NCBI RefSeq assembly: GCF_001294575.1 | Contig: NZ_CP012676.1 | Coordinates: forward strand, 682,001-746,000 | DNA from: Pseudomonas versuta | GTDB lineage: Bacteria; Pseudomonadota; Gammaproteobacteria; Pseudomonadales; Pseudomonadaceae | Reading direction: 5' to 3' | DNA: 64,000 nucleotides | Shown here: piece by piece, positions 1 through 64,000 of the stretch | Layout: each line of letters opens with the position of its first letter | How positions within the stretch are numbered: position 1 is the first letter of the stretch | Translations under genes and position numbers: made by a program | The notes under the pieces: model-generated | Told to the model about the DNA's origin: nothing | Databases searched by the model: none | The model's input: the letters and a program-made list of their open reading frames with translations, nothing else

Positions 1-558
1 AAGGAACTGGACCCGTACAAACTGATGTTTATCGAAGAGCCGGTGCTCAGCGAAAACTACGAGGCCCTCAAAGAGCTGGCGCCGTTGACCAGCACCCCGA
101 TTGCCCTGGGCGAGCGGCTATTCTCGCGCTGGGACTTCAAGCGCGTACTCAGTGAAGGCTACGTCGACATCATCCAGCCCGATGCCTCCCACGCCGGCGG
201 CATTACTGAGACCCGTAAAATCGCCAACATGGCTGAAGCCTACGATGTAGCGCTGGCCTTGCATTGCCCGCTGGGGCCGATTGCGCTGGCTGCGTGCCTG
301 CAACTGGATGCGGTTTGCTACAACGCCTTTATCCAGGAGCAAAGCCTGGGCATTCACTACAACGAAAGCAACGACCTGCTGGATTACGTCAAGGATCCGG
401 CGGTGTTCGACTACGACAAAGGCTTCGTCAAAATCCCCAATGGGCCGGGCCTGGGTATCGAGATCAACGAAGAGTACGTGCGCGAGCGCGCGCTGGTTGG
501 CCACCGTTGGCGCAACCCGATCTGGCGTCATGCCGATGGCAGCTTTGCCGAGTGGTGA
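1..558 (+). CDS. dgoD: D-galactonate dehydratase, C-terminal part (5' end outside window)
   Basis: This is an enolase-superfamily sugar acid dehydratase, open from the window edge, so only the last 185 residues are seen. The visible landmarks fit galactonate dehydratase, which converts D-galactonate to 2-keto-3-deoxygalactonate in the cytoplasm: the metal-ligand glutamate in MFIEEP, the second ligand in LGERLFSR, and the catalytic histidine in [16 protein letters not shown]. The C-terminus [15 protein letters not shown] matches the usual WRNP-W-H-D-S-AEW ending of this enzyme. It is followed by a REP hairpin and then an MFS transporter and an IclR regulator on the same strand, which fits a sugar-acid utilisation cluster. 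A related mannonate or arabinonate dehydratase is possible but less likely, because the end of the protein matches DgoD closely. Confidence 0.9.
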
Positions 559-580
559 GTCCCTGATCTGATGCAAGACC

Positions 581-655
581 TGTGGGAGCCGGCTTGCCGG
601 CGATGGGGTCAATGCGCTTCGAGTGAGACGCATCGCTGGCAAGCCAGCTCCCACA
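581..655. repeat. REP-type inverted repeat
   Basis: The outer arms TGTGGGAG (581-588) and CTCCCACA (648-655) are perfect complements. Inside them the pairs GCCGGCTTGCCGGCGAT and ATCGCTGGCAAGCCAGC continue the stem imperfectly. This is the classic palindromic intergenic element of fluorescent pseudomonads. It may also end dgoD transcription, although there is no T-run. Confidence 0.85.
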
Positions 656-713
656 GGGGTGTCGGACCCTGTATTTGAAACGACCTCAATAACCATAAAA
701 AAGAGGCATGCCC

Positions 714-2024
714 ATGTCATCTTCAAGCACCGTCGCGCCTGCGTCTTTAGTGACGCCGAGCCGCAAGCGTTTTTTCATCATGGTCCTGCTGTTTATCACG
801 GTGGTGATCAACTACCTGGACCGCAGCAACCTGTCGATTGCAGCGCCGGCACTGACCACTGACCTGGGGCTTGACCCGGTTCATGTCGGGCTGATTTTTT
901 CGGCCTTCGGCTGGACCTATGCGGCCATGCAAATTCCCGGTGGCTGGCTGGTGGACCGCGTGCCGCCACGCATTCTGTACAGCGTGGCCCTGCTGCTTTG
1001 GTCGGTGGCCACGGTAATGCTCGGTTTCGCTGCCAGCTTCATCGCCCTGTTCGTGTTGCGCATGGCCGTTGGTGCCCTGGAAGCGCCGGCGTATCCGATC
1101 AACAGCAGGGTGGTGACCACCTGGTTCCCCGAGCGTGAACGTGCCACTGCCATTGGCTTCTACACCTCGGGGCAGTTTGTCGGGCTGGCGTTCCTGACCC
1201 CGGTACTGGCCTGGTTGCAGCACCAGTGGGGTTGGCACATGGTGTTTGTCAGCACTGGTGTGGTCGGGATCATCTGGGCCGCGATCTGGTACGCGGTGTA
1301 CCGCGAGCCGCGGGATTTCAAGGGGGTCAATCAGGCTGAGATCGACCTGATCAGTGAGGGGGGCGGGCTGGTGGATATCCAGAGCCAGACCGCCAAACGC
1401 AAAGCACCCTTCAGTTGGCTGGACCTGGGCATCGTGCTCAGCAAGCGCAAGCTGTGGGGTATTTATCTGGGGCAGTTTTGCCTGAACTCGACGCTGTGGT
1501 TTTTCTTGACCTGGTTTCCTACCTACCTGGTGAAATATCGCGGCATGGACTTTATCAAGTCCGGCCTGCTGGCTTCGTTGCCGTTTCTGGCCGCATTCGT
1601 GGGCGTGCTGTGTTCGGGGTTCTTCTCCGACTGGCTGATTCGGCGCGGCTACTCGGTGGGCTTTGCCCGCAAGCTGCCGATCATTGGCGGGCTGCTGATC
1701 TCGACTTCGATCATCGGCGCCAACTTTGTCGACTCGACGCCGCTGGTGATTGCATTTCTGGCGCTGGCGTTTTTCGGTAACGGCCTGGCGTCGATTACCT
1801 GGTCGCTGGTTTCAACCCTGGCACCGGCCCGGCTGCTGGGGCTGACCGGCGGGGTGTTCAATTTCATCGGTAACCTGTCGGCGATCACCACCCCGATCGT
1901 GATCGGCTTTCTGGCCACCGGGGACTCGTTTGCCCCGGCCATCACCTACATCTCGGTGCTGGCGTTGCTGGGTGCGCTGTCCTACATCCTGCTGGTAGGC
2001 AAAGTGGAACGTATCGAGCTCTAG
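714..2024 (+). CDS. MFS transporter of the anion:cation symporter type, probably for galactonate
   Basis: This is an inner-membrane transporter of 436 residues with about 12 hydrophobic segments. The first helix carries the NYLDRSNLS motif typical of the sugar-acid (glucarate/galactonate/phthalate) symporter group. The loop after helix 2 contains GGWLVDRVPPR, the MFS A-like motif. It lies directly after the galactonate dehydratase gene, so D-galactonate uptake is the natural inference (DgoT role); other hexonates are possible. The start at 714 is preferred over the in-frame ATG at 708, because the Shine-Dalgarno AAGAGG (701-706) is seven bases from 714 but only one from 708. Confidence 0.85.
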   Translation: MSSSSTVAPASLVTPSRKRFFIMVLLFITVVINYLDRSNLSIAAPALTTDLGLDPVHVGLIFSAFGWTYAAMQIPGGWLVDRVPPRILYSVALLLWSVATVMLGFAASFIALFVLRMAVGALEAPAYPINSRVVTTWFPERERATAIGFYTSGQFVGLAFLTPVLAWLQHQWGWHMVFVSTGVVGIIWAAIWYAVYREPRDFKGVNQAEIDLISEGGGLVDIQSQTAKRKAPFSWLDLGIVLSKRKLWGIYLGQFCLNSTLWFFLTWFPTYLVKYRGMDFIKSGLLASLPFLAAFVGVLCSGFFSDWLIRRGYSVGFARKLPIIGGLLISTSIIGANFVDSTPLVIAFLALAFFGNGLASITWSLVSTLAPARLLGLTGGVFNFIGNLSAITTPIVIGFLATGDSFAPAITYISVLALLGALSYILLVGKVERIEL

Positions 2025-2069
2025 GGGTGGGGCCAGAGGCAAACCTCAACAGACCCTAGCCGTCAGTCG

Positions 2070-2095
2070 ACCGGGCGACCATAATGCCGCCCGGT
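2070..2095. promoter_or_regulatory. Inverted repeat between transporter and IclR gene
   Basis: ACCGGGCG (2070-2077) and CGCCCGGT (2088-2095) form a perfect 8-bp-arm palindrome with a 10-base centre. There is no T-run after it. It could be a weak transcription terminator of the transporter gene or an operator for the regulator just downstream. The sequence does not decide between these. Confidence 0.4.
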
Positions 2096-2121
2096 TCACC
2101 TCCTAAATGCAAAGGCTGGCT

Positions 2122-2913
2122 ATGCAGGACGACTCCCCGAAAATCGCACCCACCGGCACTCAAACCCTACTTCGCGGACTGGCGGTGGTACACGCTGTGG
2201 CCAATGGCGCGCGCGACCTTAAAGACATCGCCCGGGCGATCGGCACTACGCGCAGCACGACCCATCGTCTGGCCAGTTGCCTGGTGGACGAGCGTTATCT
2301 GCGGGTCTTGCCGCAGGTGGGGTACCTGCTCGGGCCAAAGCTGATCGAGCTGGGGTTTCAGGCGCGAGAAGAGGTGCCGCTGGTGACGCTGGCCGGGCCG
2401 TATCTGGATGAGTTGTCGATGTTGACCGGCGATACCATCCATTTGGCGGTGCGCGAAGGCGACGAGGTGCTGTACCTGCACAAAAACCCGGGGCGCAATG
2501 GCCCGGAGATGCGCTCTCGGGTAGGGCATCGCATGCCGCTGGCACGTACCGGGATCGGCAAGGCGATGTTGCTGGATGCGCCGCCGGGAGAGTGGCGACG
2601 GCTGTACGAAGCCAGCCATCCTGCCGATGGCAAGAACCCGTTGTGGCCGGAACATCAGGAAGTGTCGTGGGAACAGTTTGAGCAGCGTATGCGCGGTTAT
2701 GTGGCGGGTGGCTACGCGTTTGACCTGGAAGACAACGAACCTTCGATCCGTTGTGTGGCCGCACCGATACGCGATGCCAGCCGCAAAATCGTGGCTGCCA
2801 TCAGTATCGCCAGCACCGTGCCGTACATGTCACTGGAGAAAATGACCGGCTTGATACCGGTCGTCACTCACGCAGCGCAGCAGATATCGGCGGAGCTGGG
2901 TGCTGCCAGCTGA
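2122..2913 (+). CDS. IclR-family transcriptional regulator
   Basis: This 263-residue protein has an N-terminal winged helix-turn-helix (about residues 15-75; LKDIARAIGTTRSTTHRLASCL) and a C-terminal IclR effector-binding domain. The latter is marked by YLHKNPGRNG, RVGHRMPLARTGIGKAML and the RCVAAPIRDASRKIVAAISI strand. It is likely a one-component sugar-acid sensor controlling the upstream dehydratase/transporter genes; that is inferred from position only. I chose ATG 2122 because AAGG lies seven bases upstream. The in-frame ATG at 2107 has only a C/T-rich tract before it. Confidence 0.88.
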   Translation: MQDDSPKIAPTGTQTLLRGLAVVHAVANGARDLKDIARAIGTTRSTTHRLASCLVDERYLRVLPQVGYLLGPKLIELGFQAREEVPLVTLAGPYLDELSMLTGDTIHLAVREGDEVLYLHKNPGRNGPEMRSRVGHRMPLARTGIGKAMLLDAPPGEWRRLYEASHPADGKNPLWPEHQEVSWEQFEQRMRGYVAGGYAFDLEDNEPSIRCVAAPIRDASRKIVAAISIASTVPYMSLEKMTGLIPVVTHAAQQISAELGAAS

Positions 2914-2925
2914 CACGATCCCCAC

Positions 2926-2971
2926 TGCAGGAGCTGGCTTGTCGGCATCGCTGGCAAGCCAGGCTCCTACA
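2926..2971. repeat. REP-type inverted repeat
   Basis: GCAGGAGCTGGCTTG and CAAGCCAGGCTCCTAC pair across a short centre containing GCATCGCTGG. It has the same architecture as the element at 581-655. It separates the convergent ends of the IclR and alcohol dehydrogenase genes. Confidence 0.7.
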
Positions 2972-2989
2972 GAGCGAGGAGGGTGAGCT

Positions 2990-4042
2990 TTAGGCCTTCA
3001 GGGTTTTCATGTCGATTACAAAACGGTATTTCACGTCGCCTTTAACTACGCGTTCAAAGGCTTCGTTGATGTTTTTGATGTCGAGCATTTCGATGTCGCA
3101 GGTAATGCCGTGTTCGGCACTGAAGTCGAGCATTTCCTGGGTTTCGGCAATGCCGCCGATCAAGGAACCGGCCAGTACGCGACGCTTGAACACCAGGTTG
3201 AACGCATTCAGGGCAGGTTCTACCGGTTCGATCAGGCCGACCAGAATGTGTACGCCGTCAAAGCGCAGGGTTTCCAGGTACGGGTTCAGATCGTGCGGCA
3301 CCGGAATGGTGTCCAGCAGGAAGTCGAAGCTGTCAGCTGCGGCTTTCATTTGCTGCGGGTCGGTGGACACGATCACGTGGTCGGCGCCCTGACGGTAGGC
3401 TTCTGCAGCCTTGGCTTCAGAGCGGGTGAACAGGGTGACTTCGGCGCCCATGGCTTTGGCGAACTTGATGCCCATGTGGCCCAGGCCGCCCATGCCCAGA
3501 ATCCCGACTTTATCGCCCGCCTCAACACCGTAGTGCTGCAGCGGGGAGTAGGTGGTGATACCGGCGCACAACAGGGGAGCTGCGCTGGCCAGGTCGAGTT
3601 TTTCCGGGATACGTACTACGAAGTGCTCGCTGACCACGATGCTGTCGGAGTAACCGCCCATGGTGTTGCTGCCATCCACCCGGTCCGGGGTGCAGTAGGT
3701 CATGGTCGCGCCTTCAAGGCAGTATTGCTCCAGGTCTTCCTTGCACGCGGAACACTCGCGGCACGAATCGACCATGCAGCCCACGCCAACCAGATCGCCG
3801 ACTTTGTGCTTGGTGACCTTGTCGCCGACAGCCGTAACCTTGCCGACGATTTCATGGCCCGGCATTACCGGGTAAACAGCAAAGCCCCAGTCGTTGCGAG
3901 CCTGGTGAATGTCGGAGTGACAAACGCCGCAGTACAGAATTTCGATGGCCACATCATCCGGTCGCGGATCGCGGCGGGTGAACTTCATGGGTGTCAGGGG
4001 AGCGGTAGGTGTCTGTGTGGCATAACCGATGGCGTTGTACAT
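2990..4042 (-). CDS. Zinc-dependent alcohol/aldehyde dehydrogenase, YahK type
   Basis: This is a 350-residue medium-chain dehydrogenase. Catalytic-zinc ligands are visible as C41-H42 and H63-E64 (GHEIVG) plus C159. The structural-zinc lobe has four cysteines, C94, C97, C100 and C108. The cofactor site is GMGGLG at 183-188 in the Rossmann fold. The sequence resembles the YahK/cinnamyl-alcohol-dehydrogenase branch, which reduces many aldehydes with NADPH. A GAGG Shine-Dalgarno sits upstream of the start. The gene is divergent from an AraC regulator of the YqhC type; in E. coli YqhC controls an aldehyde reductase, so aldehyde-responsive control is a reasonable inference. Confidence 0.9.
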   Translation of the reverse strand: MYNAIGYATQTPTAPLTPMKFTRRDPRPDDVAIEILYCGVCHSDIHQARNDWGFAVYPVMPGHEIVGKVTAVGDKVTKHKVGDLVGVGCMVDSCRECSACKEDLEQYCLEGATMTYCTPDRVDGSNTMGGYSDSIVVSEHFVVRIPEKLDLASAAPLLCAGITTYSPLQHYGVEAGDKVGILGMGGLGHMGIKFAKAMGAEVTLFTRSEAKAAEAYRQGADHVIVSTDPQQMKAAADSFDFLLDTIPVPHDLNPYLETLRFDGVHILVGLIEPVEPALNAFNLVFKRRVLAGSLIGGIAETQEMLDFSAEHGITCDIEMLDIKNINEAFERVVKGDVKYRFVIDMKTLKA

Positions 4043-4223
4043 GTGGGGAACCTCGAAAAGCGTTAACAGTGAACAGGGGGCAATTTTGCGCTTACAAATC
4101 TTGCAGGACTATGACGATTCCTCCGCCTGTCATGCCTATTCCTCCGGCGACGCGGATGAACTGTCGCTTTAATGACCAGTTCTGCGAAGATGCGGCTGTC
4201 TATTCCTCTTGTGAACTTACTTC

Positions 4224-5117
4224 ATGTTTCTGACGCGTCACCGTGATGAGAATGCCGTGCTGGTGTCGCTTATCAAGCCTCTGGCTACTCAGCTGGGTTT
4301 TGTCCATACCTTGATGCCTGAAGTGAGGGTGGTCTCGGCGTGTAATACCGTGGCCCGGATGCCGCAGATCTATGAGCCTAGCCTAATGGTGATCGCCCAA
4401 GGCAGTAAGTTGGCCTATCTGGGGCAGCGCACCCTGGAATACGGTGCCGGACATTACCTGGTGCAAGCGCTTTCGGTGCCTTTCGAGTGCGAAACCTTCG
4501 CCTCTGAAGACATGCCATTGCTGGGGGTTGCGATCAGCATTGATCGTGCAGTGTTGGGCGAGCTGGTGCTGGCCATGGGGCTGGACCCTGAACGCAGCGC
4601 GGTGGCACAGACGCCGGAGTCCATGACCTCGGCCGTGCTGGATGACGAAATGCGCCAAGCCGTTGAACGCTTGTTGCGGTGTCTGCATGACCCGCTGGAG
4701 TGCCGGATCATGGGCCGGGCCCGTTTGCGCGAGGTGCTGTTTGCCGCCCTGCGCGGACCACAGGCGAGTGTGTTAAGGGCGTTGGTCGAGCAACAAGGGC
4801 AATTCGCGCGGGTAGCTGCTTCGTTGAGCCACTTGCACGAACACTTTGCCGAACCGCTGAATGTCGAGACACTGGCCCGCTGCGCCAACATGAGCGCGTC
4901 CACCTTTCATGAGCATTTCAAGCGCAGTACCTTGCTGTCGCCGGTGCAGTACCTCAAGCGCCTGCGCCTGCTGCGCGCCCAGCAATTGTTATTGAGCGAA
5001 GGGCTGGGGGTGGCGCAAGTGGCGGAGCGGGTGGGTTATCAAAGCACCTCGCAGTTCAGCCGCGAGTACAAACGTTACTTCGAGCGTAGCCCGGGCCATG
5101 AAGGCGCAGGCTGCTGA
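4224..5117 (+). CDS. AraC-family regulator with AraC_N cupin-like domain (YqhC type)
   Basis: This 297-residue protein has an N-terminal AraC_N sensor domain (PQIYEPSLMVIAQGSK, then AGHYLVQALSVPFECE, residues about 45-90). A C-terminal double helix-turn-helix follows (about 200-295; NVETLARCANMSASTFHEHF and GVAQVAERVGYQSTSQFSRE). It lies 181 bases from, and divergent to, the aldehyde dehydrogenase gene, which is its likely target. No strong Shine-Dalgarno precedes ATG 4224, and no better internal start is seen. Confidence 0.88.
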   Translation: MFLTRHRDENAVLVSLIKPLATQLGFVHTLMPEVRVVSACNTVARMPQIYEPSLMVIAQGSKLAYLGQRTLEYGAGHYLVQALSVPFECETFASEDMPLLGVAISIDRAVLGELVLAMGLDPERSAVAQTPESMTSAVLDDEMRQAVERLLRCLHDPLECRIMGRARLREVLFAALRGPQASVLRALVEQQGQFARVAASLSHLHEHFAEPLNVETLARCANMSASTFHEHFKRSTLLSPVQYLKRLRLLRAQQLLLSEGLGVAQVAERVGYQSTSQFSREYKRYFERSPGHEGAGC

Positions 5118-5138
5118 CGCGCATCTGCATATTCTTCT

Positions 5139-5203
5139 GTAGGAGCGAGCTTGCTCGCGAGCTTTTCAGCGTTTTCAAAGCTCGCGAGCAAGCTCGCTCC
5201 TAC
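5139..5203. repeat. REP-type long inverted repeat
   Basis: The arms GTAGGAGCGAGCTTGCTCG (from 5139) and CGAGCAAGCTCGCTCCTAC (to 5203) are perfect complements, and the pairing continues through CGAGCT/AGCTCG. The centre is about 15 bases. This family is abundant in Pseudomonas genomes. Confidence 0.85.
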
Positions 5204-5227
5204 GGGGCTTTTGTTATTTCGCGCCGA

Positions 5228-5257
5228 TTAAAAAAGGCTCCCGAAGGAGCCTTTTTA
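5228..5257. terminator. Bidirectional Rho-independent terminator
   Basis: AAAAAGGCTCC, CGAA loop, GGAGCCTTTTT: a compact GC stem flanked by an A-run and a T-run. It lies between the convergent AraC and ETF-QO genes and can serve both strands. Confidence 0.9.
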
Positions 5258-5273
5258 GTGGGCGCGAAACGAC

Positions 5274-6938
5274 TTACATGTTCGGGTAAGTCGGGCCGCC
5301 GCCACCTTCCGGGGTGACCCAGGTGATGTTCTGCGACGGGTCTTTGATGTCGCAGGTTTTGCAGTGCACACAGTTTTGCGCGTTGATCTGGAACCGCTTC
5401 TCGCCGCTTTCCTGGGTGATCACTTCATACACGCCAGCCGGGCAGTAACGCTGGGCCGGCTCGTCGTAGAGCGGCAGGTTGACGTTGATCGGAATGCTCG
5501 CGTCGCGCAGCTTGAGGTGACACGGCTGCTCTTCTTCATGGTTGGTGCTGGAGATAAACACCGAGCTGAGCTTGTCGAAGCTGAGTTTGCCGTCCGGTTT
5601 CGGATAGCTGATCTGCTTGCAGTCTTTGGCCAGCTTCAGGCACGCATAGTCTGGCTTGGTGTCATGCAGGGTGAACGGCAGTTTGCCACCAAAGATGTTC
5701 TGATCGAGCCAGTTGAAACCGGCGCCCATGATCGGGCCGAACTTGTGCATCGCCGGGCCAAAGTTGCGGCTGGCGAACAGTTCGTCGAACAGCCAGCTGG
5801 CTTTGAAGGCTTCAACATAAGTGTTGAGCGTATCACCGCCCTCCGAGCCGCCAAGCAGCGCCTCAGCCACCGACTCGGCGGCGAGCATGCCGGACTTCAT
5901 TGCCGTGTGGCTGCCTTTGATCTTGGCCACGTTCATGGTGCCCAGGTCGCAACCGATCAGTGCGCCACCGTTGAAAACCATTTTCGGCAGCGAGTTCAAG
6001 CCGCCTTTGGCCAGTGCCCGCGCCCCATAGCTGATGCGCTTGCCGCCCTCGAGGTATTGTTTGAGCACCGGGTGATGCTTGAGGCGCTGGAACTCATCAA
6101 ATGGCGAGAGGAAGGTGTTGCTGTAGGACAGATCGACGATCAGGCCGACAACCACCTGGTTGTTTTCCAGGTGGTACAGGAACGAACCGCCGGTGTTTTC
6201 ACTGCTGATGATGTCCAGCGGCCAGCCGGCAGTGTGAACCACCAGGCCCGGTTGGTGCCTGGCCGAGTCGATTTCCCAGATTTCCTTGAGGCCGATGCCG
6301 TAGTGCTGGCTATCGGCTTCGCTGTCGAGCTTGTAGCGTTCGATCAGTTGCTTGCCCAGATGGCCGCGGCAGCCTTCCGCGAACAAGGTGTACTTGCCGC
6401 GCAGTTCCATGCCGGGGGTGTACAGGCCTTCTTTCGGGGTGCCTTCACGGTCAACCCCCAGATCACCGGTGATGATCCCGCGAACCACGTTGTTTTCGTC
6501 GAACAGCACTTCCTGGGCGGCGAAGCCCGGGTAGATTTCTACACCCAGGTTCTCGGCCTGTTGCGCCAGCCAGCGGCACAGGTTGCCCAGCGAGATAATG
6601 TAGTTGCCTTCGTTGTGCATGGTTTTAGGCACAAACAGATCTGGCACCTTGGTTGCGGTGCTGTCGCTGCGCAGTACATAAATATCGTCGCGGGTAACGG
6701 GAGTGTTGAGAGGAGCGCCCAGTTCTTTCCAGTTCGGGAACAATTCGTTCAGGGCGCGGGGTTCGAACACGGCGCCGGATAGAATGTGAGCACCGACTTC
6801 GGAGCCTTTTTCAACCACGCAGACGCTTATTTCTTTACCGGCTTCGGCGGCCTTCTGCTTCAAACGGCAGGCGGCGGACAAACCGGCAGGGCCGGCGCCG
6901 ACGATGACCACGTCGAATTCCATGTATTCGCGTTCCAC
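5274..6938 (-). CDS. Electron transfer flavoprotein-ubiquinone oxidoreductase
   Basis: ETF-QO passes electrons from reduced ETF to the quinone pool at the inner membrane. The 554-residue protein starts with an FAD dinucleotide fold, GAGPAG at 14-19. It ends with a ferredoxin-like 4Fe-4S domain, where CPAGVYEV and CVHCKTCDIKDP supply the cysteines, and the family terminus GGGGPTYPNM. I place the start at GTG 6938, with AGGAGAG seven bases upstream. An upstream in-frame start at 6956 would add six residues and has no Shine-Dalgarno. It is divergent from etfBA, its electron donor. Confidence 0.95.
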   Translation of the reverse strand: MEREYMEFDVVIVGAGPAGLSAACRLKQKAAEAGKEISVCVVEKGSEVGAHILSGAVFEPRALNELFPNWKELGAPLNTPVTRDDIYVLRSDSTATKVPDLFVPKTMHNEGNYIISLGNLCRWLAQQAENLGVEIYPGFAAQEVLFDENNVVRGIITGDLGVDREGTPKEGLYTPGMELRGKYTLFAEGCRGHLGKQLIERYKLDSEADSQHYGIGLKEIWEIDSARHQPGLVVHTAGWPLDIISSENTGGSFLYHLENNQVVVGLIVDLSYSNTFLSPFDEFQRLKHHPVLKQYLEGGKRISYGARALAKGGLNSLPKMVFNGGALIGCDLGTMNVAKIKGSHTAMKSGMLAAESVAEALLGGSEGGDTLNTYVEAFKASWLFDELFASRNFGPAMHKFGPIMGAGFNWLDQNIFGGKLPFTLHDTKPDYACLKLAKDCKQISYPKPDGKLSFDKLSSVFISSTNHEEEQPCHLKLRDASIPINVNLPLYDEPAQRYCPAGVYEVITQESGEKRFQINAQNCVHCKTCDIKDPSQNITWVTPEGGGGPTYPNM

Positions 6939-7062
6939 AGGTTCTCTCCTACTCAAGGCTCAACGGTATTTTTCTAATTGGAGGTTTGGCACTTCATCCA
7001 TTAATCCCTCAGCAGCTGCCTGAAGACGCAATGGATGACGCGCCGTTCTCTCTAGGGGCGGC

Positions 7063-7091
7063 ATTATATCTACACCACTAGCAGCGTCCAA
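7063..7091 (-). promoter_or_regulatory. Sigma-70-like promoter for ETF-QO
   Basis: Reading the minus strand, TTGGAC (complement of 7086-7091) is followed after exactly 17 bases by a perfect TATAAT (complement of 7063-7068). It lies about 125 bases upstream of the ETF-QO start and points toward it. Confidence 0.65.
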
Positions 7092-7392
7092 TACAAACGT
7101 TTGTTTGAATCTGCTGCAGCCCAGACAAATCAAAGATGCACGGCTTAAAAGTGGCGGATTTGCTGTATTGACCGCAAAAGGCGTTCCGGTCAAGATACGG
7201 TCGGTTTTGCGCTCGCCGTAGGCTGATTATTGGTTTCAAGAGCACCTCTAAAGACAGGGCACAGGCACGAGCCTGTAGGAGCCTGCCATTTTTTGAGCGG
7301 AGTTTACACGTCCTTTTGGTGGATGACTTGGTAGTCACACCTGATAGACGGTCGCAAGGGAAGTATTTGGCGCTCGTCATTCTTTCTATAAG

Positions 7393-7425
7393 AAGGGCAC
7401 AGCAACGATCTTTGGAGGTGCCCTT
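7393..7425 (+). promoter_or_regulatory. Hairpin in the etfBA leader
   Basis: AAGGGCAC (7393-7400) and GTGCCCTT (7418-7425) are perfect complements around a 17-base loop. They lie about 70 bases before the etfB start. No T-run follows, so it is more likely a leader structure or protein site than a terminator. Its function is unknown. Confidence 0.35.
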
Positions 7426-7495
7426 GTGCCGATGAGCATCAACCGCCAGGTTCGCCTAGGCGACTTTCTTTTCACCGGAGAGTAACGAGGAATCC

Positions 7496-8245
7496 ATGAA
7501 GGTTCTTGTAGCTGTCAAACGAGTGGTCGATTACAACGTTAAGGTTCGCGTCAAAGCGGACAACTCCGGCGTTGACCTCGCCAACGTCAAGATGTCGATG
7601 AACCCCTTCTGCGAAATCGCTGTGGAAGAAGCCGTACGCCTGAAAGAAAAAGGTGTTGCGACTGAAATCGTCGTCGTCTCCATCGGCCCGACCACGGCTC
7701 AGGAACAGCTGCGTACCGCGCTGGCTCTGGGTGCCGATCGCGCCATCCTCGTCGAATCCGCCGAAGACCTGACCTCGCTGGCCGTGGCCAAGCTGCTCAA
7801 GGCCGTGGTCGACAAGGAACAGCCGCAACTGGTGATCCTGGGCAAACAGGCCATCGACAGCGACAATAACCAGACTGGCCAGATGCTGGCTGCGCTGACC
7901 GGTTACGGTCAGGGCACCTTCGCTTCGAAAGTTATCGTTGCGGGCGACAAGGTTGCCGTGACCCGTGAAGTCGACGGCGGCGCGCAAACTGTTTCGCTGA
8001 GCTTGCCGGCCATCATCACCACCGACCTGCGTTTGAACGAGCCGCGCTATGCGTCTCTGCCAAACATCATGAAGGCCAAGAAGAAGCCGCTTGAAGTGCT
8101 GACGCCAGACGCGTTGGGTGTTTCGACCGCTTCGACCAACAAGACCCTGAAAGTTGAAGCGCCGGCTGCACGCAGCGCCGGCATCAAGGTCAAGTCGGTG
8201 GCTGAACTGGTCGAGAAACTGAAAAACGAAGCGAAGGTAATCTAA
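7496..8245 (+). CDS. etfB: Electron transfer flavoprotein subunit beta
   Basis: This 249-residue subunit binds AMP and forms the heterodimeric flavoprotein with EtfA, taking electrons from acyl-CoA dehydrogenases and related enzymes. The family opening [17 protein letters not shown] is visible. So are the core [14 protein letters not shown] and the signature region [20 protein letters not shown] with [23 protein letters not shown] lies six bases before ATG. The gene is followed two bases later by etfA, clearly one operon. Confidence 0.97.
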
Positions 8246-8247
8246 TC

Positions 8248-9177
8248 ATGACTATCTTGGTAATCGCAGAACACGACGGCAAGACGCTGGCTCCCGCTAC
8301 GCTGAACACCGTAGCCGCTGCCGCAAAAATCGGTGGCGAGATCAACGTTCTGGTTGCAGGCCAGGGCATTGGTGCTGTGGCTGAAGCGGCCGCGCAAATC
8401 GCCGGTGTGGCTAAAGTACTGGTTGCTGACAACGCGGCTTACGCCCACCAGCTGCCGGAAAACGTTGCTCCTCTGGTAGCTGAGTTGGGCAAGGGCTATA
8501 GCCACATCCTGGCTGCCGCCACCTCCAACGGTAAAAACATCCTGCCGCGTGTTGCTGCGCAGTTGGACGTCGACCAGATCTCCGAGATCATCTCGGTTGA
8601 AAGCGCTGACACCTTCACGCGTCCGATCTATGCCGGTAACGCCATTGCTACCGTACAGTCCACTGCGCCAGTCAAAGTGATCACCGTCCGCGCCACCGGT
8701 TTCGACCCGGTTGCCGCACAAGGTGGTTCGGCAGCGGTTGAAGCGGTTGCAGCGGTTCACGATGCAGGCACTTCGTCGTTCGTTGGCGAAGAACTGGCCA
8801 AGTCGGACCGTCCCGAACTGACCGCTGCCAAAATCGTCGTTTCCGGCGGTCGCGGCATGCAGAACGGCGATAACTTCAAACTGCTGTACACCTTGGCTGA
8901 CAAGCTGGGTGCTGCAGTGGGCGCCTCCCGCGCGGCGGTTGACGCCGGTTTCGTACCGAACGACATGCAGGTCGGCCAGACCGGCAAAATTGTCGCGCCA
9001 CAGCTGTACATCGCGGTCGGCATCTCCGGCGCGATCCAGCATCTGGCCGGCATGAAAGACTCCAAAGTGATCGTTGCGATCAACAAGGACGAAGAAGCAC
9101 CGATCTTCCAGGTGGCCGATTACGGTCTGGTGGCGGACTTGTTCGAAGCAGTACCTGAGCTGGAGAAGCTGGTTTAA
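8248..9177 (+). CDS. etfA: Electron transfer flavoprotein subunit alpha
   Basis: This 309-residue subunit holds the FAD. Its C-terminal FAD domain is recognisable from [57 protein letters not shown] and [18 protein letters not shown]. It follows etfB by two bases. A large hairpin terminator ends the operon shortly after the stop codon. Together with the divergent ETF-QO it forms the route from flavin dehydrogenases to ubiquinone. Confidence 0.97.
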
Positions 9178-9200
9178 TCCAGTTGCTTCACTTATAAAGA

Positions 9201-9282
9201 GCCCGGTCACGCGGGCTGCAGGGAAGGGCGACACACTCTGTGTTTTGCCTGCTCCTGGCAGCCCGGGTGATCGGGTTTTTTT
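9201..9282 (+). terminator. Long-stem terminator of the etfBA operon
   Basis: CCCGGTCAC...CGGGCTGC (9202-9219) pairs almost completely with GCAGCCCG...GTGATCGGG (9258-9275). The stem is about 20 bp with small bulges, followed directly by a seven-base T-run. The loop is about 38 bases. Confidence 0.85.
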
Positions 9283-9316
9283 ATGCGTCTGAATCGGGTG
9301 TGTGGAGTGCAGGGTT

Positions 9317-10135
9317 ATGGATATGCGTCAGATGAGCAGGCTGCTTGTGGGGTTGGTGTTTTTGCCCCTGCTGTCTGAGGCCGCGGGCAAGTGTGAGCGC
9401 CTGACCGTGACCGGTAGCCCGGATGCGCCGCCTTATCTGTGGCGTGACCCCGGTAATCCGGAGCATTTGATGGGTGCCAGTGCTGACCTGATGCAGCAAG
9501 CGGGTCAGGAGTTGGGTATCAAGGTTGAAGTGCTTTATGGCGGCAAGCGTTCCCAGGCTCAGGATGAAGTCCGGACTGGGCGCATGGACATGCTGCTGGA
9601 TGCGCCACTGACAGTGGCCGGGCTCTCTTCACTGGATTACATACATCCGCCTCTGGTGCGTAACGACTATTTGGTCTGGACCCTTAAAGATTCAACGCTG
9701 GCCTACGAAACGCCGGCCGATCTAAGCGGCCATGTAGGAGCTATCTCGGAAAAAGCCCGACCCACAGAGGCCTTCGATACATTTGCCCGGCATCAGTTAA
9801 CGCTCAAGCCTCAGCCGGGCCTGACTCAAGCTTTCCAGAAATTGCTGCTCGGGCAAGTCGACTATGTAGTGGCTGGCCGTTACGCGGGCATGGCCACGGC
9901 TCAAACCCTGGGCATTGCCGACGACGTGCTGGCGCATTCACAGCCGATTGATCAACCGGGGCTGTTTTTGGCGATTTCCCATGACTCGGCCTGCAATGAG
10001 CCCTGGTTGCGCGGACAGCTTGCCAAAAAGATGACAGAATTGCCCGCCTCCGGCCTGACCGAGGCAGCAGTGCAACGCAATCTGGAGCGGTGGAAAGCCC
10101 AGCTGCAACAACCGCTCAGCGCCCCAAAACAGTAG
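9317..10135 (+). CDS. Periplasmic solute-binding protein (SBP family 3)
   Basis: This 272-residue exported protein has a hydrophobic signal segment (LLVGLVFLPLLSEAAG) followed by a family 3 solute-binding fold. VTGSPDAPPYLWRD starts the mature domain and ADLMQQAGQELGIKVEVL follows. TGRMDMLLDAPLTV is the usual D/E-mapping region of this family. No ABC permease or ATPase genes are adjacent, so it may be an orphan receptor. The substrate, perhaps an amino acid, is unknown. Start ATG 9317 is chosen because GGAG lies nine bases upstream; a GTG at 9302 is in frame but less well placed. Confidence 0.8.
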   Translation: MDMRQMSRLLVGLVFLPLLSEAAGKCERLTVTGSPDAPPYLWRDPGNPEHLMGASADLMQQAGQELGIKVEVLYGGKRSQAQDEVRTGRMDMLLDAPLTVAGLSSLDYIHPPLVRNDYLVWTLKDSTLAYETPADLSGHVGAISEKARPTEAFDTFARHQLTLKPQPGLTQAFQKLLLGQVDYVVAGRYAGMATAQTLGIADDVLAHSQPIDQPGLFLAISHDSACNEPWLRGQLAKKMTELPASGLTEAAVQRNLERWKAQLQQPLSAPKQ

Positions 10136-10144
10136 GAATTCTTA

Positions 10145-10501
10145 GTGACATTGCGACCTTTTTTCGTCGCCCTGGCCGTTTTGGCTTTGGCGGGTTGTGC
10201 AGCCGATCCGGCGCCGAATGAACAATTGCGTTTGAGCGAGCAAGCTCTGGAACAAGCCAGGGCCGTAGGCGCAAGCACCGACGATACGGCTGAACTCAAG
10301 CAAGCCGAAAGCAAGTTGGCTCAGGCGCAGGCAGACATGCTCGATGAGTCCTACAAGGATGCGCGCATGCAGGCTGAACAGGCCGAGCTGGATGCCCGAC
10401 TGGCCGAGGCCCGGGTACTGACGCAAAAAAGCCAGGAGCAATTGAACGTGCTCAATACCCGCATTGCGCGTTTGCGCAAGCAGCTGGCGGAGGCCCAATG
10501 A
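10145..10501 (+). CDS. DUF4398-type lipoprotein
   Basis: This 118-residue small lipoprotein starts with GTG (AGGAA seven bases upstream). The lipobox LALAGC has its cysteine at residue 18, so the mature protein is probably anchored in the envelope. The rest is strongly helical and rich in A, E, Q and L, with a coiled-coil pattern (LKQAESKLAQAQAD, ARMQAEQAELDARLAEAR). Its stop overlaps the start of the next gene by four bases, which indicates translational coupling to the OmpA-like lipoprotein. The exact role is unknown. Confidence 0.8.
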   Translation: MTLRPFFVALAVLALAGCAADPAPNEQLRLSEQALEQARAVGASTDDTAELKQAESKLAQAQADMLDESYKDARMQAEQAELDARLAEARVLTQKSQEQLNVLNTRIARLRKQLAEAQ

Positions 10502-11313
10502 GCCTTAAATCTGCAGTTTTCAGTGGTGCGCTGTTGTCCGGTTGCATGAGCCTGGCCGGCTGTGCGGGGCACCACAACAGTGATCAGGTCCTGCAACAGG
10601 CCACCAGCGATTTTCAGGCGGTCAAAGAAGACAGCAACGTGCTGCGCATTGCGCCCAAGGATGTGATTCGCGCTGGCGAGTCGCTGGCGCGGGCTGATCG
10701 TTTGTCCTCCTACTGGGGCAGTGGCAACGATGTGGAGCATTACGCTTATCTGAGCCAGCGCTACAGCGAAATCGCCCGTGAACACACCCAGCAGGTACTG
10801 AACGAAGAGCGGGCCGCCAAGCTTGAACTGGAGCGTCAGCGTCTGCAATTGGCACTGCGTGAAGCCAAATTGTTGAGCGTTCAGCAGCAGGGTCAATGGC
10901 TGGAAGAACAGATCGTCAGCCTGGCCACGACTCAGACTGACCGTGGCTTGGTGATGACCCTGGGCGACGTGTTGTTCGATACTGGCGAGGCCGACCTGAA
11001 AAATTCTGCCAACCGTACGGTGCTTAAGCTGGTGCAGTTTCTGCAACTGAACCCAAAGCGTGTTGTACGAATTGAAGGCTACACCGACAGCACTGGCGGC
11101 AGTGATGACAACCTCAAGCTGTCCCTTGCGCGGGCACAGGCGGTGGCGGATGTGCTGATCGATCTGGGTATCGATGAAAAGCGTATCCAGGTGGAAGGTT
11201 ACGGCGATCAGTATCCGGTAGATGTGAACGCCACCGAGCGTGGTCGTGCACAAAATCGTCGCGTTGAAATCGTCTTCTCTGACGAAAAAGGTCAACTCGG
11301 CGCGGCTCGTTAA
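10498..11313 (+). CDS. OmpA-family lipoprotein with DUF4398-like N-terminus
   Basis: This 271-residue protein has a signal peptide ending in the lipobox LAGC (Cys22). A helical region of about 100 residues resembles the preceding DUF4398 protein. A C-terminal OmpA-like peptidoglycan-binding domain follows (about 155-265; VLFDTGEADLKNSANR, IEGYTDSTGGSDDN, LARAQAVADVLIDLGI, GRAQNRRVEI). It probably links the outer membrane to peptidoglycan. The ATGA overlap with the upstream gene makes them a two-gene operon. Confidence 0.88.
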   Translation: MSLKSAVFSGALLSGCMSLAGCAGHHNSDQVLQQATSDFQAVKEDSNVLRIAPKDVIRAGESLARADRLSSYWGSGNDVEHYAYLSQRYSEIAREHTQQVLNEERAAKLELERQRLQLALREAKLLSVQQQGQWLEEQIVSLATTQTDRGLVMTLGDVLFDTGEADLKNSANRTVLKLVQFLQLNPKRVVRIEGYTDSTGGSDDNLKLSLARAQAVADVLIDLGIDEKRIQVEGYGDQYPVDVNATERGRAQNRRVEIVFSDEKGQLGAAR

Positions 11314-11331
11314 TACACCTCTCAAGGGGCA

Positions 11332-11387
11332 CCTCGCGAACGTATCAACCCGGTTTGAATCCAGACTGGGTCGACAGCATCGCGAGG
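11332..11387. repeat. Imperfect inverted repeat, REP-like
   Basis: CCTCGCGA (11332-11339) and TCGCGAGG (11380-11387) pair over a 40-base centre. The flanking text GCCCGCTCGCTCCTGC resembles half of a Pseudomonas REP. It sits just after the OmpA-like gene. Confidence 0.4.
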
Positions 11388-11425
11388 CCCGCTCGCTCCT
11401 GCATAAGTTCACTCGCTATCCTCAG

Positions 11426-11493
11426 CTGTACCCATACAGTTAAACCTTCTGCGCACTGTACCGCTGATGTGGGTGACAACTGTGCCCGTACAC
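11426..11493. promoter_or_regulatory. Repeated CTGTA-type motifs upstream of the MocR gene
   Basis: CTGTA-CCCA-TACAG (11426-11439) is a palindrome. ACTGTACCGC follows at about 11455, and GTG-CCCGTA-CAC at 11482-11493 is a related palindrome. MocR/GabR regulators usually bind repeated sites just upstream of their own gene, so these are candidate autoregulatory operators; the link is inferred. Confidence 0.4.
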
Positions 11494-11569
11494 TTCTAAA
11501 CTGTTCCGGTTATTGCTCTCAAGAACATGCTCTTCATAAAAATAATGCCTGAACATCGAGTGCTGCGAC

Positions 11570-13009
11570 ATGACCAACCTCTTGCTCTATCAACGTATCG
11601 CTCAGCAGCTGGCTGAAGATATCCGGCGCGGTGTGTATCAGCCGGGCGAACGGGTACCCTCGGTGCGCAAGATGAGTTCGCAGCTCAATGTCAGTCACGC
11701 GACGGTGTTGCAGGCTTACGCCAACCTTGAAGATCAGGGCTTGATCAGGGCGCGTCCGCAGTCTGGTTATTACGTGCACCAGACCCCCGCGTTGACGGCA
11801 CCTACCCCCGATATTGCCCGGGTAGAACGTCCAGGGCTGGTTACCCGCAGCAGTATCATTCAGCAAGTGCTGGTTGAGTCGCGCCGCGAAGGGGTGTTTC
11901 CGCTCGGGGCTGCAGTGCCCAGCGTCGACTATTTGCCGGTGCGGGCATTGCATCAGCAATTGGCCAAGGTCACGCGCTTCCATAGCCCTCGGGCATTCAG
12001 CTACATGTTCAGTCCGGGCTTTGAGCCGCTGCGCCGCCAGGTTGCGATCCGCATGCGCGACGCCGGGGTTGTGGTTGATCCCTCAGAGGTGATCATCACT
12101 CACGGTTGTGTCGATGCCCTGCAAATGTCGCTGCGCACGCTGACCCGCCCAGGCGATCTGATTGCCGCAGAATCACCTACCTATTACGGGCTGCTGCAGC
12201 TTGCCGACTTGCTGGGTCTGAAAGTGATCGAAATTCCCAGCGACCCTGCTACCGGCATGAGTCTTGAGGCCTTGCAACTGGCGGCCAATCAATGGTCGAT
12301 CAAAGCCCTGGTCCTGACCACCCGCCTGAGCAACCCTCTGGGTGGCACCATGCCCGAAGAGCGGCAAAAACAGTTGCTGCGCCTGGCCTCGGACTTTGAT
12401 ATTCAGATTGTTGAAGATGACATTTATGGCGAGCTGATGTTCGAAGTCGGTCGCACCAAGGCTTTGAAGGCCTATGACCGTCTGGATCGAGTGATTTATT
12501 GCTCCAGTTTCTCTAAAACCTTGTCGCCGGGTGTGAGAATCGGCTGGATGATCGCCGGTAAATTCCAGCAGGAAATCCAGCGCCTGCAAACGTTCACCAC
12601 TCATTCGGCATGCAGTGTCACGCAGATGGGGGTAGCGGCCTACCTTGAAAACGGCGGATACGATCGCCATTTGCGCTTTATCCGTCAGGAGTACCGCAAG
12701 AATCTCAGCGCGTTTCAGCTGGCGGTTCAGCAGCACTTTCCGGAAGGCACGCAAATGTCGCGCCCCAGTGGCGGTTTCATTTTGTGGGTCAGCTTGCCGG
12801 GGCGGGTCAATACCCAGGAGCTGCATGTCCGCGCGCTGCAACAGGGTATCAGTATCGCGCCGGGGCTTATTTTCAGTAATACCGAGCAGTTTAACCACTG
12901 CATCCGCCTTAACTGCGCATTACCCTGGAACCGCGAGGCCGAGCGGGCCGTGATGACGCTGGGCATGCTGGCAAGTCAGCTTTGTATGGAGACGGCAAGC
13001 CTCTATTAA
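11570..13009 (+). CDS. MocR-type regulator: GntR DNA-binding domain fused to aminotransferase-like domain
   Basis: This 479-residue protein begins with a GntR winged helix (residues 1-70; YQPGERVPSVRKMSSQLNVSHATVLQAYANLEDQGLI). The rest is a fold-type I PLP aminotransferase domain (about 110-470). The Schiff-base lysine is K316 in SSFSKTLSPGVRIGW, and SPTYYGLLQL and VEDDIYGELMFE are further PLP-fold landmarks. MocR proteins act as PLP-dependent transcription regulators rather than enzymes. No aminotransferase or PLP pathway gene is adjacent, so the regulon cannot be guessed. Confidence 0.88.
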   Translation: MTNLLLYQRIAQQLAEDIRRGVYQPGERVPSVRKMSSQLNVSHATVLQAYANLEDQGLIRARPQSGYYVHQTPALTAPTPDIARVERPGLVTRSSIIQQVLVESRREGVFPLGAAVPSVDYLPVRALHQQLAKVTRFHSPRAFSYMFSPGFEPLRRQVAIRMRDAGVVVDPSEVIITHGCVDALQMSLRTLTRPGDLIAAESPTYYGLLQLADLLGLKVIEIPSDPATGMSLEALQLAANQWSIKALVLTTRLSNPLGGTMPEERQKQLLRLASDFDIQIVEDDIYGELMFEVGRTKALKAYDRLDRVIYCSSFSKTLSPGVRIGWMIAGKFQQEIQRLQTFTTHSACSVTQMGVAAYLENGGYDRHLRFIRQEYRKNLSAFQLAVQQHFPEGTQMSRPSGGFILWVSLPGRVNTQELHVRALQQGISIAPGLIFSNTEQFNHCIRLNCALPWNREAERAVMTLGMLASQLCMETASLY

Positions 13010-13112
13010 TGAGTGAATACGGCTGCCGAAATGACCATTAAGTCACAATGGACTTGTCACTCTGGTACTAAAGCGCCAGCATATGCACCTCAACCGTTAA
13101 AGCTGTGGAGTT

Positions 13113-13583
13113 ATGAAAGCGACATTTAGTGTGGGGCTTATATTGATGGGCGTGTTGGCTGCGTTCAACGCGGGCGCGGCAACTGCCGTTCAGGCACAGC
13201 CGCAAACATCCACTGCGAAGCCGCACACTGCCAGTTCCACAGCGAAGCCTGCGGCTGCCAGGCAAGCCCCGACAAAAAAGCGTGCGCCCATTGCGTCCAA
13301 ATCCAGGTCTGCGCATGAAATTGCGCAAAAGCGCTTGCCCGCCGCCAAACTTGATTTGAGCCTGCCGCCCGACATGGTCAGCCAGCTCCGGCCTCTGGGT
13401 ACCATTCCCATGCCTGCGCACAAGCCGCTACTGCCAAATATGTTTGGCGAAAAGCCCGAGCATGAAAGTCCTTTTCAACTGAACGGACGTCTGCTCAGCA
13501 ATGAGATGGGGCTGCCATTGCGCAATGAAGCACGCCAGAATGAAATCGACGGCGCCGCGCTTGAGTTTGAATTCAAACAATAA
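13113..13583 (+). CDS. Exported protein of unknown function
   Basis: This is a 156-residue protein I do not recognise. It has a signal peptide (FSVGLILMGVLAAFNAGAATA). A low-complexity A/T/K/P-rich linker follows to about residue 70. The more conserved-looking C-terminal part holds LDLSLPPDMVSQLRP, PLLPNMFGEKPEHESPF and LNGRLLSNEMGLPLRNEAR. GGAG precedes ATG at good spacing. The layout suggests a periplasmic or surface protein. The gene appears to be transcribed alone. Confidence 0.75.
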   Translation: MKATFSVGLILMGVLAAFNAGAATAVQAQPQTSTAKPHTASSTAKPAAARQAPTKKRAPIASKSRSAHEIAQKRLPAAKLDLSLPPDMVSQLRPLGTIPMPAHKPLLPNMFGEKPEHESPFQLNGRLLSNEMGLPLRNEARQNEIDGAALEFEFKQ

Positions 13584-13629
13584 GCGCCGAATGCACCGTC
13601 TTCGATTTTATTGAGGCAAACTTAAAAAC

Positions 13630-13666
13630 TGACTGTTCAGTCACGATCATTTCTGCTGAACGGTCA
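13630..13666 (+). terminator. Possible terminator hairpin
   Basis: TGACTGTTCAG (13630-13640) pairs with CTGAACGGTCA (13656-13666), an 11-bp stem with one G-T pair. A short AATTT follows. It could end the exported-protein gene. Confidence 0.4.
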
Positions 13667-13740
13667 ATTTCAAACGCCCGTTCCAGCGAGTACTATCCCT
13701 TGTCATCAACGCACTTTGCCCCGAATGAGGAGCTAACGTC

Positions 13741-13995
13741 ATGAACTGCCGTGAAGGCTGTGGCGCTTGCTGTATAGCCCCTTCCATCAGTACACCGCTA
13801 CCCGGCATGCCCCATGGCAAACCTGCCGGGGAACGCTGCCTGCATCTTTCTGTCGACTACTTGTGCGGTTTGTTCGGCCAGCCCGAGCGTCCGGCCGTGT
13901 GTGGTGCTTTTCAGGCCGACATCGAGGTTTGTGGCAGCAGTCAGGCAGAAGCCATCAAGCTGATCGGCTGGTGGGAGCGGATGACTGCGGCTTAG
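13741..13995 (+). CDS. YkgJ-family cysteine cluster protein
   Basis: This 84-residue protein opens with CREGCGACC, the zinc- or iron-binding cysteine cluster of the YkgJ family. Further cysteines lie in AGERCLHLS, DYLCGLFG and PAVCGAFQ, giving the usual CxxxCxxCC...C...C...C pattern. GAGGAG stands just before the start. The molecular role of the family is not established. Confidence 0.88.
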   Translation: MNCREGCGACCIAPSISTPLPGMPHGKPAGERCLHLSVDYLCGLFGQPERPAVCGAFQADIEVCGSSQAEAIKLIGWWERMTAA

Positions 13996-14042
13996 TGTGT
14001 TTTTGTTCAGTGAGCTGACCTTCAACAATAAGGAATAAGACA

Positions 14043-14648
14043 ATGGGTTCGTTGCATCGAGTGGCATTGGCGTGTGGTTTGAGTGTACTGCTGGTGGGTG
14101 TGGCCCAGGCAGAAGACTGGAAAGTTGCGAAAAATGAGGACGGTATCAAGGTCTCGTTGAGTGAAGTTCCCGGGTCTCAGTACAAGGCCTACCAGGGGGT
14201 GACCACCATCAAGGCACCTCTTGCCAAAATCAGTGCTTTGCAAGAAAACGCGGCGGGCGCCTGTGCCTGGATCCACGAATGCAAAACGCAAAAGCTGCTC
14301 AAGCATGAAGGCGATCAGAGCTGGACTTACACCCAGTTCAATACCCCTTGGCCGGTTACCCCTCGCGACTCGGTACTGCTGGTCACTTCGAGTGTTGGGG
14401 CCGATGGCACCCTGACGCGTGCCTTGAAAGGCCTGCCGACTTACATCCCGGAAGAAAAAGGCTTCGTTCGGGTGGCTCAGGTCGACGGGTTCTGGAAAAT
14501 GGTCCCTAAAGGCGACAACCTCACAGAAGTCACTTACCAGGTGCACACCGAGCCGGGTGGCAGTGTGCCTTCCTGGTTGGCCAACAAGTTTGTGGTAGAT
14601 GCGCCTTTCAATACCCTCAAAGCGCTTCGCGAGCGCGCCGAGAAGTAA
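14043..14648 (+). CDS. Exported START-domain protein
   Basis: This 201-residue protein has a signal peptide (VALACGLSVLLVGVAQAED), so it is likely periplasmic. The mature part is a START-like lipid-binding fold. WKVAKNEDGIKVSLSEVPGSQYKAYQG opens it, NTPWPVTPRDSVLL is the conserved central strand, and DGFWKMVPKG with the C-terminal helix LANKFVVDAPFNTLKALRERAE closes it. The ligand is unknown; a hydrophobic molecule is expected for the fold. Confidence 0.85.
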   Translation: MGSLHRVALACGLSVLLVGVAQAEDWKVAKNEDGIKVSLSEVPGSQYKAYQGVTTIKAPLAKISALQENAAGACAWIHECKTQKLLKHEGDQSWTYTQFNTPWPVTPRDSVLLVTSSVGADGTLTRALKGLPTYIPEEKGFVRVAQVDGFWKMVPKGDNLTEVTYQVHTEPGGSVPSWLANKFVVDAPFNTLKALRERAEK

Positions 14649-14913
14649 AAGAGCCCGTTGCCTGGTTCCTGGACAGCGCATCTGTTCAGGTGCCGGGTGA
14701 GGACGTGCAAGTCTTTGACGGTCAAAAAAAATCCGGCTATTTCAATCTTCCCCTCTTGGCAGTCATTGCACGGCGGGGCTACTCTTCAACCGGACCAGCG
14801 AAGTAATCGACTGGCTCTGATCTTGTTCGCTACATGCTTATTACTCTCTGTCACGGCCAACCAGTTGCCGGCAGGGAGCGCTGAATGTCTATCCATTGCG
14901 AGGAGGACGTTTC

Positions 14914-15255
14914 ATGAGCACAGCCCATCAAGAAGACCTCAGCAGCTATGTGCTGCGCCGCATGAAAGAAGGCGGCTTTGATTTTTCCCGCATCCATCCC
15001 ATTGAGTTTTACGCAATCTTCCCGGACGAGGAGCGGGCGCGCAGAGCAGCAGGAAAATTTTGTGGTGAATCCCTGAATGCCCAGATCAACGTACGTGATG
15101 ACGGTGCCTGGAATCTGGAATTGAGCAAAGTGATGTACGCCACCTACGGTGGTATTGGTGATTTTGAACAGGACTTCGAAGCGGTGGTTGTACCCCTGGG
15201 CGGGATTATTGAAGGCTGGGGCGTCAAGCAGGAGGTGCGTGGCCTGCTAAATTGA
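14914..15255 (+). CDS. RraB-domain protein (RNase E inhibitor RraB family)
   Basis: This is a 114-residue acidic protein. FDFSRIHPIEFYAIFPDEERARRAA and the ending TYGGIGDFEQDFEAVVVPLGGIIEGWGV are typical of the RraB/ferredoxin-like fold, in which RraB binds and inhibits RNase E. The family also has many members of unknown function, so inhibition of RNase E is not shown here. ATG 14914 is chosen because a perfect AGGAGG lies eight bases upstream. Confidence 0.8.
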   Translation: MSTAHQEDLSSYVLRRMKEGGFDFSRIHPIEFYAIFPDEERARRAAGKFCGESLNAQINVRDDGAWNLELSKVMYATYGGIGDFEQDFEAVVVPLGGIIEGWGVKQEVRGLLN

Positions 15256-15271
15256 GTCAAGTTTAATGAGT

Positions 15272-15307
15272 TAACGGCTGGCCTCTGGGCTGGCCGTTCT
15301 GGTTTTA
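15272..15307 (+). terminator. Probable terminator of the RraB-domain gene
   Basis: AACGGCTGGCC (15272-15282) pairs with GGCTGGCCGTT with two G-T pairs around a TCTG loop. CTGGTTTTA follows. Confidence 0.55.
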
Positions 15308-15354
15308 GCGGTCTGCATTGCGCGTGTGTCGCGAGCGCGAGCAAGTCTTTGTTC

Positions 15355-16161
15355 TCAAGAGTTCACTTTGCGCGTCGTCATGTGCTGCAAATACTGGATC
15401 AACAGTTCCAGTTCATTGTCAGGTAACACAGTTGGCGAAAACCCGGGCATGCGCGCCTGTGGCCACTGCCGCAGGCTTTGCGGGTCCCGGATGTAGTGCT
15501 TGAGAAAGTCGGCAGCAAAATATTCGGTCGGATTGTATGGAATGTTCAGGTCGGGACCGAACTGAGCATCGCCGGCACCATTGAGGCGATGACAGGCCAG
15601 GCAGTTCTTTTGAAACAGTACAAAACCCTGATTGACCGATGAATCCTTGGGCAGGGCTGGGTCCGGGCGCAATGCCGGGAAGCGTTCGGCAACCGGCAGT
15701 TGGCGTTTAAAACTGACCACCTGGAAAGGCCATTGTTCGGGGCTGATATGGCTGGCTTGAGGGTCGGTCCACACCAGGTAAAAAGGCCCCGCACTGGGTT
15801 TTCCCTTGCCCAGCGGTGGCCAGGGGTGAGCGGGGTCTTCAATTGCCAGCCAGGCTTTTGCACCGTTCTGGTTGAGCAATGGGGCTGCGGCGAGTTCTGC
15901 GGCAAAACCATCCAGCGCGACCGCTTGCAGGTGGTCATCGGGCTTTATGCCTTCAAGCAGGGTGGCCAGTGGAATAGCGCGATAGGTCATGTTGCGCTTG
16001 TAAGAAACATCATCAGTTATATGCAGAGTTTGCGCCGCCGGATGATGCAATAGCTCGGCGGTTTGCCAACTGCGGCTGCCGCTGCCGGACTCGACTGTGA
16101 GTTGAGCAGCGCAAGCCGGCAGGCTGATTAAGAAAACGATGAAGAGAGTCAGTGATTTCAA
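15355..16161 (-). CDS. Periplasmic mono-heme cytochrome c with N-terminal oxidoreductase-like domain
   Basis: This 268-residue protein starts with a signal peptide (SLTLFIVFLISLPACAA). Residues 20-165 form a domain without heme that looks like the small molybdopterin-oxidoreductase-type domain (VSYKRNMTYRAIPLATLLEG, GPFYLVWTDP). A class I cytochrome c domain follows with CLACH at 187-191 and probable axial Met238 in ARMPGF. It is probably a periplasmic electron carrier or a subunit of a larger oxidoreductase. A small membrane-peptide gene lies 64 bases upstream on the same strand. Confidence 0.82.
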   Translation of the reverse strand: MKSLTLFIVFLISLPACAAQLTVESGSGSRSWQTAELLHHPAAQTLHITDDVSYKRNMTYRAIPLATLLEGIKPDDHLQAVALDGFAAELAAAPLLNQNGAKAWLAIEDPAHPWPPLGKGKPSAGPFYLVWTDPQASHISPEQWPFQVVSFKRQLPVAERFPALRPDPALPKDSSVNQGFVLFQKNCLACHRLNGAGDAQFGPDLNIPYNPTEYFAADFLKHYIRDPQSLRQWPQARMPGFSPTVLPDNELELLIQYLQHMTTRKVNS

Positions 16162-16225
16162 TGGGGATGCTGTTCTGTTGTGATCGACGGGCCGTGTACC
16201 ACTGGCCCGAACTGAAGGCGATACC

Positions 16226-16321
16226 TTAGCCTATTACCTTGGTGAGGTTGGGCAAAATCAGGAGCAAGGTGGTGGCGAAGAGAATAAGCCCGGCCTGGCG
16301 TACTTTCGTATATTTGAACAT
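16226..16321 (-). CDS. Small single-pass membrane protein, 31 residues
   Basis: ATG (complement of 16319-16321) to TAA (complement of 16226-16228). The peptide has a basic start (MFKYTKVRQ), a hydrophobic helix of about 16 residues (LILFATTLLLILP), and a short tail (NLTKVIG). AAGGCAGG lies six bases upstream as Shine-Dalgarno. It stands 64 bases before the cytochrome c gene on the same strand. It looks like a real small protein, possibly an accessory of that cytochrome, but homologs are not known to me. Confidence 0.55.
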   Translation of the reverse strand: MFKYTKVRQAGLILFATTLLLILPNLTKVIG

Positions 16322-16743
16322 GGCGACCTGCCTTTTTTTGTTATTCCTGGGCGGCGATGCGGAAAGACAAGGGCGCAATTAATTGAAAGCGCCTTATCCG
16401 TCGACAAAGTTAACCTTAGAGGCCACATAACATATGGCTTAGAACCCTTTTACATCATCCATATAAATTAGGTTTCTAAAACGCTATTAGACTTGCTGTG
16501 CTCGCTCTGTCAGGCCATTGCTAGACGCAGTGGGCTCATAGGTATCGCTAACTATTAGTACCCTACCGTTCGTCAGGGAGCCTGATTAAGGCACCATCGT
16601 CCGACCGCATCCGGTGCCGGGCCGTGGCGTCATTGCTCGCCATGGGGCAGGTCGGCGTTGAGTGCTTGCCTTGAAATACTGTTCAAGGCAGGCTCTGTCG
16701 AGTTGCAATCATCTCTATCGCCTTTTTCGTGCCAGGTACTTTT
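16322..16743. other. Intergenic region between divergent genes
   Basis: These 422 bases are AT-rich near 16375-16560. The segment near the right gene contains the hairpins at 16592-16618 (GCACC...GGTGC) and 16667-16690. No gene is seen. Confidence 0.5.
16667..16690. promoter_or_regulatory. Perfect inverted repeat before the amidotransferase gene
   Basis: TGCCTTGAA (16667-16675) and TTCAAGGCA (16682-16690) are perfect 9-bp arms around six bases. They lie 53 bases upstream of ATG 16744. It could be an operator or leader hairpin. Confidence 0.45.
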
Positions 16744-17472
16744 ATGTCGCTACGCATCTGCATTCTGGAAACCGACATTTTGCGTCCAGAGTTTGTTGAT
16801 CAATATCAAGGTTATGGCCAGATGTTCAAACATCTGTTCTCCCAGCAGCCTATTGCTGCGCAATTCAGCATCTTTAACGTAATGAATGGCGAGTACCCGT
16901 CAGACGATCAAAGCTTTGATGCGTATCTGGTTACCGGCAGCAAAGCGGACTCTTTCGGCACTGATCCATGGATCCAGACGCTGAAAACCTATTTGCTGAC
17001 CCGTTTTGAGCGTGGTGACAAATTACTCGGCGTCTGTTTTGGTCACCAGTTGTTGGCGTTGCTGCTGGGGGGCAAGAGTGAGCGCGCTACCCAGGGCTGG
17101 GGCGTCGGTACTCATCAGTACAAACTGGCCGCCAGTGCGCCGTGGATGAGCCCGGCTATCGAAGACCTCACATTATTGATCAGCCATCAGGATCAAGTGA
17201 CCGCCTTGCCGCAGAACGCCACGGTAATTGCGTCCAGCGACTTTTGCCCGTTTGCCGCCTATCACATCAATGATCAAGTGCTGTGCTTTCAGGGGCACCC
17301 CGAGTTCATTCATGACTACTCACGGGCCTTGCTCAATCTGCGTCAGGAGAGTCTGGGGGAGCAGATATACAGCACCGGGATCACCAGCCTGGAACTCGAC
17401 CATCACGGTCGTACAGTTGCCGAGTGGATGATGCGTTTTGTCTCGCACAAACCCCAGGCTGAATCGGCATAA
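16744..17472 (+). CDS. Class I glutamine amidotransferase-like protein
   Basis: This 242-residue single-domain protein has the GATase1 catalytic triad: nucleophile C98 in GVCFGHQ, and H185/E187 in QGHPEF. It resembles stand-alone GMP-synthase-like amidotransferases (gamma-glutamyl hydrolase or YfeJ-like), not the long synthetases. The acceptor substrate cannot be read from sequence. ATG 16744 has AGGT upstream. Confidence 0.85.
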   Translation: MSLRICILETDILRPEFVDQYQGYGQMFKHLFSQQPIAAQFSIFNVMNGEYPSDDQSFDAYLVTGSKADSFGTDPWIQTLKTYLLTRFERGDKLLGVCFGHQLLALLLGGKSERATQGWGVGTHQYKLAASAPWMSPAIEDLTLLISHQDQVTALPQNATVIASSDFCPFAAYHINDQVLCFQGHPEFIHDYSRALLNLRQESLGEQIYSTGITSLELDHHGRTVAEWMMRFVSHKPQAESA

Positions 17473-17473
17473 C

Positions 17474-17567
17474 TCACAAGCACCGCAGCCGCGGCCCTGC
17501 TCGCGATGGCATCATCGGCGCGAAGCCGCGGTGCCAGTCTCGCGGGCAAGGGTAGCGAGGCTTGTGA
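17474..17567. repeat. REP-like element with flanking inverted repeat
   Basis: An outer pair TCACAAGC (17474-17481) / GCTTGTGA (17560-17567) encloses an inner pair GCACCGCAGCCGCGGC and GAAGCCGCGGTGC with GCTCGCGATGGCATCATCG between. It fills the space between the convergent amidotransferase and CorA genes. Confidence 0.7.
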
Positions 17568-18539
17568 TTACAGCCAGCCAGAGCGCTTGAAGCTGGCCCA
17601 CAACCCTGTCACGCCCAGAGTGATAAACCCCAGTACACCGAAATAGCCGTAGTGCCAGCTCAGCTCCGGCATGTTCTGGAAGTTCATCCCGTAAATACCT
17701 GCTACCGCTGTCGGGAAAGCCAGAATGGCTGCCCAGGCGGCAAATTTGCGCTGCACAATGCTTTGCCGTGATGACTCCAGCAGCACGACTATTTCAATCG
17801 TTTGAGTGGCAATGTCGCGCAGGGTGGTCAGGTCTTCCATTTGCCGGGTGACGTGGATCTGCACATCGCGGAAATACGGGCGCATGTTCTTGTCGATAAA
17901 AGGGAAGGTCAGGCGTTGCAACTCTTCGCTGATTTCGACCATGGGCGCCACATACCGCCGCAAGCGCAGAACATCGCGGCGCAATCCGTGCAAATGCACA
18001 ATGTCGGCTTCATTAAGCGCGTTGCCCAAAATATTGCGTTCCAGTTGCTCGATTTCAGCGTGAATGGCCTCGCTGACGGGCTGATAGCTTTCGGTAACGA
18101 AATCGAGCAGGGCGTACAACACAAAGTCTTCGCCATGATCCAGCAGCAGCGGGCGGGCCTCGCAGCGTTGCCGAACAGCTCTATAAGAGGCGGAGTGACC
18201 ATTGCGACAGGTAATGATGTAGCCATTACCGGCAAAGATATGGGTTTCGACGAAGTCCAGCTTGCCTTCATTGCGCACCGGCGAGTAGATGACGATGAAC
18301 AGCGCATCACCAAAGGTTTCGAGCTTGGGTCGACTGTGTTGTTCCAGGGCGTCTTCAATGGCCAGTTCATGCAGGTGAAACTGGCGCTGCAAGTTGCTCA
18401 GCTCTTGGGCGTCGGGTTGTTCCAGGCCGATCCAGACGAAGTGGCCGGGCTTTTGGGCCCAGCCACTGCCTTCGTCCAGAGTGATGTCGGTGACTTTTTT
18501 GCCTGCGCTGTAAACCGCGGCAGCTACAACTCTCCCCAT
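17568..18539 (-). CDS. corA: CorA-family divalent cation channel
   Basis: This 323-residue inner-membrane protein has a large N-terminal cytoplasmic domain with long helices (DFVTESYQPVSEAIHAEIEQLERNILG). The C-terminus has two transmembrane helices with the signature YGMNF just before MPELSWHYGY. That GMN motif and following MPE loop are the selectivity filter of CorA Mg2+/Co2+ channels. ZntB zinc transporters belong to the same superfamily, so the ion is not fully certain. Confidence 0.88.
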   Translation of the reverse strand: MGRVVAAAVYSAGKKVTDITLDEGSGWAQKPGHFVWIGLEQPDAQELSNLQRQFHLHELAIEDALEQHSRPKLETFGDALFIVIYSPVRNEGKLDFVETHIFAGNGYIITCRNGHSASYRAVRQRCEARPLLLDHGEDFVLYALLDFVTESYQPVSEAIHAEIEQLERNILGNALNEADIVHLHGLRRDVLRLRRYVAPMVEISEELQRLTFPFIDKNMRPYFRDVQIHVTRQMEDLTTLRDIATQTIEIVVLLESSRQSIVQRKFAAWAAILAFPTAVAGIYGMNFQNMPELSWHYGYFGVLGFITLGVTGLWASFKRSGWL

Positions 18540-18622
18540 AGTTCTAATCGCTTCTTCTTCAAAGGGTTATGGCACGAAGATGCAGCTTAGCGTGCAATGC
18601 CCCACTTGGAGACCAGAAACAT

Positions 18623-19405
18623 TCAGAGGTTCGGGTTAGAGGCTGGCGCATTACCCCCGGCCATGGGTGGCAAGCGGCGGTTTTGCTGTGCCAGCACCTC
18701 GCGGTCCATCGCCTCGATGCACTCGCGCATTTGCTCGCGGCACTGCTCCATCAAGGCAGGCATGTCCTCCAGTGTCAGCCCGGCGGTTGGAATCGCAGGC
18801 AAGGAACGAATCTGTATATCGGCACTGTGCCAGCGGTTGAGTTTCAAATGCTGGCTATAAGTGCTGACACAGACCGGCACAATCGGCACACCGGCACTGA
18901 TCGCCATCTGGAATGCGCCTTTTTTGAAGGGCAGCAGGGCTTCACCGAAATTACGCGTGCCCTCCGGAAAGACCCAGATAGAGGTGTTTTTTTCTTGCAG
19001 GGTGCGGGTGGTGGTCAGCATCGACTGACGGGCTTTATGCGCATTGCCCCGATCAATCAACACATTGCCCGCCAGCCAGAACAGCTGGCCGAACAGGGGC
19101 ACCCACTTCAGGCTTTTCTTGCCAATGCACACAGTGCGATGCGGCACCACATTACCGAACACGAACAAGTCGTAGTTGGACTGATGGTTGGCCACAATCA
19201 CGCAGCTCTGGGGTTTGTCCATCAGCGGACCAACCTCGGCCTTGAGTCTGTAGCCCAGGATCCATTTGGACGGCCACGCATAAAGCCGCGCACACAGTCG
19301 GCTGTTGTCCGGGTTGAACGGGCGACAGATTCCAAGCAATACGCCGAGTACGCCAGCGATCATAAAATGCAGGCTCATCAACAACATACGTATCGAAAGT
19401 AGCAT
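18623..19405 (-). CDS. 1-acyl-sn-glycerol-3-phosphate acyltransferase (PlsC type)
   Basis: This 260-residue membrane-associated acyltransferase is of the kind that adds the second acyl chain in phosphatidic acid synthesis. The catalytic NHQSNYD (H74, D79) and substrate-binding FPEGTRN (146-152) motifs are present. An N-terminal hydrophobic helix (LLMSLHFMIAGVLGVLLGI) anchors it. Pseudomonads have more than one such gene, so this may be the housekeeping PlsC or a paralogue. Confidence 0.9.
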   Translation of the reverse strand: MLLSIRMLLMSLHFMIAGVLGVLLGICRPFNPDNSRLCARLYAWPSKWILGYRLKAEVGPLMDKPQSCVIVANHQSNYDLFVFGNVVPHRTVCIGKKSLKWVPLFGQLFWLAGNVLIDRGNAHKARQSMLTTTRTLQEKNTSIWVFPEGTRNFGEALLPFKKGAFQMAISAGVPIVPVCVSTYSQHLKLNRWHSADIQIRSLPAIPTAGLTLEDMPALMEQCREQMRECIEAMDREVLAQQNRRLPPMAGGNAPASNPNL

Positions 19406-19609
19406 TTACAGGCTCGCTAAAACAAAATTTGGCGCAGTGTACGGATGTGCACTGTATTCGGCAATTACCCCGATACACACAGGAGATTGCTGATGTTTAA
19501 GTATTTGTTTCAGCGAGAGGGTTCAGGTGCGGGCTAGAGGTGTCGGGGAGGGCGGGGAGAGAGAGTCCCGACCGCAGGGGGCGATCGGGACAGGAGAGCG
19601 GCGCCAGGG

Positions 19610-20299
19610 TCAGAGAGGGTGAAGTTGATCTTCTGCGATCGCCTTGTCCAGAGTCTCCAGCAGCTCTTTGCGCACTTTGAGCTTGGTGTTCTTGTGCGCC
19701 TTCATGTTGATCTTCTTCAACTGACGGGCCATTTCCAGAGCCGCGGTCTGCAGTTCTACGGGCTTGACCACCTGATCGAGGAAGCCGGCGTCTACCGCGC
19801 TGTGCGGGTTGAACATCTCGGCGTTGATCACGGAGCGATGGAAGGCCGACTTGCGTAGCCGGTCCCGTGCCAGTTCGATCCCGGCATGGTGCATGGTCAT
19901 GCCGATTTGAACTTCGTTAAGGCCAATGGTGAACGGGCCTTCGACGCCGATCCGGTAATCCGCCGACAACAGCAGAAATGCGCCCTTGGCCACGGCATGC
20001 CCCGGGCAAGCGACGATCACCGGAAATGGGTGGGCCAGCAAACGGCGAGCCAGAGTCGACCCCTGTCTTACCAGTTCAATCGCCTGGGCAGGGCCAGCGG
20101 TCATGACCTTCAAGTCATAACCGGCCGACAAAATACCCGGCTGCCCGGTAATAATCACCACCGCGCGATCCTCCTCGGCCTGATCCAGAGCCGCGTTGAA
20201 CGCAGTGATCACGTCCGGGGAAATAGCATTCACTTTGCCATTGCTCAAGGTCAGGGTGGCGATACCGTCTTCCAGGTGATACGAGATCAAGTCACTCAT
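19610..20299 (-). CDS. Crotonase/enoyl-CoA hydratase family protein
   Basis: This 229-residue protein, at the short end of the crotonase family, has the oxyanion-hole segments GILSAGYDLKVM and PGHAVAKGAFLLLSADYRIG. The usual region before the active site is GLNEVQIGMTMHHAG. It likely acts on an acyl-CoA in the cytoplasm. The canonical ADLK/GAG patterns are only partly kept, so hydratase activity is uncertain. Start at 20299 (MSDLISYHLED) fits the family; an upstream in-frame start at 20386 adds 29 residues without family similarity. Confidence 0.85.
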   Translation of the reverse strand: MSDLISYHLEDGIATLTLSNGKVNAISPDVITAFNAALDQAEEDRAVVIITGQPGILSAGYDLKVMTAGPAQAIELVRQGSTLARRLLAHPFPVIVACPGHAVAKGAFLLLSADYRIGVEGPFTIGLNEVQIGMTMHHAGIELARDRLRKSAFHRSVINAEMFNPHSAVDAGFLDQVVKPVELQTAALEMARQLKKINMKAHKNTKLKVRKELLETLDKAIAEDQLHPL

Positions 20300-20539
20300 G
20301 GCGCAATTCCTTGTATTGAAGTGGGCAGACGTTACCCAGCCCCAAGGCGCAGGTAAAGCATTGTGACTGACCGGTGAGTCAGGCATATGGCTTGCGCCTT
20401 CTATATAGAGGGCGGCGCGTCTGCCGAACAGGCACGGGAGGGGAAGGGCCGGTTACCGGAATTTGGCAGATTCGCCCGCCATGACCCGGCCCCAAAAAAA
20501 GCGAATCCCGTAAGCACATGAAAATTCTGAAAAAAACAT

Positions 20540-20568
20540 TTGTCATATCGAAAGCTTTCGACTACATT
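20540..20568 (+). promoter_or_regulatory. Promoter of tRNA-Ser
   Basis: TTGTCA (20540-20545), a 17-base spacer, then TACATT (20563-20568). It is followed by the GC-rich discriminator GCGCGCC, as expected for a stringently controlled stable RNA gene. The tRNA starts at 20607. Confidence 0.7.
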
Positions 20569-20606
20569 AGCGCGCCTCGACAGACAGAACTTGTTTGAAG
20601 AGATAC

Positions 20607-20696
20607 GGTGAAGTGTCCGAGTGGCTTAAGGAGCACGCCTGGAAAGTGTGTATACAAGAAATTGTATCGAGAGTTCGAATCTCTCCTTCACCGCCA
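20607..20696 (+). tRNA. tRNA-Ser (anticodon GGA)
   Basis: This is a 90-nt class II tRNA. Acceptor GGTGAAG pairs with CTTCACC, followed by discriminator G and encoded CCA. The anticodon loop CTGGAAA gives GGA. A long variable arm (TATACAAGAAATTGTAT) and T arm GAGAGTTCGAATCTCTC are present. The last 14 bases are duplicated at 61566-61579, so the 3' end of this gene served as the integration site of the island and is restored by it. Confidence 0.95.
20683..20696. repeat. attL core of the island
   Basis: CTCCTTCACCGCCA, the 3' end of tRNA-Ser, is repeated exactly at 61566-61579. Three of the next four bases also agree. It marks the left junction. Confidence 0.85.
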
Positions 20697-20708
20697 AATT
20701 TATACCTA

Positions 20709-20733
20709 AAGGCCCCATATATGGGGCCTTTTT
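20709..20733 (+). terminator. Terminator downstream of tRNA-Ser
   Basis: AAGGCCCCATATATGGGGCCTT is a palindrome with a GC-rich stem followed by more T. It lies inside the island, so it came with the element and now ends tRNA-Ser transcription. Confidence 0.88.
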
Positions 20734-20744
20734 GCATTCTACGG

Positions 20745-20771
20745 TTTTTGTTCCCCCATTTGTCCCCCCAC
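20745..20771. repeat. Left copy of a C-rich terminal repeat
   Basis: TTTTGTTCCCCCATTTGT, then CCCCCCAC. The same sequence with one change occurs at 61421-61446 just upstream of the integrase gene. The unit itself contains two TTTGT-CCCCC halves, which suggests arm-type integrase binding sites at both ends of the island. Confidence 0.65.
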
Positions 20772-20916
20772 TCGGATTTTGGAAAGGTGTCCTTGTCGTC
20801 ACGTAGTTCGCGATAGGGCGCTTTTCTTTCTTGGCAATCTACGCTGGCGCTTGTGTTCAAATCGGGATCCGAGCTGCGCTGGTGGGCGTTGGCGTCGCTG
20901 CCACTGAAGGGCTCGG

Positions 20917-21558
20917 CTAGTTCGGCGCTCTTTCCATGCTGCGAGAGAGTTGCTCATTGAGAAATGCCGTTGGATTTTTGCCTGTAACCTTTTTTAGTGT
21001 TTTTGCGTAAAGCGCTTCGCTTTGGCTCTTCTGCTCCTCTGAGAGGCTGTCGATTGAGAGCTCTACGGCTTCCATCATGGCGATGCGCTGCGTGAGTTCC
21101 GTGACGCACTTCTGGAGTGCTAGGTATAGGGAGTCCAGCCTCTTTTTTAGTTGCTGCTCCTTTTTTGCGGCCCTTTTGGCGGCATTCTTAGCAACGGTTT
21201 TCTGCTGGGCGGCCTGCTCGTATTCATCAGAGAGCAGGTTCTCAAGAAAATTGGTAATGCTGCTTTTGTTCTGCTTCGCCAGCTTGTTCAGTTTTTGCTT
21301 CGCCTGTTCTGAGAGCACGAAACTGCAGGCTTTTTTCTTTGCGTTCTTGTCCGCTTTTCTTCGCTGAGCCTGGGTCCAGGCCAGCTTCATTGTCAGTAAG
21401 AGCGCAGAGTCTTTTGTCCTTTCTTGACTTAGCCAGGCATCGAAATTGGTGGCTGAGATGGGCGCGCCTTCGTGTGTCTCTCCCTTGGTACGAAGGTGCT
21501 TCGTAGCCCATTTCAACTGATCTATCTCCTTCATATTGAGCCAGTCACTGCCTGCCAT
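20917..21558 (-). CDS. Coiled-coil protein of unknown function
   Basis: This 213-residue, very lysine- and alanine-rich protein is not one I recognise. The N-terminal third looks globular (ATKHLRTKGETHEG, FDAWLSQERTKDSALLLTMKLAWTQAQRRKADKN). The middle (FVLSEQAKQKLNKLAKQNKSSITNFLENLLSDEYEQ) resembles a ribbon-helix-helix-like or plasmid-type DNA-binding segment, and a long coiled coil follows. It is divergent from the winged-helix gene. GGAGAG lies five bases before ATG 21558, which favours this start over 21570. It is probably a regulator or replication/partition accessory of the island, by position only. Confidence 0.65.
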   Translation of the reverse strand: MAGSDWLNMKEIDQLKWATKHLRTKGETHEGAPISATNFDAWLSQERTKDSALLLTMKLAWTQAQRRKADKNAKKKACSFVLSEQAKQKLNKLAKQNKSSITNFLENLLSDEYEQAAQQKTVAKNAAKRAAKKEQQLKKRLDSLYLALQKCVTELTQRIAMMEAVELSIDSLSEEQKSQSEALYAKTLKKVTGKNPTAFLNEQLSRSMERAPN

Positions 21559-21632
21559 CGTGCTCTCCATAGTATTTTTACCTAGATTTATCTCACTGTA
21601 CCTTGGCTGAGATACTAAGTGTAATACTCAAT

Positions 21633-21647
21633 AATTACTTAGTAATT
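21633..21647. promoter_or_regulatory. Palindrome in the divergent promoter region
   Basis: AATTACT-T-AGTAATT is a perfect 7-bp-arm palindrome in the AT-rich gap between the divergent coiled-coil and winged-helix genes. A related TAAGTGTAATACT lies nearby. It is a candidate operator for either neighbour. Confidence 0.45.
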
Positions 21648-21719
21648 GGTGTTTATTAAAACAGGGTGTATTTTATGTGCCAAAATAAAGATGTGGCTTA
21701 ACAGAATTAGGAAATTAAT

Positions 21720-23081
21720 GTGAGCGAGATGCTGCTTTCAGTGCTGCTCAGTAAGGCGAAAGGGATCAGCCCTGAAGCGAAATATGTATTGGTACGCTTG
21801 GTTGAGTGCGGTTTGGTTGCAGGGCCCATTTGCTCGGGTGTTAAAGAGCTAGCAGGGCGATTTGGAATTTCAGATAGCCAGATGGGCGCAGCACTGAATT
21901 CGTTGACCGCTGCTAAGGTCCTGATTCGTCGGGACTTGGTGAGCGGGCAAGGGCGCCCCAAAAGACAATATGAATTGGCGCCAGGCGACGTTGAGCAGGT
22001 TGGTCTGAATGACGTGTCTAAGGTGGTCCATGCCAGAGTAATCCATCACCTTTTAAAGCATGAGAGCAAGGCGCTTCATTTGTCAGATGTTGCCATGCAG
22101 CAAAAGGGGCCGCTCGAAGGCGCCCCCCTTGCTCATGTCCGAGCAAGCCGGAAGCAGGGCCGACTGAGTGTCGTAAATCGTTTGCTGCTTGCAGTCCTGT
22201 TATGCCGCGCTGATCGATTTGGTGTTGTGCGGGATTTAGGTCGTGCAGAGCTCTCGCGGTTAACTGGGCTAAGTCAGGAGCGTCTGAAGAACCGGATTCG
22301 GACCTTGCTCGATAGTGGTTTGATCCGGGCATACACGCCGGGGGCAACGGGTTCAGTCATCTTCAAAAAGACCAAAAGCGTTTACTACCTCAACCTGCAC
22401 CATCCAGAGTTGAATTGTGGGCAGCGCGTGCCAATTTTATTGGTGTCGGTTGATCGCGTGCCGACTGAGGACAACGATGTTGACGTAGTAGATGGCATCT
22501 TCAAGTCAGGCCGGGAGTTGAGGAGCCAATTGACTGGCGAAGTTCGTAAGTTTTTTAAAGATAACCACGAGCAAGGGTTGGCCCCTTTCATGAGGGGGAG
22601 GCTTGATTTGTATGCGGGATATCTGCTTTCTCATCATTGGAGTGTGCTTGGTGAGGGTGAGGCAGAGCTGGCTCAGTTGATCAAGCTCGATTTGCTTGGC
22701 ACTCCTGATGCCGAAGACTCCCAACGGCTTGCCACCTATTTGTGTGACCAAGCTGGAAACGTGGCGAGAGGTGTTAGAGGTGGCTGGTTTCAGGGCAAAT
22801 CGGCATTGATCGATGGCATGGATTTCGAGGGGTTGGATTACGTGCTTCTCCCTATGCGAGAGGTTGCCTATAAGTCCCGCAATGATCGGTTCTATCCTTC
22901 GCGAGCCGTTCTGGCGTTACCTCCGGATGACGTAGTGTGCGCGGGAAAATTGCATGTTGTGGAGTTTGGGCTTGGTAATCAGGTGAAGGTGCGGGTTTTT
23001 AGTAGCTTGGAGACGGTTTCTAAGGCAGAGCAATATTTGTATGGCTTACTGACTCCGCCAGAAGGTGAATTGTCTGTTTGA
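21720..23081 (+). CDS. Island protein with tandem winged helix-turn-helix segments
   Basis: This is a 453-residue protein beginning with GTG (AGGA eight bases upstream). Residues 20-85 look like a winged helix (VKELAGRFGISDSQMGAALNSLTAAKVLIRRDL), as do residues about 155-215 (VVRDLGRAELSRLTGLSQERLKNRIRTLLDSGLIRAYTPG). The C-terminal half is not recognised. Two MarR-like helices in one chain suggest a replication initiator or regulator of the element. It is followed by a hairpin with T-run and then AlpA. Confidence 0.68.
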   Translation: MSEMLLSVLLSKAKGISPEAKYVLVRLVECGLVAGPICSGVKELAGRFGISDSQMGAALNSLTAAKVLIRRDLVSGQGRPKRQYELAPGDVEQVGLNDVSKVVHARVIHHLLKHESKALHLSDVAMQQKGPLEGAPLAHVRASRKQGRLSVVNRLLLAVLLCRADRFGVVRDLGRAELSRLTGLSQERLKNRIRTLLDSGLIRAYTPGATGSVIFKKTKSVYYLNLHHPELNCGQRVPILLVSVDRVPTEDNDVDVVDGIFKSGRELRSQLTGEVRKFFKDNHEQGLAPFMRGRLDLYAGYLLSHHWSVLGEGEAELAQLIKLDLLGTPDAEDSQRLATYLCDQAGNVARGVRGGWFQGKSALIDGMDFEGLDYVLLPMREVAYKSRNDRFYPSRAVLALPPDDVVCAGKLHVVEFGLGNQVKVRVFSSLETVSKAEQYLYGLLTPPEGELSV

Positions 23082-23112
23082 TGTGCCGGGGCCGGGGGGC
23101 TGGCAAAAATAG

Positions 23113-23136
23113 TACGGAGGCTGACCGTAGTTTTTT
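23113..23136 (+). terminator. Probable terminator of the winged-helix gene
   Basis: TACGG, loop AGGCTGA, CCGTA, then G and six T. The stem is short (5 bp). Confidence 0.5.
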
Positions 23137-23151
23137 ACCCGTCCTGCCAAT

Positions 23152-23169
23152 CCTCTGAACGAACAGAGG
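23152..23169 (+). promoter_or_regulatory. Hairpin covering the alpA ribosome-binding site
   Basis: CCTCTG (23152-23157) pairs perfectly with CAGAGG (23164-23169). The second arm contains the GAGG Shine-Dalgarno of alpA (start at 23180, 10 bases later). The stem could limit translation of alpA. Confidence 0.4.
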
Positions 23170-23179
23170 AGCCCCGTTC

Positions 23180-23368
23180 ATGAGGATCATTCGCCTGAAA
23201 GACGTCATCGACTCAACTGGTCTGGGTCGCTCTACCATCTATAAGTACATCGCCGAAGGAGCCTTCCCCAAGCCGGTTTCACTGGGAGAGCGCAGCGTTG
23301 GTTGGGTGGAGGAGGAGGTACACGAGTGGATTTTGGCCCGGATCGAAGAGCGCGACATGGCCGAGTAA
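23180..23368 (+). CDS. alpA: AlpA-family transcriptional regulator
   Basis: This 62-residue MerR-like helix-turn-helix protein of the AlpA family shows RLKDVIDSTGLGRSTIYKYIAEGAFPKPVSLGERSVGWVEEEVHEWI, cut here in two readable parts: IDSTGLGRSTIYKYI and RSVGWVEEEVHEWI. AlpA proteins in P4-like satellites and islands activate integrase or excision genes. It probably controls excision of this island; the integrase is at the other end. Confidence 0.9.
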   Translation: MRIIRLKDVIDSTGLGRSTIYKYIAEGAFPKPVSLGERSVGWVEEEVHEWILARIEERDMAE

Positions 23369-23394
23369 TTTGTTGCGTGAAGGGTGTGGACTAA

Positions 23395-23445
23395 CCGGCA
23401 TAAGCGCCATGGTCGGATCAACTCCGACCATGGCGCTTATGCCGG
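23395..23445. repeat. Perfect 23-bp-arm hairpin after alpA
   Basis: The arm at 23395-23417 (starts CCGGCATAAGCGCCATGG) is the exact reverse complement of 23423-23445, with only TCAAC between. There is no T-run. It is too long and too perfect for an ordinary terminator. It could be a replication or nicking site, a protein site, or a transcription block. Confidence 0.8.
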
Positions 23446-23780
23446 GGGCTGTGTGGTGGTTGTGGTTGTGGTTGCCGGCAGCGACTCATGGCCTATATCG
23501 AAGCTGGGATGATCCTACTGCTGCTAGCTTGAGCCCCGACAGCTTGAAGGGGGCATGCACGGGAGGTGTTTTTTCCAAGAGTGGAGGATTATCAAAAACT
23601 CAACGTATCGTTGGGATTTCAGCGATGTCCCTTCGCAGCTCTCGGAGACGACTTTCTCGGTGCGGGTAATATGCTTTATAGACCCGTACAGATACCCATT
23701 CGCTAGGAGCATCCCTCGAAGGCGAATGCATCAGGGGCAGGAAGGAGGCAGGGTTAAAAACTACTCAGGATGCAGAGGTT
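23446..23780. other. Non-coding stretch between alpA and the YagK-type gene
   Basis: These 335 bases hold a short GGTTGT-type tandem (23458-23474) directly after the long hairpin. No convincing gene is present. AGAGG at 23774-23778 is the ribosome-binding site of the next gene. Confidence 0.5.
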
Positions 23781-24482
23781 ATGACCTCCACTCCAAGAGT
23801 AGTAATCATGCTTCGTCATCCCGATAACCGAAACCTTCACTTCCACTACGACGACACCTTCGAAGGGCTGCCAGTGATGGTGGAGAAAGGCCCATTCATC
23901 CGCGAATACCTTGCTGATCTAAAACGCACCATTGATCTGGCTCTTGATCAATATCCCAGGGTGCTGGCGTTCAGGGTGGATCTTCGGCTTCCCTGTGATA
24001 TTGAACTTGACGGTTACGTGGATTCCAACGAGGTCATTAGCAGGTTCTTTGCCTCATTCAAATCAAAGGTCAAGCATCATCGCGAAATGGCTTCACGGCG
24101 ATACAGGCACGCTCATAGCTGCAAAGTTCGGTATGCCTGGGCACGAGAGCAAGGGTGGCGTGGAAGGTCGCACTACCACCTGCTGATCTTGCTGAACCGA
24201 GATGCCTTTTACACAGTAGGCAAAATCGCCTCAGACCGAGCCAACATGTTCAGCCGCCTGAACGAGGCGTGGGCGAGCGCGCTGGGGATACCAGTCGATT
24301 TAGTTGTAGGGCTGGTAGAAATTCCAGATAACGCGACCTACCGAGTAGTCAGGGAAAAATCTGCGAAAGGATTTGGTGACGATGGGCTTGGTTCGCTATT
24401 CAGAAGGGCTAGCTACCTCTGTAAGTCGGCTACCAAGGTCTACGGAAGCAATCAGCATGGGTTTGGTTGCAGTAGAGGGTGA
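23781..24482 (+). CDS. YagK/YfjJ-type protein (inovirus Gp2-like)
   Basis: This 233-residue protein has the pattern of the YagK/YfjJ C-terminal domain family found in prophages, satellites and islands. HFHYDDTFEGLPVMVEKG begins it. VLAFRVDLRLP, YAWAREQGWRGRSHYHLLILLN and SLFRRASYLCKSATKVYG follow, and it ends FGCSRG. The histidine-rich HYHLL strand preceded by a conserved basic region recalls replication-initiator (HUH-like) folds, but activity is not proven for the family. It follows AlpA, as often in such elements. The end appears intact; the IS begins 71 bases later. Confidence 0.78.
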   Translation: MTSTPRVVIMLRHPDNRNLHFHYDDTFEGLPVMVEKGPFIREYLADLKRTIDLALDQYPRVLAFRVDLRLPCDIELDGYVDSNEVISRFFASFKSKVKHHREMASRRYRHAHSCKVRYAWAREQGWRGRSHYHLLILLNRDAFYTVGKIASDRANMFSRLNEAWASALGIPVDLVVGLVEIPDNATYRVVREKSAKGFGDDGLGSLFRRASYLCKSATKVYGSNQHGFGCSRG

Positions 24483-24591
24483 CAATTTTGGGCTCAAGTT
24501 TGTGTAGTTCGCCCATTAGACCTGTACTAGGGGACGAATGTGAAGCGTTCGGCTGAACTGGTCAAGCAATCCCGGACACCGTTTACGGTGC

Positions 24592-25428
24592 TTATGCCGC
24601 TTTTTGCTCCATAGCTATTGGCGACAGGTAGTTGTTGTAGCTGTGGAGCCTGGTGCGGTTGTAGTACATGAAGAAACGCACCATGTCCGTTTTTGCCTCC
24701 TCGATCAGGCTGTAGCCGTTGCGAGGTACCCACTCTGATTTCAGTGTGCCGAAAAAACGCTCTGTTGGAGCATTGTCCCAGCACTGTCCACGATGACTCA
24801 TGCTTTGCAAAATGCCGTGGAGCACCAGTTCCTCTTGAAACTTGCGGCTGGTGTACTGACATCCCTGGTCTGAGTGAAACATCAGCCCAGGCAGACACGT
24901 TCGTACTGCTGTCGCCATGCGTAGCGCTTTGCTGACCAAGTTGGCGTCATTGACCAGAGAAAAAGCCCAACCAATGACCCTGCGAGCATACAAATCGATC
25001 ACGATGGCCAAATGAATCCAGCGTTTGCCTACCATCAGACTGGTCACGTCGCCACACCAAACCTGATCGATTGCAGTCGGTTTGAAATTGCGTTTTAGCC
25101 GATTGGGCGCGACAAATGCTTCCACCCCTTTGGATCTGAAAGGGTGAGGCTGACGCTGTTTGCTGACAATATTGGCCTCCCTCATCAGCGCTCGGACAAG
25201 GCTTCTTCCAGCAGTTATTTTCTGAGACTTCAGGCCCTTGCTGATCATTCTGGAGCCCATGGCTTCGCGGCTTTGGCTGTGCAACTCAACCACTTTCGAT
25301 TTGAGTTCTTCACGCCTGATCCGCGGCTTGGCTCGCCGTTGAATCCACTCATAAAAGCTGCTGCGCTTCACACCAAAAACACGACATACCACAGCCGTCG
25401 GAAATGACTCTCTTAGCTCTGCGATCAT
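24592..25428 (-). CDS. IS3-family transposase OrfB (DDE integrase core)
   Basis: These 278 residues contain an HTH_21-like start followed by a rve integrase core. The DDE residues are visible in QVWCGDVTSL (first D), LMFHSDQGCQYTS (second D) and APTERFFGTLKSEW (E), with K seven residues after the E. It overlaps the end of orfA by four bases and is normally made as an OrfAB fusion by -1 frameshifting. Confidence 0.93.
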   Translation of the reverse strand: MIAELRESFPTAVVCRVFGVKRSSFYEWIQRRAKPRIRREELKSKVVELHSQSREAMGSRMISKGLKSQKITAGRSLVRALMREANIVSKQRQPHPFRSKGVEAFVAPNRLKRNFKPTAIDQVWCGDVTSLMVGKRWIHLAIVIDLYARRVIGWAFSLVNDANLVSKALRMATAVRTCLPGLMFHSDQGCQYTSRKFQEELVLHGILQSMSHRGQCWDNAPTERFFGTLKSEWVPRNGYSLIEEAKTDMVRFFMYYNRTRLHSYNNYLSPIAMEQKAA

Positions 25429-25730
25429 CGAAAACGATCGGGATCCGACATCAAGAGAGCGGTAGCCTTTTTTAGGATCTCGGCCTCCATCTCCATGCGC
25501 TTGATCTTGGCTTTCAGTTCCTGGATCTGGCGCTGATCTTCGGTGATGGCCTTGGTGCCTTTAACCGGTTGACCCTCGCGCTCCTTGCGAACCTGATCAA
25601 CCCAGCGCCGTAAAGCGGTGGGTCCAATATCCAGTGATGCACAAACGTCCGGCACCGGACAGTTATCGTCGAGTACCATGCTGGCAGCATGCAGCTTGAA
25701 CTCGCGGGTATAGACCTTTCTATCGTTCAT
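25425..25730 (-). CDS. IS3-family transposase OrfA
   Basis: This 101-residue helix-turn-helix protein (YTREFKLHAASMVLDDN, VCASLDIGPTALRRWVDQ) is followed by a leucine-zipper-like helix. Near its end AAAAAAG (complement of 25467-25473) is a classical -1 slippery sequence, placed to fuse OrfA to OrfB. Confidence 0.92.
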   Translation of the reverse strand: MNDRKVYTREFKLHAASMVLDDNCPVPDVCASLDIGPTALRRWVDQVRKEREGQPVKGTKAITEDQRQIQELKAKIKRMEMEAEILKKATALLMSDPDRFR

Positions 25731-25798
25731 GGAACCTCCAAGTTGGCGAAATCATATCGCCCTTAAGAGGTGTCCGGAATTATTAGGCCAGTTCAGGC

Positions 25799-26105
25799 AC
25801 CCTCCTGGCAGAGCAGGAGCTACCAAGGGGCGAGGGAAAAGTTTAGGTATGTGGAAGTGACATCGGTCATGTCGGTATGACAGTGACCTCACTTAAGCTC
25901 GTACCAGGACTTTGATGCTAGACCATACGCCGGGTCGGTCATGGCGAACTGAGCCTCCAAGGACAGGTTGCTATCGACCCAAAGAGGACATCGGGGGACT
26001 ACCGTTTTGTGTCGCTCATCGTTGTTGCAGCCATAGTACGAGCAGGGATGAACTCTACTGGATTGAGGTAAGCTCCGCTCTATCGAAGGATTGTGAGAAA
26101 TTGAA
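25799..26105. other. Upstream region of avs3a next to the IS
   Basis: These 307 bases lie between the IS right end and avs3a. GTCAT-GTCGGT-ATGAC at 25866-25881 is a small palindrome. No gene is seen. The avs3a promoter probably lies here; I cannot define it. Confidence 0.45.
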
Positions 26106-29100
26106 ATGGCAGACAAGGACTTGGTGAGACCAAGCCGCGACGGGGATCAGTTCCACTATCACTGGGCAGCAAGGCAGTGCCTTGCCTTATTGCCAGGCTC
26201 GAGCGATCTGAAGGCGGTCACTGTCGAAGGACCTTCGTCTAATGAGAGTGAAGACATAATTGAGCAAGGAGTCGATCTCATCGACGTTGGCCTCTATTAT
26301 GGCTCTGAGACGTTGATAGGAGCTCGATGCGTTCGCTACATCCAGTTAAAACACTCAACTCGGCAAATCGTTGAGCCTTGGCAGGCTGGCGGTTTGAGCA
26401 AGACACTGCGTGGTTTTACCAATCGGTATAAAAAACTTCTTGAGCAATTTCCCGTTGCAGAATTGAAGCAGAAATTCCGCTTCGAATTCACCACGAATCG
26501 CCCCATCGATCCCAGGCTGAAAGAAGCGCTCCACGACCTGGCCAATGCCGCTGATGCTCGCCATCCCACCATCGAAAAAACCCTGCTGAGCTACTCAGCG
26601 CTTTCCGATACGCAGAATGCTGACTTTTTCAGCCTATTTTCATTTGATGGGGATGAACCAAGCCTATGGGCTCAGCGAAACCTGCTTTCCCAGGATATCG
26701 CCAAGTATCTTGCGGATTCCGATTATGATGCTCCAGTTCAGTTGAAGGAGCTTGTCACGCGCAAGGCTGGCAGCGAATTTACAAAAGATCCCGCAATCCG
26801 GCGACATGATGTACTTCGATCGCTAAAAGTGAGTGAACTGGAGCTTTTTCCGGCACCTTGCCAAATTGTTCGCCCGCAGAATGTCTACGCGCGCGCTCAG
26901 GAAGACGAGATACTAGAGATCATCCTCCATTCAGCGCACCCAGTAATCGTGCACGCAGACGGCGGAGTAGGAAAGTCGATCCTCGCTCAACGGCTGGCTA
27001 GTTCAATGCCCAATGGCTCTGAGTCGGTGTTGTATGACTGCTTCGGCGATGGTCTTTACCGCAATGCGCTTCACTATAGGCATCGTCATCGTGATGCCCT
27101 GGTGCAGATTTCGAACGAGCTTGCTGCGCGAGGATTTTGCCATCCGCTTCTTCCCTCCAGCCTTGCTGACTCCAAGCAGTACATGCAGGCGTTTTGTAGC
27201 CGACTGACCCAAGCAATCGAAATATTGCGAGCAGAAAACGCGGGGGCAAGTCTCTGTCTGATCATCGACGCTGCCGACAACTCGGATATGGCTGCCGAGG
27301 AGCTCAGCGAGCATGCTTTTGTCAGAGATCTGATACGAACCTCGATGCCCAATGGCGTGCATCTGATTTTTACCTGCCGAACTCATCGACGACATCGCCT
27401 GAACGCTCCGCCTGATAGCACCGAGATTGAGCTCAGCCCTTTCAATGAGTTTGAGACCGCGCAACATTTACGAACTCACTATCCTGAGGCGACCCTAGCC
27501 GAAGTTGCCGAATTCGCGTTTTTGAGCAGCTCAAATCCTCGCGTTCAGGCTCTGGCACTCGAGCAGCGATTACCTATTCTGGAGATGCTTAAGCAGTTGG
27601 GGCCGGAGCCTACAACGGTGGAGCGTGCGATCGGAGATTTGCTGCAACGCGCGGTCGATAAGTTGAAGGATCAAGCAGGGGTCGAATCCAATCAAATCGA
27701 CCTAATTTGCCAAGGATTAGCAATCCTGCGTCCTCTCGTGCCGGTTGGGGTGCTTGCAAGGATTTCCGGAACTTCGGAAAGCGCCGTGCGATCCTTCGCA
27801 CTCGACCTTGGCCGGCCACTCTTCATCAAAGGTGAAAGTCTCCATTTTCTCGATGAGCCCGCAGAAACCTGGTTTCACGAAACGTTCAGACCCGATGCGG
27901 ATGGGTTAAACCAGTTCCTCAATCGCTTGCGTCCGCTTGCCAGCGAAAGCTCCTATGTCGCATCGACGCTTCCTCAGATTTTGTTGGCCGCAGGACGGAT
28001 GGATGAGCTGATCGATCTTGCGCTTTCCGAAGAAGGACTACCCGAAGCTAAGCCCTTGGAGCGCCGTGATGTCGAGCTACAGCGGTTGACGTTCGCTCTC
28101 AAGGCCTGCCTTGAACAGGGACGCCACCTGTCCGCAGCCAAACTCGCGCTAAAGGCTGCGGGAGAAAGCGCTGGAGAGACACGGCAGACAAAGCTGATTC
28201 AGGAAAACACAGAAATCGCTGCCCGACTGCTGCCGCCAGATCGAGTCAACGAGCTGGTTTCACGACGCACTTTCGAATCCACCTGGATGGGGTCGCACCA
28301 TGCCTATGATGCGTGTCTGTTGTCTGGGACCAAGGAGTTCACTGCTGAGGCCGCGAGCCGGCTTCGGATGGCGATGGACTGGTTACATGCATGGGCGAGA
28401 AGTATTCCGGATGACGGTCCGCGTGAAAACGTCACGAACGCCGATAGAGCCGAGATTGCATTAGCGACGCTTCGAATCCAAAGCCCCGAAGCCTCCGCGC
28501 AATTTCTGAGGCGCTGGAAGTCCCGGCACCTCGCGCTCATGAGTGGTAAGCACATCGCCCAGAAACTGATAGATCTGGGCGAGTACGCGGAGCTTAACGC
28601 CTTGGCGCATGCTGCAGGGAATGATGTATGGCTTCTTCTCGGCCTCGCCAGTGAAGCCGCACAAGCCGGTGTAAACTTTCCCGTCCAACCGCTGGCGCGC
28701 CTTATCCGTCTCCTGGCTGATCGACGTGTGAAATTGTCAGAGTCCTCGGGCTGGGACGAACGATGGGAGGTATTGTACGCGGTGCAATCGGCGCTCTTAC
28801 TCGCGATGCGAACCCTCCCGACCGATAACGACACTTGGGTCGCGATTATTCAACGCTATCTTCCGCAGTCGCCTCCCACTCTACTATCTGATTCATACGG
28901 ATCTGAGCGTGCTCCAATGATCCGCGCTTACGCGCTCGAAGCCGAGTTGCGCGGAAATGAGTTGACGCTCATCGAGTTGGCTCCTGCTGATGTACGCCAA
29001 CAGCTCACTAAAACTGAGTCTTACGGACAAAGCCGCGAAACACAGGTGTTCAAGCGTGACGTTGGCGGATTGCTTCCATGGATAATACTCTCAGTGAAGA

Positions 29101-32100
29101 TCAGCTGTGGTCGTTGCCCTTCTGATCTGGGAGCGCATATTAAGACTGCGATTCAGGCCACCAAAAATGCTGAGTCAAGCGACTATCAACGCCACTCCAC
29201 GATTCGTCAGTCAGCTGCGATTGAATGGATTCAAATTTTGCGCGACTCACCGGCTGTAAGTCCGCAATACATCACAGAGTTTCAGGCCTGGGTCAGCAAC
29301 CGAGAACGGCCTCTGTGGCCTGACACCCTGACAACGCTATGCCGTCTCGCTGCTAGAACAAAAGCGCTGACTCAACTCTCATTCGATTTTGCGTTCGCCG
29401 CCTACGAAGCTCTGGAGCAGCTTCGTGACGACGCGGAAACCCGAACGGATGCGTACGTGCGTCTGGCTCGTGCCATTTTGCCGATAAGCCTATCGGAGGC
29501 GAGTGCTTACTTCAGTCGAGCCGTCGAAATCGCTAGTCGAATCGGTGATGAGAATTTATCTCGCTGGTCTGCAATGCTTGATTTGGCCAACGCAGCTTCA
29601 TCAGTAGAATCACGGTCCCAGACAGCCTATCGCTTATCAAGGGTAGCCGAGCTGACGTACGAGTATGTTGCTCGCGATAAGCACTTTGACTGGAACAGAA
29701 CTGTAGAAGCGCTCGTCGACCTCTGTCCCTCATCAGCACTTGCTATTTTGAGCCGTTGGCGGGATCGACGATTTGGCGATGAGGCTCGATTATTGCCAGC
29801 GGCCATCAACCACTGTGTATGCAGAGGCCATCTTCCGACAGTCACCCCGGTAGCTCTCGCAGGGATCGATGCTCACTGGAGCAGATTGAAGAACCTACAG
29901 AGCACGCTTGACGATCCAAAATCACCATTCGATGCCCGCACGGTTACGCAAATCGCCTATCGGTACCTTCGTATACAGTCTCACGGTGCAGATACTTGGC
30001 AGGAATTAATCAAGAGAGGTCGCGACGTTGATCTCGAATTACCGGATGCTCAGCGTTTGTGGGTGGATAGTCGAGCCGCATCAGTAGCCGATCATACAAA
30101 AATGCCTGCGGCAGGGAGCCAATCACACGATTCCATCGTCAGAAGCACACCAGATTGGTTACATTTTTTCGACGAAACTGACATGGCTGATTCTTCGGCA
30201 TTGAGGACTGCGTACGCTGATCTCAAGAAATACGATACGCCGTACCAATTCAACGAATTTTTCCGTGAGGGAATTCGTCGTGTCGGGTTAGGGGAGATGC
30301 CCGCGTTCATCCAGGCGATTTCGGAATGGGTCGAATTTGGCGTATTTGAATTACGTTATCTACTCGATGCCATTCCTGATACAGCATTGCGAATGATGTC
30401 TCTAAGGTCCGCTGTGCGAGAAGCAGTGCGCTGCGTGTGTAAGCGTGAACCTGAGCGCGCTGGGCACCGTGGATGGGCAAGCTTTCTACCGTTTGACCGA
30501 TTAGTCTCGTCCGGGATATTGACGGATCGCGACATCGCATCGGCCACCATTGAAGGCTTTGCCGTGCATGCTGATAAGTTAAGCGCTAGCGGACTATTTC
30601 AGCTGATTGAGCCCTTGGCATCATTTCTGAGCGCCGTTGAGGCAGATGAGGCCTTGAACTACGGGCTCGACTTGCTTGAGGACGTATTACGCCCGGAAGA
30701 TGGTGATGGGCCTTGGGCTGAAACGCTTCGCGCGCCCGTAAACTGTGTCGACGCACTTGCAGGTTATATCTGGACAGGGCTGGGATCGCCAGTTGCTGCC
30801 ACTCGTTGGGAGTTCGCGCATGTCGTACGAGCGTGTTCCGAACTGTCATGGCTCGAACTGTTGGTCGCACTTGAGCATTGCGCGCTAGAGGGGATCGCTC
30901 CATCATTTGTTGATCAGGGTCTGGAGTTCTACGAATGGCATGCTCGGCAATGGATGCTGATCGGGCTAGTTCGGGGCGGGCGTGAAAATCCCCAGAGCCT
31001 TGCACCGTTCCTCCCGTTTCTGCATATCTGCCTGAAAGAAGAGCATGTCATGTTGCGTGCTTTTTCTGCTCAAGCGCTGCGTCTCGTGCATGACGCGAAG
31101 TTAGCAGCAGTGGCGGCCGAGCAGGGCCTCGATTCTATTAATGCACCTCACCTTCCGCCAAAAATTTACAGCGGCTGGGACGAACTCGATGCAGATGACG
31201 ACAACTTGACAGACACCGTTATCGGAGATGGCGAGCGCTACTATTTCGGTGTCGATATAGGCCCTTACTGGCTAGCTCCTCTCGGGCGAGTGTTTGGGGT
31301 CGGTGAGAACGCGATGGAAATCAGAGCCCGCAAGGTCATCCATGACCGGTTCGGGGGGGCTACAGGGTGGTCAAGAGACGATGCGCGCTATACCAGAAAG
31401 ATTTTTGTAGATGGTGAAACCAGCCACTCCCACGGCAGCATGCCTCAGACAGATGACCTCTGCGCTTATTATGCGTACCACTCAATGATGATCATCGCGT
31501 CCAATCTTTTGGAACAGCGAGCGGTTCGGCACGCGAGTGAGGAAACAGAAAATGAATTTGACCAGTGGCTGGATGAGCATTTGCTGACCCGCACGGATGG
31601 TGGCTGGCTTGCCGATCGCCGAGATCCACCGCTGGTGTCGCGTCCCTTACCGAAGGAAAGTTATTCCGACAACGATTGGTGCTGGCGTGTAACCCCTGAT
31701 TACCTTGACCAGCAGCTGCTCACTGACGACGGGCTACATGTATTTTGGGGTCATTGGAGCACTGGAGACAAAGAGAACAGAGAAGAGGTGTCCGTTCGAA
31801 GCGCACGAGTCTCACGCAATGGCGCCCATGCGCTAATTGCAGCGCTTCAAACCGCACCACAACTAGATAACTTTTCTCTGCCCTCCGCCGATTATCAGGA
31901 CCTGCACGCAATCGGCGATTTTTCTCTGAAAGGTTGGATCGTACACGACGGAAACTCACGTGGACTGGACGAGTACGATCCTTGGGCTGCGGAGATTGGT
32001 TATCCTGCGATTTCGCCTGGCTTCCAAGCGATTGAAGATCTTGGACTGCGCATGTCCGTGGATGGTCGGTGGTGGAACTCCGAATCCGGGGGGCAGCTGC

Positions 32101-32354
32101 GTAGTGAGTCCTGGACTCAGGCTGTAGGATATGGACGCGAGACCGAGCAGATAAAAGGTGCGCGTCTGAGTGGTAACACTGCATTTATCCAATCATTGTT
32201 TCAGAGCTACCCACGGGACTGCTTGGTGCTCAGCGTTTCGGTTAGACGAAGGCCATCTCGTAATCGTCCAAAAGACGACGAGTTTGAACCCTATCCTGCT
32301 CCCTATGTGCGTTATTACTTAATGGATCGCGATGCAATCAAGCACCCACTCTAA
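26106..32354 (+). CDS. avs3a: AVAST type 3 nuclease-STAND ATPase (Avs3a)
   Basis: This is a 2082-residue protein. Residues 1-230 look like a Cap4/DUF4297 PD-(D/E)XK nuclease: RDGDQFHYHWAARQ at 11-24, E41, D57, and the core Q80-L-K82 in YIQLKHST. A STAND NTPase follows, with Walker A HADGGVGKS at 283-291, Walker B LCLIIDAAD at 383-391 and the arginine-containing FTCRTHRRHR near 430. Beyond about residue 560 is a very long helical repeat sensor and a distinct C-terminal part. Avs3 proteins recognise phage terminase large subunit and then cleave DNA. The size, nuclease type and partner gene at 32332 fit the two-gene type 3 form. The assignment is by architecture and not by a search; another large Avs branch remains possible. 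Confidence 0.72.
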   Translation: MADKDLVRPSRDGDQFHYHWAARQCLALLPGSSDLKAVTVEGPSSNESEDIIEQGVDLIDVGLYYGSETLIGARCVRYIQLKHSTRQIVEPWQAGGLSKTLRGFTNRYKKLLEQFPVAELKQKFRFEFTTNRPIDPRLKEALHDLANAADARHPTIEKTLLSYSALSDTQNADFFSLFSFDGDEPSLWAQRNLLSQDIAKYLADSDYDAPVQLKELVTRKAGSEFTKDPAIRRHDVLRSLKVSELELFPAPCQIVRPQNVYARAQEDEILEIILHSAHPVIVHADGGVGKSILAQRLASSMPNGSESVLYDCFGDGLYRNALHYRHRHRDALVQISNELAARGFCHPLLPSSLADSKQYMQAFCSRLTQAIEILRAENAGASLCLIIDAADNSDMAAEELSEHAFVRDLIRTSMPNGVHLIFTCRTHRRHRLNAPPDSTEIELSPFNEFETAQHLRTHYPEATLAEVAEFAFLSSSNPRVQALALEQRLPILEMLKQLGPEPTTVERAIGDLLQRAVDKLKDQAGVESNQIDLICQGLAILRPLVPVGVLARISGTSESAVRSFALDLGRPLFIKGESLHFLDEPAETWFHETFRPDADGLNQFLNRLRPLASESSYVASTLPQILLAAGRMDELIDLALSEEGLPEAKPLERRDVELQRLTFALKACLEQGRHLSAAKLALKAAGESAGETRQTKLIQENTEIAARLLPPDRVNELVSRRTFESTWMGSHHAYDACLLSGTKEFTAEAASRLRMAMDWLHAWARSIPDDGPRENVTNADRAEIALATLRIQSPEASAQFLRRWKSRHLALMSGKHIAQKLIDLGEYAELNALAHAAGNDVWLLLGLASEAAQAGVNFPVQPLARLIRLLADRRVKLSESSGWDERWEVLYAVQSALLLAMRTLPTDNDTWVAIIQRYLPQSPPTLLSDSYGSERAPMIRAYALEAELRGNELTLIELAPADVRQQLTKTESYGQSRETQVFKRDVGGLLPWIILSVKISCGRCPSDLGAHIKTAIQATKNAESSDYQRHSTIRQSAAIEWIQILRDSPAVSPQYITEFQAWVSNRERPLWPDTLTTLCRLAARTKALTQLSFDFAFAAYEALEQLRDDAETRTDAYVRLARAILPISLSEASAYFSRAVEIASRIGDENLSRWSAMLDLANAASSVESRSQTAYRLSRVAELTYEYVARDKHFDWNRTVEALVDLCPSSALAILSRWRDRRFGDEARLLPAAINHCVCRGHLPTVTPVALAGIDAHWSRLKNLQSTLDDPKSPFDARTVTQIAYRYLRIQSHGADTWQELIKRGRDVDLELPDAQRLWVDSRAASVADHTKMPAAGSQSHDSIVRSTPDWLHFFDETDMADSSALRTAYADLKKYDTPYQFNEFFREGIRRVGLGEMPAFIQAISEWVEFGVFELRYLLDAIPDTALRMMSLRSAVREAVRCVCKREPERAGHRGWASFLPFDRLVSSGILTDRDIASATIEGFAVHADKLSASGLFQLIEPLASFLSAVEADEALNYGLDLLEDVLRPEDGDGPWAETLRAPVNCVDALAGYIWTGLGSPVAATRWEFAHVVRACSELSWLELLVALEHCALEGIAPSFVDQGLEFYEWHARQWMLIGLVRGGRENPQSLAPFLPFLHICLKEEHVMLRAFSAQALRLVHDAKLAAVAAEQGLDSINAPHLPPKIYSGWDELDADDDNLTDTVIGDGERYYFGVDIGPYWLAPLGRVFGVGENAMEIRARKVIHDRFGGATGWSRDDARYTRKIFVDGETSHSHGSMPQTDDLCAYYAYHSMMIIASNLLEQRAVRHASEETENEFDQWLDEHLLTRTDGGWLADRRDPPLVSRPLPKESYSDNDWCWRVTPDYLDQQLLTDDGLHVFWGHWSTGDKENREEVSVRSARVSRNGAHALIAALQTAPQLDNFSLPSADYQDLHAIGDFSLKGWIVHDGNSRGLDEYDPWAAEIGYPAISPGFQAIEDLGLRMSVDGRWWNSESGGQLRSESWTQAVGYGRETEQIKGARLSGNTAFIQSLFQSYPRDCLVLSVSVRRRPSRNRPKDDEFEPYPAPYVRYYLMDRDAIKHPL

Positions 32355-33036
32355 AGCAGTATTGGAACTCGGCAAGCTCTTGGTCGCTAAGCTTGGGCTC
32401 GCCGATGACCTTCTCGGTCAATGGGTGGCGCATGACGTCGCGGCTCGTATCAATGCGGTCGAGAATAATCCCGAGCACGCTACCACAGCGATGCGAGACG
32501 AATGTGTAAAAGCCATCCTCACCCTTTGGGAGCACCGTAACACTTTGCCAAGCCATCTGAGGCCGCTCCAGGAAATCGAGCCAATAACCAGAACACTGGC
32601 GGCCCTGGATGTGGAGCGCGGAGACGACTATCGCTATTTTCGACCTATTTTAAAAGATGCGGTGCTGGATACCGTTGATGAGCCTATGAGGCATTGGTTG
32701 GAGCTCGCTTTCAGCCTCGACTATTCCGCACGTGTGCTTATCCAACATGCCCTGCAGTCCGCAGGTACAGCCGCAGCTTCCCAAGCACAGCCGTGGGTGG
32801 AGGCTGCGCTGAAGGCTGGTGTAGAGGCCGAACCTGATCGACAGACCATTGAGTTTCTGCTGGAGCGCTTGTACCCAGACGATGCTGACCGCGAAGAAAA
32901 AACAGAAATGGCTAGAAAGAAAACTTTACGCGACAAGATCCTAAGGCTCGAGAGTTTTGCCGAGCTGGCGGGGGGAGTTGCAGCTGAGCTTCGTGAGAAG
33001 CTAGACACCAATCTGAGTACTCAAAAGGAACCATGA
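32332..33036 (+). CDS. avs3b: Probable AVAST type 3 partner protein (Avs3b)
   Basis: This 234-residue helical protein has no catalytic motif I can see. The start ATG lies inside the end of avs3a (23-bp overlap in another frame), so the two are co-translated. Recognisable segments are AKLGLADDLLGQWVAHDVAARI, WEHRNTLPSHLRPLQEIEPI and the charged C-terminal RDKILRLESFAELAGG. In two-gene type 3 AVAST loci a small Avs3b follows the large ATPase, which is the main reason for the call. Confidence 0.62.
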   Translation: MQSSTHSKAVLELGKLLVAKLGLADDLLGQWVAHDVAARINAVENNPEHATTAMRDECVKAILTLWEHRNTLPSHLRPLQEIEPITRTLAALDVERGDDYRYFRPILKDAVLDTVDEPMRHWLELAFSLDYSARVLIQHALQSAGTAAASQAQPWVEAALKAGVEAEPDRQTIEFLLERLYPDDADREEKTEMARKKTLRDKILRLESFAELAGGVAAELREKLDTNLSTQKEP

Positions 33037-33415
33037 TCTGCATGGTCGCTGACGCAGGATCAAATCAGCGCTCACATCGTTTATGTGAGCCGGTTTCATA
33101 GACTGGAAATGTCTACGGTGTCGGGGGCAGTCCATGATCCAGGCGGCCAAGCTCAACGGGCATGATGGGTATACCTATTTGAAGGATGTGCTCATGCGCC
33201 TGCCGACGCAGCGGGCAAGTGGAATTGGGGAGTCGTTGCCGCATCGGTGGCCACCCGTTTAGTTGCGCAAGCAAGAAGGGATGCCCGGACGCTTATTCGA
33301 ACTCGAGAGGTACGATCACTGCACAAGTGATGGCCTTTGGCTAGAATGCCCCCACCCAGAACAGGGCTGGCGACTTCGTGACACACGTTGCTACCCCGAA
33401 TACAAGGAAGACTCT
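33037..33415. other. Gap after avs3b with a hairpin
   Basis: GCTCACAT (33070-33077) and ATGTGAGC (33083-33090) form a hairpin with a 5-base loop, a candidate terminator for avs3ab although only CGGTTT follows. The rest holds no supported gene. The reading frame of the SIR2 gene is open upstream to about 33263, but the region before 33416 lacks family similarity and a ribosome site. Confidence 0.5.
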
Positions 33416-35188
33416 ATGCCCATGATCGCCAATGACCCCACTACCCAGCTTGCATTCTCTGTATATGAGAACAAGGGAGTCTACGCGTTACTCCTAGGCT
33501 CAGGAGTATCCCGCGCCGCCGGTATTCCGACCGGCTGGGAGATCACCATGGAGCTAGTCAAACGTGCCGGTATTGCCTCAGGTGTCGGCGAGCAAGAGGA
33601 TTGGTATGCTTGGTATCGAGGTCAGACAGGAGAGCAGCCTAACTATTCCACGCTGCTGGAGACCTTAGCGGGCACGCAGAGCGAACGCAGAGCCATTGTG
33701 CAGAGCTTCCTGGAGCCTACAGCCCAAGAGCTGGAGGACGGTTTAAAAGTGCCCACCAGGGCTCATCGAGCTATCGCAGAAATGGTGCGTGCTGGACACG
33801 TGCGGGTCATCGTGACCACCAACTTCGACAGGCTGATGGAAAACGCACTGCGTGATGCAGGCATCGAGCCCACGATCGTGAGTTCGGTCGATACCCTGGC
33901 AGGAGCAGAACCGCTCACCCATTCCCAGTGCTTCATCCTCAAAATCCATGGCGATTACAAGGACGCCCGGATTCTAAATACGGATGTTGAACTGGGCGAC
34001 TACCCCACTGAATTCAACGCTCTGCTCGACAGGATAATCGATGAGTTCGGGTTGATCGTCGCCGGCTGGTCAGGAGAATGGGATCACGCCCTGAGGGCTG
34101 CGTTTCTACGCGCCCCTTCCCGACGCTACCCAACCTACTGGCTCGCCCGAGGAGGTGTATCTGAGCGCGCCCAAGAATTGGTCGCACGACGCCGCGCTTC
34201 GGTGGTTAGTGGGACTGATGCGGATACGTTCTTCGATGCTCTTAACCTGAAGCTTGAGACCATTCAAAAATCCCGCCAGCCCAATCCGGCGAGCGTCGAG
34301 CTGATGATCGCCATGGCAAAACGCTTCATGGACCGGCCTGAACACAGAATCCAGCTCGACGACCTGGTCACGGCTCAAACTCGACAGAGTATTGCTGATT
34401 TTTCACCTCTATTTGCAGGACAGGGTGACGTGAGAGCCCAGGCGTTCAGTGATTGGATTCCAGAGTACGAGGCTATCGCAGAACCAATCGCACGCCTTGC
34501 TTCAGTGCTAGGCCGATGGGGCACAGGTGATGAGCTGAGTCTCGTACTGGATGCCGTTAAAGGGCTATATGCCGAAGCTCATAGGGAGCAGGCTGGCTAT
34601 ACCCACTGGCTCGCCCTGAAGAATTACCCAGCTACGTTGGTCGTTCTTGGCTATTCACTGGGCCTGACCCGTGCAAATCGCCTTGACGTTCTATATAGCC
34701 TGCTCAATTCAACCGTCATTAACCGCCGTGAGCAACCAGGATTGATTGGTTATGAGTTGTCACCGTTCTATTTAGAGGCCGGCAACGGACTGCTGGCGCA
34801 CTGGAAAACCTTAGAGGATCAGAGCGACGCTCGTACACCGCTATCCAATCGCCTGGCCAGCCTCATTACCTGTAAATGGGCTCCCTCGTTCGCCGGAGTG
34901 CAGGATCCCGAGCTGCTGTACGAGCGTTTCGAGTTTCTGAACCTGCTGTTCTTCGCTCAAGCGAACGGCGTCAATGAAGAAGAGCTCAATAATCGAATAC
35001 AGCAGAGTCAATTTCGAAACATCGCGATGGGCCGTCTGTCGTGGCACTCGGAGACAATCTCGCGCTTTGCTCAGGAATACTCTACGGCGGAGTTCAACGC
35101 ACCCTTGCTTGCTGCCGGCTTTGCTTATGGCAGTGAGAGCTACCTCCAGCGATTCTTAGAAGGATTAGGCCGAATGAGCAGGTGGTAA
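33416..35188 (+). CDS. SIR2-domain protein, probable NAD-consuming defence effector
   Basis: This is a 590-residue protein. The N-terminal 230 residues form a SIR2 Rossmann domain: LLLGSGVSRAAGIPTGWE (27-42, NAD-binding), TTNFD (134-138), catalytic-histidine motif KIHGD (176-180) and VAGWSGEWDHALR. No zinc-ribbon cysteines are seen, as in the defence-type SIR2 proteins that hydrolyse NAD+. The remaining 350 residues are not recognised and presumably sense a trigger. It is not a STAND fusion (no P-loop) and is shorter than the DSR1/DSR2 proteins. AAGGAAG five bases before ATG 33416 fixes the start. It lies directly after Avs3. Confidence 0.8.
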   Translation: MPMIANDPTTQLAFSVYENKGVYALLLGSGVSRAAGIPTGWEITMELVKRAGIASGVGEQEDWYAWYRGQTGEQPNYSTLLETLAGTQSERRAIVQSFLEPTAQELEDGLKVPTRAHRAIAEMVRAGHVRVIVTTNFDRLMENALRDAGIEPTIVSSVDTLAGAEPLTHSQCFILKIHGDYKDARILNTDVELGDYPTEFNALLDRIIDEFGLIVAGWSGEWDHALRAAFLRAPSRRYPTYWLARGGVSERAQELVARRRASVVSGTDADTFFDALNLKLETIQKSRQPNPASVELMIAMAKRFMDRPEHRIQLDDLVTAQTRQSIADFSPLFAGQGDVRAQAFSDWIPEYEAIAEPIARLASVLGRWGTGDELSLVLDAVKGLYAEAHREQAGYTHWLALKNYPATLVVLGYSLGLTRANRLDVLYSLLNSTVINRREQPGLIGYELSPFYLEAGNGLLAHWKTLEDQSDARTPLSNRLASLITCKWAPSFAGVQDPELLYERFEFLNLLFFAQANGVNEEELNNRIQQSQFRNIAMGRLSWHSETISRFAQEYSTAEFNAPLLAAGFAYGSESYLQRFLEGLGRMSRW

Positions 35189-35688
35189 AGGCGCTCCAAG
35201 GCTTCCCTAAATCCAGATCATGGATCACTGATCTCAGCGACCCGCAACCGTCAGGGTAAGCGTCTGCCGAACACATCTTGCGTGATCAAGCGGATGCCCA
35301 CCTAATCGTGAGGTAGGAGTGTTCACCGTTCGCTTACACCTAAACTGCTTCCAGTACGTCCCTGGTAGCACTCCGATCATCTTGCTGAATGCCTGTGTAA
35401 AGGCGGCCTCCACTAGTGGCCGCAGGCATCGGCTGCACGACAGGTTGGCCTTGCTGCATACGTCAGGCTTGGCGCATGATCAAGATTACGTGGCCGAGCG
35501 AGATAACAGTCAGTTCTTGGAGGAGCTTGGAGAAGGCCGAGCGCGATAGGCCGGTCACGGAATACATGACTGGTCGGACTGCTGTGGGGGGAGCGGAAAA
35601 GAGGAAGTGCAGGGAGAGGGTTATATTGGCCAAGGGTGAGATCAGCCAATCCGTATAGTTTAGGACTGCTCAAAAGCCAGGGGGCAAC
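35189..35688. other. Gene-poor stretch with AraC relic
   Basis: These 500 bases follow the SIR2 gene. Apart from the AraC-type fragment at about 35322-35428 (minus strand) no coding sequence is convincing. Confidence 0.5.
35322..35428 (-). pseudogene. Fragment of an AraC-family regulator C-terminus
   Basis: The minus strand reads VEAAFTQAFSKMIGVLPGTY then WKQF, which matches the second helix-turn-helix of AraC regulators (EAAFSRAFKRxFGxSPxxYR). No start, sensor domain or first helix-turn-helix precedes it. It is a relic of a former cargo or chromosomal gene. Confidence 0.55.
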
Positions 35689-36003
35689 ATGATCAAGATC
35701 TTCGAAGACGATGATCCCGCATGGAAAATCCTCGTTCATGTTCTGGAACATGGGATTGCCGGTATTGCGGGCGGCAGAATGAGCACCCGCGACAAGTTGG
35801 AAGAAGTGAAGGAGAAGGGCCGGTCAGATCGGCACGACAATGTCGTTGCCCTTTCTACGGTTCATCATTTCTGGGGTGAGCTGGCATTCATCTATGATGA
35901 GCAAATCTATCGATATCAAGAGGCCAAACAACTGGTGGTCGAGGCCTACGACAAGCAGCTTGCCGCCAAGGGCATTTTCCATGATACCTATCCTGGCAGT
36001 TAA
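35689..36003 (+). CDS. Small protein of unknown function
   Basis: This is a 104-residue protein with AGGGGG seven bases upstream of ATG. I do not recognise it. VVALSTVHHFWGELAFIYDEQIYRYQEAKQLVVEAYDK looks mostly helical, and the His-His-Phe-Trp segment is the most striking part. It precedes the HNH nuclease gene by 70 bases on the same strand, so the two may be one unit. Confidence 0.6.
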   Translation: MIKIFEDDDPAWKILVHVLEHGIAGIAGGRMSTRDKLEEVKEKGRSDRHDNVVALSTVHHFWGELAFIYDEQIYRYQEAKQLVVEAYDKQLAAKGIFHDTYPGS

Positions 36004-36073
36004 CTAGGGCAGCTTTGCGCCTTGTGCGTGCGTTACCATCAGACGCTTGAAACTTTAGGGAACAGCGGCAGAC

Positions 36074-37159
36074 ATGGCGCGTTTATTTCAGATTATTTCT
36101 GACGATGGTAATCCAATCGACGCGCACTTCGGGATCGAGTCGGACGAGGTTGTATTCCACAGTCGTGGCGGTACCAAAGGTAAGGGCGCGATCAACTCCG
36201 AATATGCTCTGGGGCTTTCTGTTTTACTGGCCAGGCTGAAGCGGGCTTCGTTTGCAGTAGAACGCGTCTGGGTTGATAGCAGCCGCGTTCAAGGCATTCC
36301 CATTTCTCAGCGAACGATACTGACCTCGGAGGAGGGCCAGGTGCCTGTTGATCAGGTTGTGAAAGTCCTTTCCAGTCGAATGAAGGCCATTGGCCGATCG
36401 TCCTCTGAGTCCTCGGGAGGCAACTCCACTCGACGCATTAGGATGACGATATCTGGGGGCGATGTTCAGGCATTAAGTCTCGCGCTTGGTGGTATTCCTG
36501 TAGATAAAAATCTACGAAGCCTCGATCGGCTTCCGGTTGAAGTGCTTCGTGGAGTCACCGCCGAGCATATATGGCGTGCTGTTCAGGACCTGATCAGAGG
36601 AATTGATTCACCTGGCTTTGCTGAGTCAACCGATTACGACCTGATCGTTGATGAAAATCTCCGTTTGCCACCGAAGGCGGTATTTGGCTTAGCTGCTACA
36701 CGCGCTTTGGGATTTCAGATACTGCCAAAACATTTCATCGCTGGCGTTAGCAGCGTCTGTTTTCAAATCCTGGAAGGTGCTGGCTTCCGTATAGTGCCCA
36801 AAGGTGCCTTGATAGCTGATCCCGCACTGCCAACACTGCATGAAGATCGAGTATGGACTGAGGGGCAGCCCAGGCTCGTAGCTCATCTACGGAAGGAGCG
36901 CGCCCCAGGTTTGTCGATTGCCAAGAAAGCTGAATTCAAGAAGAACCACGGACGACTCTATTGCGAGCGCTGCAAAATTGATCCGGTTGAAGCTTACGGC
37001 GCCGAAAACGGAGAGGCCTGCATCGAGGTACACCATCGGACCGTGCAGGTTGCGCAAATGGCGGCAGGGCATCTGACAAGCCTGGAGGATTTACAATGCC
37101 TCTGCGCGAATTGCCACCGGGTTGTACATCGTGAACTGAGTGTTGGAAAGGAGAATTAA
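36074..37159 (+). CDS. HNH endonuclease, McrA-like
   Basis: This 361-residue protein has a C-terminal HNH domain. Zinc knuckles are C297-x2-C300 (CERC) and C344-x2-C347 (CANC). The catalytic region is EVHH (H320/H321), N346, and HRVVH (H348/H352). The N-terminal 280 residues hold LGLSVLLARLKRASFAVERVWVDSSRVQ and a middle domain with YDLIVDENLRLPPKAVFGLAATRALG, a segment common upstream of HNH in modification-dependent restriction enzymes. It probably cuts foreign, perhaps modified, DNA. No methyltransferase is nearby. Confidence 0.8.
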   Translation: MARLFQIISDDGNPIDAHFGIESDEVVFHSRGGTKGKGAINSEYALGLSVLLARLKRASFAVERVWVDSSRVQGIPISQRTILTSEEGQVPVDQVVKVLSSRMKAIGRSSSESSGGNSTRRIRMTISGGDVQALSLALGGIPVDKNLRSLDRLPVEVLRGVTAEHIWRAVQDLIRGIDSPGFAESTDYDLIVDENLRLPPKAVFGLAATRALGFQILPKHFIAGVSSVCFQILEGAGFRIVPKGALIADPALPTLHEDRVWTEGQPRLVAHLRKERAPGLSIAKKAEFKKNHGRLYCERCKIDPVEAYGAENGEACIEVHHRTVQVAQMAAGHLTSLEDLQCLCANCHRVVHRELSVGKEN

Positions 37160-37509
37160 ATTTTCTGGGTTGGGAAGCTGCTTGTGGTCAGGGGCTGATA
37201 ACCGGTCCCTGCCGGCACTTAGAGAGCTACTACGGGTTGGCAGAGATGACGGGAAAAGGTGCGCTCTCGGCCAATAGCAGTCATCGAGGCTGCCTAGCAG
37301 TGGCAACTAAGACGCCAAACCTCAGTCCGAGGAGGGTTTTACCGGCAAAAAGTGAACACCCGGAGGACTTTGGATTTCCCGGTTTGGATTGCAGTCATGC
37401 TAGCCGGATGGAATCCGACCCTCGACTATTTCGTCTCGCCAGTCCTTTCTGCGCCAAAAGCGCCCTCAGGCTATAAGCTAAGGCTTCAGTCCAGCCTGAC
37501 GGCCCTCGA
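37160..37509. other. Gap before the nuclease-STAND gene
   Basis: These 350 bases contain no supported gene and no strong hairpin. The promoter of the next gene should lie here. Confidence 0.4.
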
Positions 37510-40500
37510 ATGCACACACTATTTCAAGTAGACACAACGGATATAAAAGCCTTAAACGACGAGCAGGCGCGCGCGCTGATCGCAAGATTGTGTCGGGCTG
37601 AGATTCGCAAACACGGAGGCTCCGAGTCGGCCGTCACCTGGGGTGGCGATCAAAGAGCAAAAGATGGGGGAGTGGACGTAAGGGTAGAGATGAATCCGCC
37701 ACTAGGGATATCTGGCTATCTACCCAATGACAACACAGCCTTTCAGGTAAAGGCCGAAGTGTTCCCTCCTAGCAAGATACCTGGGGAAATGGCACCCAAG
37801 GGAGTGCTAAGACAAGCAATACGAGACCTCGCTGCGGCCAAAGGAAGTTACGTCATTGCTGCGACGCGAGACGACACCTCCGAGTCCGCTCTCAATCTAC
37901 GACTTAATGCGATTAGAGATTGCTTGTTGGCCAACGGCCTAGGCTCCTCGCCGCAGGTTGCCTTTTATGACGCAAGAAAGATTGCAGACTGGGTCGAGCA
38001 ACACCCAGCGATCGTAGCTTGGGTGAAACACGAGCTAGGCAAGCCACTTGTGGGTTGGCGCCCATACTCAGGTTGGGCCTACCAGGAGACAACCGTCGAC
38101 TCCGAATATCTGATCGATGAGCGAGTAAAAGTGTTCACTCCTGGCGCTGAGAAGGGCATAAATATCTTGTCCACTATTGATCGCCTGCGGCTCGACTTGT
38201 CGAAAGGAACAAGCGTACGCATTGTCGGCTTATCCGGAGTCGGCAAGACGAGATTGGTACAGGCACTCTTCGATCCGCGTGTAAAAACGAATCAGACTGA
38301 GCTGAGTGTTGATGACGTGCTGTACACGGACCTTTCAGATGGGCCATCACCTCAACCTTCAGCGATGCTCGAAGCGCTGATTGATGACGGAAGCCAGTGT
38401 GTTCTCGTCGTGGACAATTGCGGAGCTGATACTCATCAGAAGCTCACCGAGCTGCTTAAGAAATCGGGCAGCAAGATTGGCTTGGTTACTGTTGAGTACG
38501 ACGTTCGCGACGACTTACCAGAGGCCACGAAGTGCTACCGTCTAGAAGGCTCCTCCGATGACGTTATCAAGCGGCTTCTTCAGCGGCGTTATCCGGTTCT
38601 ATCAATCAGTGACGTTGATACCATCACGACATTCTCAGACGGTAACGCTCGCGTCGCGTTTGCACTGGCAGCGACGGTGACGACGACTAGTGAACTGGCG
38701 CGGCTGCGGGACTCCGAGTTGTTCAATCGCCTGTTCCATCAGAAGAGCGTCGAGAATGAAGATCTCCTCAGATGTGCGGAAGCGGCCAGTATCCTGTACT
38801 CGTTCGATGGCGAGGACGATGGCCCTGAGGCAGAGCTCAGCAAAATTGCCGCTGCTGCTGACGTTTCATTGATCACTTTGCAGAGGAAAGTGGTCGATCT
38901 ACAGCGAAGAGGCCTCGTACAGAAACGCGGTAAATGGCGTGCTGTTCTGCCACACGCGATTGCTAATCGACTCGCAGCCCAGGCACTAGAAGCGATTCCC
39001 AAATCGCAAATTGTGAATGTCTTTGTCGAAACTGCTACCGACCGTGTTGTCCGCTCGTTCTCCCGGCGACTTGGTTACTTACATGAAAGCGCAAAAGCCG
39101 CCGAGCTTATACGGGACTGGCTCTCGCCATCTGGGCGTTTTGGCGACCTAACGACTCTCAATGACATTGGCCATGAGGTCTTTCACAACATTGCGCCTGT
39201 ATCCCCGAAGATCGCCCTAGCGGCGATTGGACGGGCTGCCAATGTCCCTAGCTTCCTTTCGAGCGAAAACAGCAAGCGTGCTCAGTATGCGAATACATTG
39301 AAAGCCATCGCGTTCGAAGAAGAAGACTTCGATATCGCCGCCGATATTCTCGTCCGGTTTGCCTTGCTGGACCCGAAGAAAAATGGGGGGTACGAATCTA
39401 TTGTTGAAATTTTGAAGTCTTTGTTTTTCTGCGTGTTATCCGGTACGAATGCTTCCCCCAATCAAAGGGCAGAGTTCGTCATAAAACTGCTTAAGTCTGG
39501 CGATACCGAGCAAGAGCAGTTGGGGCTGTTGCTGCTCGATGCGGCGCTTGAGGCAGGGCATTTTACCTCCGTGAGCAGATTCGATTTCGGAGCTCGAAAG
39601 CGGAGCGAGGGATGGGCTCCGGAAACCCGATCAGACGTTGAAGCGTGGTTTATGCCATTCCTCCGCATGGCACTCGACATTGGCAAGCAGAAGTCCGACC
39701 TTGCTGAAAGTTGCAGATCTATTTTGGGTCGCCGCTTAAGAGGACTTTGGCTTGGCACGAGTCTGAGGCCAGAAGTGTGTGCAGCCGTAAAAGAACTGGC
39801 TTCAGTCGTGAGCTGGCCTCAAGGTTGGTTTGGAGTCAAAAGCATCCTTCGCTATGACTCGGGCAAATGCGATGAGTCAGTTCAGAACGAGCTGCGCGAG
39901 TTGGAGGGGCTTCTCAAACCGAAGGCTATACCCGACATGATTCGAGCTAAACTTCTAGACTCGAACCATTTCGACCTGGATCTTGATGGCGATGATGCAG
40001 ATCCGCACGATAAAACGGCTGGTGAGCGAATCCGCAAATCAAACCAGGTCTTGGAGGAGCTTGGAGAGGCTGCTGCCACCATTGACGGCCTACTCTTGGA
40101 GTTACTTCCGCAATTGATCTCAACCAAGGTAGGAGCCAGTGCATTTCCTTTGGGGGTTGGTGTTGGAAAGCAGATTGCGGACCCGAAATGGCTTTTGGAT
40201 GCGGCTAAGGAACATATCGCCTCTGCCACGCCCGGAGCAGTCGGTGTCTTGTTCCTACGCGGCTTGCTCAACGGCTGGCATCACGCATCTCCTGCTTGTG
40301 CCGAGAAGTTTCTCGACAGTGCGGTGACTGATGAAATTTGGGTCAAGTGGATCATGGATCTTCATTGCATACCGATGAACCAAGCGGCTTACAATCGAAT
40401 CCACCGATCAATCAAGGCTGGAAATACTCCTGCCTGGCAATACTCCTATCTCGGGATGGGCAGACAAACCGACTCATTCTCTGTTGCAGAGATTGGCGAG

Positions 40501-41388
40501 TTGGTTTGTGTGATAGCACTGCTGCCTGATGGAGGTGGTGTGTTTCTCGACGTCCTTTCTATGGTCGTCCACTGCGCGTCAGATCACGATGATGCTTATA
40601 AGGAGTCTCTAGCAATAACTTGCCTGAATCTTCTGCGCTCAGCAGAGTGGGGAAAGGTGCTTGGGGATCGCGCCAATAGCGGTTACCACATTGAGAGCAT
40701 ATTGGAGTTTTCGCTGAAGCGATTAGCTTCTTCCGAAGCAGCGCTTGAGGTGTTGAACGGTCTAGTTACCTGCGCACGCACGATGGAAATTAGTTATACC
40801 GCTAGAGATGCCATCAAAGATGCCATCTCGCTGTTCCTCAGGCACATGCCGCGACAGGCGCTCGACGCGATCTATGTTCCCGGCGAAGAAGCCTACTACC
40901 GTCAGATGTCGCCGGTAATTGGGCGCCCTTACAATGATAGGAAGGAGACAGCACTGAGCGTAGTCCCAGTGGACGTATTGGTCGATTGGTGTAATGCCTC
41001 GCCGCCTGATCGTTACGTGTTCGCGGCACGGAGCTGCAAGCTATTCGACACCCGAAGTCGAGCAAGTGAAGAACATACCAATGTCGACTCTGTGGACGAT
41101 TCTGATTTGGTTATTTCGGACACCGCGCTCGCTTTGCTTGCTAATGCTCCTGATAAGAAGGCTGTCATCGAAGCCTATTTGAAGCGATTTTCGCCTTCAG
41201 GCTGGTCCGGGTCTTTGGCCGAAATTCTGAAGAAACGGATTCCGCTTCTCGATACTCTGAGTCTCGGTAATAAGGAACAGCTCAAGCCAGTATTGGCAAC
41301 GGCTAGAGCGAGCCTCGAACGAAGAATCGCGGTGGAAGAGCTTCGAGAGGACGAAGAGGAGCGTGAGCGTACTGGGAGTTTCGAATAG
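37510..41388 (+). CDS. Nuclease-STAND ATPase, Avs-like, type not recognised
   Basis: This is a 1292-residue protein. Residues 30-180 form a restriction-endonuclease-like domain: WGGDQRAKDGGVDV (D56) followed by FQVKAE (Q79, K81, E83) is a PD-(D/E)XK core. A STAND-type ATPase follows, with Walker A GLSGVGKT at 240-247 and Walker B CVLVVDNCG at 297-305. A winged helix lies at about 440-480 (AAAADVSLITLQRKVVDLQRRGLVQKRG). From about 500 on the protein is helical repeat-like, ending in an acidic/basic tail (ELREDEEERERTG). This nuclease-ATPase-sensor order is that of AVAST proteins, but the gene is shorter than Avs2-Avs4 and stands alone. No clear Shine-Dalgarno precedes ATG 37510. Confidence 0.75.
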   Translation: MHTLFQVDTTDIKALNDEQARALIARLCRAEIRKHGGSESAVTWGGDQRAKDGGVDVRVEMNPPLGISGYLPNDNTAFQVKAEVFPPSKIPGEMAPKGVLRQAIRDLAAAKGSYVIAATRDDTSESALNLRLNAIRDCLLANGLGSSPQVAFYDARKIADWVEQHPAIVAWVKHELGKPLVGWRPYSGWAYQETTVDSEYLIDERVKVFTPGAEKGINILSTIDRLRLDLSKGTSVRIVGLSGVGKTRLVQALFDPRVKTNQTELSVDDVLYTDLSDGPSPQPSAMLEALIDDGSQCVLVVDNCGADTHQKLTELLKKSGSKIGLVTVEYDVRDDLPEATKCYRLEGSSDDVIKRLLQRRYPVLSISDVDTITTFSDGNARVAFALAATVTTTSELARLRDSELFNRLFHQKSVENEDLLRCAEAASILYSFDGEDDGPEAELSKIAAAADVSLITLQRKVVDLQRRGLVQKRGKWRAVLPHAIANRLAAQALEAIPKSQIVNVFVETATDRVVRSFSRRLGYLHESAKAAELIRDWLSPSGRFGDLTTLNDIGHEVFHNIAPVSPKIALAAIGRAANVPSFLSSENSKRAQYANTLKAIAFEEEDFDIAADILVRFALLDPKKNGGYESIVEILKSLFFCVLSGTNASPNQRAEFVIKLLKSGDTEQEQLGLLLLDAALEAGHFTSVSRFDFGARKRSEGWAPETRSDVEAWFMPFLRMALDIGKQKSDLAESCRSILGRRLRGLWLGTSLRPEVCAAVKELASVVSWPQGWFGVKSILRYDSGKCDESVQNELRELEGLLKPKAIPDMIRAKLLDSNHFDLDLDGDDADPHDKTAGERIRKSNQVLEELGEAAATIDGLLLELLPQLISTKVGASAFPLGVGVGKQIADPKWLLDAAKEHIASATPGAVGVLFLRGLLNGWHHASPACAEKFLDSAVTDEIWVKWIMDLHCIPMNQAAYNRIHRSIKAGNTPAWQYSYLGMGRQTDSFSVAEIGELVCVIALLPDGGGVFLDVLSMVVHCASDHDDAYKESLAITCLNLLRSAEWGKVLGDRANSGYHIESILEFSLKRLASSEAALEVLNGLVTCARTMEISYTARDAIKDAISLFLRHMPRQALDAIYVPGEEAYYRQMSPVIGRPYNDRKETALSVVPVDVLVDWCNASPPDRYVFAARSCKLFDTRSRASEEHTNVDSVDDSDLVISDTALALLANAPDKKAVIEAYLKRFSPSGWSGSLAEILKKRIPLLDTLSLGNKEQLKPVLATARASLERRIAVEELREDEEERERTGSFE

Positions 41389-41924
41389 GGTAACCCGATG
41401 CTCCCATTGACCGGTAGCTAGCCGCCCTAAACCGGTAGCTATTGATCGTTAGCCATCCAATCGCCGATAGCAGCTTTGGGTCGAAAGCGGTCAATCGCGA
41501 ATGACTGCAAGCGACCGATTCTGTTGAAAAAGTCGGCCATGGTTAGCGCATCAATAAAGTACATGTCCGGGATTGAAATCTTTAATTTTGGCAGAAGCTT
41601 CCGGACTCGGATTTCACGTAGCAACGTGCAAAAAAGGCGTTTTCACCAGTCAATGATCGGACAGTTTGGACAGATCGACTTTTTCAACAGCATCGACCCA
41701 AAGCAGACGTTGAGTCTCTTGCCTGCTGGCCATGATCCGGGTAAGCCAAGTAACACGAGGCTTTCAGCCAATTATGACCATCCAACCCACCGGAAAATTG
41801 TCACAAACTAGTCAAAAATCACAGCCGGGTGCACCTGTGCGGTGCTCGTGGCACTACCATACATCTACCGCCGAGCCTCTGGCCGGTATCACCTGCGTGG
41901 GCGCCCGAAGGGATTGCACGGTTA
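41389..41924. other. Repeat-bearing intergenic stretch
   Basis: These 536 bases contain CAGCTTTGGGTCG at about 41471 and CGACCCAAAGCAG at about 41694 in opposite orientation, and the inverted pair described separately at 41516-41695. No gene is seen. The sequence looks like leftover ends of mobile or dispersed repeats. Confidence 0.5.
41516..41695. repeat. 180-bp segment with 20-bp near-perfect terminal inverted repeats
   Basis: The right arm CGACTTTTTCAACAGCATCG (41676-41695) matches the reverse complement of 41516-41535 at 19 of 20 positions. The inside is non-coding. It could be a MITE-like remnant or two opposing copies of a dispersed Pseudomonas repeat. Confidence 0.6.
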
Positions 41925-43559
41925 CTAAGGGGCTTGCCAGTCGATTGTGTTAGAAATGTATATGCCGTCAGCTTCTCTATCTCGCTCAGCCTTTTCACGG
42001 ACACAGAATACAAATGAGAACATTGCCGAGCGGGTTATTTGGAGAAGTTGTTCAAGGTGCCCGACAAACGCAGCCTCTTGAATAAGTTCTATGTCCTTGC
42101 TTGCCTCAAACGAGCCGTAGATATCGACCGGCCTCTCTCCTGCGTAAAGCACAACAAATTTGTGCTCGAAGTTGTTTCGCCAGTCTTTGTAGAAAGCAAG
42201 CTCGCCGTCCTTATGCTTGTTCAGGTCAGTAGCGAGGCTATAGAGTGCTATTAGCCCCGGCGTTTTTATTGACTCAAATAGTTCGCGCCTATCAGGTTTT
42301 TCGAGCCGCCAGAAGTTATGAAAATAAATATCACCGCCCGGATGGACTGAGTAGAGGTCGCAAATGGCAGCCCCGATTTTATCTAGTATTCCGAAACACA
42401 GCCTAAATGATGTCCTGAGCTTCTCCACACCCATGCTCAGGAGTTCACCGTTAAAGAGTTCTGAAAAGCAGGACTCGTGTTTGGACTCATTATCCTGAAT
42501 GTCGTTTTGATGTTCATAGTAAAATAGTCTCGCCAATGAAAATTCTGACTTTAGGCGATTCAGCACCATTTCCATTGCAGGAACAAAATCACCCACAATC
42601 CCCGAGGAGCTCGGAATCGTCAGGTTATCTCGAGCACTACCCGTGCACGCACAGTAGAGGCCATGCTCAGAAAGAGAAAGATGCCTCGATAGTACAAACT
42701 TTCTGAAGTCCGTAAGCTCGTTGAACTCTGTTTGCGTGTCGTGTAAGTCAAGCGCACGATCATCTGCCTCTATGCCGAGTTGCTCGCAGGTATGATTTAT
42801 CTTCTTCTCCAAGTGGCAGGCATAGGTTTTATAGTGGGCGCGCCAAGACGGAGGAACCCCATCGCAGTTAGCGGCTTTTTCGTATCCCGACTTAACTTCA
42901 TGGAGCATCTGCACGGAGTACGAACCCGAAACCTGGTTGAGCATCATCAGGGCTTCTGATCGATTGATCCATGCTTCGGGGATGTCTAACGAAAGGGAGT
43001 TGACACGATCATAGAAATCCAAGGATTCACTGAGTCTAAACTGTCGCTTTAGAATATTCCCAAGGTTTACCATTAGCTGAGGAAATATGGGCGAGGTTTT
43101 TTTTTGGTGGAACTTCAACGACTTCCACAACAGGGCTTTTATGTCAATCAGTTCTTCAATGGATTTGAATGTGTGCTTGAATGGGTCGCTTTCCTTGATT
43201 AGACCCACGCGAGCGTTACTTAGATTGTAATAATATTCACCCTCTCCGGAGACGTCGATAAAGTCCTGTTTATTTTCCTCCATGAGGGTTAACCCTAGAT
43301 TCGATGACTCCCTATTTATGCTCATACTTCCGACATCAACCAAAAGTCCAGAAATATTGAGCAGCAAGCGAATCCTATATGTATCGTTAGAGACCGCCTT
43401 TATGCGCTCCAGCAGTGAAAGTGCTCTAGAGTAACAATCAGAGAACTCCCCGGAACTGAGCAGCTCATATAGCGCGGCCAGTTCTTCCACCATTAATTGT
43501 ATTTCCAAAGCACAGCTCTGTCTGTCGTCAGTATTACTAATCTCGTAGCTGTCATCCAT
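41925..43559 (-). CDS. LA2681-type HEPN protein with helical N-terminal repeats
   Basis: This is a 544-residue protein. The N-terminal 260 residues look like TPR-type helical pairs (FSDCYSRALSLLERIKAVS; LMVNLGNILKRQFRLSESLDFYDRV; EAWINRSEALMMLNQ). The C-terminal 200 residues carry the HEPN RNase signature R461-x4-H466 in YKDWRNNFEHKF, preceded by FRLCFGILDKIGAAICDLY, as in the LA2681-like HEPN family. HEPN proteins of this kind are usually toxins or defence RNases. A nucleotidyltransferase gene lies upstream on the same strand, which may be a functional partner. Confidence 0.75.
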   Translation of the reverse strand: MDDSYEISNTDDRQSCALEIQLMVEELAALYELLSSGEFSDCYSRALSLLERIKAVSNDTYRIRLLLNISGLLVDVGSMSINRESSNLGLTLMEENKQDFIDVSGEGEYYYNLSNARVGLIKESDPFKHTFKSIEELIDIKALLWKSLKFHQKKTSPIFPQLMVNLGNILKRQFRLSESLDFYDRVNSLSLDIPEAWINRSEALMMLNQVSGSYSVQMLHEVKSGYEKAANCDGVPPSWRAHYKTYACHLEKKINHTCEQLGIEADDRALDLHDTQTEFNELTDFRKFVLSRHLSLSEHGLYCACTGSARDNLTIPSSSGIVGDFVPAMEMVLNRLKSEFSLARLFYYEHQNDIQDNESKHESCFSELFNGELLSMGVEKLRTSFRLCFGILDKIGAAICDLYSVHPGGDIYFHNFWRLEKPDRRELFESIKTPGLIALYSLATDLNKHKDGELAFYKDWRNNFEHKFVVLYAGERPVDIYGSFEASKDIELIQEAAFVGHLEQLLQITRSAMFSFVFCVREKAERDREADGIYISNTIDWQAP

Positions 43560-43922
43560 GATAATTTTCGATACTCTAAGTAGATTGATAATTGGTAGTT
43601 TTCAGAGCCTACTAGATCCGGAAAGAAGTTCCAGCTGCGAGTTAGTTGATCTCCGCCTTGCGTGTTCGCTGACACGCCTCTGATATGGGTGACATTTTGA
43701 GCCGATACTGTCAACTCTTGGCCGGCTGTCGCCCTTCGCGTGAGACAGCTTTGGGTCCCAAGCAGGCTCTGTTGGGGCCGTCCGCTATGGGTCGATTGCA
43801 GCCCTTCACGACAGGCAGTTATCGACCCATAACGGACATCATTATGATACGAAGGCTGACATCGTCGTCTGAGTAGGTAGCCAGATGTGCCTGACCACTA
43901 CAGAGCGTTCCGACGCAAGCCT
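43560..43922. other. Intergenic repeat region between HEPN and nucleotidyltransferase genes
   Basis: These 363 bases hold the inverted repeat at 43780-43837 and a further CAGCTTTGGGTCC at about 43746. No gene is seen. Confidence 0.5.
43780..43837. repeat. Inverted repeat of the CGACCCATA family
   Basis: GTCCGCTATGGGTCGAT (43780-43796) pairs with ATCGACCCATAACGGAC (43821-43837) at 16 of 17 positions over a 24-base loop that includes TTCACGACAGGCAG. Related pieces occur at 41471, 41694 and 46467. Confidence 0.65.
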
Positions 43923-44711
43923 TCACCCCCAAGTTTCTTTCAGCACAGAGCGAAACAGTTCGGAAAGTAATGGTTCAACTTCTTTGCGTTCGCTACGGAT
44001 CGGCTTGATGGTTTCAAGTCGATGCAGTTCACGCTCAATAAATTGCTGGATGGGGATGATCTGGGGCGATAGGCCCATCTCCGGAGACGCGCGCTTAATC
44101 ACAAGTAAGTCATCAATAGCTTGCTGAAGCTCGGGCTCTCTTTCGATCACACCGCGTAGCTTGTCAAACTCTATGGGGGCGGGCGTATCAAACTGTTCCA
44201 GCCACCGCACCGATAACAAGGGGCGCAGTACGTAAAAGTATTTTTTCAGCGGTACCTGAGGGTTCTGCAAATATCCCCTATAGTTGGTTTTTGCCATGCT
44301 GCGATAATGGTAGATGCCACTCTCTACCGAATACACGTGCGGCAGTAACTCTTTAGCCCGCTCGTGAAAGGATCCAGAGTGTTCGTAAATGATGGTCGAC
44401 TGCACCCACTCCACAAAGCCTGGGTTTGACTTCCAGAATAGCCTAAGCGCTTTTCGTAGATCCCAGCCATTGATGTCCATGTCGTCAATGATCGGATACT
44501 CGATGACGTCGCGTTGCTCCTCAAGGCCGACCGAGAGATACCACTCAGGTTTATTTACGTAGATGAAGCGTGCGTCGTAGTCGCTGTTGGGAGAGGCAAA
44601 TCCCCAGGCGCGACTGCCAGACTCAACCGCTAAAAGCATTTTCACGTCATGCTCGTCCTCCGCGCGGCGTAGGCGGCTTCGAACCTCTTCCTGAATAGCC
44701 ATAGAAACCAT
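43923..44711 (-). CDS. Nucleotidyltransferase of the RlaP/PF10127-like group
   Basis: This 262-residue protein has the polymerase-beta-type nucleotidyltransferase motif GSRAWG (32-37) followed by SDYD (43-46), the two metal-binding aspartates, then FIYV. This pattern matches predicted nucleotidyltransferases sometimes linked to RNA ligases. It stands 363 bases upstream of the HEPN gene on the same strand. In HEPN/MNT systems such an enzyme adds nucleotides to the HEPN toxin, so it could be an antitoxin here; that is inference only. Two starts are possible (44711 and 44702). Confidence 0.78.
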   Translation of the reverse strand: MVSMAIQEEVRSRLRRAEDEHDVKMLLAVESGSRAWGFASPNSDYDARFIYVNKPEWYLSVGLEEQRDVIEYPIIDDMDINGWDLRKALRLFWKSNPGFVEWVQSTIIYEHSGSFHERAKELLPHVYSVESGIYHYRSMAKTNYRGYLQNPQVPLKKYFYVLRPLLSVRWLEQFDTPAPIEFDKLRGVIEREPELQQAIDDLLVIKRASPEMGLSPQIIPIQQFIERELHRLETIKPIRSERKEVEPLLSELFRSVLKETWG

Positions 44712-44899
44712 GAGCTAACTCTAACTAGATGATATTCGATTGCACGCTACTCATTCGGAGGCGGACTGTCCAGTGGCCGCTTGTGGCCGTTCTCTGCCGA
44801 TCAAGGTTACAGCGTGTGATGGTCAGCTGCGCCGGCGGTATACTGGAGGTATTCCTATATACCCCGCGCCTCGCGCCCAGGCAGACCAAGGACGGTTGA

Positions 44900-46213
44900 A
44901 TGATCCGCATCAGAACCAATTTGGCTCCTCGATGGAATCGGCAGATCCTAGAAGCCACCACGCCTCTGACAGTGCTGTCCCCCTACATCACAAAAAACAG
45001 AACGCTTAAGCTCTTGGCCAAGAAGCAAGCAACGTTTTACACACGGTTCGAGGTAAGGGACTTCGTCTGTATGGCGTCAACAATCGCTGCCTTCAAGCTG
45101 TTGCTCATCAACAAGTGCACTATTTACGAGGTAAAGGACCTTCATGCGAAAGTCATCATGGACGAGGCTGACTTCGTCACACTCGGCAGCCAGAACCTTA
45201 CCTTCAGGGGGGCCTCGAAAAATAAGGAGTTGAGTGTTTGTTTCGATAACAGTAAAGCCAATTCTTGTAACCGAGTTCGGAGCGTGGTCAATGATTGGAT
45301 TGACGACCCGGATCTGGAATTGATCGACTGGGCCAGGGTGTTGCGGATGGAGAAGGATGTTCGCGTAGCCAAAAAGGCTTTCGAAGAATTCAACGAAGCG
45401 ATGTCCAAGATTCAGGGTGAAGCCGATACCTACCAAGCCAACCGAGTCCAGGTTGCTCGGGATCAGCAGGAACAAGAGAGAGCTGCACGAAAGGCTAAGA
45501 ACCTAGCTGCAATTGGTGCTGCCGTGCGGTCTGGCGCACCTTCCGGCACGAAATACACCGGAACAGTAAAGCCCTCTGAGGGCTCTGCACGACTGAAATT
45601 TGATGCGAAGGTTGACCTGCTCCAGTGGACCAGGAAGAACGGCATCTACCTCCCCCGGATGATTAAGTCGAGCCGTTGCCTATGCGTGCTCAATCAACAG
45701 AAGGTCGGCTGGGCAAGGCTTGCGAGCCAACAAATCACGAAATTCGCTCAAAGCATGACCATTGGTGGGATTCTGCCTAAACCGTTCGATCGGGTGGATG
45801 TGACACTCTCCGTCACCCTAAAAGATCTTGATCGGGCGCCTTCCGACACGACTCTTGTTGCCATCTTGAAGAACGAGAACGGGACCGAACTGTGCATGGT
45901 CCCGGTTCTCTACTCAATCGACGAGATCAGCGTTCTCGACACGCTAGGACCCAAGCGAAAGCCCACGGGTAAAAAGCTCAAACCAATCGATCAGCTCAGA
46001 ACCGATCTGAAGAGCTGGATTGATAGCAATAGGGCTGACTTTGAAAGCCTACTGAGCCGCCACATCACCAGCACTACCCCTCTGAAGAAACGGCTCGATG
46101 GGGTCAACGCGGATGTGTTTTTTGAGGGAATGGATACGGTGGTCGATGTGACAATGGTCTTTAAAGGGCGGAACGGTACAAAGCCCATTCTTGTCGCGAC
46201 CACCAGAAACTGA
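44900..46213 (+). CDS. Single-domain phospholipase D-like protein
   Basis: This is a 437-residue protein. The N-terminal 140 residues form a PLD-like domain with LHAKVIMDEADFVTLGSQN. H82 and K84 and the GSQN at 96-99 fit the HxK...GSxN motif, while the usual aspartate falls on Glu89 beside Asp88 and Asp91. One motif per chain implies a dimeric enzyme. A coiled segment at about 150-190 (QQEQERAARKAKNL) precedes an unrecognised C-terminal half. Single-motif PLD proteins are often nucleases in restriction or defence loci. AGGA sits eight bases before ATG. Confidence 0.7.
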   Translation: MIRIRTNLAPRWNRQILEATTPLTVLSPYITKNRTLKLLAKKQATFYTRFEVRDFVCMASTIAAFKLLLINKCTIYEVKDLHAKVIMDEADFVTLGSQNLTFRGASKNKELSVCFDNSKANSCNRVRSVVNDWIDDPDLELIDWARVLRMEKDVRVAKKAFEEFNEAMSKIQGEADTYQANRVQVARDQQEQERAARKAKNLAAIGAAVRSGAPSGTKYTGTVKPSEGSARLKFDAKVDLLQWTRKNGIYLPRMIKSSRCLCVLNQQKVGWARLASQQITKFAQSMTIGGILPKPFDRVDVTLSVTLKDLDRAPSDTTLVAILKNENGTELCMVPVLYSIDEISVLDTLGPKRKPTGKKLKPIDQLRTDLKSWIDSNRADFESLLSRHITSTTPLKKRLDGVNADVFFEGMDTVVDVTMVFKGRNGTKPILVATTRN

Positions 46214-46507
46214 AATTCCACACTGGACTGCCCCGCAACCTGCGCAGTTGCCGCTGGCTCATCAGAACCAATTGTCCAATTATCAGGGCCGTGTTGAACT
46301 CCCCAAGAATCACCAACAACCCAGGTGTTGGCCATATCCTGACACCAAGTAAGAGCTGATGGGTAATTGCACAGGCTTGCCCACCTATTAGCATCGCATT
46401 TGACCAGTACACCGTGTGGGTATGACAGGCAGAGAACGGCCAGTTCCGGTCTTTCGCGACCGGCTACAATCGACCCATAGCTGCCTCTCGCCTATGGCTA
46501 TAGAGGC
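46214..46507. other. Intergenic stretch with dispersed repeat
   Basis: Between the convergent PLD and zinc-ribbon genes. The right part (46424-46500) belongs to the dispersed repeat family. Confidence 0.45.
46424..46500. repeat. Dispersed repeat with paired GACAGGCAG / CTGCCT and CGACCCATAG motifs
   Basis: TGACAGGCAGAGAACGGCC, then GACCGGCTACAATCGACCC, then ATAGCTGCCTCTCGCC. The motifs ATCGACCCATA and GACAGGCAG are shared with 43780-43837. It looks like a degenerate copy of the same repeat. Confidence 0.5.
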
Positions 46508-47311
46508 TTAGCCACCATCCTTCTTGTATTGGTGTATTTCAATCCAGTCATGCTTGCATGTTGTACAGCGGTAAGCTGAACGATTTTCCATGTCGCTGAC
46601 AGTTACCCGAGCCCATTCGGCTTGACGAGTATTCAAATTGGTCACGCTGCGTTGCTCACTACGCACACCCATTAGCGTATCGGTTGAGCTTATGCAGCGA
46701 ACGGTATGCTTACCACAGCTCACGCATTGTTTTGGTACGAACATCCCCCACACATACCAGACAAAAAGCCCGGCGGCTCCGAGTCCCAATGGCCAAAGTG
46801 CCGCGAAGCTATTTGGGCGAAAGTAAATAGAAGCAACGCCGGTTGCAACGCCTGCGAGCGACAGCCAGAAAAGGTGAGTGCGGCTGCTCTTTTGTCGCAG
46901 TATGTATGATTCACGCAATGAGCCGGCTTGAGCCTGCCCCTCTTTGGCTACGTCAGCCACTGGCATTGCAGTGGAGTTGGAAAGGTCCACGGCTTCTGCA
47001 TTTACCAGCGCTTCAAAATGAGCATCGATAGCGCACTTGAGCTCCTGAATCAGACTTTTTCCCTCGCCCCAGTCATACGCTTGACCGCAAATTGTATTGA
47101 TGGTCAATAGAGCCCCGGGGTTGTCAGTGGCTATTGTCAGGTTAATTTGTTGACCAAAGCTCTTCATGCTCCACTTTGAATCACAACTGATAACGCCACC
47201 TGCACGGTCTGTGAATTTCAGTTTCATACCTTGGTCGGCTACCGCTTTCAGCGCGGCCGAATACAGTGAGCCAAAATCCTTGTCGACGTAATGAAATGAA
47301 TCCTTTGCCAT
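46508..47311 (-). CDS. Membrane protein with C-terminal zinc-ribbon-like cysteines
   Basis: This is a 267-residue protein. The N-terminal part (about 1-100) looks like a small soluble domain (FHYVDKDFGSLYSAALKAVADQGMKLKF, SFGQQINLTIATDNPG). Two hydrophobic helices lie around 170-210 (FWLSLAGVATGVASIYF; LGLGAAGLFVWYVWGMFV). After them come CVSCGKH and CTTCKHDW, a probable zinc ribbon. TAGGAAG six bases upstream supports ATG 47311 over the longer reading from 47410. Function unknown. Confidence 0.65.
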   Translation of the reverse strand: MAKDSFHYVDKDFGSLYSAALKAVADQGMKLKFTDRAGGVISCDSKWSMKSFGQQINLTIATDNPGALLTINTICGQAYDWGEGKSLIQELKCAIDAHFEALVNAEAVDLSNSTAMPVADVAKEGQAQAGSLRESYILRQKSSRTHLFWLSLAGVATGVASIYFRPNSFAALWPLGLGAAGLFVWYVWGMFVPKQCVSCGKHTVRCISSTDTLMGVRSEQRSVTNLNTRQAEWARVTVSDMENRSAYRCTTCKHDWIEIHQYKKDGG

Positions 47312-47893
47312 AGTTCTACTTCCTAACGGCCACAAGGGTGTGAAGGGTGGCGGCATTATGCTATCACCTTCAGTGGTATGTGAGAGATGGGGGTTCCCAT
47401 AGATTTGCAAAACCGTACAGGGAATAGCTCACCTGACAGTTTTAGCGAAGACTGCTCCCACGGATGCGACCGACAACCAAGCATGCTCTTCGGCTTCTCT
47501 AGCAGGGGGATGATTCATGTCCACAGCAATTTTCTCAGCATCCTGCGGAATGCATGGGGCCGATCCGCTAAAGCTGTCTTCCATGGCTAGATCACACCCG
47601 TGCAGAAGGTAAGGTTCCATGATCGAGCCCTGTAAAAGGTTTCGCATACGAGAACTTTTACAGGGCGATTAAGTGTTAGATGCTCTACAAGCCCTAGATT
47701 GATGCGCGGACGCCAATTGCTGCGCTTCCAACGCAAGCAAGCAAAGCTTTGAGTCGGGTTTCTTCATTTTATCGCTGGCTTTTCTTTTAATGATCCCTAG
47801 CTCTCATGGAAGCGTCGAAGGATGCTTCTCGCGGCTAATAGTGATCATTAGCTGCCCCAATTTCCCATTTCTCTGAAATGGCCAAGAGGATAA
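47312..47893. other. Non-coding stretch with a hairpin
   Basis: These 582 bases contain the hairpin at 47627-47666. No supported gene. AGAGG at 47885-47889 serves the next gene. Confidence 0.45.
47627..47666. repeat. Perfect 12-bp-arm inverted repeat
   Basis: GCCCTGTAAAAG (47627-47638) and CTTTTACAGGGC (47655-47666) are exact complements. TCG-CATA-CGA inside continues the fold. It is isolated, between two divergent genes, and might be a terminator relic or operator. Confidence 0.6.
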
Positions 47894-49036
47894 GTGCTCT
47901 CTCGCAGTTACGCCCTCATTCTCACGATTGATCCCCAAGTGCTGATGCTATATTTTCTAAATAATAACTGGCGTAAGGGGGTTAATGTGGCGGTTTCATT
48001 GGTGACGGTTCGCAGGAGGGGATGGGGGCGCTTAGATGAGCATGAGCGTTGGGAGGAGATTAAGTCTGGAGATATGGAATTATTGAAGCAAGCCGTCAGC
48101 GTAATTGGGCCTTGGCACTATGTACATGGCGACGTTAAAGTTATTATTGAGTGCGATTTTTCTCCTTTTATTGAAGCGTACAAAATTAATACTAAATCGC
48201 TCAATGTTGCGGAGCTAAGTCATACGTTATCCATAGAACAAATCGAATTTGCATTATTTCCAGAATTGGAATTTGTGGTGAAGGTAACTTTGGAGACTGA
48301 TGAGGATCTCGGTCGGCAACAGTGGTATGTTAGCCATTTTGTTGAGCAGTTCCTGTACGATGTTTTCTTTATCCTAAACATTGCTCGCCCAGGTGTATGC
48401 GATTTTCTTGGTGTACGTATCGATGCGGGAAGAGGGCTAGTTACTGAGCTTCGACTTTCAGCAGATTGTTTTGAGTCAGGGTTTAGAAGTTTGCTGGCAG
48501 GGGACTCACTCTTCGCGCCTCGAATATTACCTTTGGCAACGGTTGTTTATTGGTATAAGAAACTAAATGTGGGGGTCAGGCAAAGAGCCGAGTCTGGCGT
48601 AGAGAAAGCAATTTTTTCAGTCTTGCATATTTGCTGTGGGGCAGATGCAGATGTAGTTTGGGTTATTTGGGCATTTCATGCATTAGAGGCGATATATGGT
48701 ACAAAGGTAGGAGAAGGTTTCACTAATCTAGTTGAGCGGATCTCAACACTCTTAGAGCTAGATGATCAGGGCAAAGGAATGTTGAAGAAACGCTTGCGTG
48801 AAATGTACGACTACCGAAGTGCTTTTGTGCACGGCGGGTACAGAGTGCACCATCCTATGAAAAATGAAGTCATGGATCAAAGCTTACATGAGGATTTCAA
48901 AAAGCTTCTTGAAGTATCGCAATTCGGCTTCAATTTAGTTGTTTTGTCATTGCAATCTCTAGTAGAGAATGGTTGGTGCGGACTGAAAATTAAAGAGCAA
49001 ATGTCTGGCGTGTTGTCAGATGAATTTTCCATGTAG
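47894..49036 (+). CDS. HEPN-like protein with R-x4-H motif
   Basis: This is a 380-residue protein. Near the end, YDYRSAFVHGGYR contains R308-x4-H313, the active-site pattern of ApeA/Swt1-type HEPN RNases. It is preceded by IWAFHALEAIYG and a region with helical character (TNLVERISTLLELDDQGK). The N-terminal 200 residues are not recognised. The gene is visibly more AT-rich than the flanking cargo, which suggests separate acquisition. GTG 47894 with AGAGG five bases upstream is preferred; ATG 47945 has no ribosome site. It is plausibly an abortive-infection RNase. Confidence 0.6.
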   Translation: MLSRSYALILTIDPQVLMLYFLNNNWRKGVNVAVSLVTVRRRGWGRLDEHERWEEIKSGDMELLKQAVSVIGPWHYVHGDVKVIIECDFSPFIEAYKINTKSLNVAELSHTLSIEQIEFALFPELEFVVKVTLETDEDLGRQQWYVSHFVEQFLYDVFFILNIARPGVCDFLGVRIDAGRGLVTELRLSADCFESGFRSLLAGDSLFAPRILPLATVVYWYKKLNVGVRQRAESGVEKAIFSVLHICCGADADVVWVIWAFHALEAIYGTKVGEGFTNLVERISTLLELDDQGKGMLKKRLREMYDYRSAFVHGGYRVHHPMKNEVMDQSLHEDFKKLLEVSQFGFNLVVLSLQSLVENGWCGLKIKEQMSGVLSDEFSM

Positions 49037-49563
49037 GAGGTTTTGATTTTACACCATGCGTTGGAATTATCTCGCAAGCTGACTGTAACCGCCGAATAAA
49101 TGCTTCTAATTTCGTAGACACCTTTAAGCCTTAAAATGAGGCTTGTCAGGATGTGCCATGAGCAACCAGCTTTGCCCTGAATAGTTCGAATGCAAGTGGT
49201 CAATCAAGTTGACGAAAATAAGCTGTCTGTCGCTGATTTAGCAGTCTGTCTTAGTGTATTGATGCTGAATGATTTTGGACGATTCAGAAGTTGAAGAGAA
49301 CGCTGTTGGACATACTGGGAATGCGGCAGCTTTTAGAGCTGACGTTGCGGCTAAAGGTTGGCGTGCCGACTCGTCTCAGATGCCCTAAATCATACGGTAT
49401 GCGGCTGATACCTCTTTGCTTTAATAGTTATGGAAGGAAAGGGCTATTCGAAATGCTCTTGAAATAATAGTTACTAGTAAGTACTGCTCTGTTATTTAAT
49501 GCAAATTAGAAGAGCCACGAGCGGAGTCATGATCCAGTTGCTATCCAAAAATAAAACTTTTGA
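49037..49563. other. Non-coding AT-rich stretch
   Basis: These 527 bases hold no supported gene and no clear repeat, apart from the inverted repeat that starts at 49564. Confidence 0.45.
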
Positions 49564-49602
49564 GCCTTATGCCTTCCTTAGCAAAGCTAAGGAAGGCATA
49601 AG
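49564..49602. terminator. Perfect 18-bp-arm hairpin, probable terminator
   Basis: CCTTATGCCTTCCTTAGC (49564-49581), loop AAA, then its exact complement (49585-49602). On the minus strand it is followed by CTCAAAAGTTTTATTTTT, so it can end the 49627-49959 gene. The arm length is unusual for a terminator. Confidence 0.7.
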
Positions 49603-49626
49603 GTTGATTTATACTGGGGAGAGTTT

Positions 49627-49959
49627 CTATTTCTTGTAGGTGATGGCTAGCGTTGTCGGATAGAATTTAGCTATTTCGTAGTCTGGATTGTAGGTTGCAA
49701 TGTTGTGAGCTGCAATTGTAAGTCCGGCTGCTACCCCACCAACGATAGTAATTACACCGACTCCAAGGGCTGCTATGCGTCCTGCGGTATACACTCGACA
49801 TGTGAGTCCTTGGGACTCAATTAGCTTTTCTATAGTTTTCACGGTGTCACCAAAAAAATCAGATTCGATTTCTTTTATTTTGAAAGACTTTTTTTCTACG
49901 ATCATTGAGGAAATCTCCTCGTTAGATATTTCGCTGGCTGAATAAACACTGATGTCCAT
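49627..49959 (-). CDS. Small membrane protein of unknown function
   Basis: This 110-residue protein has a charged N-terminal half (ISSMIVEKKSFKIKEIESDFFGDTVKTIEKLIESQG). One hydrophobic helix follows (IAALGVGVITIVGGVAAGLTIAAH), then a short tail. Shine-Dalgarno is weak. It lies 32 bases downstream of the exported-protein gene on the same strand, so the two are probably co-transcribed. Not recognised. Confidence 0.6.
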   Translation of the reverse strand: MDISVYSASEISNEEISSMIVEKKSFKIKEIESDFFGDTVKTIEKLIESQGLTCRVYTAGRIAALGVGVITIVGGVAAGLTIAAHNIATYNPDYEIAKFYPTTLAITYKK

Positions 49960-49991
49960 TTTATTTCCAGTTGTTAGTGATATTCATAAGT

Positions 49992-50651
49992 TTAAAATAG
50001 GTCTTTGTTGAGACCCAAGAGCATCATATTTTTATCGTAGCAAAGTGGTACTGAATCGCAGTTACCACCTTTTTTATTTACATCCTTTTTATCCACCAGT
50101 GGAAGATATTTAGGTAGATCTTGATCTTCGATGTCTTGCCCATCGATCGAACAGTTAAAAACCGCTGTTGCCATGCATACAACCTCCATTTTTTTTATGT
50201 CTGCCGAGCGCGATGATGTCTCCTTCTCAGGCTGCGGTTGGAACTGCTGTCCTCCATATCCAGGACCAGTACCCTCTTTATAAGCCACGACACCGCCTGA
50301 AGTATCTGTGCCCAAGTACCATCCAGTAGTAACGCCGTAGAGTCCGGCGGGTGCATTCCCCATAAACTCGCCTTGATGTGCGCATGTTCCCGCGCTATCG
50401 CAACTGGTAAGTCGAAATCCTGGAACCGCTTTAATGAAGCGATTTCCATTTTGATCTACGTAAGGCCGGTTCACCGATTGATATACGGAGTTTGGAAGAG
50501 AACAGTTGAAATGTTTGATCGACAATATAGGAGCGGGGGTCGGTGTCTTATCGCATACGCGAACGTCCACATCCGCAGCGGCTGTGATGGCTACACCTGC
50601 CTGTAAAACTACTATTAGCATTGCGTTAATTAGTGAGGTTTTAATATTCAT
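49992..50651 (-). CDS. Exported cysteine-containing protein of unknown function
   Basis: This 219-residue protein starts at ATG 50651 with a signal peptide (TSLINAMLIVVLQAGVAITAAAD). The mature part has eight cysteines or so in short contexts (VRVCDK, HFNCSL, TSCDSAGTCAH, VVCMATAVFNCS, NCDSVPLCYDK), suggesting disulfides in the periplasm or outside the cell. It is not recognised. Located in an AT-rich part of the island with the small membrane protein downstream; a secreted toxin with a membrane immunity partner is one possible reading. Confidence 0.6.
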   Translation of the reverse strand: MNIKTSLINAMLIVVLQAGVAITAAADVDVRVCDKTPTPAPILSIKHFNCSLPNSVYQSVNRPYVDQNGNRFIKAVPGFRLTSCDSAGTCAHQGEFMGNAPAGLYGVTTGWYLGTDTSGGVVAYKEGTGPGYGGQQFQPQPEKETSSRSADIKKMEVVCMATAVFNCSIDGQDIEDQDLPKYLPLVDKKDVNKKGGNCDSVPLCYDKNMMLLGLNKDLF

Positions 50652-50852
50652 CTTAGTGCTCGGTTTTCTGATTGTGGGTTGGGTTTGCATGGCGCCCAAA
50701 AACTACGCTTTAGTGCAGTGTTCAGAGCGGTATTGCCGACGATTTGCTGTTCGGTGGTGCAGCGTGGGGGCTGTGGAACACGGTTTTCTTCTGCGAAGCT
50801 GGGCTGTCATGCACGGCGGGCTCCTTGTTTCGGCATAAATAGCTTGGTGCTG

Positions 50853-50883
50853 GCGAATTATGTCGAGTATCGACATAATTCGC
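50853..50883. promoter_or_regulatory. Perfect palindromic operator candidate
   Basis: GCGAATTATGTCGA (50853-50866), GTA, TCGACATAATTCGC (50870-50883): exact 14-bp arms. It lies 53 bases before the XRE regulator start and between divergent genes. Most likely it is the binding site of that regulator. Confidence 0.7.
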
Positions 50884-50936
50884 TATTCCTGTCCAGGGGC
50901 CAATGCCCAACCATTCCGCTCCAATTGGAGGGCGGT

Positions 50937-51284
50937 ATGTCGGGCACTGAAGAAAGACAACTGGCAGTGGTCGTGGGACGGGCCATTGCCAAGCAACGCA
51001 AACGCTGCGGCTTAACTCAAAATGAGGTCGCGGAAAAATTGGGGGTTAGCTTTGACGTTGTGTCGCGTACTGAACGCGGTATCGTCATGCCTGGCATCTC
51101 ACGACTGATGCAGCTCGCCGCGATTTTTGACTGCGAGACAGCGGAGTTACTAACCGAAACCAGTACCCGCTCTACGGATCAGGCCAGTCGCATGGCTGAT
51201 CTGATCAGTGATCTCAACCACGCTGAACGGTTGCTTATCATGAGCATGGTTGAGCAGTTGGTTGCGTACATGAAGCAGAAGTAG
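50937..51284 (+). CDS. XRE-family helix-turn-helix regulator
   Basis: This 115-residue protein has an N-terminal XRE domain (AIAKQRKRCGLTQNEVAEKLGVSFDVVSRTERGIVMPGISRLMQLA). Seen in parts, GLTQNEVAEKLGVS and RTERG are the diagnostic segments. The tail is helical (ADLISDLNHAERLLIMSMVEQLVAYM), possibly for dimerisation. GGAGGG five bases upstream fixes ATG 50937. It probably represses its own promoter and the divergent exported-protein operon through the palindrome at 50853-50883. Confidence 0.85.
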   Translation: MSGTEERQLAVVVGRAIAKQRKRCGLTQNEVAEKLGVSFDVVSRTERGIVMPGISRLMQLAAIFDCETAELLTETSTRSTDQASRMADLISDLNHAERLLIMSMVEQLVAYMKQK

Positions 51285-51295
51285 CTTGATTGAGA

Positions 51296-51490
51296 TCAGG
51301 ATTGGGCAGTTGCAGTTAATTCGATCCCTGCTTCTGTCGTGATTAGCTCGAATAGCAAACCCGCCAGCAGCACTGCAATCAGGATTGGCCAGGAGCGAGC
51401 CATCAGAACTGCTAGTGCTACTGCCAATAGGCAGCTGGCCAGAATGCCGAAAAACATGAAAAGCAGACCGACAAAGCGTATGAAATTCAT
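51296..51490 (-). CDS. Small two-helix membrane protein
   Basis: This 64-residue protein has two hydrophobic helices (FVGLLFMFFGILASCLLAVAL; WPILIAVLLAGLLFEL). AAGGA lies eight bases before ATG. It follows the DUF932 gene on the same strand but is separated from it by a strong terminator. Function unknown. Confidence 0.6.
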   Translation of the reverse strand: MNFIRFVGLLFMFFGILASCLLAVALAVLMARSWPILIAVLLAGLLFELITTEAGIELTATAQS

Positions 51491-51505
51491 CGTATTTTCC
51501 TTCAG

Positions 51506-51540
51506 GCGGAAAAATGCCTGAGCGTTGATCGCTCAGGCAT
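51506..51540 (-). terminator. Rho-independent terminator of the DUF932 gene
   Basis: On the minus strand ATGCCTGAGCG, loop ATCAA, CGCTCAGGCAT, then TTTTCC. The arms are 11 bp (51514-51524 and 51530-51540). Confidence 0.8.
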
Positions 51541-51557
51541 GTTGGTCGAAAACAATT

Positions 51558-52526
51558 TTAGGCAACTAGTCGAAGAGCCGAGTCGAGTGCGCGTTGCTTG
51601 ATTTGCGCTCCCTGCCCGAACCAAGCTGAGTCCATCCGGTACTCTGAACTCCTGGCACGACGCTCGTGATCGACATACTCAGTTACTGCGTTTAGCAGGC
51701 CCCATGCGGTGCCGCGAGCGGACTCCATGTTTGATCCGCGACCTTTGCCCTCGTACAAGTTTTGAACCTTCTCCAACGCTCGTTTGTTGGGTAGTACGTC
51801 GGGAATGGGATCATGGGCATGGGTCTCACATAGCACCTCCATAAAAAAGCTCATCGCCTCAGGCCACTGAACTTTGCGTTCGGAGAGCACGCGCATCCGA
51901 TACATGAATTCGTCCCATTGCGAAACGGCGATACCGACTTGCTTTTTCACAGTCTGCGGATTGAATCGCGTGTTATGTGGGACCTTGATTGCATGGGGGA
52001 TACCATCCAAAGCAATGCTCAACGTGTTGTTGCAAACCACGCGAACGGTGGTCGGCGTGGCTGTGGTCGCGAGGGTGCCGTCACATGAGGTCGCCAGCAA
52101 CAAGTAGCCATTAACCTGATCGTTACCCTTCAAGATGGCGTTCTGCCCGGTTCGCGCTAATGCCCAGAACTTACGCCCTCCCTTCAGAACACCTGCCGTT
52201 TCCAGCTCATAGCCGGACACTTCAGTCAGGTCTCGATAGAATTCCATCACCTCACGCGGCTGAACAATTTGATAGCGGTTGGAAACTACCGACAGCGGTG
52301 CTTTGGTATCGGAGCGGTACAGCACCTTTTGTTCCGGGAATGAGTGAATGCTGCCCATATGGCCGATAGCATCGGCCTTAAAGTGAACCGGGCTTTCCTG
52401 GATTTGCCAGTCCATACCGGCCTCACGCTGCCAGATTTCAATAGGTTGTTTTTGCGTCAGTTGACTGCCGAGGCCATGCCACGGAGTCGCACCAACGTAA
52501 GCCATTTGTTCGACTTGATGAGCCAT
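51558..52526 (-). CDS. DUF932 phage/plasmid-like protein
   Basis: This 322-residue protein of the DUF932 (TIGR03299-type) family is common on plasmids, phages and islands. Typical segments are the start AYVGATPWHGLG, then SNRYQIVQPREVMEFY, GRKFWALARTG, TTPTTVRVVCNNTLSIAL and the end RGTAWGLLNAVTEYVDHE. Its biochemical role is not established. It may help the element after entry, as many early plasmid genes do. Confidence 0.88.
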   Translation of the reverse strand: MAHQVEQMAYVGATPWHGLGSQLTQKQPIEIWQREAGMDWQIQESPVHFKADAIGHMGSIHSFPEQKVLYRSDTKAPLSVVSNRYQIVQPREVMEFYRDLTEVSGYELETAGVLKGGRKFWALARTGQNAILKGNDQVNGYLLLATSCDGTLATTATPTTVRVVCNNTLSIALDGIPHAIKVPHNTRFNPQTVKKQVGIAVSQWDEFMYRMRVLSERKVQWPEAMSFFMEVLCETHAHDPIPDVLPNKRALEKVQNLYEGKGRGSNMESARGTAWGLLNAVTEYVDHERRARSSEYRMDSAWFGQGAQIKQRALDSALRLVA

Positions 52527-52614
52527 GATTACGATTCCTTAGGGTGCGAGCCGGCATAAAGGCCACGCATCGCGTGGCCTTGTCCGGACGTATAAAAAGA
52601 GAAGTGGGAAACGG

Positions 52615-52944
52615 TTAAGCAGGGAGGTTGAAGCGATGCCCACAGATCAGGCAGAGGTTGTGGGCGAGTACATGACGGTCAAGCTTATCGCCCAGTTGAG
52701 CGCCTAATGCACAGCCGCCAGCGCCGCCAACAAGCCCGCCGAGAATCGCGCCAGAAACGGCTCCGAGGGTAACTCCCCGTGGGCCGGTAATGGCGGCGAC
52801 TAGCGCCCCTGCCTGACTGCCAGCAAGTGCGGCGCAGGCGCCACGAGCAGCTCCGCCTAGGGTGCCAATGGCCGCGCCGATTTTCATTGCGTGATGGAAA
52901 GAAGCGACTTTGAGGGAATGACAGCGAGGGCACTGCAATGACAT
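52615..52944 (-). CDS. Small zinc-ribbon/glycine-zipper protein
   Basis: This 109-residue protein begins CPRCHS and ends CLICGHRF, a split four-cysteine zinc ribbon. Between them is a glycine- and alanine-rich hydrophobic segment (KIGAAIGTLGGAARGACAAL, GAVSGAILGGLVGGAGGCAL) of glycine-zipper type, likely membrane inserted. ATG 52944 is chosen; the frame is open further upstream but without similarity. Function unknown. Upstream on the same strand as DUF932. Confidence 0.6.
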   Translation of the reverse strand: MSLQCPRCHSLKVASFHHAMKIGAAIGTLGGAARGACAALAGSQAGALVAAITGPRGVTLGAVSGAILGGLVGGAGGCALGAQLGDKLDRHVLAHNLCLICGHRFNLPA

Positions 52945-53277
52945 GGTTCGAAGCTCCGTGGGGGATGTCAAAGTAGTGATGTGTGGTTGAGAAATTTTCG
53001 AATCGGATCTGAGTTTTGAATGAAAGATATGATCCGGGCCTCGGCCAACAACGAAGGCTAGCAAAAAGTCGTTTAGGCCTTGAACAGCCAGGGGCGATTG
53101 GCCATTATCTGACTCTGTGCACGACATTCGGATGGTTGGCACGCCTGCCCGCTCCGTTCACGAGCGTTACTCAAGCGGCTTTGCTCAAGGAAGGATCCGT
53201 ATGGAAATGCTCTTATCTGTAACTTTTATGGTGGTCACTTGACCTTTTCGTAGCCATATATATTTCCTAGGACGTAC

Positions 53278-55941
53278 ATGAGCGCATCAGCCGAAAACTC
53301 GACTTCGATCGTCATCGATCTCGATCACAGCGATAGCAATACAAAGCTTGAGGTAAATCAGCTCGTTCAGCATCAGAGCTACAGCACGCTTGCGAAGCGC
53401 ATTAAGACAGATTTAGATAGTGCCAAGAAGCTCCGTCAGCTCCAACACGCCTCTCGAATAGAAAATGAATATCCGTATGGCAGCGGATTGGTTTACTTCA
53501 TTGATGGTACCCGCGGCGCAGGAAAATCTACGTTCTTGCAAAGCGCCTTTGACGCACTGGGAAATGAAAAGACCGAGCCCAGCGTCAGCCGATTGGCCTA
53601 TATCGATCCAAGCCGCATTGAACACAGTGAAATCATCCTACTGAGCATCTTAAAAGCCCTTAAAGACCGCATTAAGTGTGCTAAAAACGGCTCTAGCTTG
53701 GACCAGGAAAACCTACTCAAACACTTCCGCGAGCAGTTCAAGAAACTAGCAGGAGGGTTAAGCCTTTTTACCCAGAACCACGATCAACTTCAGGATCTAG
53801 ACCCGGAACTGTTTTTTGAGTGGGGCTTGGAGCGGGCAGGGCACAGTGCGGAGCTGCGCAAAAACCTCCACGCGCTTCTCGATTTGGCCTGCCAGGTTCT
53901 AGGCACTGATGCGCTCCTCCTCGCCTTTGACGACGCCGATACCCATGCGCACCACGCGCGTAGCGTGCTCGAATGCATACGTAAGTACCTCGATACTCCA
54001 CGCCTAGTGGTACTTGTAACCGGCGACATTGAACTGTATTCATTAATGGTCAGGGATCACTTTTATGAGAGCCTAGGCGATGCCAAGCATGGTCAGGCGA
54101 AGGAGCGCGCAGACCAGCGTCATAAGATGGTCGATCATCTAGAAGACCAATATCTTCTCAAGCTTTTCCCCATGCACCGTCGTTTGCAATTGCGACCGCT
54201 GTGGAATCTTCTTCAATATGATGAAAACCGGTTCCGACTGGCCCATTCTCAATGGGATAAGCAGCTAACTCCAAATGAATTAGTCGGCACTTTGATCCGG
54301 CGCGGCCTGCGAATCAAAAATCCGCGTGATCTTGATCTCTATCGAGAGTTCCTACTAAAACAGCCATTGCGCTCGGTGCTTCAAGTGCTGTCTCGATGCG
54401 CGCCCTACTATGACCCAGAAGGCCCTGACACATGGAGTCAAAACCTTTCCGAAGCTCTGAGCGAGAGCTTACGTGCGCTAGCTTTGGGCAGCTTGTATAA
54501 GTTTGGTGTGGATGTTGACGCCATCGCAGCCCACGAACTACCTGCACTTACCAAGGCCGTGTTTGACTTGGCAATACGTGACGGCGATTTCGACACGGCT
54601 GTGTACCTCCGCCCCCAGCCAAGTGACGCTGATCTCAAGAACAGCTTTGCCGCACTTTCCGCGGATGTAACACGTTTATGCGCGGAGAAACCGGCAGCGC
54701 TAATCGACTACATGCTGGCTGCACCTGGCAGCGTGGCGCTGTTCGGACGGGTGTTAAGGCGCAAGGGTAAAGAACTCCAGACTGCAGAAGCTCGTCAGAC
54801 CCTACGCATACAGTTCGAACAATATATGGGCATCGGACGCAAAGAGGACGCCTTGAATTGGGCCCGCCACGCTGTAGCAATTCTCTCTGCACCTCATGGA
54901 GCTAACCCGAAAAACCCACTGGTCTACTCCGGCATCATTGGCCTTAACAAAGGCAAGCCTGACCACGCCCCTATTGAGAGCGAATCTGGCTATAGGTCGG
55001 CTCTTAGCGTCATCAGAGAATTCAACGAACTACCAGCTTTCGCGCTCAGCCTTGTGGATGTATCGGGAACATCATCTCGGACCTATGCATCGATCTACAA
55101 TATCCTTGGCCTTATAGCCCGGCTGCTCTCACTTCAACCGAAAGGTGGCCAATACCCTGTACTTAGTGTGTTACCGAAGCCGTTTCCTCCGTTGAGCGTA
55201 TCCCAACCCCAATGGGAAGCCGACACGGCTGATGAAGAGGAGCTCGAGCAAGATGCGTCTGGGGACGCAGGAAAGCTCACCACACTCGAAACAGCGATCA
55301 AACATTGGCTTACCGTAACTGTAGAAACCCGCAAACAGTTGAACCCATCGGCTGTACTGATCGGAAAGATCTGGACCCGCCTGTATTTCAGTCTTGAGAA
55401 AGTGTGTGAGGCCAACCGATCGAAGGTCTCCTCTATGTCGACGGGAACGGGAACAGCCAGCCTCATGGAGCTTTTTGCTTTGTGCGTCATCAATGCTGTC
55501 TACATCGAGGAGCAGGATCACCATTTAAGTAGCAGTACAAATTCTACTGACAGTAGTTCTGCGTTGGATCGTACTAATCCGCAGACGTCAGCCAAAGCTT
55601 TTATTGATAAGTTCAAGGATATCAGTGACTCTCGCAAAGAGCTCCCTCTGACCTACCTCATTGCAACCTGTCCCTTGCTCTTAGGGCTATTGCAGGCAAC
55701 TCCTAAAGCGAAGGAATTGGTCGATGCTCTTCTGTCCTGTCTCCCTGCTTCATTGGATGCGCATGAAGAATCAAGCGATTCACGGCCTGAAAATTTAGCG
55801 CTTCAAGCTAAAGATTTGATGTGCTCTACGAACACTTGGAAAAAAATCAACAAAACATACATTTCCGGTACTAAATGGAAAAATATGCCGACCCAGGACC
55901 GTCCTCAAGACAGCTCTGATGAGGAGTCAGTAGGACCTTGA
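53278..55941 (+). CDS. rdrA: RADAR ATPase RdrA
   Basis: This 887-residue protein has a P-loop at residues 77-84 (GTRGAGKS, in YFIDGTRGAGKSTFLQ) and Walker B LLLAFDDAD at 213-221. Then comes VVLVTGDIELYSLM, a sensor strand of this KAP/AAA-like ATPase. The rest is helical and ends in a low-complexity acidic tail. RdrA partners with the adenosine deaminase RdrB, encoded immediately downstream with overlapping stop and start, in RADAR phage defence. AGGA six bases before ATG 53278 supports the start. Size and neighbour fit the family. Confidence 0.88.
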   Translation: MSASAENSTSIVIDLDHSDSNTKLEVNQLVQHQSYSTLAKRIKTDLDSAKKLRQLQHASRIENEYPYGSGLVYFIDGTRGAGKSTFLQSAFDALGNEKTEPSVSRLAYIDPSRIEHSEIILLSILKALKDRIKCAKNGSSLDQENLLKHFREQFKKLAGGLSLFTQNHDQLQDLDPELFFEWGLERAGHSAELRKNLHALLDLACQVLGTDALLLAFDDADTHAHHARSVLECIRKYLDTPRLVVLVTGDIELYSLMVRDHFYESLGDAKHGQAKERADQRHKMVDHLEDQYLLKLFPMHRRLQLRPLWNLLQYDENRFRLAHSQWDKQLTPNELVGTLIRRGLRIKNPRDLDLYREFLLKQPLRSVLQVLSRCAPYYDPEGPDTWSQNLSEALSESLRALALGSLYKFGVDVDAIAAHELPALTKAVFDLAIRDGDFDTAVYLRPQPSDADLKNSFAALSADVTRLCAEKPAALIDYMLAAPGSVALFGRVLRRKGKELQTAEARQTLRIQFEQYMGIGRKEDALNWARHAVAILSAPHGANPKNPLVYSGIIGLNKGKPDHAPIESESGYRSALSVIREFNELPAFALSLVDVSGTSSRTYASIYNILGLIARLLSLQPKGGQYPVLSVLPKPFPPLSVSQPQWEADTADEEELEQDASGDAGKLTTLETAIKHWLTVTVETRKQLNPSAVLIGKIWTRLYFSLEKVCEANRSKVSSMSTGTGTASLMELFALCVINAVYIEEQDHHLSSSTNSTDSSSALDRTNPQTSAKAFIDKFKDISDSRKELPLTYLIATCPLLLGLLQATPKAKELVDALLSCLPASLDAHEESSDSRPENLALQAKDLMCSTNTWKKINKTYISGTKWKNMPTQDRPQDSSDEESVGP

Positions 55942-58478
55942 ATAACGACATGCGCGAACAGCCTATCTCAGTTCTTGCTCAGATAGGCACTACGCTTCTT
56001 TCCAGTAACAAGGTACTTGCCTTGTTGCGGCAGACGCCGTTTCATCAGCCTCTTAGCTTGCGAGAACTACGTGAGGCGGCGTATCTGGGGCATTTACCTT
56101 GGTCGGCTCGCTTACCTGATCACGTTTTTGAACATAGCTGGCAATTGCTGGCACAACAGGCTGCTAACAGAGACAGAGCTTGCCTATTGATAAATGCATT
56201 GCAGGCAATGAGCAATGAGTTTTTGGAGCACCGGCACGGTGCCTTGTATGTTAGGCAACAGAAGTTTGGTGCTTGGCAGCAAAGTGTTGTCAGTCGCATA
56301 TCAGGCTTGCCTTTGCTGGCGGCTGCAAAAGCCTCAGTGCTGCCTCACCCACAGCCTGCAATCGAGATGCGGACCCAATGGCCCTGGGAGCCTCCGCAAA
56401 GCTGGGCTAGCAAGAATCTGCCTGTCGTCAGCCCATACGACCCTTTTGTAGAAGATTACTTAGGCCGTGAGGGACTGCATGAGACGCATATGCACCTTAA
56501 TGGGAGCACGCATGCGGAGAATTGTTGGCTGCGGGCACTTCGTACGCCCAAACAGGAAACCAAGGACTTCAGTCTAAAGTGGAACAGCCTCAGCGCGTCC
56601 GACGCAGTAGCAGTTCGTGAATTAGCGCGATCCATCGACCCGGACCTCTCGCCTGTTGAATTGCATCGTCAACTAGTCGCAGCCAGCCGCTTGAGAAAGT
56701 GGCTGGTGGCGGCAGCGACCGGTACGCTCAGCGCAGAAGTCAAACTTCCCCATGATCTCATTGAGCTGATGGACGACGAAAGCCTACAGAAGGAAGTGCC
56801 GGAACCAGTGCCGGCACAATTGCAGCTTTCAGCGAATAGTAGCGCGGCGGACGAGTTGTATTGGATACAACACTTTTTACGCAGGAGCATGAATCATTCT
56901 AGCGTAGCGCTCGATCGCATGTTCCACACTTATCTAGTTCTCCAAAACCAGTATTATCGCCTTCTGGTGCAAAGCGAAGAGCAATTTGGTTTCGATCAGT
57001 TTCAGAAGTTTACGTACAACCAGTTGCGGGAACCCGCCGAGGAGGACTATTTGCCTCGTTTCTGGGCCATGCATGGCAAAGCGAATAACGTAAGTCGCAC
57101 TACCTATCTCGAAGGTCGACTGTCACCTAAAAACACATTACGTAAGAACCACAAGCTGCTCAAAGCTGTTTTGGGCGGTTATTGGTGTTACCTAAATAAT
57201 CAAGATCCTCAGGGGCGTGGAGTAAATCCGTCGCCCGGTAAACTTGGTGAGTTGCTGGAGAGGCTAGAAGAACATTTTCGCAAAACGTCGCCCCTTGATC
57301 GCTCGCACCACCGCCTTGCTTTAGTTGTGCATTTCATAAAAAAATCTTGGACGCCCGGCCGAAAGGCAGGTCCGTACCGCTTTTATAAGCAACGTTTGGA
57401 GCTTGAACTTACAACTAATGTATTGCTGGAATGCCTAGCTCGCTGGCCCCGCCTGAGAAGCTGGATACGCGGAATCGATGCCGCTGCAAATGAACTACAT
57501 GCTCCTCCTGAGATATTTTCCAGTTGCTATCGTGTGTGCCAGCGGGCAGGCCTCACTCACCGCACCTATCATGCTGGTGAGGACTTTGCGCACCTTTTGA
57601 GTGGGCTTCGCACCATATATGACGCATTGGAGCTTCTTGATCTGCGTGACGGTGACCGCATAGGTCATGGAACAGCGATGGGTATCTCGCCCAAGCTGTG
57701 GCTGGAGCGTATGCCGGGTCAGTTGGTGATCAAGAAAGGCGAATGGATGCTGGACTTGCTGGCCGCGTGGCGTCTGCTTCGTACCATACCAAGCGCAGCA
57801 GTCGCAGCCGCGCGTGTGGCGGATGATTTGACTAAATGCGCAGGCGAAGTGTTCCGCCGAGAAATGAGCTGTACCTCACTAGAGGCCGTTATGGAACTCC
57901 GGCACCTAAACATTCGCTTTGTACAGGCTGCCCTAGAAACAGATTGGTCCCCAGGCATAACTCCGCTAAGTGATCTCTGGCAGAGTGAGGCGCAAAGGGT
58001 CATGGATGCTAAACGAAGCCGCCCTCAACACTTAAAGCTGTTGTGGGAATGGCTCAGCGATCGAGATTTGTGGGAGCGAAGTGAGACACTGCAGAGTGTT
58101 GACGCGGCTTATTTCGATGAGGCCACCTATCTGCATCTCCAGCAGGCATTAATGCGTGAAGTCGCTCACCGCAATGTGATCATCGAAACACTGCCATCAA
58201 GCAATGTGCGCATCAGTCAGTACAACAGTTTTAGTGAGCACCACTCTCTACGCTGGATGCGCGCTCCGGGCTTTGTTCAAGAAGGAGATCCAGAAATTAT
58301 GGTTTCTCTCGGATCGGACGATCCAGGAATTTTTGCCGGGGATCTGAATGGTGAGTTCTACCAGCTATATGGCGCTCTGCGCAATCACGGCCTAAACGAC
58401 CGTGCGGCACTGGCGCTCCTAGCCCCAATCAATGAGCGTGGCCGCGCTTATCGTTTCCATGACCCGCTACTGGGCTAA
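55938..58478 (+). CDS. rdrB: RADAR adenosine deaminase RdrB
   Basis: This protein of about 846 residues belongs to the metal-dependent adenosine deaminase superfamily. Zinc-site and catalytic motifs are all present: HMHLNGS at 184-190 (HxH), THRTYHAGEDF near 545, DRIGHGTAMG near 573 and SLGSDDPGIF near 792. Large insertions separate them, as in RdrB, which assembles into large shells and deaminates adenosine in nucleotides or RNA during infection. TTG 55938 overlaps the rdrA stop by four bases (TTGA); ATG 55950 is an alternative start, four residues shorter. No accessory SLATT-type gene follows. Confidence 0.9.
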   Translation: MNNDMREQPISVLAQIGTTLLSSNKVLALLRQTPFHQPLSLRELREAAYLGHLPWSARLPDHVFEHSWQLLAQQAANRDRACLLINALQAMSNEFLEHRHGALYVRQQKFGAWQQSVVSRISGLPLLAAAKASVLPHPQPAIEMRTQWPWEPPQSWASKNLPVVSPYDPFVEDYLGREGLHETHMHLNGSTHAENCWLRALRTPKQETKDFSLKWNSLSASDAVAVRELARSIDPDLSPVELHRQLVAASRLRKWLVAAATGTLSAEVKLPHDLIELMDDESLQKEVPEPVPAQLQLSANSSAADELYWIQHFLRRSMNHSSVALDRMFHTYLVLQNQYYRLLVQSEEQFGFDQFQKFTYNQLREPAEEDYLPRFWAMHGKANNVSRTTYLEGRLSPKNTLRKNHKLLKAVLGGYWCYLNNQDPQGRGVNPSPGKLGELLERLEEHFRKTSPLDRSHHRLALVVHFIKKSWTPGRKAGPYRFYKQRLELELTTNVLLECLARWPRLRSWIRGIDAAANELHAPPEIFSSCYRVCQRAGLTHRTYHAGEDFAHLLSGLRTIYDALELLDLRDGDRIGHGTAMGISPKLWLERMPGQLVIKKGEWMLDLLAAWRLLRTIPSAAVAAARVADDLTKCAGEVFRREMSCTSLEAVMELRHLNIRFVQAALETDWSPGITPLSDLWQSEAQRVMDAKRSRPQHLKLLWEWLSDRDLWERSETLQSVDAAYFDEATYLHLQQALMREVAHRNVIIETLPSSNVRISQYNSFSEHHSLRWMRAPGFVQEGDPEIMVSLGSDDPGIFAGDLNGEFYQLYGALRNHGLNDRAALALLAPINERGRAYRFHDPLLG

Positions 58479-58815
58479 GTATTGGCCAGAGGTGTAGACC
58501 GCCCCTTTCTATCGTTCAAAAGGATGAGTATGTTAGGACTTTGGGGGGCAGTCTCCTGGAAGCCACACACGGCATGTGTTGCTCGTGTCTATCGCTTTTA
58601 TCCGCCGCATCTTCTTGAAGTTTATCTAAGCGCTAGGTTTTCGTTCCGGTTCGGACCCTCAGATCTGATCTAAAAACTTTTTATATAGTTTTCAAAGAGC
58701 GTTTTTGAAGGCTCATCGTATCGAAACTACTTCTATCTTGATTTTCTCTGATAGCCGACTTCGGTTGAAGGTGATACGCAAAGCCTGGGCCGAGGCTCAA
58801 GACTTTTAATCATCT
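58479..58815. other. Gap between convergent genes, nothing seen
   Basis: These 337 bases are AT-rich in the second half and contain no supported gene or strong hairpin. Confidence 0.45.
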
Positions 58816-59619
58816 TTAAAGAGTTTGCTCAGCAGGATCAGGGTCTACCTGTTCGTACATGGTTTTTTTGTATTCAATTGGGTGGCCAACAATCTCGTCA
58901 GCGTAATCGCACTTGCGATCCATGAGGTTGTTTAGGTAGGTGCTGGGCGGCGTCAGTAAATCACTATTTTTTGTAGCTGTTGCGAGCAACCAAATCAATC
59001 CAATTCCAACCTCTATACAGAAAACCATGCCGATTTCTACCTGTTGCCCCCAATGATAAAGGGTGACGAAGTCATATTCAGACTCCGCTTCGCCCCTATC
59101 TTTTTTGATATGAGGCATCAGACCCCTAGGGTTTGGATGTGCCCCGAAGTCTATGCATACGTTGTACAGAGCTTTGAGGTACTCCTCTAGATCTGCTTGA
59201 TGTTTACCTACCTCAACGGCAGCTAATTCAACCGCTGGGCCAAAGGTTTTTTTGTGCAGTCTGAGGGCGTCCTTATCCTTGTGACGGTTCTCCCAGAGAA
59301 TCTCCGTTTCGGGCCTGTTCTTAGCGACAAGTAAAGCGTAACTGGCGCATTCCAACGCCGTTCTAAGCGAACTATGTATCGCAGCAGGATGCCCAGAGAT
59401 AGCAGTGCGGACAGCAGCAAGGAAAACTGCCTGAGATTGAAGTGCTAATTGTTGAGCCGCTGAGCCGAGGACTCCCCAATTTATGATCTGTTCGCCAATC
59501 TTGTTTACGCACTCATTCAACAGCTGGAGAGCTAAAGGGTTTTTTTCCCGTACTTCCTTGGTAACGGTGTCCGCACCATCCAAATAAACAGTGAGGAAAT
59601 TGTTTGTCGGATCGTTCAT
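58816..59619 (-). CDS. Helical protein of unknown function next to RADAR
   Basis: This is a 267-residue protein with CAGGAAG about six bases before ATG 59619; a longer frame from 59646 is less likely. I do not recognise it with certainty. SSLRTALECASYALLVAKNRPE and the preceding QLALQSQAVFLAAVRTAISG resemble the helical core of DUF5677-like, HEPN-related families, but the R-x4-H motif is not clear. One hydrophobic stretch (IGMVFCIEVGIGLIWLLATA) may be membrane associated. Convergent with rdrB. Confidence 0.6.
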   Translation of the reverse strand: MNDPTNNFLTVYLDGADTVTKEVREKNPLALQLLNECVNKIGEQIINWGVLGSAAQQLALQSQAVFLAAVRTAISGHPAAIHSSLRTALECASYALLVAKNRPETEILWENRHKDKDALRLHKKTFGPAVELAAVEVGKHQADLEEYLKALYNVCIDFGAHPNPRGLMPHIKKDRGEAESEYDFVTLYHWGQQVEIGMVFCIEVGIGLIWLLATATKNSDLLTPPSTYLNNLMDRKCDYADEIVGHPIEYKKTMYEQVDPDPAEQTL

Positions 59620-59916
59620 TTTATCTTCCTGATTTGATGGGTACATAAATTTAGCTGTTTTTTCAAAACATGAGAGCAGGTAATAGCTGCAAGATGAACT
59701 TCTGCAGCCATCCAGAGGATTTATAAAGTATTTAGGCCTGTTTTTCAGAGCATGGCTGCGTCAGATACGGCGCGGGCCTACTGGAACGGTTACAAACCTG
59801 CAGCTTTTTTTAGATCTTTTGATGCCAAATATAGCACTGCGTCTTCAACCTCGGGCTGCGAGACTCCTTCAGCATCCATTGGCAGGAACAGACGAGCAGG
59901 AATGTCGCCCCGAAGG

Positions 59917-60162
59917 TCAGGGAACTGCGCTTTGGTGCCGCCGAAATGTGTCTGCATAGGGTTTGTAATCTGCTCGGTTGTAGGCGCTCCGCATTTCGTC
60001 CTTGTCACCTTCGGCGAGCGCCACCTCGATCAACTCAGGCTCCCGCTCCCAACCATGCTCGTTGAGAATAGTGCTGGCCATTGAGGGCATTCCATGTCTA
60101 CCTGACGCCTTTCGTGAACCATCCGCTTCAGCGCCATGTTTACTAAATAATGGCAGACCCAT
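59917..60162 (-). pseudogene. C-terminal remnant of a second P4-type integrase
   Basis: The minus strand reads HGMPSMASTILNEHGW, then IEVALAEGDKDEM and SAYNRADY. That matches the second half of the catalytic domain of P4-family integrases, including the nucleophile region AYNRADY. The box II segment HGMPSM lacks the usual HGFRSM arginine, and nothing upstream of it belongs to the gene. It abuts and slightly overlaps the 3' end of the intact integrase. It is probably the leftover of an earlier insertion at the same site. Confidence 0.65.
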
Positions 60163-61402
60163 TTACGTTGCGTGTCACAAAGTCGGCCCAATCAGCCATC
60201 AATACACGGCGTTTTTCCAATAAGTCACTTCGCCAGTAGGCCGCCTCAGCGCCGCTGGCGACAACGTGAGCCAAAGCCATCTCGCAGACTTCGCGTGCAT
60301 GGGGTGTACATTCAGCAGCCCAGTCCCTGAATGTGCTGCGAAACCCGTGAGCAGTAATGACTTTGTCATTGCTATCGCGCCAGCCCTTGCCACCATCTTT
60401 CAGGTCCTTTTGATCCATGCGACGCAAAGTCATTAACATGGCCATATTGCTAATGGGGCGACCTTTACGAGCCCCTGGAAACAGCAACGAACTACCTTTG
60501 ATTCGTGGGATAGTTTCGAGCAGTGCGATGAGCGCATCCGATAGCGGCACGGTATGAATTTTTCCCGCTTTCATTCGCACCGCTGGAATCGTCCATAGCT
60601 TGGTTTTCAAATCAACCTCACTCCAGTCGGCTTCAAGAACCTCGCTGGTTCGGCACGCAGTGAGGATCGCCATTTTGAGTGCGTAGGCGGATTGACCTTC
60701 GACACTTTCGAGTGCCGGCATGAAACGAGCCAATTCCGAGTAGGGTAATGCAGGGTGGTTTTGGGTACGTTTAGCCTTGGAACTCGGTGGCAGCAGCTTG
60801 TCGAGGTGTCCACGCCAGCGTGCTGGATTTTCACCGTCTCGCAATCCACGTGCTTTGGCGGCATCAAGGACTAGTTCGATCCTGTTACGAACCCGGCTAG
60901 CTGTTTCGGCTTTGCTGCTCCAGATGGGTTTTAGAATATCGAGGACGTGCTCGGTGGTGATCTGGTTGGTGGCGAGTTCGCCGATGACGGGCGCGGCGTA
61001 AGTAGCCAGTGTGTTCGTCCATTGCTGGGCGTGTTTGACGTTTTTCCAGCCAGCACGGTGAGCTTCTATGTAATCGGCTGACACGTCCCGGAACGTGATG
61101 GCTTTATTTTTCCGTTGCAGCTCAGCGGTCACCTGTGCCGCTCGTTCATCGTCACGAGCCTGTAAGGGGTCAATACCATCGCGCAATAAACGGCGCTTAT
61201 CGCTACTGTTTTGCCGAGCTTCCTTAAGGCCGATTGCAGGATAGGTGCCTAACCCCATCTCCCTCCGCTTTCCGGAGAGCTGGAAGCGCAGTACCCAATA
61301 CTTCTTCCCATTGGGCTTGATCAGGAGACGTAGGCCATCTCCGTCCTCGTAGGTGCCTGGGGTCGTCAGGTTTTCAATTTGCTTAGCGGTCAGCTTTCCC
61401 AT
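60143..61402 (-). CDS. int: P4-type tyrosine integrase
   Basis: This 419-residue site-specific recombinase has an N-terminal DUF4102 arm-binding domain (LTAKQIENLTTPGTYEDGDGLRLLI, in parts: DGDGLRLLIKPNGKKYW). A core-binding domain lies at about 100-200. The catalytic residues are R251 (TACRTSE), H352 and R355 (HGFRSTF), H379 (LAHV) and nucleophile Y389 (AAYWRSD). AAGGA lies seven bases before ATG. It lies 164 bases inside attR and is transcribed inward, the normal layout for tRNA-integrating islands. It should carry out insertion at and excision from tRNA-Ser. Confidence 0.95.
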   Translation of the reverse strand: MGKLTAKQIENLTTPGTYEDGDGLRLLIKPNGKKYWVLRFQLSGKRREMGLGTYPAIGLKEARQNSSDKRRLLRDGIDPLQARDDERAAQVTAELQRKNKAITFRDVSADYIEAHRAGWKNVKHAQQWTNTLATYAAPVIGELATNQITTEHVLDILKPIWSSKAETASRVRNRIELVLDAAKARGLRDGENPARWRGHLDKLLPPSSKAKRTQNHPALPYSELARFMPALESVEGQSAYALKMAILTACRTSEVLEADWSEVDLKTKLWTIPAVRMKAGKIHTVPLSDALIALLETIPRIKGSSLLFPGARKGRPISNMAMLMTLRRMDQKDLKDGGKGWRDSNDKVITAHGFRSTFRDWAAECTPHAREVCEMALAHVVASGAEAAYWRSDLLEKRRVLMADWADFVTRNVNGSAII

Positions 61403-61420
61403 GGGAATATCCTTTATCTA

Positions 61421-61446
61421 TTTTGTTCCCCCATTTGTTCCCCCAC
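61421..61446. repeat. Right copy of the C-rich terminal repeat
   Basis: TTTTGTTCCCCCATTTGTTC, then CCCCAC, matching 20745-20771 apart from one base. It lies just upstream of the integrase start, where arm-type binding sites are expected. Confidence 0.65.
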
Positions 61447-61565
61447 AACGGCTAGGAAGGTGACGAATGTTGGTAGATGTCTTGAGACGATGATAGGCTT
61501 GAAAGCGCCGTAATATAAAGGGTTGTGAGGCGTTTTGGGTTTGTGGTGGATTTTAATTTGGCGGA

Positions 61566-61579
61566 CTCCTTCACCGCCA
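61566..61579. repeat. attR core of the island
   Basis: CTCCTTCACCGCCA, an exact copy of the tRNA-Ser 3' end, marks the right junction. Confidence 0.85.
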
Positions 61580-61590
61580 CATTAAGTAAA

Positions 61591-61631
61591 CACAAACCCC
61601 TGATTTTCCTAGAGAAAGTCGGGGGTTTGTG
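61591..61631 (+). terminator. Probable original tRNA-Ser terminator, displaced by the island
   Basis: CACAAACCCC (61591-61600) and GGGGTTTGTG (61622-61631) are perfect complements, with GATTTTCC/AGAAAGTC inside. It starts 12 bases after attR, where a tRNA terminator would sit before integration. GTTTCTGG follows. Confidence 0.6.
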
Positions 61632-61822
61632 GTTTCTGGCGTCTGGAAAAGGGCGGATGCCCGGACTTGAAGCCTGGATTACGTATCTCCTCAAGCTCGG
61701 GAATTTCGCTGTGATCTGTGCATTTTCCAAACAAATATTGTGTTCTTCAGTGCGTTGTTCCCTTTGTACCAGGCTCCTAAAGTTGGCCTCCCAAGCCCAC
61801 TTCACAATCAGGAAACCTTCTA

Positions 61823-62569
61823 ATGACAACACTCGCCACTTTGTCCAAATTCGTGCCCTTTAAAATGACTTTGCCTGCCGTGCTCAAGTCCACGTTGGCC
61901 GGAGTAGGCTTGATGATGGTGGGTAGCCAGTTCGCGACCGCCGCCGATGCACCAGCCAATGCCCATCCGACCATCCGTGCAATGTCCGGTGTCGGGCCTG
62001 CAGATCATCTGGTTGCCAAATCTACCGCGCTGCTGGTGATTGATTTCCAGAATGAATATTTCACCGGTCGCATGCCGATCCCGGACGGGATGACCGCACT
62101 GAACAACACCCGGCGCCTGATCGACTTCGCGGACAAGGCAAACATCCAGGTTATTCACGTACAGCATGTTTCGCCGGCTGGCACGGCGGTGTTTGCCGTG
62201 GATGGCAAGACGGTCGATTTTCACCCGTTGATGAAGCCGCGGGCGCAGGACAAAGTTGTACAGAAGACGTCGGTCAGCGTATTTGCCAGCACTGACCTGG
62301 ACGCACAGTTGAAGAAAGCCAAGATCGACACGCTGATTATTGCCGGCTTGATGACCCATGCCTGCGTCGCCGGTGCTGCCCGTGACGCGGTGCCGCTGGG
62401 TTATAACGTCGTGGTAGCATCCGATGCCACTGCAACCCGTGCCATAACACGCGCCAATGGCCAGTCGGTGTCTGGCAATGAACTGCAAAATTCGTCCCTG
62501 GCTGAAATTGAAGACACCTTCGGTTCTGTTCTCACCAGCTCACAGATCCTCGGCTTGACGGTCGACTGA
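61823..62569 (+). CDS. Exported cysteine hydrolase, isochorismatase family
   Basis: This 248-residue protein has a long N-terminal export signal (PAVLKSTLAGVGLMMVGSQFATAAD). The isochorismatase-like fold shows catalytic Asp in LLVIDFQNEYF, Lys in the KTSVSVFAST region and Cys in GLMTHACVAGAARDA. Substrates of the family are amides, carbamates or isochorismate, and this one is unknown. The LysR gene that follows by 39 bases on the same strand may regulate it. Confidence 0.88.
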   Translation: MTTLATLSKFVPFKMTLPAVLKSTLAGVGLMMVGSQFATAADAPANAHPTIRAMSGVGPADHLVAKSTALLVIDFQNEYFTGRMPIPDGMTALNNTRRLIDFADKANIQVIHVQHVSPAGTAVFAVDGKTVDFHPLMKPRAQDKVVQKTSVSVFASTDLDAQLKKAKIDTLIIAGLMTHACVAGAARDAVPLGYNVVVASDATATRAITRANGQSVSGNELQNSSLAEIEDTFGSVLTSSQILGLTVD

Positions 62570-62608
62570 TCAACCAGATGTTTCACCTGACTTCGGACCG
62601 CCTGTTTC

Positions 62609-63493
62609 ATGAATCAGTTGTCTGCCATGCGCGCCTTTCGTTGCATCGTCGAAGCCAGGGGATTCTCTGCCGCCGCAGAGCGTCTGGATACCACCCATTC
62701 GACGATCTCGCGGCAACTGCAGCAGCTTGAAGTTGAACTGGGTGTTCAGTTGATCAACCGCAACACCCGCCGCTTCAGTCTTACCGGGCCGGGCGAGCAA
62801 TACTACGCAGCCTGTGTCGATATTCTTGAGCGTGTAGAGGCGGCTTCGCAGGCCATTGCACAAGGGCACCAGCGTGCTGAGGGCTTGCTGCGGGTCAGCG
62901 TACCCTTGGTTGTCGGCACCCTTGATTTGCCGCAATGGCTGCCAGGTTTTCAGAAGCGTTATCCCGATATCGAGCTTGAACTGTGTTGTGACGATCAGTT
63001 CATTGACCTGGTCGCCGAGGGGGTGGATGTGGCAATCCGTATCGCCGGCCCGTTAAGCGATACCACGCTGGTTGCCCGCACGCTGACCGTCTCAAAGCTG
63101 ATGCTGGTTGCGGCCCCCGGCTACATTCGCAGCCACGGGCTGCCGCGTACGGCTGAGGATCTGAGTAAACATCGTTTGCTGACGTTTGTCGGTGCATCCT
63201 CGGACTGGGAATTGAGTGCCAGTCGGGGAGCATCGGTCAGGGTCACACCATCGGGCCGGTTCAAGACCAACACCATCATTGCCCTGCATGCTGCGACACT
63301 GGCTGAGGCAGGCATCGCCTGTTTCACCCTTGCCACTGTGCGCAACGACCTGGCCACAGGGCGGCTGGTTTCTATTCTGCCCAACTACAGCCTGGGCGAG
63401 CGCCACTACTACGCGATATATCCCCAATCCCGATATCAGGCGCCCAAGGTCAGGGCTTTTGTCGACTATCTGGCAGAGCATTATCGGTCTTAG
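62609..63493 (+). CDS. LysR-family transcriptional regulator
   Basis: This 294-residue protein has an N-terminal winged helix (MRAFRCIVEARGFSAAAERL, DTTHSTISRQLQQLEVELG; residues 6-60) and a LysR substrate domain of the group with VSVPLVVGTLDLPQWLPGF, VAEGVDVAIRIAGPLSDTTL and LMLVAAPGYI. It lies downstream of the hydrolase on the same strand, so it could control that gene. Ligand unknown. Confidence 0.92.
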   Translation: MNQLSAMRAFRCIVEARGFSAAAERLDTTHSTISRQLQQLEVELGVQLINRNTRRFSLTGPGEQYYAACVDILERVEAASQAIAQGHQRAEGLLRVSVPLVVGTLDLPQWLPGFQKRYPDIELELCCDDQFIDLVAEGVDVAIRIAGPLSDTTLVARTLTVSKLMLVAAPGYIRSHGLPRTAEDLSKHRLLTFVGASSDWELSASRGASVRVTPSGRFKTNTIIALHAATLAEAGIACFTLATVRNDLATGRLVSILPNYSLGERHYYAIYPQSRYQAPKVRAFVDYLAEHYRS

Positions 63494-63838
63494 AAAGGTG
63501 GAGCGCTTGTCCGCAGTGAATATGGAGTGTTGGTACGACATTTCCGGCGTGAGCGCCTGGAGCTTTTGACCTGCTCGAGGTCTAGTATGTAAGTGAGATT
63601 TTTCTCTTTAAAGATTTTTTTCCGGTGCAGCCTGAATTCACCCTGCTACACTGAATTGCGCAGTAGCGGTGGCAGAGTTTTAACTTTCCTTAACATCCAA
63701 CTTACTGAGTAATCGGTGGGGGCGTCTATGTGAAAGAACGGCCTCTCTTGAATCCATAGAAATACATTATATGAGTGTGGTACTACAATGCCGTCGTCCG
63801 GATGATGTCGGCTACTTTTAATACTTGAAGGATTAAGT
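63494..63838. other. Upstream region of the last gene
   Basis: These 345 bases are AT-rich and contain no supported gene. A TACATTATATG block at about 63763-63773 may include the -10 element for the gene at 63839. Confidence 0.4.
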
Positions 63839-64000
63839 ATGAATATTGATTGGCAAGGGGCAGGCAATGTTCAGAGTATTTTTGGCTCGCTGATTGAGGA
63901 CGAACTTAATGCGCATGTGAAAGCGCGGGATCAAAATTCAACTGTTATTCCCAATGAAGTGATAGAGAAATTTGCACGTCTAGGGCTCTATAAATATAAC
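63839..64000 (+). CDS. N-terminal fragment, possibly an acyl-CoA dehydrogenase-like protein (runs off the window)
   Basis: Only 54 residues are visible: MNIDWQGAGNVQ start, then SLIEDELNAHVKARDQNS and VIPNEVIEKFARLGLYKYN. The helix followed by IPxEVxEKFARLGLY is like the N-terminal domain of acyl-CoA dehydrogenases, which often begins this way. AAGGA lies upstream of ATG. Too short for a firm call. Confidence 0.5.
   Translation, partial: MNIDWQGAGNVQSIFGSLIEDELNAHVKARDQNSTVIPNEVIEKFARLGLYKYN

Follow-up and report, generated by a model that had tools for sequence, protein, structure and literature searches.

A PD-Lambda-4_A-family protein of Pseudomonas versuta as a candidate single-gene, Avs-like STAND nuclease

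Introduction

What kind of defence protein is encoded by the large open reading frame that lies beside Avs3 in a defence island of Pseudomonas versuta, and does it act alone or with a partner? The first-pass annotation of the window (the whole 64,000-nucleotide stretch analysed here) took it for a stand-alone nuclease-STAND ATPase matching no named AVAST type and representing a less described branch. In the definition given in PMC12931631, Avs proteins have the order effector - STAND NTPase - C-terminal sensor; for Avs1-4 the activator is described there as terminase, portal or a different phage protein, and the DNA cleaved as that of both phage and host.

The search led to PD-lambda-4, a system from the work of Vassallo et al., in which, as stated in PMC9519451, 21 systems were selected and cloned with native promoters, and each lowered plaquing. 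The passage of PMC10952713 that lists their PD-lambda-4 names it as a P-loop NTPase system and gives no mechanism, and the string PD-lambda-4 also occurs in PMC13268207. In the open-licence literature without preprints, where absence is weak evidence, we found no paper that treats PD-Lambda-4_A proteins as STAND receptors.

Results

Family assignment

The gene call was confirmed for a reading frame of 1292 residues with an ATG start (Table 1), present in one copy in the 5,149,788-base single-contig genome. The best PADLOC match of the whole protein was PD-Lambda-4_A (E 1.4e-258), aligned over residues 4-1285 to positions 3-1280 of the 1283 of the profile. The same model was the top PADLOC match when the protein was searched in three pieces (138.2 bits for residues 1-175, 316.8 for 175-500 and 364.4 for 501-1292), thus the protein belongs at full length, and in each of its segments, to the family of PD-Lambda-4 component A. 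Neither PADLOC nor NCBIfam gave an Avs model for the whole protein (E up to 1), and PADLOC gave none for any of the segments (E up to 5). NCBIfam gave just ABC-ATPase models, far under the cut-off, Pfam gave sub-threshold matches only, and residues 1-175 had no Pfam match at E up to 5. Membership in any of Avs1-Avs5 was therefore rejected by the profile searches, as the first-pass annotation had anticipated; its idea of an unnamed branch has to be given up, because the protein falls into a named defence family. By the titles of the records, this family is spread over 12 phyla.

An Escherichia coli protein of 1283 residues fits the PD-Lambda-4_A profile fully (2531.7 bits); we equate it by its PADLOC name with the protein cloned by Vassallo et al. 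Its identity to the P. versuta protein is 29.1% over 1269 aligned positions, and amounts to 34.8% in residues 1-165, 38.9% in 175-500 and 23.6% in 501-1292.

Table 1. Features of the PD-Lambda-4_A-family gene and its product (positions in the window)
Feature	Position	Strand	Basis
PD-Lambda-4_A-family STAND-like nuclease, 1292 aa	37510..41388	+	Open reading frame; PADLOC PDLC03991, 859.1 bits
N-terminal PD-(D/E)XK-type nuclease domain, residues 1-165, swapped in relatives	37510..38004	+	Model; PD-Lambda-4_A as the sole PADLOC match of residues 1-175; relatives
Nuclease motif D56 ... Q79-V-K81	37675..37752	+	Each residue conserved in 90/91 aligned rows
STAND-like P-loop ATPase, about residues 180-440	38047..38829	+	AAA+/NLR fold matches over 180-520
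Walker A GLSGVGKT (240-247)	38227..38250	+	K246 and T247 in 91/91 rows
Walker B LVVDN (299-303)	38404..38418	+	D302 in 90/91 rows (one E), N303 in 91/91
Winged-helix-like element, about residues 441-480	38830..38949	+	Model; weak sub-threshold HTH matches
All-helical solenoid, putative sensor, about residues 481-1292	38950..41385	+	Predicted model
Single-gene cassette, outer limits of DNA common to close relatives	37264..41444	+	blastn, 88.7-89.4% identity

Conserved residues and predicted folds

Residue conservation was read from an alignment of 91 rows, the window protein and 90 loci, in which L005/L021 and L013/L016 are duplicates and from which L001, L004 (the window itself), L015 (a shortened E. 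coli copy) and L038 (no complete reading frame) were left out. The lone exception to the nuclease residues is L011, whose N-terminus is a different domain. Structures were predicted from 73 of the 91 rows for residues 1-640 and from 79 rows for residues 480-1292, the rows absent from these inputs including L002, L003, L005, L006, L010 and L016.

PD-(D/E)XK enzymes are defined by an alpha-beta-beta-beta-alpha-beta core with the motif D ... (D/E/Q)-X-K. The model of residues 1-640 (pLDDT 88.3) has this order of elements, D56 lying directly ahead of strand 57-60 and Q79 and K81 inside strand 75-81, so the protein has both the predicted fold and the motif of these enzymes. Helices 442-450 and 454-466, followed by short strands 470-473 and 476-479, fit a winged helix, and residues 480-1292 are nearly all helical. 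Among relatives the C-terminal half of the protein is the fastest-diverging. The nuclease core, both Walker motifs, the winged helix, the long helical C-terminus and the effector-ATPase-sensor order, all read from the sequence by the first-pass annotation, were thus borne out by the conserved motifs and the predicted models. A P-loop ATPase with a winged helix, resembling those of NLRs and Apaf-1, places the protein in the STAND NTPase superfamily, and its domain order is that of Avs1-Avs5, with the solenoid as the putative sensor.

In Foldseek the top solved structure for residues 1-640 was Avs4 bound to phage portal (8dgf_B, E 2.2e-8), followed by NOD2 (1.0e-7) and Apaf-1 (3.9e-6). The P-loop ATPase region aligned with NOD2, Apaf-1 and NRC4 in the fold searches; among the matches listed, clamp-loader AAA+ proteins scored equal or higher in VIA-align, and the sensor region gave HEAT/ARM-like folds. 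Avs4 was not among the matches of the PDB sequence searches, the search with the protein found no NLRs, and the alignment-based search gave a weak match to the Roq1 P-loop (E 0.11). With hhalign no similarity was detected between the family alignment (residues 1-640) and Avs3a of the window. The link to Avs proteins is therefore drawn from the fold, the domain order and a single natural Avs4 chimera described below, and not from the sequence of the ATPase.

The fold matches to AAA+ clamp loaders, together with a weak sequence match to TnsC (E 0.00026), could be taken to mean that the protein is an AAA+ ATPase outside defence, with a regulatory or transposition-related role. We consider this very improbable, as the nuclease motif is conserved, the match to a defence family covers the full length, and defence genes lie nearby; a TnsC-like role was rejected, the TnsC match being weak. 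The adjacent Avs3a scored 3120.7 bits in PADLOC (2722.9 in NCBIfam, slightly under the cut-off of 2800), and Avs3b 301.3 bits. Of the island of Avs3 and RADAR that had been proposed, Avs3 does lie beside the gene, while the RADAR-like pair at 53278-58478 corresponds to RADAR only loosely: its first gene reaches 151.7 bits, where the cut-off for RdrA is 600.

A single-gene cassette

Window positions 26000-61000 were compared by blastn with six loci, which are five distinct relatives since L005 and L021 are one record. Each relative shared one block, with edges at 37264-37279 and 41397-41444, in which the gene is preceded by 231-246 bp and followed by 9-56 bp of common DNA; nothing else of the 35 kb was shared in the flanks of the relatives (1.5 kb for L005, 8 kb for the others). 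The five include Corticimicrobacter populi (Alcaligenaceae), whose copy groups with a Pseudomonas putida copy in a quick tree (support 99), therefore the gene crosses families. To judge from these alignments, the gene behaves as a single-gene unit, and may move as one.

The promoter consensus scan showed no promoter-like site, terminator-like sites were fewer than the shuffled mean, and Rfam had 0 matches at gathering scores within the window. A short repeat spotted by eye at the cassette edges, considered as a possible mobile signal, has 3 matches in the window, a number reached by 6 of 100 shuffles, and 4 in the genome, the same as in the reversed control. For the inverted match between the edges, no more than 18 of 500 shuffles did as well in four of six loci, as opposed to 380 and 369 of 500 in the other two. 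Carriage by phages was rejected: there were 0 matches in 50,697 phage records, and in viral contigs three stretches fitted the search patterns, which reach close relatives only, none of them being a relative.

A partner gene was sought by comparing two PD-Lambda-4_B sequences with all reading frames of at least 60 aa in 98 loci and the window. The window contained no B-like frame of this size, nor did any of the 80 named-genome loci (best 80 of 322) within the flanks examined, which extended 1 kb or more to either side in 68 of the 79 loci with complete A. Clustering of the nearest reading frames on each side (130 from 76 of the 80 loci, excluding those above 900 aa, below 130 aa or more than 3 kb away) revealed no conserved partner: four pairs were alike at E up to 1e-5, and two loci were the most in which any family recurred. 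Among the first 25 of 142 model families, with E up to 1e-10, GajA and Old were each matched by two neighbours, while AbiD, dGTPase, type I restriction and methylation and further models were matched by one each. The earlier description of the gene as standing alone agrees with the lack of a linked partner in the window and in the 80 loci.

PD-Lambda-4_B

Of the loci searched, the E. coli ones L013, L015 and L016 are the only ones with B next to A; there it starts 45 bases after A. The locus of P. versuta lacks this two-gene arrangement and its protein has the features of PD-Lambda-4_A, so we count it as a variant of PD-Lambda-4. At least 80% of the A-B stretch is held by 131 of 5426 E. coli genomes, which is no count of B because A alone would just pass the threshold; A also has another lineage in E. 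coli, present in 34 of 5426 genomes, and there was no B in the two of its loci looked at (L014, L102). Homologues of B were also found on plasmids of Pseudomonas aeruginosa and actinobacteria (9 of 72,556 records).

The P. versuta genome contains a full-length B homologue (319.4 bits) at 276730-277632, about 442 kb from A, so the gene could be one half of a two-gene PD-Lambda-4 system whose B acts in trans from this distant site. Among 95 relatives A was present in five, B in four and both in two, a co-occurrence in favour of this idea, with a hypergeometric P of 0.013 that assumes independent genomes, whereas these genomes are related. Three of the five A-bearing genomes had no B anywhere, and this argues against a joint function, as do the confinement of adjacent B to E. 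coli among the loci searched, its absence from the flanks of the 80 loci and from the two loci of the other E. coli lineage, and the fact that the shared DNA stops at the gene. We regard B acting in trans as quite improbable.

Exchange of the N-terminal domain in relatives

Relatives were gathered with a hydrolase-type Lelliottia protein (L011) as the query; the best 120 of 254 proteins and the plasmid loci L099, L100 and L101 made up the 123 proteins examined. In 27 of them the match to the P. versuta protein began after residue 130, at 150-180, and 25 of these late starters carried about 240-284 other residues in front; 25 of 123 is no frequency, because the query was itself of the hydrolase type. 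The precomputed Pfam annotation gave an alpha/beta-hydrolase for 19 of 23 listed proteins (P0121-P0143), and our own domain search found alpha/beta-hydrolase matches in P0122, P0127 and P0140. The 15 hydrolase rows used in a quick tree formed one clade (support 99), which is consistent with one swap.

The remaining two late starters were P0228, which is N-terminally short, and the Moraxella osloensis protein L100, a single sequence. Residues 1-165 of the latter matched Avs4 (220.4 bits) and Avs2 (12.6 bits) and not PD-Lambda-4_A, its residues 166-1248 matched PD-Lambda-4_A (420.6 bits) and no Avs model. As far as these sequence comparisons tell, the N-terminus of PD-Lambda-4_A-type proteins is exchangeable.

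In six relatives of the nuclease type, the nuclease is preceded by more than 40 residues, and in two of them, P0217 and P0238 (the latter from precomputed annotation), this extension contains a LexA-type DNA-binding domain.

The exchange bears on the possibility that the protein senses nucleic acid, i.e. foreign or damaged DNA, and confers direct immunity as a self-contained restriction-like nuclease. The ATPase also resembles AAA+ proteins that act on DNA and, weakly in sequence, TnsC, and according to PMC9519451, of 11 systems with components that bind or cleave DNA, 7 conferred direct immunity, not abortive infection. In the relatives, it is not obvious why a predicted esterase or lipase that replaces the nuclease should need a DNA ligand, and the order of the Foldseek matches, Avs4 and then NOD2 and Apaf-1, also speaks against DNA sensing, which we hold to be unlikely.

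Discussion

The domain order, a single joint at which effectors are swapped, the rapid evolution of the solenoid and the structural matches to Avs4 and NLRs together favour a ligand-switched receptor, which would activate whichever enzyme sits at its N-terminus. Our preferred reading, to which we assign a probability of about 0.65, is that the P. versuta protein is a single-protein, Avs-like PD-Lambda-4_A receptor, a phage-triggered nuclease acting alone. Also in favour of this reading are the profile matches to PD-Lambda-4_A, the lowered plaquing with the systems of Vassallo et al., among which PD-lambda-4 is listed, the single-gene block shared with relatives, and the Gabija-like, Old, restriction and Abi genes near the relatives in other genomes. 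For the trigger, the oligomerisation, the DNA substrate and the outcome for the cell we infer the following scheme. At rest the STAND-like ATPase would keep the nuclease at the N-terminus switched off. The divergent helical solenoid at the C-terminus would bind something made by the phage, in all likelihood a protein, leading to nucleotide exchange and to oligomerisation via the ATPase and the winged helix. This may bring the PD-(D/E)XK domains together to cut DNA, by which the infection would be aborted or the phage genome destroyed.

It is useful to compare the protein with known systems. It is like PD-Lambda-4 component A of E. coli in length, in the full-length profile match and in the nuclease and P-loop residues, and differs from it in its sequence, most of all in the C-terminal part, and in having no linked B gene. 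With Avs4 it has in common the order nuclease - STAND - helical sensor, and the nuclease of Avs4 is naturally joined to a PD-Lambda-4_A core in Moraxella; in contrast to Avs4, it lacks a match to the Avs4 profile, which has 1570 positions as opposed to 1292 residues, and its sensor resembles HEAT/ARM-like folds. Avs3a and Avs3b, its neighbours in the island, are nuclease-STAND receptors by name as well, but they have no detectable profile similarity to it, Avs3 is longer (2082 residues), and Avs3 has a small second gene whereas the PD-Lambda-4_A gene of the window has none. The eukaryotic NLR and Apaf-1 proteins (NOD2, Apaf-1, NRC4) are similar in the fold of the P-loop ATPase, and have other effectors and sensors.

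PD-Lambda-4_A is, in our opinion, probably a large family of single-gene STAND receptors standing beside Avs1-5, found in 12 phyla, carried as a one-gene cassette, with a diversifying sensor and with effectors (its own nuclease, the Avs4 nuclease or a lipase-like alpha/beta-hydrolase) swapped near residue 165. B would then have been added locally, in some E. coli, and lie outside the core mechanism.

PADLOC requires both A and B for PD-Lambda-4. If a detection tool needs both, members like the gene described here would be missed, as B lay beside A in 0 of the 80 loci within the flanks examined. The results also direct attention to the phage product that the putative helical sensor of PD-Lambda-4_A would recognise. 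The natural fusions with the Avs4 nuclease and with the hydrolase mark the site at which effectors are exchanged, and component A, if it is a STAND-like receptor, would provide PD-lambda-4 with a testable mechanism.

Genomic surroundings of the PD-Lambda-4_A gene

The PD-Lambda-4_A gene lies in a defence island; further features around it are given in the table below. The SIR2-domain gene follows immediately after the Avs3a/Avs3b genes, and the gene with the HNH match is located directly upstream of the PD-Lambda-4_A gene, yet beyond the cassette shared with close relatives. In the RADAR-like pair the RdrA models matched only the first ~330 residues of the first gene product, with scores far under the NCBIfam cut-off, while the product of the second gene combines a weak RdrB match with an adenosine deaminase domain. 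The tRNA-Ser(GGA) gene is perhaps close to one border of the island.

Features around the PD-Lambda-4_A gene (window positions)
Feature	Position	Strand	Match
tRNA-Ser(GGA) gene	20607-20696		
SIR2-domain protein	33263-35188		PADLOC candidate PDC-S65, 713.3 bits
361 aa protein	36074-37159		weak HNH match, C-terminus
HEPN_LA2681 protein	41925-43559	-	
RlaP-family RNA-repair protein, beside the former	43923-44711	-	
RADAR-like pair of genes	53278-58478		RdrA / RdrB models

Similar short repeats were spotted by eye at both edges of the cassette (37264-37284 and 41400-41520). The inverted match between them exceeded that of shuffled sequences in only four of six loci, and no enrichment of the repeat was found across the genome.

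PD-Lambda-4_B homologues

A full-length homologue of PD-Lambda-4_B, the second gene of the E. coli pair, is encoded elsewhere in the same genome at 276730-277632 (locus L007, 1492-2409); no PD-Lambda-4 A gene was found near it, and an ORF close by appeared, as judged by eye, to be glyA-like. The B ORF of the E. coli locus (L013, 9898-10810) is shorter than the PD-Lambda-4_B profile, and is overlapped by a distinct ORF similar to part of the Pseudomonas B protein.

Relatives with exchanged or added N-termini

In two related proteins (P0217 and P0238) the nuclease is preceded by a LexA-type DNA-binding domain. Other relatives carry a PD-Lambda-4_A core behind a different N-terminus (L011 4233-8360, L099 4206-8327, L101 4188-8327 and proteins P0121-P0143). 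Among P0121-P0143, at least 19 have an alpha/beta-hydrolase in this place. Those relatives of this kind whose source is named come from Citrobacter, Enterobacter, Pantoea, Lelliottia and Vibrio. A Moraxella osloensis plasmid (L100, 4509-8255) encodes a natural chimera, in which residues 1-165 are an Avs4-type nuclease and the rest is the ATPase-sensor part of PD-Lambda-4_A.
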